Virus record (IMG/VR): IMGVR_UViG_3300032213_001925
Location: 1-30,766 of that record
Reading direction: 5' to 3' (one strand)
From: a virus
DNA length: 30,766 nt
Notes under the pieces: generated by a model
What the model was told of the DNA's origin: nothing
Database searches by the model: none
What the model saw: the letters and a program-made list of their open reading frames with translations, nothing else
Shown here: positions 1-30,766 of the stretch, in pieces
Layout: each line of letters begins with the position of its first letter
How positions within the stretch are numbered: the first letter of the stretch is position 1
Made by a program: the position numbers and the translations under genes

Positions 1-14
1 CTGACGGCAAAAAC
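1..14. repeat. 14-bp terminal direct repeat, left copy (possible cos or circular junction)
   Basis: The first 14 bases, CTGACGGCAAAAAC, are identical to bases 30753-30766. A chance match of this length at the exact ends is very unlikely, so the window is a circular or terminally redundant molecule. It is directly followed by an imperfect second copy (bases 14-26, 11 of 13 matching), giving a small tandem repeat. The junction lies just upstream of the ParB-remnant and terminase genes, where cos sits in lambda-like phages. A filled-in cohesive end or an assembler overlap would both give this picture, and the sequence alone cannot separate them. Confidence 0.8.
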
Positions 15-22
15 TGACGACC

Positions 23-53
23 AAAACCCCCGTAGAAGACTCCTTACCGGGGG
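23..53 (-). terminator. Rho-independent terminator-like hairpin at the end of the early arm
   Basis: On the minus strand CCCCCG (48-53) can pair with CGGGGG (27-32) across a 15-base loop, followed at once by TTTT (23-26). The hairpin overlaps the stop codon (44-46) of the last early gene and sits just before the putative cos junction, a sensible place to stop early transcription before the terminase operon. The stem is short but all G/C. A competing perfect palindrome, GGGGGCGCCCCC (50-61), overlaps it. Confidence 0.45.
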
Positions 54-346
54 GCGCCCCCACTCAACGCCCTCTTTGCGTGTCTGGCTGCGTCATGGAT
101 CGCCTGCTGAGTGATCCCCTCAGCATGTCCGGCCGCTGCCTGGTTGGCGTGCCCGTGGAGCCCCTGCAACCCAAACGCAAACGCAACCCCTAGCAAGCGA
201 GTACGCAGTCCGTCGCGATGTCCACGCAACAGGTAGTCCATCAAGCGCGCAACGGCCATCGCCGCCTCGGAGCGGTGCCAATCAATTACCGCATCCACCT
301 GATCCTCGGTAAGCCCGAGCGCTTCCAGTTCGTCTCGGTCAGACAT
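44..346 (-). CDS. Hypothetical protein, last gene of the early arm (100 aa)
   Basis: I do not recognise this family. The chosen start at 346 (MSDRDELEALG) overlaps the end of the preceding gene by 8 bp. An in-frame ATG at 394 (MANFKRLRDRAQ) would add 16 residues and deepen the overlap. The first half is acidic and predicted helical. The middle has a hydrophobic stretch rich in Ala, Leu and Phe (LLGVAFAFGLQGLHGHA) that is too broken by polar residues to be a clear membrane segment. The C-terminal third is rich in Ala and His. It closes the replication arm next to the putative cos region. Its function is unknown and the start is uncertain. Confidence 0.55.
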   Translation of the reverse strand: MSDRDELEALGLTEDQVDAVIDWHRSEAAMAVARLMDYLLRGHRDGLRTRLLGVAFAFGLQGLHGHANQAAAGHAEGITQQAIHDAARHAKRALSGGAPR

Positions 347-563
347 GCGCGATGAAATTTGCGCCCGGTCCCTCAAGCGCTTGAAGTTTGCCATCAGGTC
401 CGTAAATTTTGCCGATAATAGTACTCGGCGGCATGGCCGACCCCAGAACGCCCTCAGGACCGCTGCTGGGCCCCTTTTTGTGCGACAGCGCGGCCAATCC
501 TGCAACGGGTTGAAGTTGAGTGAAGCGCTCCACGAGCGCGGATGCGGAAATGGGTTGGATCAT
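339..563 (-). CDS. Hypothetical protein (74 aa)
   Basis: The start at 563 is fixed by an ATGA overlap with the stop of the gene before it, and the end overlaps the next gene by 8 bp. The protein begins MIQPISASALVERFTQLQPV and continues with a Gly/Pro/Ser-rich low-complexity middle. No domain, signal peptide or membrane segment is visible. It belongs to a run of three small overlapping genes after the putative origin. The tight translational coupling argues that it is real; the function is unknown. Confidence 0.55.
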   Translation of the reverse strand: MIQPISASALVERFTQLQPVAGLAALSHKKGPSSGPEGVLGSAMPPSTIIGKIYGPDGKLQALEGPGANFIAHV

Positions 564-763
564 AAAACCTCCGGGAGCGTCCAGCACGGACGCTGCAACA
601 GTTGAGCCTGGAGTGCATTTAGTTTGTCAATGGCCAAACGCAAACGATCCCTGCACCAAATCACCTCCCGTTGGGCGGCAAGAATTGCCGCATCCAACGC
701 CAATGGCCCAGTTGTGTCCTGTGTAACTTTGGCTGTAACTTTGCTAGGGTTTTCGTAACTCAT
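560..763 (-). CDS. Hypothetical protein, first gene after the putative origin (67 aa)
   Basis: This short helical protein has a middle region (LAAQREVIWCRDRLRLAIDK) that could form a coiled coil or small helix-turn-helix. I do not recognise a family. It follows the A/T-rich gap at 764-953 and its 5' codons contain two TGTAACTTTG units (722-731, 734-743), so coding sequence and the repeat family of the putative origin overlap here. The leader before the ATG (AACCATTTAGATCAA) has no Shine-Dalgarno sequence. The gene is linked to the next by an ATGA overlap. Confidence 0.6.
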   Translation of the reverse strand: MSYENPSKVTAKVTQDTTGPLALDAAILAAQREVIWCRDRLRLAIDKLNALQAQLLQRPCWTLPEVL

Positions 764-978
764 TTGATCTAAATGGTTTAATGGCTGTAACCTGAGTAAC
801 CTGAGAAAAACTGAACAAAACCCGTAACACCTGTGCTCCTACCCCCTATATATACTCTATATATTATTTTATAAAATATGAGGTTACACAGGTTACACTA
901 TAGCAAAACGCGACACACAAGGCACTTACGACGGTGACACAATCAGGACACACTCATGACACATCAAGACACACCCAG
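722..978. other. Candidate replication origin or multi-site control region (iterons and A/T-rich core)
   Basis: This holds the longest gap in the early arm (764-953). Units of (T)GTAAC(C/T)T occur at 722, 734, 787 and 796, with relatives at 755 and 824, and in inverted orientation as two tandem AGGTTACAC copies (881-898). Between them lies a 34-base almost pure A/T stretch (847-880) containing the perfect 14-bp palindrome TATTTTATAAAATA (865-878). On the other side, GACAC occurs at 936, 947, 958 and 968 in steps of 11, 11 and 10 bases, with another at 912. Short repeats phased with the helix beside an unwinding-prone stretch, at the end of the primase gene, are typical of origins. The same sites could be operators. 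Confidence 0.5.
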
Positions 979-3110
979 CGCTTGGTCACTCCATCCTCAG
1001 CGCTCCTCGTCGTCCGCATGTCCCAACCGATCGCGCGCATTACCGCCGCAAGCCGTCGCGCATGCTGCTGTGACTGGTCAGCGGCGTCGATCTGCAATAC
1101 CTGGCCCAAGATTTCCCGTGTGGTATACCTGCGATGGCTGACCAACGCGCCGTCCAAAATCTCCTCCCACGGATCGCACGGTCGCCTTGCCATCACGTGC
1201 GCCGCGTGAGCGCCCTCCGGGATGTCCCAGTGCCGGAACCCGCGGCGCCACAGATCCACAGCCTCGGCAAACAACTGCGTGCGGCAATCAGTCAGCCACT
1301 GTAGGTCAATGCGCCCGCACCGTACCGGCCAGAATCGGCGCGCGCCTGTCTCATCGCTCTGCCAGTCATCTCGGTTAGTTGTGCCGGCAAACACACACCG
1401 ACGCGGCATCCGTTCCGGAGTCCGCCCGTATGGTCGCCGGATTTCGTCGACTTGAGTGCTCATGATGCCCTTCAACCTGTCAACGTCCGCGCGCCGAAAC
1501 GCGTGCAGCTCGGCAATCTCCACCAACATTTTCCCGCGCATTGCCAGGACGAAATCCTTGCTTCCAATCTCTTCATGCATTTCGCCAAACCACTCTCCGC
1601 CCAGAATGCGTAGCGCGGTTGATTTGCCGATGCCCTGCCCGCCTTCAAACACCGGCATCGTGTCGACCTTGCACCCCGGCGCCATCCCGCGCGCTGCGAT
1701 GGATATCAGCCAACAGCGGCCAACCGCGGCGTGATAATCGTCCGCCGGCGCGCCAAACGCGACGGGCATCAATGCATTGAGACGCTCCACGCCATCCCAC
1801 TGCAGGGACTCGAGCCAATCCCGCACACAATCCCGCGCGTTGCTGCGCGCCACGAGTTGCACTGCCTCATGCACAGCCGCAGTGGTCGTCCCTGGCAACT
1901 CCAAAACAGCCTGAAACCACCGCGTTAGAAGCGCCGTGTGCTGGTCGGTCCAGCGCTCTACGGTGCCAAACCCATCCGAAAACACGTCATCCAAAAACGT
2001 GTCAAACCAGATCCTGCCCGCCCAGCGTTGATGCCCCTCGAGCGTCCCGCAGATCCCGTGCAAACTGACAACGTAGCGTCCGCCCTGCCCGCGTTTGAAG
2101 CCAAACATCTCCAGGTCGCGCTTCTCCGGTTCGGCGTACTCCTCCCGCAACGTCACCCGTTGTGCGTTGCCGACCACCTCCACCACGGCCTCACGCGCGA
2201 CCAGCTGCGGCACTCGGCCAGCGCCGCGGATAAACGCCTCCACGTCGTCACCCGCGGCAATCGCGTCGGCCACGTCCCAGCCATCCGGCGCACCGGATGG
2301 CGGCTCCACGCTGCGCACCCGGCATCCCTGCGCCTCGAGCAACCCGGCGACGCGTTTCATGGCATTGCGGCCTGGGTCGTCCGCGTCTGGCCACAGCACC
2401 ACCTCGCGCTCGCTCAGCGGTTCCCAGTTGGTTTTGTCCACAGCCTGCGCGCCTCCACTCCAGGTGATGGCAATCAGATCCAGCCCCAGCGCGTTAAGCG
2501 CATCCGCGCATTTCTCGCCTTCCACGACCACCACGAGCGTCCGCGGATGCGACGCCAACAGATCCAAGCCGTACAGCGGACGCGGCTGTGCAAACCCAGC
2601 CCACCGCCAGACAATGCGCCCCTGCGCATCGTACCAGGGAGTTCGTGGAGTGATAAGTTTTTTCCCACCGTCCATGCGGCGCACGATGATGCCCAGCACG
2701 TTTCCAATTGCGTTTCGGTAATAGTACGCGGCTTGGTAGTTGCCAAGCTTCGGGTCAGGCATGTCTTCATCCGGATCTAACACCGGGTAAAACTCCGGCT
2801 CCTCCTGTCGCGCGTCCACAACCACAGGCGCCGCAGGCAGGCCAAGCGTAAGACGCTTTGCCGCTTCGCTCATCGTGAGACGGTGGATGGCTGCATACAA
2901 ACTAACCGGATCCGACCCGCCGACGTCGCCGCTGAAGTCCTTCCAAACGCCTTTCTGCAAGTTGATTTTCAGCGACTGCCCCGGCTCGCCGTTAATCGAA
3001 CCAACGCAATACTCGTTCCCGACGCGGCGCCCGTTGGGTAACCACTGGCAAAGGTGATGCAGCAAATTGCCAAGCAGCGCGGCGTTGAGAGATTTGAAAT
3101 CAATGGTCAT
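954..3110 (-). CDS. Toprim / VirE-type primase-helicase (718 aa)
   Basis: This is probably the replicative primase-helicase. Residues 1-90 resemble the N-terminal region of phage primases (KGVWKDFSG, then GGSDPVSLYAAIHR). Residues about 190-300 form a Toprim-like domain: Glu in VVEGEK (195-200) and the Asp pair in WPDADDPG (240-247). The C-terminal half is a virulence-associated-E / SF3-like ATPase: Walker A GGQGIGKS (490-497), Walker B-like GKMLVEIAE (526-534), FAGTTN (574-579) and GARRFWPV (589-596). No DNA polymerase gene is present in the window, so elongation would depend on the host. The start is fixed by an ATGA overlap with the preceding gene. The gene ends inside the GACAC repeats of the putative origin. 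Confidence 0.9.
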   Translation of the reverse strand: MTIDFKSLNAALLGNLLHHLCQWLPNGRRVGNEYCVGSINGEPGQSLKINLQKGVWKDFSGDVGGSDPVSLYAAIHRLTMSEAAKRLTLGLPAAPVVVDARQEEPEFYPVLDPDEDMPDPKLGNYQAAYYYRNAIGNVLGIIVRRMDGGKKLITPRTPWYDAQGRIVWRWAGFAQPRPLYGLDLLASHPRTLVVVVEGEKCADALNALGLDLIAITWSGGAQAVDKTNWEPLSEREVVLWPDADDPGRNAMKRVAGLLEAQGCRVRSVEPPSGAPDGWDVADAIAAGDDVEAFIRGAGRVPQLVAREAVVEVVGNAQRVTLREEYAEPEKRDLEMFGFKRGQGGRYVVSLHGICGTLEGHQRWAGRIWFDTFLDDVFSDGFGTVERWTDQHTALLTRWFQAVLELPGTTTAAVHEAVQLVARSNARDCVRDWLESLQWDGVERLNALMPVAFGAPADDYHAAVGRCWLISIAARGMAPGCKVDTMPVFEGGQGIGKSTALRILGGEWFGEMHEEIGSKDFVLAMRGKMLVEIAELHAFRRADVDRLKGIMSTQVDEIRRPYGRTPERMPRRCVFAGTTNRDDWQSDETGARRFWPVRCGRIDLQWLTDCRTQLFAEAVDLWRRGFRHWDIPEGAHAAHVMARRPCDPWEEILDGALVSHRRYTTREILGQVLQIDAADQSQQHARRLAAVMRAIGWDMRTTRSAEDGVTKRWVCLDVS

Positions 3111-3376
3111 TTCAGCCCCCCGTGCGCTTCAATCTCGGCCTCGATCACTTCCGCCGGGACGTAACACCAGCGCGTGCCTTCGTAGCGCAATCCAACCTTC
3201 CACGGATCAAACCGTTTGCTCAGATCCAACATGCCAAACGGTCGCACCTCAAAATGCGTCCAGGGCCCCGTGTTGCTCACCGGCGTGCACGCGGCAAACG
3301 CGTCAGCAAAAATTGTAAATTTGTACCCGTCGGCGCAGATAATCCGCCCGACCCCGTTTTGTATCGTGTGTGTCAT
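3107..3376 (-). CDS. Hypothetical protein between nuclease and primase (89 aa)
   Basis: The start at 3376 (MTHTIQNGVGRI) overlaps the nuclease gene stop by ATGA, and the end overlaps the primase start in the same way, so the gene is locked into the replication operon. The composition suggests a small beta-rich domain with a conserved-looking stretch THFEVRPFGMLDLSKRFDPW. No catalytic motif or membrane segment is visible. A role linked to primase or nuclease is inferred from position only. Confidence 0.65.
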   Translation of the reverse strand: MTHTIQNGVGRIICADGYKFTIFADAFAACTPVSNTGPWTHFEVRPFGMLDLSKRFDPWKVGLRYEGTRWCYVPAEVIEAEIEAHGGLK

Positions 3377-3705
3377 AAAATTGTTTGATCCGCGCCCCAA
3401 ACCACCCGCGCGCATCCGCCTGCAGCGGCGACAGCCTGCAACCACCGGTCCTGATCCGGTCGCAGTCGTCCGCTTGCGGATTTAACCTCCACGCTAAGAA
3501 ACTGCGCCACTGTCTGCCCGACCATGTCCTGGGTAATTACAAGCGAGCGCCACCCGATCAGGTCAGCGCTGCCTGGTTGCAGCCCAAACGAGTGCCACCG
3601 GCCCGCAGCATCCTGCACGCGTCCACAGTGGTTCCGAAACACCCGTGCGTGCGGAGTTGCGTTAATCTGCCTCCAGACAGCGGCTTGGATTTGCGCCTCG
3701 GTCAT
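3373..3705 (-). CDS. VRR-NUC domain nuclease (110 aa)
   Basis: This is a small stand-alone VRR-NUC (PD-(D/E)XK superfamily) nuclease. The motif is readable: GSADLIGW gives the metal-binding Asp48, and SVEVKSASGRLRPDQDRW gives Glu73 and Lys75 followed by the conserved R-x-DQ region. In phages such proteins are encoded with replication and recombination genes and are thought to cut branched or displaced-strand DNA. It is joined by ATGA overlaps on both sides. Its N-terminus (MTEAQIQAAV) resembles those of the two nearby genes at 3702-3863 and 4708-5022. Confidence 0.88.
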   Translation of the reverse strand: MTEAQIQAAVWRQINATPHARVFRNHCGRVQDAAGRWHSFGLQPGSADLIGWRSLVITQDMVGQTVAQFLSVEVKSASGRLRPDQDRWLQAVAAAGGCARVVWGADQTIL

Positions 3706-3863
3706 TTCGTATCGAGCAACGTTTCCATGGCGTTGATTGCCGCCTTCAGCGTTTCGCGGATTTCCGCGGCTTCAATCGCCGGCAAATACCGCGCCCAGAA
3801 CTTGCGGTTGGCCCAGAGTAAGCGCAAATCAAAAAGCGCGTCTCGGATTTGTTTCTCGGTCAT
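3702..3863 (-). CDS. Hypothetical small helical protein (53 aa), intact copy of a duplicated gene
   Basis: The start at 3863 overlaps the ThyX stop by ATGA, giving MTEKQIRDALFDLRLLWANR and then a helix rich in Glu, Ala and Leu. The family is unknown. The first 41 bases of the gene recur with one mismatch at 4671-4711, where they begin a truncated copy. The intact copy ends in an ATGA overlap with the VRR-NUC gene. The pattern suggests that this gene was the original neighbour of the gene at 4708-5022 before the ThyX segment came between them. Confidence 0.6.
   Translation of the reverse strand: MTEKQIRDALFDLRLLWANRKFWARYLPAIEAAEIRETLKAAINAMETLLDTK
3823..3863. repeat. 41-bp direct repeat, copy A (start of the intact small gene)
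   Basis: Bases 3823-3863 match 4671-4711 at 40 of 41 positions. The repeat begins exactly at the start codon of a small gene and runs 41 bases into it. The two copies lie in the same orientation 848 bp apart and bracket thyX and a small membrane-protein gene. Confidence 0.9.
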
Positions 3864-4489
3864 AAAAGTTTGGCAATAGTTGGAAACTCGCCAGCAAAAA
3901 TGCGCTGCACCTCCTGCGCAACCTGGCGATGCTCTAACTGAGTGTGCTCGCTCAGGCGTTGCTGCAGATAATGGATCCATGAGCGGACGCTTCCAGTCAT
4001 GTAAAGCGTCGTCTGAGTGCAGAGTGGCAGGATCATTCTGGCGCATTCGCGGGCGACGCCTTTTTCCAATAGGTACTCATAATTGTCGATGGCGTCGTTA
4101 ATGTGCTCGCGCACCTCGTTCGTAAGTTTTTCGCTTCCAAAATCATCACTTGAAGATTGTCGATTAGTCCCAGCTTGTCGGCGAAGCTGCACCGGCTCAA
4201 AATCACTGGCCTCAGCGTACCGTTGCGAAAACTCCTGAAAAGTGAAGCTCCGGTGCCGCAAAAGCTGCGCTGCTATGGCGCGGCTAGTGACGACCTCCAC
4301 CGTCATAGACGCCGTCTCAAACACGGACCAGTGCCCATGCCGTATGCAGTACTGCAACAGACGCTCGCCAGTTTCGTGGTTGTCCTGGTTACTCGGGTTG
4401 CTCACGCGGGCGGCGTAGACAATCAGCGCCTGCGCGTCCGGGATGTTGCTCAGTCGCGGCTGAGATGTGGCAATAAGTCGGACGTTCAT
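3860..4489 (-). CDS. thyX: Flavin-dependent thymidylate synthase ThyX (209 aa)
   Basis: ThyX converts dUMP to dTMP using methylene-tetrahydrofolate, with reducing power passed through FAD. The ThyX signature RHRx7S is present: RHR at 78-80, Ser88 in RHRSFTFQEFSQRY. The C-terminal QQRLSEHTQLEHRQVAQE region matches the family's substrate-binding helix, and the length is normal for a phage ThyX. In the phage it would secure thymidylate for replication. The start follows the preceding small membrane gene in an ATGA overlap. The gene lies inside a segment bracketed by a 41-bp direct repeat, suggesting that it was acquired or moved as a cassette. Confidence 0.96.
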   Translation of the reverse strand: MNVRLIATSQPRLSNIPDAQALIVYAARVSNPSNQDNHETGERLLQYCIRHGHWSVFETASMTVEVVTSRAIAAQLLRHRSFTFQEFSQRYAEASDFEPVQLRRQAGTNRQSSSDDFGSEKLTNEVREHINDAIDNYEYLLEKGVARECARMILPLCTQTTLYMTGSVRSWIHYLQQRLSEHTQLEHRQVAQEVQRIFAGEFPTIAKLL

Positions 4490-4623
4490 TTTTTCTTAAA
4501 GATTTCCAAAATCTTTTCCGGTCCTTCTTTTTTTATGATTGTGCCCATAATGTAGGCACACACATACCATCCGGCAACGAGTCCAAAAACTGCGCCAGCT
4601 AAAAAGTATCCAATTTCACTCAT
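4486..4623 (-). CDS. Small membrane protein upstream of thyX (45 aa)
   Basis: Translation gives MSEIGYFLAGAVFGLVAGWY, then VCAYIMGTIIKKEG and a lysine-rich tail ending KKK. Residues about 6-28 form one clear hydrophobic, Gly/Ala-rich membrane segment, followed by a positively charged C-terminus. The stop overlaps the ThyX start as ATGA, which supports translation. The upstream leader is A/T-rich (aaaaaaa before the ATG). No family is recognised. It travels with thyX inside the repeat-bracketed segment. Confidence 0.65.
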   Translation of the reverse strand: MSEIGYFLAGAVFGLVAGWYVCAYIMGTIIKKEGPEKILEIFKKK

Positions 4624-4636
4624 TTTTTTTCCTGAT

Positions 4637-4711
4637 TTATCTTTTTCGTGTCGTCACGCAAATGATCGGTCGCAAATCAAACAGCGCGTCTCGGATTTGT
4701 TTCTCGGTCAT
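4637..4711 (-). pseudogene. Truncated copy of the 53-aa gene (24-codon remnant)
   Basis: From the ATG at 4711 the frame reads MTEKQIRDALFDLRPIICV and stops at 4637 after 24 residues. The first 14 residues are identical to those of the intact gene at 3702-3863, after which the sequence is unrelated. The ATG still overlaps the stop of the gene at 4708 as ATGA, so the ribosome would still initiate here. It reads as the left-behind 5' end of a gene interrupted by insertion of the ThyX segment. A functional 24-residue leader peptide is possible but unsupported. Confidence 0.65.
4671..4711. repeat. 41-bp direct repeat, copy B (start of the truncated small gene)
   Basis: Matches 3823-3863 at 40 of 41 positions in the same orientation. 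Recombination between the copies would remove 848 bp (thyX, the 45-aa membrane gene and the remnant) and leave one intact 53-aa gene coupled to the gene at 4708-5022. Confidence 0.9.
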
Positions 4712-5022
4712 TCCTCATCCTCCCATTTGCCCAGCGTCCTCAAAAACGCTTCTGCGCGTTGGCGGGCTGTTGCGCAAAAGAAAACTGGCTCATCTGAGCA
4801 ATCCGCGCCGGTTATCAATGCTAATTTGTTTGCGTAAAAATTGCTGAATTTTGGCAAGATAACCTTTTCGGCCTCGTGCATCATGTTAAGGCTCGTTGAG
4901 TAGTTTGGCAAAAAAAATACCCTGTTGGCTGTTTCGCCCGGCGCCTTGCCAACCACATTGTCTCTAATCTCCTTCCACCCACACGCCTCCGCAATCGCCG
5001 CGTTAATTTGTTGGTCGGTCAT
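4708..5022 (-). CDS. Phage ABA-sandwich-like protein (104 aa)
   Basis: The protein starts MTDQQINAAIAEACGWKEIR, has a central LPNYSTSLNMMHEAEKV segment and ends TARQRAEAFLRTLGKWEDEE. This arrangement (IAEACGW, NYxxxLNxMHEAE, A-RQRAEAFL) is typical of the phage ABA-sandwich family, small phage proteins of unknown biochemical function. It begins directly after the helicase stop with no spacer and ends in an ATGA overlap with the truncated gene remnant. Family assignment is from motif memory. Confidence 0.75.
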   Translation of the reverse strand: MTDQQINAAIAEACGWKEIRDNVVGKAPGETANRVFFLPNYSTSLNMMHEAEKVILPKFSNFYANKLALITGADCSDEPVFFCATARQRAEAFLRTLGKWEDEE

Positions 5023-6420
5023 TTATGTTTTGGAAAATTTATATGTCCTCCGCGCCATGCGCGCCTCGAAACGATAATGCGCCCAACCCGCTTTATACCC
5101 GCGCGCGCGGGCAATTCGCTTGAAATCCTCCAGCGTTTGCGCGCCACGCTCCTCATCCCGGTGCATTGCGCGGACAGCCACTGGATCCACCGCCTCCAAT
5201 TCGCCCGAGTCCGCCACGCCTGGCAACGGCCGCTCGTTGATCTCCACTTCGGTGCCGCATTGCGGACACGTCCGACCGCGCATTGCGGCAAAACAGGACT
5301 GACACAAACGGACCGCTTCCACTTTCGGCTTTTTTGTTTTGCCGTCCAAACTCCACTCGCGGATGTCCTCCGCAAAACCGTGGCGCTCAATCCACTCGCC
5401 GTCCCGCATGGTGCCCACGTTGCCGACGTGGTCAATGATCACCGCGCGCTCTTTACCCTGCGCCGGCCGCAGCACGCGCCCCACCTGCTGCAAATACAAA
5501 CCCAGCGACGCCGTCGGCCGCAGTAGAATTGCCGCGGTAACGTGCGGCAAATCAAACCCCTCCGAAATTATGTCGCAACTCGAAATACCGTGAAGGCTGC
5601 CCGTGCGCAGTCCATCCACCGCTGCACGCCGCGCGCCGTCAGACATTGACGAATCCAGCGACGTCCACCTGTACCCCGCGGCGCGGAACGTCTCCGCCAC
5701 GTGCTCCGAGTGCTTAATTGACGCGCAAAACGCTACTGCAGGCGCGCCGTCGCAGCGTCGCCGGTAATGCGTCACAGCTTCACCCGTCACGCGCGCCGTG
5801 TTGCATGCCGCATCGACGTCCCCCGGCCGGAACTCACCCATCCGCATGCGCAGTCCGGTTGTGTCCACCGTGTGCGGGCAAAAATACACCGCACGCGCCA
5901 GGAACCCGCCGTCCATAAGCGCAGCCACTTCCGGTCCGCGGACCATCGCTTGAAACACGTCGCCCAATCCATTGCCGTCTAAGCGCTGCGGCGTTGCTGT
6001 GACGCCAATCACCCGCGCGGCATGGTAAGCGCCCAACACCATTGCCCAGCTGCCTGCCGTCGCGTGGTGTGCCTCGTCACAAATGATCCAGTCCGGCCGC
6101 CAGATGTCCAGGCGGTTGCGCAATGTCTGAACGCTGGCGACCTGCACACGGTGCTCAAGCGCAAGCGGCCGTCTGGCCGCAATGAATCCACACTCCACGC
6201 CACATGCGCGCAACGTGCTGGCAATCTGGTCCAACAAAAAATCGCGATGCGCAAGCAACAGCACGCGGTTGCCCGCGGCCGCCAGCGTTTGCGTCAAATG
6301 CGAAAACATCACCGTCTTGCCCGCACCAGTCGGAGCGACTAACAGCACACGCTTGTGTCCCTGGCGGAACGCGTCGCGCACGCCGGCAATGGCCTGAGAC
6401 TGGTACGGGCGGAGGTTCAT
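5023..6420 (-). CDS. SF2 DEAD/DEAH-box helicase with C-terminal zinc ribbon (465 aa)
   Basis: This is an ATP-dependent superfamily 2 helicase of the phage UvsW/RadD-like kind. The motifs run in order: LRPYQSQA (3-10), Walker A APTGAGKT (29-36), DEAH (115-118), TATP (141-144), SEGFDLP (286-292) and QQVGRVLRP (311-319). A Cys4 zinc ribbon follows, CxxC at 373-376 and CPQCG at 385-389, and a basic tail. It probably remodels replication or recombination intermediates together with the RecT and DUF669 proteins. The start overlaps the MazG-like gene stop as ATGA. Confidence 0.93.
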   Translation of the reverse strand: MNLRPYQSQAIAGVRDAFRQGHKRVLLVAPTGAGKTVMFSHLTQTLAAAGNRVLLLAHRDFLLDQIASTLRACGVECGFIAARRPLALEHRVQVASVQTLRNRLDIWRPDWIICDEAHHATAGSWAMVLGAYHAARVIGVTATPQRLDGNGLGDVFQAMVRGPEVAALMDGGFLARAVYFCPHTVDTTGLRMRMGEFRPGDVDAACNTARVTGEAVTHYRRRCDGAPAVAFCASIKHSEHVAETFRAAGYRWTSLDSSMSDGARRAAVDGLRTGSLHGISSCDIISEGFDLPHVTAAILLRPTASLGLYLQQVGRVLRPAQGKERAVIIDHVGNVGTMRDGEWIERHGFAEDIREWSLDGKTKKPKVEAVRLCQSCFAAMRGRTCPQCGTEVEINERPLPGVADSGELEAVDPVAVRAMHRDEERGAQTLEDFKRIARARGYKAGWAHYRFEARMARRTYKFSKT

Positions 6421-6887
6421 TCTTTAAGCCAAGTTCCGTTCGGCCCCATCGCACCGCGCCGGTCTTTGATCACCTCATAGGCGGCATCCAAACACGCCTC
6501 AATCGTGGTGCCGCGGAATTGGGCGGCGCCGGCCATAATCCGCAGGATCACGAATAAAAAATGCTCCACCTGGACCTTGTCGCTTTTGGCAACCACGTCA
6601 GCCAACCAGCCAACCTCCCGGCACAGTAGGATCACCGCTGTGCGCAAATTGCTCGTTTCCTCCTGCAATGCGACCCATCGCCAATCAATTTCCAACCCGT
6701 GCATTTTCGCCAGGATAATGCAACACACGGTAACATCACCAATGGCGTCGATCAGCGCTTCCTCGTCCGGGTTGTAAATCGCGTCGGCAAACTCGCCAAC
6801 CTCGGACACCAGTTTTAACATCTGCCCTGATGTAGTGCCGTGCGTGAAAATCTGACGCGCTTCTGCCCAGTCTATGATTTTTTTCAT
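6417..6887 (-). CDS. MazG-like nucleotide pyrophosphohydrolase (156 aa)
   Basis: The protein fits the all-alpha NTP-PPase (MazG) superfamily. The metal-binding signature is visible as SEVGEFADAI (Glu29, Glu32) followed by EEALIDAIGDV (acidic residues near 43-51). These enzymes hydrolyse dNTPs or alarmone-like nucleotides to monophosphates. In phages they may clean the nucleotide pool or blunt stringent responses. The C-terminal half (ACLDAAYEVIKDRRGAMGPN) has a pattern common in this group. It lies between an unknown gene and the helicase with ATGA overlaps on both sides. Confidence 0.82.
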   Translation of the reverse strand: MKKIIDWAEARQIFTHGTTSGQMLKLVSEVGEFADAIYNPDEEALIDAIGDVTVCCIILAKMHGLEIDWRWVALQEETSNLRTAVILLCREVGWLADVVAKSDKVQVEHFLFVILRIMAGAAQFRGTTIEACLDAAYEVIKDRRGAMGPNGTWLKE

Positions 6888-7153
6888 GCTCTAAATATAT
6901 CCACCAACTGCTGCACCGAATGCGTTGCAATCATGTTTTCAATGCGATCCACCGCTTCAAAACGCCCACCATCTTCCAGTTCGTCCAGGACTGACATCAC
7001 CCCACCAAACAACAGCGCCAGCTGCGCCGCAGCGTTAGGCTCTCCAAGCGGTTGCCATTTTAGGATCTGCACGGTGTTAGTGTCGTCCGTCGGCCTGGTT
7101 GCGACCACCAGCGCGGCGTCGCAGCCCTCCGGAATTTCAGTGACGTGTTTCAT
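6884..7153 (-). CDS. Hypothetical protein (89 aa)
   Basis: The start overlaps the DUF669 gene stop as TAATG and the end overlaps the MazG-like gene as ATGA. The N-terminal half (VTEIPEGCDAALVVATRPTD) looks beta-rich, and the second half is helical with acidic patches (LDELEDGGRFEAVDRIENM). No known motif is recognised. Its place between the SSB-like gene and nucleotide metabolism suggests an accessory role in replication, by position only. Confidence 0.65.
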   Translation of the reverse strand: MKHVTEIPEGCDAALVVATRPTDDTNTVQILKWQPLGEPNAAAQLALLFGGVMSVLDELEDGGRFEAVDRIENMIATHSVQQLVDIFRA

Positions 7154-7545
7154 TAAAAAATGATTTCATCCCCGTCGTCCGGTGATTGCGCGCGTTGCGA
7201 GAGATATTCTTTGACCTCCAAAAACCGCTTGCCAATGTGCTTCCCCGACGTCCTCGGCTCGCCAAAATCAAGGCGGACGCGCCCGAGTTGCCCCAGCATC
7301 GACTCGGGATCAAACTCAACGTCCCCCTCGGGATCCGCGTGGCCAAACGCGGCGCGAAACTGGCCGATGCGCCAGCCTGCGCGCTCAGAATTGTACAACG
7401 TGTCGTTAATTTTCGCGCCATCGATTGTCAGGCCCACCTCCAGCGTTTCGTCTCCGCGCATCGACATCCCAGTGGAAATCTGCGCGATCTGCGCCAGGTG
7501 TTCCCCGGGCTCCAGCCGTTTAAATTGCGTGTTGTTGTACTTCAT
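7153..7545 (-). CDS. DUF669-family protein, probable single-stranded DNA-binding protein (130 aa)
   Basis: The N-terminus (MKYNNTQFKRLEPGEHLAQI) and the pattern of short beta strands match the DUF669 family, which replaces SSB in many phages. The C-terminus is acidic and ends DDGDEIIF, closely resembling the protein-docking tail of bacterial SSBs (DDDIPF). The family link and the tail together support an ssDNA-binding role. It follows recT by an ATGA overlap, the common phage pairing of an annealing protein with its SSB. Confidence 0.8.
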   Translation of the reverse strand: MKYNNTQFKRLEPGEHLAQIAQISTGMSMRGDETLEVGLTIDGAKINDTLYNSERAGWRIGQFRAAFGHADPEGDVEFDPESMLGQLGRVRLDFGEPRTSGKHIGKRFLEVKEYLSQRAQSPDDGDEIIF

Positions 7546-8183
7546 TTGACGGCTCCTTCCAGTTCAGCTTTGCGAGCTTTCGCCGCTTCACGAAACACGC
7601 CCTCGTTTTCCGGATGCGCAGAATTCGCCGCCTTGAACGCCTCCACCAAGTCACCCAGATTCTCCGCGCCGCGGATGCCGTCCAGTAGCGGACCAATGTC
7701 CACCACGTCCGCCACCGGCTGCGGCCGTACGCTCTCCATTTCCTCCGGAGTATACATGCCGCAAATAACGCCGGGAAACACGGTGCGCACACCTTCCGAG
7801 ATGCACCTGGCGCGCATCATCGCCGCCGGAAATTTATCAAGATTACCAACGCCAGCTTTTTTCGCCCGCGCCAAATCCCATCGGATTTTCACGCTCCCGC
7901 CCTGGGAGTGCGTAAACGTGCCCTCCACCGCATCGTCCCCGTACGCGCCCCACTCCACACGGCCTCCGGCTGACTGAAACCGCGCCAGCATTGCATCGGC
8001 TGAAAGGGCAGGCCTGCCGCCTATGATGTGGTAATGCGTCGCGGCTTTGGCAGGGTGTAGGCCGTCGGCCTGCGCAACCAGCATAAGAGCCGCGGCCTGC
8101 TCGGGCGTTTTGAGGCCAAAAAAGCCCGATTTGCTGACGGCCTGTGCCATCGTGTTAATGTCTTGGATTGTTACTAATTGCAT
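7542..8183 (-). CDS. recT: RecT-family single-strand annealing protein (213 aa)
   Basis: The core is typical of RecT-like recombinases: ALMLVAQADGLHPAKAATHY, then GGRPALSADAMLARFQSAGG, RWDLARAKKAGV and MMRARCISEGVRTVFPG. RecT proteins anneal complementary single strands, repair broken phage DNA and help form replication concatemers. No obvious RecE or lambda-Exo partner is seen, so the exonuclease may come from the host, or another nuclease such as the VRR-NUC protein may take part. The upstream leader (AAAATCTAAACTC) has no Shine-Dalgarno sequence. Confidence 0.88.
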   Translation of the reverse strand: MQLVTIQDINTMAQAVSKSGFFGLKTPEQAAALMLVAQADGLHPAKAATHYHIIGGRPALSADAMLARFQSAGGRVEWGAYGDDAVEGTFTHSQGGSVKIRWDLARAKKAGVGNLDKFPAAMMRARCISEGVRTVFPGVICGMYTPEEMESVRPQPVADVVDIGPLLDGIRGAENLGDLVEAFKAANSAHPENEGVFREAAKARKAELEGAVK

Positions 8184-8187
8184 GAGT

Positions 8188-8349
8188 TTAGATTTTTACT
8201 GCGTCGCGAAGAAAAAGAACCGCAGACAGCGCCGTCAGCCCTGCTAGCGCCAACTTGGAAACGGGATCCACGTCCCAGAATTTGAGTAGGAGAGTGTCCG
8301 CGCATGTGAGCGCCCAAAAAAGGAGCGCGCGTTGTAGGTGTGTCGTCAT
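8188..8349 (-). CDS. Small membrane protein (53 aa)
   Basis: From the ATG at 8349 (MTTHLQRALLFWALTCADTL) the protein has two hydrophobic stretches, about 7-22 and 30-46, separated by LKFWDVDPVSK, so two short membrane helices are likely. An alternative start at 8448 would overlap the preceding gene by 80 bp and add a charged N-terminus, and seems less likely. A weak GGA lies 5 bases before the ATG. The function is unknown. Its position among early genes makes a lysis role less likely than host-membrane takeover or superinfection exclusion, but this is inference. Confidence 0.55.
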   Translation of the reverse strand: MTTHLQRALLFWALTCADTLLLKFWDVDPVSKLALAGLTALSAVLFLRDAVKI

Positions 8350-8368
8350 AAATTCCAATTCGGTCACT

Positions 8369-8980
8369 TCACTTGCCGGCTTTAACTTTTTTTTCACGCG
8401 CCCGGCGCTCGCGTTGTTCCGCTGCTTTTCGCGCGCGACGCTCGTCACGGATTTGCGCGCGCATTGCCGCCTCCGCAGCTGGCCCTCCGGTGCGCTTGGC
8501 CTCCTCGATCAGCGTCCTGGCGCGGGACATTGCGTTTAGGCTGTCAATATTTGCCAGGCGCGCTGCCGCCTCGGCCAGCACACGCTCCTGGCGTTTGGCC
8601 TCCGCCCGTGCGTTTGACTCAGCCCGGAGTGTGCGTTGTTCGGCGCGTGCTGCAGCGAGTCCGCCGATGCGGCGTGCATGCGCGATCCGATGGCGAGCAA
8701 CGCATGCCCGTGTGTACGATTCCGGGTTGGACAGCACGAGCGCGGTCTGCTCCTCACCGCGGCGACGCTTCACGTCCGTTTCCTGCGTTTTGTCGCGCGG
8801 CGGATTGCGCTCTTTTTTGCGGTGTTGTTCAAACCAGCTTTCTGCGGTTTTGAGCCCGCGGCGTTTTTCCCATGCACGGACAGCGTCGTTTATAGACGAC
8901 GCGTTAAAAAACTCTGCGCCGCCCACGTCGGTCGCCCGCAGTAATTGCGCCGCAATCGTGCGGCATGCGTCGGATCTCAT
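8369..8980 (-). CDS. Basic, Arg/Ala-rich helical protein (203 aa)
   Basis: The start at 8980 (MRSDACRTIAAQLLRATDVG) is chosen because it overlaps the stop of the small upstream gene as TAATG. The frame stays open for 95 more codons upstream but that part is His/Pro-rich and covered by another gene. The N-terminal 60 residues look like a small folded helical domain (SINDAVRAWEKRRGLKTA). The rest is a long, highly charged helix with many Arg, Ala and Glu, ending in a Lys/Arg cluster, so nucleic-acid binding or a coiled coil is likely. No family is recognised. Confidence 0.65.
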   Translation of the reverse strand: MRSDACRTIAAQLLRATDVGGAEFFNASSINDAVRAWEKRRGLKTAESWFEQHRKKERNPPRDKTQETDVKRRRGEEQTALVLSNPESYTRACVARHRIAHARRIGGLAAARAEQRTLRAESNARAEAKRQERVLAEAAARLANIDSLNAMSRARTLIEEAKRTGGPAAEAAMRAQIRDERRARKAAEQRERRAREKKVKAGK

Positions 8981-9153
8981 TATGCGTAAATGGCTGTCTC
9001 CAAACGGACTACAGAGCAATTGGCAGACATACCCGCGCGGCGGAGTATGCGCTCCGCTCCGCGATAGGTGAGTCTGCGGGAGCGGATGATGTGACGCGTG
9101 GATTGCTCTCCGGTGATGTGATTTGCGACTGTTAGTGTGTGTAAGATGTTCAT
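8980..9153 (-). CDS. Hypothetical small basic protein (57 aa)
   Basis: Translation from the ATG at 9153 gives MNILHTLTVANHITGEQSTR, then HIIRSRRLTYRGAERILRRA and a short tail ending ETAIYA. The stop and the next start share a base (TAATG), which supports it as a real gene. The protein is arginine-rich and could bind nucleic acid. The leader (9154-9201) is unusual: C- and A-rich, with almost no G and no Shine-Dalgarno sequence. The family is unknown. Confidence 0.55.
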   Translation of the reverse strand: MNILHTLTVANHITGEQSTRHIIRSRRLTYRGAERILRRAGMSANCSVVRLETAIYA

Positions 9154-9201
9154 GGTGTTGGTTTTGTTGGGGTTGGGGTTGGATTGGGGTTAAAATGGCG
9201 C

Positions 9202-9414
9202 TTATTGGTTGGCGTTTATTGCCGCCTTGATTTGGCTTGGGGTAAACGTGCGGCGCTCTTGCCACAGAGGCTGGCCAGCCTTGCCGGTGGCGCTGATCAC
9301 AACGCTCCAGGCGCCGCTTTTTAATTTGCGGAGTTTGGACAGGTAGCCTGTCCCGTTGCGTCCAACCTTATAAGGTGCCGGATATGTGCCTGGGGTTGTA
9401 TGGGTCGTTGTCAT
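9202..9414 (-). CDS. Hypothetical small protein (70 aa)
   Basis: The ATG at 9414 gives MTTTHTTPGTYPAPYKVGRN, then a compact beta-looking domain (GYLSKLRKLKSGAWSVVISA) and a helix ending KAAINANQ. It could be a small DNA-binding domain of the type that begins integrases, but that is only a resemblance. A TTG at 9462 in the same frame overlaps the preceding gene as TTGA and would add 16 residues beginning MKKSIDKRT. Either start is possible. Confidence 0.5.
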   Translation of the reverse strand: MTTTHTTPGTYPAPYKVGRNGTGYLSKLRKLKSGAWSVVISATGKAGQPLWQERRTFTPSQIKAAINANQ

Positions 9415-9458
9415 GGCGCTTATTTTAGCCAAGCCGGTTCGCTTGTCTATACTTTTTT

Positions 9459-9614
9459 TCAATTTTTTTTCGCCTTGCGTAAATCGTTGCTTTGCTTGCG
9501 TTTGCGTCGAGGACGCTGCGCGTTTAGTCGCGCTGCAATTGTTTTTTTTTCGCTACGAGCTTGGCCTCCGCGGCGCCCGATCGCTGCGAGATACGCTGTG
9601 ACTGTGTTTTCCAT
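9459..9614 (-). CDS. Small, strongly basic protein, probable first gene of the early operon (51 aa)
   Basis: The ATG at 9614 (MENTVTAYLAAIGRRGGQAR) is preceded by AAGG seven bases upstream, one of the few plausible Shine-Dalgarno sites here. The AAIGRRGGQARSEKK motif recurs in many small phage and plasmid proteins of unknown role. The C-terminus is almost all Lys and Arg (RPRRKRKQSNDLRKAKKN), so nucleic-acid binding is likely. It is the first gene after the lysis-module terminator, in the usual place of an early regulator. Confidence 0.55.
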   Translation of the reverse strand: MENTVTAYLAAIGRRGGQARSEKKTIAARLNAQRPRRKRKQSNDLRKAKKN

Positions 9615-9723
9615 CCTCACACCTTGCCAACCCGCTCCGCAGCCGTCAACAGGTTGCCAACGATGGCGCACGCGTGCACACTGTGCTCAGCACGGCGTGT
9701 TTTTCGGGGTGCGCCCGTGCTGG
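9615..9723 (-). promoter_or_regulatory. Gap with palindromes: probable early promoter/operator region
   Basis: No gene is evident here. It separates the terminator after the lysozyme from the first early gene. It holds the perfect palindromes GCACGCGTGC (9668-9677) and GTGCTCAGCAC (9683-9693), sharing GCAC/GTGC half-sites. Further half-sites at 9691-9696 and 9715-9720 can pair as GCACGG/CCGTGC. TTGACG on the minus strand (around 9645-9650) resembles a -35 box, but no convincing -10 box is seen. A promoter is expected from the layout rather than proven by motif. Confidence 0.35.
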
Positions 9724-9761
9724 AAAAAGGCGCCCGGCCCGTCGTGTGACGGTGTCCGGGC
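9724..9761 (-). terminator. Rho-independent terminator after the lysozyme gene
   Basis: On the minus strand GCCCGG (9756-9761) pairs with CCGGGC (9732-9737), with an inner CCGTC/GACGG stem (9748-9752 with 9739-9743) around a four-base loop. GCC and then TTTTT (9724-9728) follow. The hairpin starts at the lysozyme stop codon, the expected end of the late operon. Confidence 0.6.
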
Positions 9762-10348
9762 TACTCTCCGCGGAGTCCCGCGGCAAATAGCTCAGCCTCA
9801 GCGGTTCGCCGACGCTGCAAGCCCGGCGTGTCAGGCCACAGCCTGCGCATTTGCAGCAACAATGCGGGCACCAGATTTGCCTTGCCTTCTCTGAGAACGT
9901 TCTGAATTGCAGCCATTTCCGCTCGTCGCTGGCCAGCAAGCGCGCTGCCACGATTAAACACCAGCGACACGAGCGCGCCCAGGCAATCGCCGTTCAACTG
10001 CGCGGCCTCCGGATAAATCCGCAGCGTGCGTGCCTCCCAGGTCGGAAGCGTCGCGCGCTCAAAAACTTGCAACGCCGTTGCATATGGTATTACCAGATTG
10101 GCCACGGATAGGAGTGCCAGGCGCGCGGCGTTGCCTTTGATTCCGGACACGTTGATTAACGCCCCCACCGTGTCCGTGCCGAGGTCCACCCAAGCGCGCG
10201 CGGTGTCCTCCCAGGGCGTGTGTCCCAGATCCCACCCAAATCCGATTGTGATACCCGAGTCGCTACCCGGCCACTCGGGACGGCCGAGGTAATCAGACGG
10301 GTCGTTTTCGAAACTGAGGATCAGCTCGCGCGCTTTCTCGGAAATCAT
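9761..10348 (-). CDS. Lysozyme-like endolysin (195 aa)
   Basis: The N-terminal motif follows the phage lysozyme pattern: LILSFENDPSDY with a probable catalytic Glu14, then WPGSDSGITIGFGWDLG with Asp30 and Thr34 in the positions expected of the E-D-T triad of GH24/pesticin-like muramidases. It would cut peptidoglycan glycan strands. There is no signal peptide or membrane anchor, so release depends on the holin genes immediately upstream. The 27-residue gene before it overlaps its start as ATGA. It stops with TAG at the terminator hairpin. Confidence 0.82.
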   Translation of the reverse strand: MISEKARELILSFENDPSDYLGRPEWPGSDSGITIGFGWDLGHTPWEDTARAWVDLGTDTVGALINVSGIKGNAARLALLSVANLVIPYATALQVFERATLPTWEARTLRIYPEAAQLNGDCLGALVSLVFNRGSALAGQRRAEMAAIQNVLREGKANLVPALLLQMRRLWPDTPGLQRRRTAEAELFAAGLRGE

Positions 10349-10428
10349 TTGCGAATAAATGGTTTAAGGATAATCCCAATCACGGCCGCCCATGCGGCCC
10401 ACACCCAGCCCCAGCGTCTGCCCCTCAT
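10345..10428 (-). CDS. Tiny membrane protein in the lysis cassette (27 aa)
   Basis: Translation gives MRGRRWGWVWAAWAAVIGII ending LKPFIRK. A positively charged N-terminus (RGRR) precedes one Trp/Ala-rich membrane segment (about 6-22) and a basic tail. The gene is bracketed by ATGA overlaps on both sides (with the 60-aa gene and the lysozyme), which argues strongly that it is translated. A lysis-accessory role (antiholin or pinholin-like) is inferred from position. No family is known to me. Confidence 0.6.
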   Translation of the reverse strand: MRGRRWGWVWAAWAAVIGIILKPFIRK

Positions 10429-10607
10429 TTGCGGCGCCTCCAGTTGTCGCGGATCCAATCGATAATTTTCAACGTCGTATAAATTAGCGCCGCCAGCAGC
10501 CCCAGCACTTGGATCACGTCGCGCATGTCCAGGAGCGTCGGCACCCAGCCCGCCACGTTGGCAACCATTACGATCGAAATGTCGTCCAGATGTCGTTCGG
10601 TGGTCAT
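10425..10607 (-). CDS. Small membrane protein, holin-like (60 aa)
   Basis: The N-terminal half is amphipathic (MTTERHLDDISIVMVANVAG). One membrane helix follows at about 30-48 (VIQVLGLLAALIYTTLKII), and the C-terminus is a basic RDNWRRRK tail. Size, topology and position between other membrane genes and the lysozyme fit a holin or antiholin. Both ends are fused to neighbours by ATGA overlaps. Confidence 0.65.
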   Translation of the reverse strand: MTTERHLDDISIVMVANVAGWVPTLLDMRDVIQVLGLLAALIYTTLKIIDWIRDNWRRRK

Positions 10608-10795
10608 TTTTTAACGCGTTTGCGCGGTGCAGATTTCTTCACTTCCGAAAACGTTTTCTCAAGCAGTTTAGCAGCCCGATGCGCATCCCACCAGCCGCGT
10701 CCGCCAATGCCTGCGGACAACCCGATCAAAAACGCAGCAACCGTTTCCGGCCAGGGAAGCATTGCAGACAACCACAGCGAGAGTTTTGTGATCAT
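10604..10795 (-). CDS. Small membrane protein of the lysis cassette (63 aa)
   Basis: The start at 10795 overlaps the holin gene stop as ATGA. The protein begins MITKLSLWLSAMLPWPETVA, with one Gly/Ala-rich membrane segment at about 13-31 (AFLIGLSAGIGG) and a long basic cytoplasmic-type tail (KKSAPRKRVKK). It could be a holin partner or a spanin-like component, but no lipobox is present. The role is inferred from the cassette. Confidence 0.6.
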   Translation of the reverse strand: MITKLSLWLSAMLPWPETVAAFLIGLSAGIGGRGWWDAHRAAKLLEKTFSEVKKSAPRKRVKK

Positions 10796-11274
10796 TTTTT
10801 CGCATCGCCACCGGTGTTTGACGCCCCGAAATAAAACATGACGACAGCGCCCCAGGATGTGGACAGCGCGCCAATGAGCAAAGTGAGTCCGCTGTTGTCC
10901 CAAAGCTTTAGCGCCCCTGTCAGCAACCCCACAAGCACCCCAAAAAACCCCAGCGTAATCGCCAGCGCCAGCACGTCAGGCGCCCAGCCGCCGCGCTCGG
11001 TAGCCATGCGTCGCGCGCTGTCGCGGTCGGCCGCGGCAACCTTTGCGGCGTCAATCTCAAGTTCTTTCAACCGCGTTGCCAGCTGCGCGTCCGCCGCTTT
11101 GAGCGCTGCCATTTGTTCCGCGCTCAGGTTGCCGGACTTTAGCGCTTTGCTTACGGTCTCCCGCGTCGCGTCGCTCATGCCCAAAGCTTTGCCAGCGGCA
11201 TCCACGGCCAGACCGCCAAGCGGTCCGCCAAGCAGCGTCCCAATTGTTGGCAAAATGGATGACAGCCAGTTCAT
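10792..11274 (-). CDS. Holin, three-segment type (160 aa)
   Basis: The start at 11274 (MNWLSSILPTIGTLLGGPLG) shares a base with the upstream stop (TGATG). A hydrophobic, Gly-rich N-terminal segment (3-23) is followed by a charged helical middle (30-97) and two clear membrane helices at about 101-124 and 129-151 ending MFYFGA. This layout resembles the 3-TM phage/GTA holin family, whose members permeabilise the inner membrane to let the endolysin out. It is the first gene of a four-membrane-protein lysis cassette. Confidence 0.7.
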   Translation of the reverse strand: MNWLSSILPTIGTLLGGPLGGLAVDAAGKALGMSDATRETVSKALKSGNLSAEQMAALKAADAQLATRLKELEIDAAKVAAADRDSARRMATERGGWAPDVLALAITLGFFGVLVGLLTGALKLWDNSGLTLLIGALSTSWGAVVMFYFGASNTGGDAKK

Positions 11275-11633
11275 CACGGCTGCTCCCAAAGTTGCCTAGT
11301 TTCATTCCAGTTCCAGTTCCCTTGCGACGGCCGCGGCACCGGCGCCTCCCACAAAAACGTGTTCCGCTTAAGTGTCCAACTTGGAAACGGTTGCGACTCA
11401 TAAAACGCGTCACTCGCGGCATCGTAATTCCAGCCGATGCCAGGATAATTCATGCGCAGCGCTAGCCCGTCGTCGGGTTGTCCGTCCGGTCCATAATGCA
11501 CTCCGCCGCGGGCATTGTAACTGCATTGCAGCCACGTGCCAGGGGACGAGTCAACAAACGTTTGAAAAAACTCAGGCTCTGCAACGATAACTTGCAAAAC
11601 CTTGTCGTTTAAAATCTTAGCATAGTGTGCCAT
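11274..11633 (-). CDS. Fibre-associated phage protein (119 aa)
   Basis: The protein starts MAHYAKILNDKVLQVIVAEP and contains YNARGGVHYG, YPGIGWNYDAASDAFY and PFPSWTL. This pattern is widespread in tailed phages of aquatic bacteria, next to tail-fibre genes. Its biochemical role is not established to my knowledge; attachment or fibre assembly is likely from position. It follows the fibre gene after a 3-bp gap and overlaps the holin gene by one base. Confidence 0.75.
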   Translation of the reverse strand: MAHYAKILNDKVLQVIVAEPEFFQTFVDSSPGTWLQCSYNARGGVHYGPDGQPDDGLALRMNYPGIGWNYDAASDAFYESQPFPSWTLKRNTFLWEAPVPRPSQGNWNWNETRQLWEQP

Positions 11634-11636
11634 ATA

Positions 11637-14600
11637 TTAAGCGATCAAATTTCCTGAAGTTGTAAACGTGTGATAAGTATAACCGCCAGTGGTTACAATT
11701 GTTCCGCCTGTGCAGCGAGCGGCTCCAGTGTAGCGGATGATTGCAAGCCCGGATCCGCCGTTGGCTCCACTGAATGATCCACCAGCGCCGCCGCCACCTC
11801 CGCCAGTGTTGGCAGTGCCAGCAGTTGCGGCAGGTGTGCCTTGCAAACCACCAGCACCACCTCCGCCAGCTCCACCAGTGCCTGCAGTTCCGCCAGCGTT
11901 TACTCCGCCGCCGCCTCCGCCACCATAATACCCACTCGCACCAGTGCTCGTTGCAGTTGCCCACGTCGAGTAGGTGTTGGTGCCTGCGCCGCCGTTGCCA
12001 GCAACGCTACTTGATCCGCTTACAGACGCGCCAGCCGCACCGGCTCCTCCACCACCAGCACCAGGACCGCCGCTGCTTGTAGAATTGACGCTGCCGCCTG
12101 CGTTACCTTGGCCCGACGTGCCCGCGCCACCGGCGTAAGTTCCGCCGCCGGAACCGTAACCAGCGCCGCCGCCGGATCCTCCAGACACGCCCGCTGCCGG
12201 CCCTGAAGTGATATTGCCAGCACCACCGCCACCGCCTCCAATTGCGGTAGCAACCGGAGCGGAAAAACTAATCAGTGAGTTTCCACCTGAAGTCCCTTGC
12301 GTGCCGTTCACGGTTGATCCAGCGCCCCCAGCGCCGATTGAAATTGTGTAATTGGCTCCCGGCAAAACAACAAACGTGCCGTAATACACGCCACCAGCGC
12401 CACCGCCTCCCGAATTGGAACGTCCGCCACCAGCACCGCCAGCAATCAGCAGCACCTCGGCCAAAAAGGTTCCGCGATCCGTGAGCCATTTGTTTTCCGA
12501 CGCGGAATACGTAAGCTGCGCCAAATCGACAGGCGCCGTGGTTGCAATGGAATACCCGCGCAGCGCCTGTACCGACGCGGTCACGGATCCGGACCCAGAC
12601 GCAACCACGTCACCGGACAGCGCGGAAATCCCGCCGCCGCCGCCGATAATGCCCGCCGTCGTCACAGATGCGACGCGTCCAAACGCATCCACAGTAAGAA
12701 CGGGAACAACGCTCGAACTTCCAAACGTGCCGGCCGCGCCCAGCGTTGCCAGCGCGTGCGCGTGATCGGCTTTCGCCGCAAACAGTGAAGATCCAATTAC
12801 ACCAGCCGTCGTCAACGCCGCGGGAATCGCAGTGGACAACCCGGACAACTGCGCGGTTGTCAGCGCCGAGATTTGCACTGTGGTCAGCGCTGTAACGCGC
12901 CCCTTGGCGTCAATACTCAATTTGGGAACGACCGTTGCACTGCCAACGTTGCTCTGGGCGGTTGTAATTGCCGCCAGCGTCGGCGCCGGAAATGACCCCG
13001 TCAAATCTCCGGACGCAGGATCATAAGAACGGGAATATTGAAATTGCGCAACAGACGCTCCCACTTTGGTTTCGTAGGAAATCCCCGTCGCGTTGCTGTA
13101 ATTATTTCCAAGGGAGTAATAGTAAGTCCCAGCCACACCCGTCACAACGTAGTTTGTCGCGCCAGGCTGAATCGCAAAGCTGGATTGGTACACACCGACC
13201 ACGGATCCAGCGCCGGCAATGTTAATGCCGTTTCCAGTCGCAGCCAGGTTGGAAAACGCGGTAAAGCCAGCGGTGAACAGCGCCGTGGTACTTGTGATGC
13301 TAATTACGTTTGCGCCGGTGCAGGCCAAAAGCGAATTGCGAATCTCAGCGTACGGCTTAAGCGCGCCGTTTGTGCCGCGCATCAGCACCACGCACGTGCC
13401 GAACTCAGTGTTCAGCCCGTCCGCGTAAAGCGACCCACCATTGATATCAAAATGCGTGCCGCCGCTACCGGCTACTGCGTACGCATTGGATCGCAAATTA
13501 GTTGCCTTAACACTCACGTCCGGACCAATTAACACGCCGACGGATGACGTGTTGGACGACACGTTTTCGACAACACAATCTTGCAAATGCACAACGGACG
13601 AAACACCCGTTGCACTCGCCAGCGACAGAGTCGGCGTCGATGGGTTGTTAACAGTCAGTCGGATCCCACACACCTGCAACTGATTATTTGCCGCCGTCGC
13701 ACCGCCGGTAAACGCGTGCGTGCCAGTAATGCGCACCGTGCTCGTCTGCCCGTTGTTGTGTCCAATAGCGGACACCAGCACGCATCCGCGGAACGTGATA
13801 TTTTCGGTGTACAGTCCAGGCGGCACCAAAACCTGCGCCGGATTGGTATACGTCGCGTCCGAAAACAAATCAATACAACCCTGCACCGTCGCCGCATCCT
13901 GCCCAACAACTGCCGTGCGTGTAAATTTGTTAAGTTTGTTGCCGAGGTCTGTTGTCAGATTGGCAATTTTACTCTGCGCAATGCCTGCAGCCGCATCGAC
14001 ATCCGCATTTATTAGCAAACTCGCCGGCGTCTGGAAAATGGAATTTATGACTTTAGCAAGTCCCGTCCCAGACACGGACGGCAACGTGGTGTGCACGTGT
14101 GTCGGCGTTGAGGCCCCAAAGCTCAGCGTCACCGTGCGGTTGTTGGCCGTGGCTTTGCCAAGCAACTCAATGTAAAGCCGATCTGTCGCGAGCACCGTTG
14201 TTTGCGGCACCGTCAATGCCAAGATGTATTGCGCTGTCACTGACGGGTCGTACACGCTCACGTCGTCGGACGTTGCAAGTAACGTTAATGCGTTGGACGC
14301 GTCGTATTTGTACAAGCGCGCCTGCAAAATCGTCTGATTTGCTGAGTTTGCGTTAGACGACGCCCACAAATTAAAATCCCAAATGCCCGCCGGAATAGTT
14401 GTAACGCCGGGATCCCCCACAGCAGTTACAAATCCACGTACCAGCGTGTAATCCACTTGCGACAACGTCCCAGACGTCACCACGGACTGCAGCGATTCCG
14501 ACGCACGCCCGAGCGCCTTTGGTTCACCAGGTAAATTTGTCACCGGACTCGCACCAGCCTGCGCGGCGTTTAAAAAATAGGCAATTCCACCGCCGCCCGA

Positions 14601-16643
14601 TCCGCCCTGCGCCGGTGCGCCGGGAACCCACGCGGAACCCGTCCACGTCAGCACCTGCCCAGTGCTGGGAGCAACGTCAGCAACGCCGTGCGTCTGCAGC
14701 GCCGTGACCTTTAACGTCCCATCGTTTTGCGCGGCAACATCGCCGGAAACTGCGTGGACGTGATCCGCACGCGATGCGTCGGCGGACGTACCTGGCGCTG
14801 CGGTTGCGCCAAGCGCCGCGGGGTTTGCATCGGACAGCGTCACACCGGCCTGCGGGTCTTTAGGGCACCACTCGCCAGCGTCAAACGTCAACACCTGATC
14901 CTGCTGCGGCGCCATCATGGCCAGCGGATTTGCGCGCAAGCCCACCACCTGCACGTCGGTCCCGTTAAACGGATCAAATAAAGTGACGTCCCCTGTAATC
15001 GGATGTTGATGATCCGCCTGCGCAGCAAACCCACTCATCCCAACCACTCCGGCAGTCGTCAATCCAAGCGCCGGCAACGTGGAAAAATTCGCCACCGCTT
15101 CCGTGGTGATGCTGGTAAGCCGCCCAAACTCATCCACAGTCAAAACCGGGATGCCGTTGCTGCCACCAAACGTACCCGCCTCAATTGTGGTTGTAAGCGC
15201 GTGTACGTGATCGGCGCGCGAATAATCCGCGGACGTTCCTGGAGACGCCGTGCCGATGTTTTCCGGTTGCGCATTAGATGCGTCCGGACATGGATTTTCA
15301 TGGACGTGGTCGGCGCGCGCAAACTCTGCGGCATTGCCAGGCGCCGCAACGCCCAACGCTTGCGGCATCTCATCCGACGGTTTCAATACTCGCTGAATCC
15401 ATTCCGTACCCTGAAAAACAAGAGCGTAATCCGTAAGAATAGATTCATGTGTGGGCGCAAACGGATAGCCAAGAGCGCCCTGCACTTTCAGCGTCTCGCT
15501 TTCGCCAATTCCGACATCACCGGAAACCGGATGCCGGTGATCCCACGCAGCCGCCTCGGTGCCCGTGCCCGCGACACCAGCGGTTGCCAGGCCCAATGGC
15601 GCTTGTGTGCTCAACGCCGCACCACCCGTGCCAGTGATTTCCGCCGTCGTCACAGACGCCACCCGCCCAAACGCGTCCACCGTCAAAACGGGCACAATTG
15701 TGCCGCTGCCCCAAGTGCCAGGCTCGCCCAACGTCTGCAGCGCGTGCACGTGATCCGCGCGCGCGGCAAACAGTGACGTGCCCACAGCGCCAGATGTTGC
15801 CAGCGCCGCCGGCGTGCTCGTCGACAGCCCGGAAAGTTGCGCCGTGGTCAGCGCGGAAATTTGCACGGACGTGAGAGACGTCACACGACCCTTGGCGTCG
15901 ACGCTCACAAGCGGCACATGCGTAGCGCTGCCAACGTCGGATTTGGCTGTCGTTACATTGCCCAACGTCGGATTTGGATAGGTGCCAGTAAGGTCGCCAC
16001 CGGCGGATCCCGTAGGAACACGCGAGTCAGACAGCCGCGGGTCAGTTGTCGCAACACCACCAAGCGTCGAGAGGGAAAGATTCTGCACCTGCGACGTTGT
16101 AACACTAATGGCCTGCGCAGTCACCGCAACCGCACGCCCTTTTGTGTCCATCTGCAGGATCAACGTTTTGTCAGCCGCACCTGTGACGCCCGCGGTTCCA
16201 ACTGCGCCCAACGTCGGATTTGGATACGTGCCGGCCAGATCTCCACCAGCCGCGCCGCTTGGCGTCCGCGAGTCGGACAAGCGCGCATCGGTGGTTGCTA
16301 CGCCGCCCAATGTGGCGAGCGACAAATTTTGCACCTGGCTGGTCGTCACGCTAATCGCCTGCGCCGTCACAGCCAGCACGCGGCCCTTGGCGTCAGTCTG
16401 CAGCGTCAATGCTTGCGCAGCGCTGCCGGTAATTGCAGCAACGCCAACAGTGACAAGGGACGCCACGCTGTCCGTTGAGATTGAGATGTCACCCGTAATG
16501 CTTCCAACGCCACCAGCTGGCCCTTGCGGGCCCTGCGGCCCAACCGGACCCTCCGGACCTTGTACGCCCTGCTCACCCTGGATCCCAGGCGCTCCAGTCA
16601 GAAGAGTAACCACCAGCGGCCCACAATTGTTTTCGCAACTCAT
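11637..16643 (-). CDS. Large tail fibre / adhesin with collagen-like stem and glycine-rich tip (1668 aa)
   Basis: Order of parts: a short Cys-containing N-terminus; nine Gly-X-Y triplets (17-43); repeated modules with KGRV..VTAQAISVTTSQVQ and GGDLxGTYPNPTLG; seven DHxH motifs (297, 368, 445, 478, 544, 627, 1293); a middle domain (690-850); a beta-helix-like stretch (about 905-1200, beginning near QDAATVQGCIDLFSDA and VLVPPGLYTENITF); another DHxH module; and a Gly-rich domain (about 1400-1635) ending GLAIIRYTG. DHxH motifs recall the metal-binding HxH sites of trimeric T4 fibres, and Gly-rich tips are receptor-binding in several phages. It takes up a sixth of the genome and is the likely host-recognition protein. 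The leader has no Shine-Dalgarno sequence. Confidence 0.88.
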   Translation of the reverse strand: MSCENNCGPLVVTLLTGAPGIQGEQGVQGPEGPVGPQGPQGPAGGVGSITGDISISTDSVASLVTVGVAAITGSAAQALTLQTDAKGRVLAVTAQAISVTTSQVQNLSLATLGGVATTDARLSDSRTPSGAAGGDLAGTYPNPTLGAVGTAGVTGAADKTLILQMDTKGRAVAVTAQAISVTTSQVQNLSLSTLGGVATTDPRLSDSRVPTGSAGGDLTGTYPNPTLGNVTTAKSDVGSATHVPLVSVDAKGRVTSLTSVQISALTTAQLSGLSTSTPAALATSGAVGTSLFAARADHVHALQTLGEPGTWGSGTIVPVLTVDAFGRVASVTTAEITGTGGAALSTQAPLGLATAGVAGTGTEAAAWDHRHPVSGDVGIGESETLKVQGALGYPFAPTHESILTDYALVFQGTEWIQRVLKPSDEMPQALGVAAPGNAAEFARADHVHENPCPDASNAQPENIGTASPGTSADYSRADHVHALTTTIEAGTFGGSNGIPVLTVDEFGRLTSITTEAVANFSTLPALGLTTAGVVGMSGFAAQADHQHPITGDVTLFDPFNGTDVQVVGLRANPLAMMAPQQDQVLTFDAGEWCPKDPQAGVTLSDANPAALGATAAPGTSADASRADHVHAVSGDVAAQNDGTLKVTALQTHGVADVAPSTGQVLTWTGSAWVPGAPAQGGSGGGGIAYFLNAAQAGASPVTNLPGEPKALGRASESLQSVVTSGTLSQVDYTLVRGFVTAVGDPGVTTIPAGIWDFNLWASSNANSANQTILQARLYKYDASNALTLLATSDDVSVYDPSVTAQYILALTVPQTTVLATDRLYIELLGKATANNRTVTLSFGASTPTHVHTTLPSVSGTGLAKVINSIFQTPASLLINADVDAAAGIAQSKIANLTTDLGNKLNKFTRTAVVGQDAATVQGCIDLFSDATYTNPAQVLVPPGLYTENITFRGCVLVSAIGHNNGQTSTVRITGTHAFTGGATAANNQLQVCGIRLTVNNPSTPTLSLASATGVSSVVHLQDCVVENVSSNTSSVGVLIGPDVSVKATNLRSNAYAVAGSGGTHFDINGGSLYADGLNTEFGTCVVLMRGTNGALKPYAEIRNSLLACTGANVISITSTTALFTAGFTAFSNLAATGNGINIAGAGSVVGVYQSSFAIQPGATNYVVTGVAGTYYYSLGNNYSNATGISYETKVGASVAQFQYSRSYDPASGDLTGSFPAPTLAAITTAQSNVGSATVVPKLSIDAKGRVTALTTVQISALTTAQLSGLSTAIPAALTTAGVIGSSLFAAKADHAHALATLGAAGTFGSSSVVPVLTVDAFGRVASVTTAGIIGGGGGISALSGDVVASGSGSVTASVQALRGYSIATTAPVDLAQLTYSASENKWLTDRGTFLAEVLLIAGGAGGGRSNSGGGGAGGVYYGTFVVLPGANYTISIGAGGAGSTVNGTQGTSGGNSLISFSAPVATAIGGGGGGAGNITSGPAAGVSGGSGGGAGYGSGGGTYAGGAGTSGQGNAGGSVNSTSSGGPGAGGGGAGAAGASVSGSSSVAGNGGAGTNTYSTWATATSTGASGYYGGGGGGGVNAGGTAGTGGAGGGGAGGLQGTPAATAGTANTGGGGGGAGGSFSGANGGSGLAIIRYTGAARCTGGTIVTTGGYTYHTFTTSGNLIA
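12648..12941. repeat. Distal copy of a fibre module (about 98 codons)
   Basis: Codons for fibre residues about 1235-1332 repeat those for 239-336 (15636-15929). Shared runs include QISALTTAQLSGLST and VPVLTVDAFGRVASVTTA. The copies lie about 1000 residues apart with unrelated domains between them, so the module was duplicated or retained on both sides of a domain insertion. Confidence 0.75.
15636..15929. repeat. Proximal copy of a fibre module (about 98 codons)
   Basis: Partner of the copy at 12648-12941. It encodes DAKGRV, QISALTTAQL, the first DHxH motif and VLTVDAFGRVASVTTA. By eye about four in five residues match. Confidence 0.75.
15960..16154. repeat. Tandem fibre module, second copy
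   Basis: Fibre residues about 164-228. They repeat residues 82-146 (16206-16400): VTAQAISVTTSQVQNLSL, LGGVATTD, RLSDSR and TYPNPTLG recur in order. This is a coding repeat of the fibre shaft. Confidence 0.8.
16206..16400. repeat. Tandem fibre module, first copy
   Basis: Fibre residues about 82-146, directly before the second copy. The near-identity of the two modules suggests recent tandem duplication or homogenisation within the shaft. Confidence 0.8.
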
Positions 16644-16647
16644 AAAA

Positions 16648-16968
16648 TTAAGAAATTGTCACCCGAGCCTCAATCAAGCGGAAGTCGAATCCATCCGGGC
16701 GTTGAACGTTAATGGTCAGCGCCGCCCCAAACTGAACAGAAAATGCAGCCGTCTGCGTCTGCGTTAGCCTGAGCGAAACGGTAGTTGCGTCCGGACGCTC
16801 CACACTCGGCGTCGTGAGCGACGCGCCTGCGGACGTTTTAAGCGTCGGCGTCACCGTCCAATCGGTCAAATCACTCGCCGCGGTGCATGCACCGTGCTCT
16901 TGAATCTGAAACGAAAAATCCCAGTCGGCGCCGCGTTCAATGTTGGTGGATGTCTGGACAGCGCTCAT
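16648..16968 (-). CDS. Small tail-tip or fibre-attachment protein (106 aa)
   Basis: The start at 16968 (MSAVQTSTNIERGADWDFSF) is preceded by TAGGTTAGAC, containing an AGG that could act as a weak ribosome site. The protein has alternating short hydrophobic and polar stretches (VTPTLKTSAG, TTVSLRLTQTQTAAF), indicating an immunoglobulin-like beta sandwich similar to N-terminal domains of baseplate upper proteins. It lies immediately before the fibre gene (4-bp gap), so it may attach the fibre to the tail. Inference from fold pattern and position. Confidence 0.6.
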   Translation of the reverse strand: MSAVQTSTNIERGADWDFSFQIQEHGACTAASDLTDWTVTPTLKTSAGASLTTPSVERPDATTVSLRLTQTQTAAFSVQFGAALTINVQRPDGFDFRLIEARVTIS

Positions 16969-16975
16969 GTCTAAC

Positions 16976-17200
16976 CTAAGGCGCGCCGACAAGTATCGGG
17001 TCGCAACACCCAGACACGGCATCAACGCCTTCAGGCCACGCGCGCGCGGCAATGGCGTCCAGCACGTTAGGCAACAGCCCGCGCGGGCATTGCGGGTCCG
17101 ATTCTAAAATGTACAGCGCCCGCGGGCAAGTGCGCTTATCCTCACAGCGCGCACAAGTTTGCGCCCGCTGCTGTGCTAGCCAGTTCGGGGGAGATTTCAT
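16976..17200 (-). CDS. Cysteine-rich small protein (74 aa)
   Basis: The protein contains seven cysteines: CARCEDKRTC near the N-terminus, DPQCPRG and VSGCCDP. The CxxC-x5-C arrangement suggests zinc binding or disulphides. It overlaps the preceding tail gene by ATGA and ends 7 bp before the next gene. A Cys-rich protein inside a tail-tip module is unusual. It may be a structural clip or an assembly factor. No family is recognised. Confidence 0.6.
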   Translation of the reverse strand: MKSPPNWLAQQRAQTCARCEDKRTCPRALYILESDPQCPRGLLPNVLDAIAARAWPEGVDAVSGCCDPILVGAP

Positions 17201-18018
17201 TGCGGCTGAAGCCCGTTAAACGTGATGCTGCCCCAGTCGGTTGTCACCACCTCCCCATCGTAAAGTTTCGCAGTAAATGGAAAACCGCCCTCAAACAGAC
17301 CCATAATTGAAAGCGTGCCGTTGTACCCAAGCGCGCTCTCCCGGTTGCCGCGCTCGTAAATGTTTTGCTGCCCCGTGTCGCCGCGCATGCACCGGAAACC
17401 AAACTGCGCGGACGGCGCCGGCGTCCATTTGTTGTACCAGTACAAAATCTCCCCATTAAAAATGAACGGCGCCGAATAAAATCCGCCAATTGGCAACAAC
17501 CCTTGCGGACACGGCCGCTCGCCAGGATAGCCCGGCTCGTCAGGATCCAACGGGCACCAGGACACGCCGGCCACTTTCTGCTCGTTGGTCAAAAACGTGT
17601 CCCATAGCACCGTGCATGAGTGCAACGTGTCTGGGAGTTCCGGTCCTCCGTTTGTTGCTTCGTACGACGCAGCAAACGCATCTTCCTGCACCGTTTGTTC
17701 TATCACGCCCTTCATGCCAGCACGGCCTGCACAATTCCAGAGCGTGCCAGGCAAATTCCCGCGCAAAAACCAGCTCAAATTCTGTGCCGTAAGAACGTCC
17801 ACTCGCTGGTAAAAAATGCTGTCACACAACAATTCGCCGCGGCTCCAGTCGCTCCAGCGGTTCTTAATCTGCTTGGTTTCATTGCCGCCAAGCGTCACGT
17901 TGTATGTCCAGTAGTCAGGCGGCCCGAACGGGTTGTAAACAAACATCTGCGTTTGCGCCAAAACGGAGATGGAAACCTCCGGCGAAAAACTCACGAGTTG
18001 AGACTCAGCGCAATTCAT
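17197..18018 (-). CDS. Tail-tip structural protein of unknown family (273 aa)
   Basis: The start at 18018 (MNCAESQLVSFSPEVSISVL) overlaps the previous stop as ATGA. The protein is rich in aromatic and Gly/Pro residues with several cysteines (NCAGRAG, DTLHSCTVLW, CPQGLLPIGG), as expected of a secreted or virion beta protein. Its position between tape measure and fibre implies a distal tail or baseplate component. No homology is recognised. Confidence 0.6.
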   Translation of the reverse strand: MNCAESQLVSFSPEVSISVLAQTQMFVYNPFGPPDYWTYNVTLGGNETKQIKNRWSDWSRGELLCDSIFYQRVDVLTAQNLSWFLRGNLPGTLWNCAGRAGMKGVIEQTVQEDAFAASYEATNGGPELPDTLHSCTVLWDTFLTNEQKVAGVSWCPLDPDEPGYPGERPCPQGLLPIGGFYSAPFIFNGEILYWYNKWTPAPSAQFGFRCMRGDTGQQNIYERGNRESALGYNGTLSIMGLFEGGFPFTAKLYDGEVVTTDWGSITFNGLQPQ

Positions 18019-18569
18019 TGTGGCGTCTCCCAGGCCAGCAAACAAGGATCCGCGGTCGGCTGGTTGCACACGGAATAAACCTGCGAAATTGACGTGCCAT
18101 CTGAAACTACGGTGCCCAACAAAATGTACAGTGTGTTGGCTGTGTGTTGCTGCTGCTCTGTCTCAAAACTAAGCGTAAGGTATCCGGGATCCGCGGGAAT
18201 TGTAAGTGTCACCGTATCAAACACGGCAACCGCGTAAACAAAGCCCGATCCACTCACCGGCAACAAGTACGGTGTGCCCAAAATCATCCCATCGGGGATG
18301 CGGTAGTTGACCGTGCCAAACCCAATTTCAATTTGCACCGTTTCGCCTTCCGTCGCGTCCGTAATTTTAAAAACGCAATCAGCCACCGGCGCGGCACCTC
18401 CGCCGCCGCCACCAAACTGCTGCGGAATCTGAATCGATGTCCCACTGGTCGTTCTCTGGAACGTGCCGCCTGTCACGGAAGTGATGGCGTTCGAGCGCAC
18501 CTCGGACATGATGCGATTAATGTGCTCCGCCAGGATCCGCATCCCTGACTCAATTGTTGGAAGATTCAT
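18015..18569 (-). CDS. Tail-tip protein (184 aa)
   Basis: The start at 18569 (MNLPTIESGMRILAEHINRI) shares a base with the stop of the gene before (TAATG). A short N-terminal helix (AEHINRIMSEVR) is followed by a glycine run (QQFGGGGGGAAPV) and a beta-rich C-terminal domain. The helix, linker and beta-domain layout fits a small trimeric tail appendage. The family is unknown. Confidence 0.6.
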   Translation of the reverse strand: MNLPTIESGMRILAEHINRIMSEVRSNAITSVTGGTFQRTTSGTSIQIPQQFGGGGGGAAPVADCVFKITDATEGETVQIEIGFGTVNYRIPDGMILGTPYLLPVSGSGFVYAVAVFDTVTLTIPADPGYLTLSFETEQQQHTANTLYILLGTVVSDGTSISQVYSVCNQPTADPCLLAWETPQ

Positions 18570-19210
18570 TAGGAGTAAAGGTAGGAATCCCAACCGCCAG
18601 GCGCGCTTCCAAGCCACTCATACGAAATGCGGTACAGCGCGCCGTCCTGCGTAAGGCTAGCCCCTGTGATAATAAAATTCACGCCCGCCGGAGTAATGCC
18701 CGAGGCAAACGACGGAAAATTAAGTTTTCCCACACCGGAAAGGTCGGCTTTTGCGGTACTTGTATACGTGTGTCGCACCACAATCTTAGGCGCCAAAAAT
18801 GTCGCAATGCCTTTGTCAATGCGGTTTTGCAATATTTGCCCGCGGTCGCCCATCTGCGTTGACGGCGTCCAATCTGCCGGATCCGGTTGCCCGTTTTTCC
18901 AAAGCCGATACTTTTCCCACTGACCATCCGTAAAGTACCCGGAAAACTGCGGATGCGATTCAATCGGCTCGGATCCTGTCGAGATTTCAATGCTCCATGT
19001 GTCCGGATACGTCGGCGGTTCTCCTCCGCCTCCAGGCGTCAATTCATCTGTGTAAGTTTCGGTGAGCGTCCATTTTCCGTCCACAACGCGCTGCGAGTAT
19101 GATCGCGCGTCCGTGGATGGGGTCATCTGCGCAAAATCTTCGTAGACAAGCTCCGTGGTCATAAAACCACGGTTGTCTTTTGAGACGGTCGATGAAACAA
19201 GAACAGCCAT
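18569..19210 (-). CDS. Tail protein following the tape measure (213 aa)
   Basis: The protein begins MAVLVSSTVSKDNRGFMTTE and is acidic and beta-rich, with a central proline/glycine linker (ELTPGGGGEPPTYPDTW) and WEKYRLWKNGQPDPADW. It starts 6 bp after the tape measure stop, where distal tail (Dit-like) or minor tail proteins are usually encoded. No diagnostic motif is visible, so Dit-like is only a positional guess. Confidence 0.6.
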   Translation of the reverse strand: MAVLVSSTVSKDNRGFMTTELVYEDFAQMTPSTDARSYSQRVVDGKWTLTETYTDELTPGGGGEPPTYPDTWSIEISTGSEPIESHPQFSGYFTDGQWEKYRLWKNGQPDPADWTPSTQMGDRGQILQNRIDKGIATFLAPKIVVRHTYTSTAKADLSGVGKLNFPSFASGITPAGVNFIITGASLTQDGALYRISYEWLGSAPGGWDSYLYS

Positions 19211-19216
19211 AAACTT

Positions 19217-20749
19217 TTACGCGTAAACAGGCGATCCGCCGGCGTTTTTTTCTGCAATGATTTTGAGCAAAATGTTGGTTTGCTCGGCTTTTCGAACCGC
19301 TTCCCGCTGCTGCTCTAATTGTTGACGCGCATACGTCGCGGCTTGGTCCTCACCTCGAAAAGTGCTCGGCCCAAATATGCTTCCGCCAATTTTTGCCAAC
19401 GAGCTTGCAAACTCAAATCCCGCTTTTGGTCCCTCAATTGGCTTTTCAATTTTTGCCACCACCGGAGTCTGAAACGGCGCTGCAAAATCGCGTTTCATTT
19501 TATCGGCCAAACTTTCGGGAAGCGGCCCAATAAAAGCAGACTCACCAGGAAGCGGCGCGCGTTTTAAGCGACCTTGCTTGGCGTCCTGCACAAACTTAAG
19601 TCCCACAAGTTCGTCCAATTGGCGTGTGAATTTTTTCCCCCAACTTTCGCCGGCTTTTGCTTCCTCAAACACCCTAGGCGCAGCAGCTTCAAGAATTTTA
19701 TTTCCCTCATCAGCGCGCGCCCGCGCTTCAGATTGCGAAACTCCACCGCCACCAAACCCGCCCATGCCCATGCCCATGTAAGCGCCGCCCGTAAAAGCCG
19801 ACTCGGTGCCTTTGCTGGCGGCCGCGGATTTGTCAATTAGTTTTCCAGCGCTCTCAATAATCCATTTGAACGGCATGATGATGCCTTCAATCAGCGTTCC
19901 AATTGGCGCGACGATAGATTCAAGTGCCGCAAATCCAACTTTAATTGCATTCATGGCGCTGAAAATCGACGCCGCAAATTCACGCCCAACGCCGGCCAAA
20001 TTTATTTCCTCAAACGCATCCACAAAGCCCTGCATTGACGGCCCGAGCTCGCTTGCGATGCCTACAAAAAAACCGCGCAATTTCATGCCAGCCTGGCCAA
20101 GCACATCCGTGGTCCTATCAAACAATTCCGCATTGTCCGCCAGCATTTTAGCCTGAGCGCCAACAATTTTTTCAGCGCCGGCCAACCCGCCAGAGCCAAA
20201 AAGCGCCAGCATTTTTCCGCCTGATTTGCCAAATATTTCCATGGCAACCGCGGCTTTTTGCGTCGGGTTTTCAATTTTGTTGATCGCGTCGCCAATTGCG
20301 GCCAACTGCTTTTCGGCATCCATTGCGCCAAGATTTGCAAGCGGGATTTCCAATGCGTCAAACGCCGCAACCGCACCGCCAACGCCAGAGCCAGCGTCTG
20401 CAATGGCTTTCTGCATTTTGTTAACGACGACCTGCACATCTCCAGCTGCAAGCCCGGCTTGCTCAAACGCAACCTTCAGCACGCTCAGTCGCTCAATTCC
20501 AACCCCGGTTTGCTCAGCCAAATCAAGCAAAGCGCCGCCCTCTTCCATCGCGGAATACATGCCGCGGAAGGCGCTTGTGACACCGCTGGCAATAGTCTGC
20601 GCTATGTTGCCGAGGTCTGTCCAGGTTGTCGTGATTTTTGACAAAAACCCGCCCGAAGAGGATTTCTCCAAATCGCGAAAACCTTGCGACGCCTTTTTGA
20701 TGCCGCCTTGAAAATCGCTAATGTCCAGACCAAGCTCGGCTTTGATCAT
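19217..20749 (-). CDS. Tape measure protein (510 aa)
   Basis: The protein starts MIKAELGLDISDFQGGIKKA, the usual opening of short phage tape measures. It is mostly helical, with hydrophobic segments around 280-310 (IVAPIGTLIEGIIMPFKWII), a Gly/Met-rich linker (YMGMGMGGFGGGGV) and a charged C-terminal helix (ATYARQQLEQQREAVRKAEQ). Tape measures set tail length, so 510 residues imply a short siphovirus tail. The place after the chaperone frameshift genes supports the call. The start overlaps the preceding gene as ATGA. Confidence 0.9.
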   Translation of the reverse strand: MIKAELGLDISDFQGGIKKASQGFRDLEKSSSGGFLSKITTTWTDLGNIAQTIASGVTSAFRGMYSAMEEGGALLDLAEQTGVGIERLSVLKVAFEQAGLAAGDVQVVVNKMQKAIADAGSGVGGAVAAFDALEIPLANLGAMDAEKQLAAIGDAINKIENPTQKAAVAMEIFGKSGGKMLALFGSGGLAGAEKIVGAQAKMLADNAELFDRTTDVLGQAGMKLRGFFVGIASELGPSMQGFVDAFEEINLAGVGREFAASIFSAMNAIKVGFAALESIVAPIGTLIEGIIMPFKWIIESAGKLIDKSAAASKGTESAFTGGAYMGMGMGGFGGGGVSQSEARARADEGNKILEAAAPRVFEEAKAGESWGKKFTRQLDELVGLKFVQDAKQGRLKRAPLPGESAFIGPLPESLADKMKRDFAAPFQTPVVAKIEKPIEGPKAGFEFASSLAKIGGSIFGPSTFRGEDQAATYARQQLEQQREAVRKAEQTNILLKIIAEKNAGGSPVYA

Positions 20750-21483
20750 AACTTTTTTTGTTTGGTTGCCGCGTCGTTTGCTTGCTTGAGCATGTTGTTG
20801 GCCTGCTTGCGCAACGCTGAATTTACGCGCAGTTGCACTGAAAAGTCGTAATCCGTTGGATTAATTCCAACAAAACTGAAACCGGTTTCCAAATTGCTAA
20901 CCATTGCGGTCCCTTTGTTTCCTGAACTCCAGCGTTTTATCCATGCAGGAACTCCGCGCACGTTCAGTTTTTGAGCCAAATTTATCCAGCCTGCCGGCCC
21001 AAATCCTTGGCGTTTTAAAAGCGCGCGTTGCAATCGTTCCAATTTCGTCCAAAGAATTGGACGTTTTACAGAAGCACGCACGCGTTTGTTTTTTCCACGT
21101 TGCGACAAATGAAATTCAAGCAAACTTGATTCTGACGCCCGCAAATTGTCCTCAGCAGACATTCCGCCAAAACCAAAAGTGGCGTTGTATTTTTGCCATG
21201 CTGGAGAACCTCTTCGCAAACCTTTTATAAATTGCGGATCCACTGATTTGAAAACGCGGCGAATATCTCGGATAATTCTAATTTCGCCGCGTTTTTTGCC
21301 AACAGCGTAAGAAGTTGGCTCTCTCCCACCCATTGGAGGCGTAAGTTGAATTATATTTCGCACCACAAGCGCAAATTGTTCTGTGGCAAGTTTTTGAAAT
21401 GTTTTTCGCGATCCGCGCGAGTAAATTTCAAACGCTTGCCGAAATGCGTTGTTTGCGTTGTCCCAATCAATCTTCGCTTTCAT
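20746..21483 (-). CDS. Tail protein between chaperones and tape measure (245 aa)
   Basis: The start at 21483 (MKAKIDWDNANNAFRQAFEI) overlaps the end of the frameshifted chaperone frame by 17 bp. The protein is basic and largely helical at both ends, with a middle rich in Arg/Lys (SQRGKNKRVRASVKRPI). It resembles minor tail or completion proteins in its helical N-terminus followed by TPP and SYAVGKKRGEI, but no family is secure. Its position suggests a tail assembly role. Confidence 0.6.
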   Translation of the reverse strand: MKAKIDWDNANNAFRQAFEIYSRGSRKTFQKLATEQFALVVRNIIQLTPPMGGREPTSYAVGKKRGEIRIIRDIRRVFKSVDPQFIKGLRRGSPAWQKYNATFGFGGMSAEDNLRASESSLLEFHLSQRGKNKRVRASVKRPILWTKLERLQRALLKRQGFGPAGWINLAQKLNVRGVPAWIKRWSSGNKGTAMVSNLETGFSFVGINPTDYDFSVQLRVNSALRKQANNMLKQANDAATKQKKL

Positions 21484-22014
21484 TCGGACGCGCTGCAAAA
21501 AGTTCTTCCAGCCTTCCCATGTCCTGCGCCTTTTGTTTTACGGTCCAGGCGCCGTTCACCCAAAGCGCGGCGTGATAGTAACTTAGGAGTCGTGTCAACG
21601 GCATGTCTGTAATCATGTTTTCAGGCCAGCCAGTTTCGCGCGCAACGGCCAGGACGACGCTTGCGCGCCAGCCCGGCCCAATTAGTTTCCCGGCGCTCGC
21701 GAATCTGGCGGATGCTGCGGGACAACGTCAACGCGGGCCTCATCAATTGCTTTTGTCTGAGCGCCACACCATTCAACCACCGGCCGCACCAACGCCAGCG
21801 GAAACGAGTCCGAAAACGTTTCAATTTCAGCCAACAGTGTTCCACGTTCGATGCTCTCTCGGACCTCGCGCGGCTCCATGTTTTGGATGCAAGCCACTGC
21901 CAGCGCCTGCCGCGGCACGCTTAGTTTTTCTAACGCAAGCGCCTCAATTGCTTCCTGCGTCGTCATGCTCCAGGCCCGCAGCGAAAAAGGCCCAATGTTT
22001 GTTCGCGCGATCAT
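21467..22014 (-). CDS. Frameshifted tail assembly chaperone, gpGT-like (about 182 aa by -1 shift)
   Basis: A -1 shift at GGGAAAC (21685-21691), directly before the TAA of the upstream frame, continues into an open frame of 72 codons ending at 21467: LIGPGWRASVVLAVARETGW, then MPLTRLLSYYHAALWVNG. This second frame has no good start of its own near the junction, and the LTRLLSYYHAALW part resembles downstream tail-chaperone domains. In lambda-like phages a few percent of ribosomes shift at G GGA AAN to make gpGT, which together with gpG coats the tape measure during tail assembly. The shift efficiency here is not known. Confidence 0.78.
21682..22014 (-). CDS. Tail assembly chaperone, gpG-like (110 aa)
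   Basis: This is the unshifted product, starting MIARTNIGPFSLRAWSMTTQ and ending SRAPGN before TAA. It is helical (ALALEKLSVPRQALAVACIQ) with an acidic middle. It lies between the tail tube and tape measure genes, exactly where lambda G sits, and its last codons form the slippery site GGGAAAC. The start overlaps the previous stop as ATGA. The assignment rests on position plus the frameshift signal. Confidence 0.75.
   Translation of the reverse strand: MIARTNIGPFSLRAWSMTTQEAIEALALEKLSVPRQALAVACIQNMEPREVRESIERGTLLAEIETFSDSFPLALVRPVVEWCGAQTKAIDEARVDVVPQHPPDSRAPGN
21685..21691 (-). promoter_or_regulatory. Slippery heptamer GGGAAAC for programmed -1 frameshifting
   Basis: On the minus strand the frame reads CCG GGA AAC TAA, giving a perfect X XXY YYZ site (G GGA AAC). 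The lambda G/GT site is GGGAAAG. The stop codon immediately after the A-site codon would favour a pause. The -1 frame then stays open for 72 codons. Confidence 0.78.
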
Positions 22015-22445
22015 AAAAAGCGGGCGGCAAATTCAAGTTTAAGCCACTCGGGCGAGTTTGGATAAATAATCCCATGCCCGCGCGCGTCGCGCTTAAGCAC
22101 GCCAACGCCCGCGTTTTTGGCAAACCGCTTTAGGTCGCGCGCGTTGTCGCGGAATGCTCTCGCAATGGAGATTTGCGAGTCCGGATTGTCTTCGCACCAG
22201 GCTTGATCCGCAAAACGTTTGCGAAACGTGTCCCAATCCATTTTAACGCCGTCAACGTCCGCTTTGATGTCGTCGTTAATTAACCATTGCACCCAGCGCC
22301 GGTCACCATCCATCGCGTGTTGAAAGCCACCGCTTTGCATCAGGCTGCCGCCAAAAGTCAGCCAGGCGGCGACGAGATCTGTGTTTTCCGATTTTGCCGG
22401 GTCCTGCTCGTCTCGCAGGATCCCAATATTTGTGGTCGTTTTCAT
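22011..22445 (-). CDS. Hypothetical tail-module protein (144 aa)
   Basis: The protein starts MKTTTNIGILRDEQDPAKSE and is charged and mostly helical, with aromatic patches (RRWVQWLINDD, KMDWDTFRKRFADQAW). It begins 3 bp after the stop of the second tube-like gene and overlaps the chaperone start as ATGA. Its place between the tube and gpG suggests a tail assembly factor. No family is recognised. The leader is A/T-rich without a Shine-Dalgarno sequence. Confidence 0.6.
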   Translation of the reverse strand: MKTTTNIGILRDEQDPAKSENTDLVAAWLTFGGSLMQSGGFQHAMDGDRRWVQWLINDDIKADVDGVKMDWDTFRKRFADQAWCEDNPDSQISIARAFRDNARDLKRFAKNAGVGVLKRDARGHGIIYPNSPEWLKLEFAARFL

Positions 22446-22448
22446 TTT

Positions 22449-22763
22449 TTAACTGCCTGCGTGCGGATAAATTGTGGCCTGCAAACTCCATCCGCGGAAA
22501 TCGTCGTTTTTAGAATTTTTGGTCGCCGTTGTCACAATGCCCTTGCCGCTAGCACCAGTCACAGAAATGGCATCGCCTGCAGCAATTGGGCATTCATCGC
22601 CCTTTCCGGATGCGGAAAACGAGTACGATTTGTCATACGTTTGCGCAGCGTAATGCCCGCCATCCGAGTCAATAAGCTGCCTGAACTCAGCTTTAAGCTC
22701 AAGGTCGGCGGACTCAACCACAACGCCAGAAGGCGCAAAAATTGTAATTCCAAAGGAAGCCAT
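22449..22763 (-). CDS. Tail-tube-like protein, second paralogue (104 aa)
   Basis: The start at 22763 (MASFGITIFAPSGVVVESAD) is the ATG. A TTG three codons upstream is less likely. The pattern FG..IFAPSG..ES near the N-terminus and a Gly/Ser/Thr-rich beta body parallel the neighbouring gene at 22765-23064, so the two look like diverged tandem copies. Position before the tail chaperones and size suit a small tail-tube or tube-decorating protein. It has a Cys and a KGDECPIAAGD turn lacking in the partner. Confidence 0.6.
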   Translation of the reverse strand: MASFGITIFAPSGVVVESADLELKAEFRQLIDSDGGHYAAQTYDKSYSFSASGKGDECPIAAGDAISVTGASGKGIVTTATKNSKNDDFRGWSLQATIYPHAGS

Positions 22764-22764
22764 A

Positions 22765-23064
22765 TTAAGCAAAAAGCGTATAGGTTGTACTGCTTAAAAC
22801 AAAATCATCGTTGGATTCTGTGATTTTTGCCGAGGTAACGGTCGCGCCACTAAACGCGCCTTCGGGCACAGCATCTAAATCTTTTTCGCCCTTACAAGTG
22901 CAAGTTGTGGTGGTTGTTGAACGCGGTTTTGCCTGAGCTACAACCGTTTTGCCGGTTGAATCCCGAATGGTTGCAACTTCCACAGTTTGCTCAGCAGAAG
23001 ACTCTTGCAAATAGCCGCTTGGTGCTGTGACTCCAAAAACGTCAGCTCCGAATGAAATTGCCAT
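22765..23064 (-). CDS. Tail-tube-like protein, first paralogue (99 aa)
   Basis: The protein starts MAISFGADVFGVTAPSGYLQ and is beta-rich, Thr/Ser-rich and slightly acidic. The central STTTTTCTCKGEKD segment is probably an exposed loop. It shares FG, APSG, ES and NDDF landmarks with the next gene. It lies where lambda V (major tail tube) is expected, after the tail terminator candidate and before the chaperones. A major tail tube role is likely but inferred. Confidence 0.65.
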   Translation of the reverse strand: MAISFGADVFGVTAPSGYLQESSAEQTVEVATIRDSTGKTVVAQAKPRSTTTTTCTCKGEKDLDAVPEGAFSGATVTSAKITESNDDFVLSSTTYTLFA

Positions 23065-23073
23065 GGATTTAAA

Positions 23074-23451
23074 TTAAGTTGGGCCAAAGCCGATTGTGTA
23101 AACGAGATTTGTGCGCCAGTGCCGTTCCTCACGCGTGTTGTCAGTGCTTTGCGGCACCACGCCATAAAGCTGCACGCTTGCGCTCGAGATTGTCAAAGTG
23201 CGCATTGCGGCATCTACAGCGCCCGCAAAATCAATATTTTCCTGCACTGTAAAATCATCTGCCTGCGAGCAAGCCGCCAGCGTGAGCGTCCCGCGTTGCA
23301 AAGGAGATCCAACCACCACGTCAGACGTGAGATCCATTAGCACGGCCTGTTCCGGGATCGGCTGATCGTCTTGAGCAACGCCAACGTAAACACCAGACAG
23401 CGCCGCACTAAGCGCGGTTTGAATTGCAAGCGCCAAAACACCATCTTTCAT
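23074..23451 (-). CDS. Probable tail terminator / head-tail connector protein (125 aa)
   Basis: The protein starts MKDGVLALAIQTALSAALSG and ends RTNLVYTIGFGPT, with a mixed helix and beta pattern typical of small connector and terminator proteins (gpU-like). Its order between head-tail joining genes and the tube gene supports this. The start overlaps the previous stop as ATGA. A 9-bp gap follows. No signature residues allow a firmer call. Confidence 0.6.
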   Translation of the reverse strand: MKDGVLALAIQTALSAALSGVYVGVAQDDQPIPEQAVLMDLTSDVVVGSPLQRGTLTLAACSQADDFTVQENIDFAGAVDAAMRTLTISSASVQLYGVVPQSTDNTREERHWRTNLVYTIGFGPT

Positions 23452-23750
23452 CGCGTCGGATCCTCCAAATTGAGACGATAGGAAATTGGATCCTCATCGA
23501 TGCTGTGAATCCTGCGCTCGGTGCCGTTTAACGTTAATTTTTGCCCTTTCACTGGCACCGGAAACCCGTTTTTAAGCACCCGGCACGAGCCAGTAAAATG
23601 CGTTTCAAATCCTCCAGCGGCCAACACTTCGGACATTTTTTCAGAAGCCACGCAATCCACCGTTACACCCTGGTACGTAACGGAATCGGCTTGCATGTAC
23701 CCGAGCGCAAACGACATTGCACTTTGGGTGATGTCCAAAAAGTCGCTCAT
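23448..23750 (-). CDS. Head-tail joining protein (100 aa)
   Basis: The ATG at 23750 (MSDFLDITQSAMSFALGYMQ) shares a base with the upstream stop (TGATG). A TTG one codon earlier is the alternative. The N-terminal helix is followed by beta strands (VTYQGVTVDCVAS, KNGFPVPVKGQKLTLNG), a layout common to gpFII-like joining proteins. Position between capsid and tail tube genes agrees. Confidence 0.6.
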   Translation of the reverse strand: MSDFLDITQSAMSFALGYMQADSVTYQGVTVDCVASEKMSEVLAAGGFETHFTGSCRVLKNGFPVPVKGQKLTLNGTERRIHSIDEDPISYRLNLEDPTR

Positions 23751-23977
23751 CAAATTAAGCTTTCTTTGTTGCGTTTGGACTGCACACGCGGCACTTGCGG
23801 CGCCATTTTAAGCACCAGCGCTTTGCCTTTGCGACGGTCCGGACGGTTGAGAACGTGCAGCGAAAGCTCGGCGCCGTTGGGCGTTAGGCTTTTAAACTCG
23901 CGCACCGCGGTGTCATAATCCGTGAACGTGGACAGAATTTCTTGCCCTTGCAAAATTACAGAAATCGGTTTTGGCAT
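23750..23977 (-). CDS. Hypothetical protein after the major capsid gene (75 aa)
   Basis: The start at 23977 (MPKPISVILQGQEILSTFTD) is preceded by CCAATT and the hairpins that follow the capsid gene. The protein has a basic C-terminus (NRPDRRKGKALVLKMAPQVP). It is in the position of a head completion protein but shows no known motif. An upstream in-frame start at 24019 would run into the hairpins and seems unlikely. Confidence 0.55.
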   Translation of the reverse strand: MPKPISVILQGQEILSTFTDYDTAVREFKSLTPNGAELSLHVLNRPDRRKGKALVLKMAPQVPRVQSKRNKESLI

Positions 23978-23998
23978 AATTGGATGTGAAACGGGGCA

Positions 23999-24039
23999 GG
24001 GAGCGCGCGCGCTCCCCACCCCTCGGAGTCGTCACTCCG
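23999..24039 (-). terminator. Paired hairpins downstream of the major capsid gene
   Basis: An 18-bp perfect palindrome (GGGAGCGCG/CGCGCTCCC, 23999-24016) is followed at 24024-24039 by CGGAGT-CGTC-ACTCCG. On the minus strand both lie within 45 bases after the capsid stop codon (24044-24046). No T-run follows, so complete termination is doubtful. Partial termination or protection of the capsid mRNA 3' end is more likely. Confidence 0.5.
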
Positions 24040-24043
24040 GAAG

Positions 24044-24922
24044 TTACTCGGCAACGATGCGGATGCCCATTTCCACGCGGCCCGCCTGGACGCCGTAAAG
24101 CACACCAAACGTGTAGTTCAGCGACCCGCCGAGGTTGTCGTAAAAACGACGGAACTGCACCGGAAGGTTGAGCCCTGGCACAACCACATCGGCAACTTCG
24201 GTGCCCATTTGCTGCGCGCCGGACGCGTCAACGCGACGAGCGGCCATCAGCAGTGCAGATTTGTGGAACGCAAACCCACCCAGCCCCTGTCCGTTGGCGT
24301 CGGCAAGGTCGGATTCGTACACGTCAAACCCAGCGACGCGCGGGATGTAACCTTCGGTTTTTTCGCGGATGAATCCGGGAAACTCAGCGGTATTAAGACT
24401 CTTAACCAGCGACGCAAAATAAGTCGGGTTCAGCACCACAGCGCGGCCCATTTGAGGAGCACCCAACGCGTTCAATTGAGCGCGAAGGTCGGCAAGGTCG
24501 TCGCGATCAAAATTTCCGGCGTTGATGCCGACGGAATTGAAATTGCTGGACGTCACTAGGTTCCACAAATCACCAAAAACCTTTGCACCGGTCGCTTGCA
24601 AAGCGGGCTCAACAAACAACTGATTCAGGTCAATCGCGCTTTTGGAACGCTCTAGGTCGGTGAACCCATAAGGGAACCCGTAAAAATTGGAAAGCGTGAT
24701 GGTTTTTGCAACCGTTTCCACGCCCTGCGGCGAGTAACCGTTGGACAGATCCACGGCAGTCGGCTTGACGGGGTAACGAGTCGTCACGGACGCGCCGGCC
24801 GCAGAAATATCGGTGGAAAAATCAGCGGTGATGGCGTTGAGCGGCGCAAAAATGTTTTGCAACGCTGGGAGACTTTCTTGCGCGATGGCAGCGAGGTTAA
24901 CCCCCGCAATGGTATTGCTCAT
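24044..24922 (-). CDS. Major capsid protein (292 aa)
   Basis: The protein starts MSNTIAGVNLAAIAQESLPA and shows an HK97-fold-like pattern: a long acidic N-terminal region, FYGFPYGFTDLERSKS, VVLNPTYFASLVKSLN (spine helix), a loop with YESDLADANGQGLGGFAFHK, and a C-terminal LGGSLNYTFGVLYGVQAGR like P22-type and HK97-type coats. It follows a protease and a coiled-coil scaffold candidate. The leader has no Shine-Dalgarno sequence and ends AAACAT. The 3' end carries strong hairpins. Confidence 0.85.
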   Translation of the reverse strand: MSNTIAGVNLAAIAQESLPALQNIFAPLNAITADFSTDISAAGASVTTRYPVKPTAVDLSNGYSPQGVETVAKTITLSNFYGFPYGFTDLERSKSAIDLNQLFVEPALQATGAKVFGDLWNLVTSSNFNSVGINAGNFDRDDLADLRAQLNALGAPQMGRAVVLNPTYFASLVKSLNTAEFPGFIREKTEGYIPRVAGFDVYESDLADANGQGLGGFAFHKSALLMAARRVDASGAQQMGTEVADVVVPGLNLPVQFRRFYDNLGGSLNYTFGVLYGVQAGRVEMGIRIVAE

Positions 24923-24944
24923 ATGTTTGGTCTGTAGGAGTTAA

Positions 24945-25340
24945 CTAGCGAAGTCCCAGCACAGCTTTGTGCTGTGCAAAAAAATCATTGCGCGCTTCGA
25001 TCGGCAAACTGTGGTATTCGGCCCACAGCTCTTTTGCCGACTTCACAACGGTTGCTTGTTCCGATTGGATCGCAACCGGCTCCACGCCAAGGTTTGCCAC
25101 AATGGCGTTTGCCTTGGCTGCGGCTTCCTGTTCTTTGCCGGCAAGCGCGGCTTGAAGCGCCGCGGTTTGCTGCACAGTCAAAGCCAGCGTTTTTTCCAGC
25201 GCGGCGTAATTGGCAACTAAAGTTTCGTAAGAAGCCACCAACGCGGCATGCTCTGCGCTGAGTGCGTTAAGCGCCCCAAGATCTGCCCGCGCGGCGGTCA
25301 GAGCGTCGAGCGCATCATTGAGAGTGAGTGGAGTGTCCAT
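24945..25340 (-). CDS. Coiled-coil scaffold-like protein (131 aa)
   Basis: Residues 1-85 form one long, Ala/Leu-rich helical region with heptad character (ALDALTAARADLGALNALSA, AALEKTLALTVQQTAALQAA). A short C-terminal domain (SAKELWAEYHSLPIEARNDF) ends FFAQHKAVLGLR. Position between protease and capsid, size and composition fit a scaffold or capsid assembly protein, although delta-domain fusion is not evident. A 22-bp gap separates it from the capsid gene. Confidence 0.65.
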   Translation of the reverse strand: MDTPLTLNDALDALTAARADLGALNALSAEHAALVASYETLVANYAALEKTLALTVQQTAALQAALAGKEQEAAAKANAIVANLGVEPVAIQSEQATVVKSAKELWAEYHSLPIEARNDFFAQHKAVLGLR

Positions 25341-25364
25341 TCACTTAACCGCGTTTCGACAAGT

Positions 25365-25396
25365 AAAAGCCCGCCCCAGACGAATCCAGGACGGGC
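25365..25396 (-). terminator. Terminator-like hairpin between protease and scaffold genes
   Basis: On the minus strand GCCCGTCC (25389-25396) pairs with GGGCGGGC (25369-25376) through eight pairs including one G-U, with a 12-base loop, and is followed by TTTT (25365-25368). It lies about 25 bases upstream of the scaffold ATG and inside a 78-bp gap, so it may damp read-through from packaging genes. No convincing promoter is visible in the remaining gap. Confidence 0.5.
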
Positions 25397-25418
25397 ACTT
25401 TATGACAACAACAACGAT

Positions 25419-26228
25419 TTACAACATACGGAACAAAGCGTCATACGCAAGTGTTTCCGTGCCGATTCCATCAATCAAATTTCCCTCAAACGCCCGCGGC
25501 GCCAAATACGCAGCGCCCTGCATCAGCTCATCAGCGACACGCCGATTACGCAGCACGTTCCCACGAAACTGCGCAAACGAATCGTCCACCAGCTGCTGCA
25601 AACTCGCGCGCTGCGCCGCGGTCAGCGACGGTCCCATGCCTGCGCCCTTCAGCGGTCCGGATGTGATCGGCTCCCAAGACATTCCTTCCGCGGCGTACGC
25701 GGCGGATTGATCCACCCACGGAATGATTGTCCCAATGGACCCCCAAGTTGACCCGCTCGAACCGTAAATTTTATCGCAGCTCGCCGCGATGTTATACGCC
25801 GCCGATGCGCAGGTGTCGTCCGAGTAAGCAACAATCGGGATCTGCAGCGACTGGATCAGATCGCACACTTCAGGACACCCTGTGCACCCGCCCCCGGGGG
25901 AATTGATTTCTAAAAAAATCCCGCGGACGTTGGCCTCAATTGCGTCCTCCAAATCCTCGGCAACCCACTCGTAATCCCACGCACCGCAGCACGCCTCAAT
26001 CGGCGAAATGCCCTTTGCAAGCGTCCCTTCAATGCAAATATGTGCGACGCCGTTGCCGTCGATTTCCATCGGTTCGCGCTTGGACATCATGCCCTCCGAC
26101 ATTTCCCATTCGTCCCCGTTGGCACGCAGCAGGCGCGCCTCCACCAATTTCCGGACGGCGTGATATCCGCCAGGAGTGATCAGCCAAGGACGAAAAAAAA
26201 CTTGTTCAATGACGCGTTGAAATTTCAT
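25419..26228 (-). CDS. S49-family head maturation protease (269 aa)
   Basis: This is a ClpP/SppA-like serine protease of the lambda gpC type. The motifs are GIFLEINSPGGGCTG (oxyanion region near 103-117), CASAAYNIA with catalytic Ser142, and SGPLKGAG with the likely general base Lys194. A short N-terminal segment begins MKFQRVIEQVFFRPW. It should process scaffold or portal during head maturation. The start overlaps the portal stop as ATGA. I see no internal scaffold (Nu3) domain after the protease. The separate coiled-coil gene downstream may fill that role. Confidence 0.88.
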   Translation of the reverse strand: MKFQRVIEQVFFRPWLITPGGYHAVRKLVEARLLRANGDEWEMSEGMMSKREPMEIDGNGVAHICIEGTLAKGISPIEACCGAWDYEWVAEDLEDAIEANVRGIFLEINSPGGGCTGCPEVCDLIQSLQIPIVAYSDDTCASAAYNIAASCDKIYGSSGSTWGSIGTIIPWVDQSAAYAAEGMSWEPITSGPLKGAGMGPSLTAAQRASLQQLVDDSFAQFRGNVLRNRRVADELMQGAAYLAPRAFEGNLIDGIGTETLAYDALFRML

Positions 26229-27733
26229 TCGGCGGGAATTTGTTGCGGAGATCCGTTGGGCGTGAGCAATCCAAACACGTCACGAGACAACCCCGAACGC
26301 TGCATGCGCCGCTGGATTTCAATTTCTTCACGCTCAACTTCGTCCAGGTGTTCTTCAAGCGTTTTGGATCCCGACGCCAAGATGTCCGTCATGCTGCGCA
26401 TCCCGGCGCGGTAAGCTTCGATGGCATCTCGGTTGGCGTATCCGGCGTCCGCCGTCAGACGCGGCGGCTCCGTGAACCGAAATTGATACGCGCCGCCGCG
26501 ATCCGCATCAGGCCCAGGGTAAGGCGGCAACACGCCCAGTTCAACAAACCGCGCCACAGCGTATGCGCATCGGCGTTTTGCGTACGCGGACAAATAGGCG
26601 TGCCGCTCAGACGTCACCCTGTTGACCTGCTCTAGGATAATCCGTGCGGACGCACCTCCCAGTTTGCTCATGTCCCAGCCAAACTCAGGCGGCCACTGCG
26701 CAGCAAGCAACGCATTCCGAATCAGCCGCTCCTGAAGTCGATCCTGCGCTTCTGTGGGAATTTTCGCGTCAATCTGCTGGATGGCTTCGCCGGCGTTCGC
26801 CGTCAGATACTCAATCCGGCCGCCGGCCATCGGCGTAAGTCGCAACTGCGGCGCACACGTCGGCAACGTGTTTTCGGTCAGCGCCTGAAATGCGTCTGAC
26901 GCGTCGGCCATGCCGGTTTGATTTGTGACAAGCAAACCAATTTTTGCCGCCATCCGGGACGCGGCTTGGATGTCGTCCCCAAGGTCCTTGAGGCTCAATA
27001 AATCGCGAATTGCCGGCGCAAACGCCGAAATTCCGCGCACCTGATCCACTTCCCGCGGATCCATCGTCAACATTGCGGACGCTGCCGAGATGTCGCGGTC
27101 CTCCGAACCGTCCAGCGCTTCACCAAGCACGCGATACGCAATCGCCCGGTTGGCACGATTCAGAATCACGCCGTTGTAAATTCGGTTTCCACGGTAGCGA
27201 CCAACATCCAACACACCCTCAGCCGCGCGGCTTCCGATCTGATGCCAGGGCACTTGCTGCAGTTGCGGAAACCCACTTGGGGCCTGCGTGAGGATTGTGA
27301 GAATGTCCCCCTCGCGGTCAATGGCAACGGACTCTAACCGCAAACCCTCCCACCACGTCTTGCCATCGCTGTAGCAAATCTGAAACCAATCCAGTAACTG
27401 CGCCTCAGCCTGCTTGCCCCACGCCTGCGCTCGAGCGTCGCCCTGGCCTCCCACAAACAGCGGCCGCATCGCCATGCCCACAGACAGCATGCTTTTCTGG
27501 TCAATCGCGGCGTTTACTACGCCGGTATTCCAATACAGCTTCCGCGCCGCAGAGTTAAGCGTGCGCCACTCGCTGACGTTAAGTTCTTTGGAAATGCTCT
27601 GCGTGTGCTGGCGCCAGTACGGATCCGACCACACCCCGCCCTCAATCAGTCGCTGACGCCGGTAAGAATCATACGCGCCTTGCACTTTTGGCGCGCCGCG
27701 AAAAAGCGTTTTGAGACGTCCCAGGAAACTCAT
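26225..27733 (-). CDS. Portal protein, lambda family (502 aa)
   Basis: The start at 27733 (MSFLGRLKTLFRGAPKVQGA) is set by an ATGA overlap with the gpW-like gene. Features of lambda-type portals are visible: AYDSYRRQRLIEG, WRTLNSAARKLYWNTGVVNA, VDQVRGISAFAPAIRDLLSL and WPPEFGWDMSKLGGASARII. The portal forms the dodecameric DNA channel at the head vertex, binds the terminase and carries the joining proteins. The length is normal. The last residues overlap the protease start. Confidence 0.9.
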   Translation of the reverse strand: MSFLGRLKTLFRGAPKVQGAYDSYRRQRLIEGGVWSDPYWRQHTQSISKELNVSEWRTLNSAARKLYWNTGVVNAAIDQKSMLSVGMAMRPLFVGGQGDARAQAWGKQAEAQLLDWFQICYSDGKTWWEGLRLESVAIDREGDILTILTQAPSGFPQLQQVPWHQIGSRAAEGVLDVGRYRGNRIYNGVILNRANRAIAYRVLGEALDGSEDRDISAASAMLTMDPREVDQVRGISAFAPAIRDLLSLKDLGDDIQAASRMAAKIGLLVTNQTGMADASDAFQALTENTLPTCAPQLRLTPMAGGRIEYLTANAGEAIQQIDAKIPTEAQDRLQERLIRNALLAAQWPPEFGWDMSKLGGASARIILEQVNRVTSERHAYLSAYAKRRCAYAVARFVELGVLPPYPGPDADRGGAYQFRFTEPPRLTADAGYANRDAIEAYRAGMRSMTDILASGSKTLEEHLDEVEREEIEIQRRMQRSGLSRDVFGLLTPNGSPQQIPAE

Positions 27734-27996
27734 ATAAAAAACGCCTGCGTGCGCCTCACCGGCGCCGTGATGCCGGCCAGTTTGTAGTTGATCGCCTGTT
27801 GCGCCAGCATGCACACATCCAGCGGCGACAACGTTCCGGCCGCGTTAAAAGTAAAGCTTGCGCCGTCAATGCTCGAGGAAATCACGGACGATTTTCCGGA
27901 CTGCACCAGGTCAAACTTAGAGGCAACAATGGCCCGCAACTCGGCAATGTCGCGCGAAAGAAATACCTGCAATAGCAATTTTTGATCGGGTGCCAT
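27730..27996 (-). CDS. gpW-like head-tail joining protein (88 aa)
   Basis: This small helical protein starts MAPDQKLLLQVFLSRDIAEL and has a central VQSGKSSVISSSIDGASFTF and NAAGTLSPLDVCMLAQQAIN. The helix, beta hairpin (GKxxVxxxxDGxSxTF) and second helix recall lambda gpW. The order terL - this gene - portal matches lambda A-W-B. The leader contains TAGGTTAGG just before the ATG, a plausible ribosome site. A 35-bp gap separates it from the terminase stop. Confidence 0.72.
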   Translation of the reverse strand: MAPDQKLLLQVFLSRDIAELRAIVASKFDLVQSGKSSVISSSIDGASFTFNAAGTLSPLDVCMLAQQAINYKLAGITAPVRRTQAFFI

Positions 27997-28031
27997 CCTA
28001 ACCTAAGCCCAGTTGACAAGCAAAGCCGTCC

Positions 28032-29801
28032 TCACTCTGTCTCTACTGGCTCCGGCTGGTCAACCTGGATCGACGGCAACAGCCCAAGCATTTGCGCAGC
28101 CACCACATTCATTGCCTCCGCGTCCCAAAGATGATTGTCCCGGCCAGTTGCCACCCATCGGAGCCGCGTTTTTTTGGTCCGCTTATCCACAGTCTGGCGC
28201 TTCCGTTCGGAATTCATGTGCCGAATGTACTCTGGCGGCGCATCCTTTGGAAACTCCCACACCGGCGAACCCGTATTTCGCAAGTGCCCCAGGATATCCT
28301 TAATCGGATCCGACGCCCAGTAAAAAAACAGCACAAACACGCGCTTACCAGCCGCATCGCGAGTTGTCGGCGCCACTACCTTGTCCGGCGCGGAGTAATA
28401 CCGACGCACCGCTTTGCCATCCGGACCGCGGACGGTAAACCAATCCTCAGGACGTCCCACAAGCGCCGTCCATCCGTAGCGAGCACAAACGTCATAAACC
28501 TTGCCATGAAATGAGTTTCCAGCGTCCAACAAACAGCGCTTCTCCGGCACCTTCAGCCGCGTTTGCATTTCCCGCAGCTGGTCGACGGTCAGAACCTTGC
28601 CACACCAAATCAAGCGCGAGTACCCATTGCGCAACCACACGCGGACGACCGCCCAAAAGTGATCCTGCTGCACGTCCACCGTCATAATCCGCGCCACTTC
28701 GTCTGGCAACCGCGCCCCGTCGTTGTACTCGTTAACCCAATATTCAGCCGCCTCCAGTTCAAGCACAGGCAAGTCTTCCTCAATTTTCCAAGGCTCGGCC
28801 AGTCGCTGCATTCGGAAATCTTTGGTTGGCTGCAGCACGCCCAAGTGCTTTGCGTCCATCGCCTGCACCCACTGGATCACAAGGTCACTCCACCGGATCC
28901 AAAATACACTCTGCGCGGATATCCGCCGGCAACGAAACCCGGCAACGTGATCGTTTCCTTCGCTGCGCCACTCGCTCCGGCTGGTGAGCGCGCGGCGTGC
29001 TGCGGTTGTGTCCGGCGTCACGTGTCCACAGTGCGGGCATTCATGCCGAACGCTGGCCACCAACGCGCCCCAGTTCCATTCACCGTTCTGCGTTTTCGCC
29101 TCATCGTACTTGATGTCCACCCAGTTCGGCCGCACCCACTCCTCACAACCTGGGCAACTATGACACCATGAAAATTGTTCGCCAGAGCGCCATTCTTCAG
29201 TCAACGCGTGCGGCTCTTCAAAGCTTTGCGTCACCAGCAACGCAAACCCGTTCCAGCGGTCGTGAAGGCGTTTTTTAAACTGAGAAATCAAGTCCGAGTA
29301 CGTCCAGCATTCATCCAAAAACAAATACTGCACGGATTTTTCCTGCGCGTTAGAAACGTTTGCGCCGCCCAAAATCAGCGGCATGTGCGCAAAATAAATG
29401 CCCGATTTTTTGGTGTGGTGCCGGTTTGCCGGCATCAGCGGCCGCACCGGCTCGCACGCATCGAGTACAGGCATGAGTCTGGTGTTCATCCACTCGGCGC
29501 TTGTCTCATCCGTCTGCGTGATGCTCAACATCGGTCCCGGCTGCTGCGCCACGGCCCAACAAACGAGCGCTTCAAGCGCCGTGCTTTTGCCTGCACCGGT
29601 GCACGCCTGAACAAACGTCTGCCTACAGGCGGGATCGGTAAAGTCGCGGATCACGTCGTTCCACCAAGGCGCCGTCGTCCGGTCCCACGCCGTCGAGCGC
29701 GCAGAGTGCGGGATTTTTACGTGCGCCTCCAACCAATCCAGCGGGTCGCCCTGGAATGACAGGCGCGTCCCTTGGATCATCCCTTCGGTGAACGGGTTCA
29801 C
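28032..29801 (-). CDS. terL: Terminase large subunit, lambda gpA type (589 aa)
   Basis: This is the packaging motor and cos-cleaving nuclease. The ATPase part has Walker A ACTGAGKS (66-73) and Walker B YLFLDEC (159-165). A zinc-finger-like cluster follows (CHSCPGCEEW 213-222; HECPHCGH 253-260). The C-terminal nuclease region has TVDVQQDHFW with Asp376 and CLLDAGNSF with Asp426. The opening (DWLEAHVKIPHSARST) fits GpA terminases, which cut at cos and make cohesive ends. That agrees with the 14-bp terminal repeat upstream of the terminase genes. It overlaps the small subunit by ATGA. Confidence 0.94.
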   Translation of the reverse strand: MNPFTEGMIQGTRLSFQGDPLDWLEAHVKIPHSARSTAWDRTTAPWWNDVIRDFTDPACRQTFVQACTGAGKSTALEALVCWAVAQQPGPMLSITQTDETSAEWMNTRLMPVLDACEPVRPLMPANRHHTKKSGIYFAHMPLILGGANVSNAQEKSVQYLFLDECWTYSDLISQFKKRLHDRWNGFALLVTQSFEEPHALTEEWRSGEQFSWCHSCPGCEEWVRPNWVDIKYDEAKTQNGEWNWGALVASVRHECPHCGHVTPDTTAARRALTSRSEWRSEGNDHVAGFRCRRISAQSVFWIRWSDLVIQWVQAMDAKHLGVLQPTKDFRMQRLAEPWKIEEDLPVLELEAAEYWVNEYNDGARLPDEVARIMTVDVQQDHFWAVVRVWLRNGYSRLIWCGKVLTVDQLREMQTRLKVPEKRCLLDAGNSFHGKVYDVCARYGWTALVGRPEDWFTVRGPDGKAVRRYYSAPDKVVAPTTRDAAGKRVFVLFFYWASDPIKDILGHLRNTGSPVWEFPKDAPPEYIRHMNSERKRQTVDKRTKKTRLRWVATGRDNHLWDAEAMNVVAAQMLGLLPSIQVDQPEPVETE

Positions 29802-30352
29802 AGCGCCTCCATCTGATGCCGGATCTTTGTTTTCAGCGTTTCGATCCGTGTTTTCAACCGCGGCTGCAGTTCGGCTTCACTCAGTCCGGCAACCTGTCCC
29901 GGAAGGTCAGACACCATGGCATCCAGCTCGGAACACCAAATGCTCGCAATGCGAATGCCTTGCTCGCGGACGGTTTCCACGCAAATCACTTCGCCTTTTT
30001 CCCGTTTAATAATCAGTTCAAGACGCTCAACCTCACGTTCCAATTTTTGCTTGCGTGCGGCATTGATGTCTGACGGCGTGGCCTCTTTTGTTTTAGTGTC
30101 ACGCCATTTTTGAATTCCCTCAATTGTGGTCCAAGGCAACCCAGCTTTTGCCATTGCGCGCTTCCATTTAAGGGCGCCAGGTCGTGAAATTTCAAAATGC
30201 GCAGCAACATGCTCAAGCGTTAACTCTGGCAAAGTGCCAGCTTCAAACGCGGCAACCATGGCTTGCTCTGCGCGGCTAATTGTTTTGCCGGCCTTAAGTT
30301 TAGCAAGGATGTTTTTAACCTGAGCTTTTGAGACTTGTTCGGTGAGGCTCAT
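29798..30352 (-). CDS. terS: Terminase small subunit (184 aa)
   Basis: The N-terminal half carries a helix-turn-helix (LTLEHVAAHFEISRPGALKW, about 44-63) suited to binding cos. A Lys/Glu-rich coiled coil (LEREVERLELIIKREKGEVI) follows for oligomerisation, and the C-terminus (RLKTRIETLKTKIRHQME) is charged. It is paired with terL by ATGA. Its start overlaps a TGA that belonged to a lost methyltransferase frame (ATGA), showing how the operon was coupled before that gene was deleted. Confidence 0.8.
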   Translation of the reverse strand: MSLTEQVSKAQVKNILAKLKAGKTISRAEQAMVAAFEAGTLPELTLEHVAAHFEISRPGALKWKRAMAKAGLPWTTIEGIQKWRDTKTKEATPSDINAARKQKLEREVERLELIIKREKGEVICVETVREQGIRIASIWCSELDAMVSDLPGQVAGLSEAELQPRLKTRIETLKTKIRHQMEAL

Positions 30353-30429
30353 ATTTTAACATTCATTTCATTAAATGTTTTTCCCGTTTTTGTATTGATT
30401 GCATTTTTTCCTGTAAAATCTTGCCAACG
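30349..30429 (-). pseudogene. C-terminal remnant of a ParB-domain DNA methyltransferase
   Basis: In the +2 frame relative to the ParB-like gene, from 30429, the sequence reads RWQDFTGKNAINTKTGKTFN and then EMNVKI before TGA at 30349. An RW-x-FTGK-x-A-x5-TGKTFxE ending is a well-known C-terminus of N4/N6 DNA methyltransferases that carry an N-terminal ParB-like domain. It follows the ParB domain without the catalytic middle and out of frame, so an internal deletion removed the methyltransferase. The TGA still overlaps the terS start as ATGA. Confidence 0.7.
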
Positions 30430-30683
30430 CGCCGCTGAATATCAGTTAGGTGCGTTAACCGGATGCACGGAACGTTTTGAATCCCTAATTTCCGCGCCGC
30501 TAAAACTCTGCCATGCCCGGCAATAATTCCATTTTCGCCATCAATCAAAACCGGAGCGTTAAAGCCAAATTCTCGAATTGACGCCGCAATCTGAGCCACT
30601 TGCGCATCGCTGTGCAATTTTGCGTTGCGTGCGTACGGAATTAACGCGTCAAGGTTAACGTGCTCGAGCTTTTTATCTGTCAT
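30363..30683 (-). CDS. ParB-like nuclease-domain protein, N-terminal stub of a deleted methyltransferase (106 aa)
   Basis: Residues 1-80 match the ParB/Srx-like domain found before phage DNA methyltransferases: LIPYARNAKLHSDAQVAQIA, NAPVLIDGENGIIAGHGRVL and ARKLGIQNVPCIRLTHLTD. The GENGIIAGHGR motif is the conserved core. In intact relatives the sequence goes on to a linker and a methyltransferase domain. Here it breaks after DIQRR and ends with an unrelated lysine-rich tail in a shifted frame. The stub may still be made and fold, but methylation activity is absent. The leader before the ATG (TTGCAACG) has no Shine-Dalgarno sequence. Confidence 0.82.
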   Translation of the reverse strand: MTDKKLEHVNLDALIPYARNAKLHSDAQVAQIAASIREFGFNAPVLIDGENGIIAGHGRVLAARKLGIQNVPCIRLTHLTDIQRRVGKILQEKMQSIQKREKHLMK

Positions 30684-30766
30684 CGTTGCAATTTTGCAGC
30701 TTTTAGATTGTTAACCAGTCAGAATTTTAAAAATTCACAAAATTTGAAGAGGCTGACGGCAAAAAC
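30684..30766 (-). promoter_or_regulatory. A/T-rich gap before the packaging operon: probable cos-side control region
   Basis: No gene is seen here. The gap contains a perfect inverted repeat, GAATTTT and AAAATTC around one base (30722-30736), and further A/T-rich sequence up to the terminal repeat. The late promoter, and any terminase-binding or bending sites, should lie here because the packaging genes follow. I see no convincing -35/-10 pair. TTGTGA on the minus strand around 30736-30741 is a weak -35 candidate. Confidence 0.4.
30753..30766. repeat. 14-bp terminal direct repeat, right copy
   Basis: CTGACGGCAAAAAC at the right end equals bases 1-14. Joined once, the molecule is about 30,752 bp, and the early-arm genes run through the junction towards the terminase operon in the same direction. 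Confidence 0.8.

Follow-up and report, generated by a model that had tools for sequence, protein, structure and literature searches.

A GGGAAAC slippery site followed by a stop codon and a conserved hairpin probably directs −1 frameshifting in a putative tail assembly chaperone gene of a virus of probable verrucomicrobial hosts

Genes and features at the junction

The window (that is, the whole stretch of DNA that was analysed) is a 30,766-base IMG/VR virus record whose late genes lie on the minus strand. Read along this strand, genes for packaging, portal and protease functions are followed by the capsid gene, by small head-tail genes, and then by genes for proteins of 144, 110 and 246–250 amino acids and for the tape measure protein (Table 1). 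The putative terminase, portal and protease genes upstream of the capsid gene were identified by eye and through synteny with phage P8625. The ATG of the 110-amino-acid gene overlaps the stop codon (TGA) of the 144-amino-acid gene upstream of it.

Table 1. Coordinates of the features discussed in the text and the evidence on which each of them rests.
Feature	Position	Strand	Evidence
Major capsid gene	24922..24044	−	PHROG 283
144-amino-acid gene directly upstream of the 110-amino-acid gene	22011..22445	−	co-conserved with the G/GT pair
0-frame gene (gpG-like), 110 amino acids	21682..22014	−	homologues in all relatives
Slippery heptamer G_GGA_AAC	21685..21691	−	in-phase XXXYYYZ at the junction, 43 of 43 clusters
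0-frame stop TAA, directly after the heptamer	21682..21684	−	stop at the same codon in 32 of 43 clusters
Downstream stem-loop	21647..21678	−	MFE versus shuffles; same register in L009; covariation in the family
−1 frame extension (T-like), 72 post-shift codons and a TGA stop	21467..21684	−	reading frame, dN/dS, relatives
246–250-amino-acid gene between the pair and the tape measure gene	21498 or 21486..20746	−	homologous to P8625 gp14
Tail tape measure protein	19217..20749	−	PHROG 8462 (E 7e-20); 25% identity to P8625 gp19

The 110-codon frame ends with ...GCG CCG GGA AAC TAA. Hence, GGGAAAC stands in X_XXY_YYZ phase and TAA is the very next codon, precisely the perfect slippery heptamer right before a stop codon that an initial annotation of this DNA had pointed out. 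The −1 frame reads GK LIGPGWRASVVLAVARETGWPENMITDMPLTRLLSYYHAALWVNGAWTVKQKAQDMGRLEELFAARPNESED* and continues for 72 codons after the shift up to a TGA that ends at position 21467, so that its last 20 nt or so lie within the beginning of the gene that follows. Its first ATG, GTG or TTG is an ATG at position 21616, 75 nt downstream of the start of the heptamer and beyond the conserved ARETGW core. Both the earlier statement that this frame is open over 72 further codons and looks like a real protein, and the statement that it has no start codon of its own, are thus borne out, the former by the open frame together with the purifying selection described below and the latter by the position of this first potential start.

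The same annotation had placed the gene between those for the tail tube and the tape measure protein, as in lambda. Its location upstream of the tape measure gene holds, but the 246–250-amino-acid gene separates the two here, which it does not in lambda, and homology searches did not identify the tail tube. The homologues of this intervening gene, P8625 gp14 and a gene of the Akkermansia phage Moulinsart (7740–8510), are found further upstream in their genomes, near the capsid genes, and it is for this reason that the gene order of the window departs from that of lambda.

Three further observations concern the surroundings of the pair. Upstream of the 144-amino-acid gene, two tandem, overlapping genes for proteins of about 100 amino acids (22449–22772 and 22765–23064, minus strand) show a weak relationship to one another when compared across relatives (E 0.004–0.009); neither had a family match, and their sequences suggest a duplicated small tail protein, possibly that of the tube. 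A 1668-amino-acid ORF (11637–16643, minus strand) with a collagen-like start, repeated units of the ADHVH type and a long glycine-rich C-terminus probably encodes a tail fibre. In addition, a 209-amino-acid ORF (3860–4489, minus strand) resembles by eye a flavin-dependent thymidylate synthase (ThyX).

Conservation of the heptamer, the −1 frame, the stop codon and the hairpin

A search with the whole fusion yielded one near relative (L002; 96%), a search with the neighboring 144-amino-acid gene two more distant loci, and tblastn the Akkermansia phage Moulinsart. An alignment of five extensions then led to 79 loci in IMG/VR and seven in bacterial genomes; the patterns used for these searches (AR[EA]TGW[TP]E and [LM]xY[YHV]HA[AW]L[WV]) lie inside the extension and exclude the heptamer. 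The resulting 91 loci form 43 clusters that share less than 90% nucleotide identity with one another. All seven of the bacterial genomes belong to the Verrucomicrobiota and the relatives with named organisms, Akkermansia included, are verrucomicrobial as well; the hosts of the virus are probably verrucomicrobial bacteria. Our search of the literature found no text on frameshifting in phages of this group.

Each of the 43 clusters has an in-phase heptamer at the homologous junction; the chance of finding a perfect one at a given position is about 1/256. The sequence was GGGAAAC in 23 clusters, CCCAAAC in 14 and AAAAAAC in three, with CCCAAAA, CCCTTTA and GGGAAAG found once each; Moulinsart, the cultured relative, carries AAAAAAC. 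In one locus (L086), the slip site lies 3 nt upstream of where the alignment places it. The first triplet of the heptamer varies en bloc (GGG, CCC or AAA), and both GGG and CCC occur inside one related group. Such block changes are expected under selection for slippage; without it, they would be difficult to account for.

The −1 extension is under purifying selection. Its median dN/dS is 0.089, close to the 0.077 of the 0-frame part, as calculated from 33 cluster pairs that share ancestry and are hence non-independent; for the nearest pair, the window and L002, dN is 0.036 and dS is 0.147 over the extension. The initial annotation had stated that a −1 frame lacking conservation in relatives, with equal synonymous and nonsynonymous change, would refute the frameshift; the proposal withstood this check, as the −1 frame and the heptamer are conserved in all 43 clusters.

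In 32 of the 43 clusters the 0-frame stop is the codon directly following the heptamer (TAA in 13, TGA in 12 and TAG in seven), and in six more it follows one codon later. Resampling of the −1 frame codons that overlap the site among their synonyms (5000 trials) predicted 15.4 ± 2.6 adjacent stops and reached a maximum of 24, with the clusters treated without correction for ancestry; the adjacent stop is present in most of the 14 single-linkage lineages. The rare leucine codon CTA creates the stop in 20 of 39 clusters, compared with a share of 5.5% among CTN leucine codons at the extension's remaining positions, and none of its other leucine columns shows a CTA excess of this kind. Related pairs that differ at this codon exchange one stop for a different stop in 26 cases, a stop for a sense codon in 32 and a sense codon for another in five. 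The adjacent 0-frame stop is thus under selection, yet it is not obligatory. In the distant relatives L073–L075 (CCCTTTA) and L086 (GGGAAAG), the 0-frame stop is found about 10 codons downstream, and adjacency of the stop is consequently not universal.

The region downstream of the heptamer folds into a hairpin. In the window, the stem comprises 13 pairs with one 1x1 mismatch, is separated from the heptamer by a 6-nt spacer (TAATTG), and has an MFE of −25.1 as compared with −16.2 ± 3.2 for shuffles of synonymous codons; a second, longer fold is in competition with this stem. Across the family, the 40-nt segment starting 5 nt past the heptamer has a mean z of −2.88 against synonymous-codon shuffles, with values below −1.5 in 38 of 43 clusters. 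A structure 5–9 nt downstream is common, though not indispensable, at programmed −1 frameshift sites, and the spacer here is 6–7 nt. Most relatives share a stem of 12 pairs (alignment columns 14–25 with 40–51). In the gap-free alignment of 39 clusters, 88.5% of the cells in this stem are paired, as opposed to 36–46% when the partner strand is slid, and 40 cells have changed on both sides, a number that compares with 13.4 in shuffled alignments and was reached in none of 500 shuffles. Pair 20–45, for instance, is seen as GC, CG, GU, UA and AU; in most rows, column 45 falls on the silent third position of a threonine codon. In the window and L009, the register is a different one (columns 14–27 with 32–45; column sum 59 instead of 65) with a span that is six bases shorter, and these two sequences differ from each other by a compensatory GC/CG change within it. 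RNAalifold recovered only five of the hairpin pairs from the whole alignment; it was the count on the named helix that showed the covariation. The hairpin, which had no Rfam family match, is thus conserved with compensatory changes. A Shine-Dalgarno-like stimulator upstream of the heptamer, as known from some bacterial frameshift sites, gave no clear signal in the family (mean duplex energy −4.97 versus −4.36 in shuffles) and none in the window (−1.8 versus −2.9).

Collectively, the heptamer, the coding capacity of the −1 frame, the placement of the stop codon and the hairpin are all under selection. Since the heptamer, the stop codon and the hairpin are kept across relatives, the frameshift signal is real, and a programmed −1 frameshift at GGGAAAC is, as judged from the sequences, very well supported.

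Candidate function of the products and alternative explanations

The initial annotation had regarded the two products as a chaperone pair similar to gpG/gpGT. The approximate position and the architecture of the gene agree with this proposal, while profiles and predicted folds yielded no significant match to a chaperone. Pfam had no match for either part of the pair, and the sole PHROG hit, a weak one, was to PHROG 978 'tail assembly chaperone' (E 0.04; one member). A PDB sequence search with G and with the extension returned no meaningful match, and the G and T proteins of lambda, N15 and HK97 did not rise above background in profile comparisons. G and the extension were folded apart. The predicted model of G (mean pLDDT 90) consists of an N-terminal β-hairpin and helices; it had no PDB fold match below E 0.5, and in a viral library it best matched a phage protein that is uncharacterized (48% identity), while the N15 GT model came at rank 6 (prob 0.44). 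One fold match, to the chaperone of HCTV-1, was insignificant (E 5). A small helical domain with an acidic and proline-rich end before the slip site fits a chaperone of the G type.

Homology to lambda T, for which GKVF..LAREMG had been picked out by eye, was rejected: hhalign gave a probability of 5.5% (rank 49 of 5001 against shuffles), and with the family profile the true T was not among the top five of the six-frame lambda ORFs. P8625 (L006) possesses a gene just before its tape measure gene, gp18 (11917–12537), that carries in a single frame an end motif (VAHRYG...LDWPLNRIFQLQKAI) resembling the −1 extension, and from this sequence gp18 may be a chaperone made without frameshifting. As a natural in-frame fusion of G and T, gp18 was set aside, with motif resemblance only, an hhalign probability of 1% and a position outside the top five.

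The most serious alternative accepts the frameshift and holds that its products are another pair of tail or head-tail proteins made in a fixed ratio. It draws on the absence of any significant similarity to known chaperones, whether in sequence or in fold, and on the fact that the gene just before the tape measure gene is the one for the 250-amino-acid protein. Known tail chaperones are highly diverged, and sequence homology is helpful for recognizing them but not defining. Against this alternative, −1 frameshifted genes encoding two proteins and located upstream of the tape measure gene are widely conserved in tailed phages and specify tail assembly chaperones in lambda and many others (PMC5009743); the helical domain with its acidic and proline-rich end, the weak fold match to N15 GT and the weak PHROG 978 hit also argue against a different kind of pair. 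We consider this alternative rather unlikely. Provided that the shift is real, the G/GT pair probably represents tail assembly chaperones.

A quite improbable alternative is that the downstream frame encodes a separate small protein with its own internal start, translationally coupled to the stop codon of G, and that the heptamer is incidental. An ATG, GTG or TTG does precede the core in the −1 frame of 26 of the 43 clusters, and the annotation of phage Moulinsart draws the extension as a gene of its own. However, such a start is missing from the other 17 clusters, the window among them, and where present its place varies without conservation (mostly +18 to +48), in contrast to the heptamer, which every cluster has; internal initiation is therefore not a general explanation. 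In addition, protein-level conservation (KLIxPGW) extends over the region between the heptamer and the potential starts, and it is at the heptamer that the matches set in.

Transcriptional instead of ribosomal slippage, on a run of A or G residues, has very little in its favour. Although AAAAAAC is present in some relatives, 37 of the 43 clusters carry GGGAAAC or CCCAAAC, runs that are too short for polymerase slippage, and a conserved hairpin at a spacing of 6–7 nt as well as the requirement for an in-phase heptamer fit slippage by the ribosome. Finally, a sequencing or assembly error that split one gene without any recoding could be suspected from a single-base frame break adjoining a stop codon, but this reading is refuted by the relatives, as the same break and a slippery heptamer recur in 91 loci, which come from numerous independent assemblies and from an isolate genome; the probability of this reading is negligible.

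A model for the G/GT pair and its relation to known systems

We consider it highly probable that one gene gives rise to two proteins through a programmed −1 frameshift; judged by position and architecture, these probably serve as a tail assembly chaperone pair. In this model, the majority of ribosomes would read GGA AAC and halt at the adjacent UAA, thereby releasing the 110-amino-acid G-like protein. A minority would slip by −1 on G_GGA_AAC, on which tRNA-Gly and tRNA-Asn would pair anew with GGG AAA, and would then read 72 more codons to yield a GT-like fusion of 182 amino acids (...RAPGN-LIGPGW...). The stable hairpin 6 nt downstream, positioned at the mRNA entrance, would slow the ribosome, and the stop as the next codon would set termination in competition with slippage. 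G would bind the tape measure protein, while the C-terminal domain of the rarer GT would bring in tube subunits.

The combination of a weak heptamer with a selected stop codon deserves comment. G_GGA_AAC is a low-efficiency heptamer in Escherichia coli (PMC4066793), and it is used in IS elements and in the g-t genes of haloarchaeal viruses (PMC4066793, PMC5009743). Published average stop distances for tail chaperone frameshifts of phages are 26 and 36 nt (PMC10885494). In reporter studies on an HIV-1 site, release factors could compete with slippage when the next codon was a stop, also in bacteria (PMC4373837). The adjacent stop may thus act as a throttle on shifting, or it may simply provide a clean end for G. 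As a possible but rather doubtful reading, we tentatively put forward that these phages use a distinct form of the tail-chaperone frameshift, tuned by release factors. With a heptamer of low efficiency in E. coli (AAC as its second codon) right before a selected stop, slippage would occur while the stop codon occupies the A site and the hairpin lies in front; the G:GT ratio, and through it the assembly of tails, would then be set by the release-factor activity of the host.

The closest counterpart is the G/GT pair of lambda. There as here, a short protein read in the 0 frame and a fusion extended in the −1 frame share one start, upstream of the tape measure gene. The lambda heptamer, GGGAAAG (G_GGA_AAG), is near-identical to GGGAAAC and differs in its Z base (G in lambda, C here); the lambda extension begins with GKVF...LAREMG, collinear with GKLI...VARETG here (LAREMG and VARETG stand almost equally far from the heptamer), with no significant profile homology between the two. 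The lambda 0-frame stop follows the heptamer after 15 nt, while it does so after 0 nt in the window. The g-t frameshifts of the haloarchaeal viruses HCTV-1, HCTV-2 and HCTV-5 occur in archaeal hosts, and the one sign of similarity to the pair described here was the insignificant fold match to the HCTV-1 chaperone. In P2-like phages, the E and E+E' proteins likewise derive from a tail gene with a −1 extension, located between the genes for the major tail protein and the tape measure protein. Their heptamer is TTTTTTG and lacks a downstream hairpin, in contrast to the covarying one found here; downstream structures have been called rare in phage tail frameshifts (PMC3091744). A heptamer that is directly followed by a stop codon, as in the window, is known from Rous sarcoma virus and barley yellow dwarf virus (PMC4373837), eukaryotic viruses whose proteins are unrelated to those discussed here.

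With the frameshift pair, a strategy already known from phages gains a further member whose signal is unusually well defined, and the selected stop codon and the covarying hairpin render it more informative than most. It adds to the conserved frameshifting of tail genes a family without Pfam matches, with one weak PHROG hit and with at least 43 sequence clusters, and it provides a bacterial comparative case in which the heptamer, the stop codon following it and the hairpin are each visible under selection. For annotators, the finding means that two ORFs now called separately or missed should be joined. The alignment also makes the competition of bacterial −1 shifts with termination directly testable.
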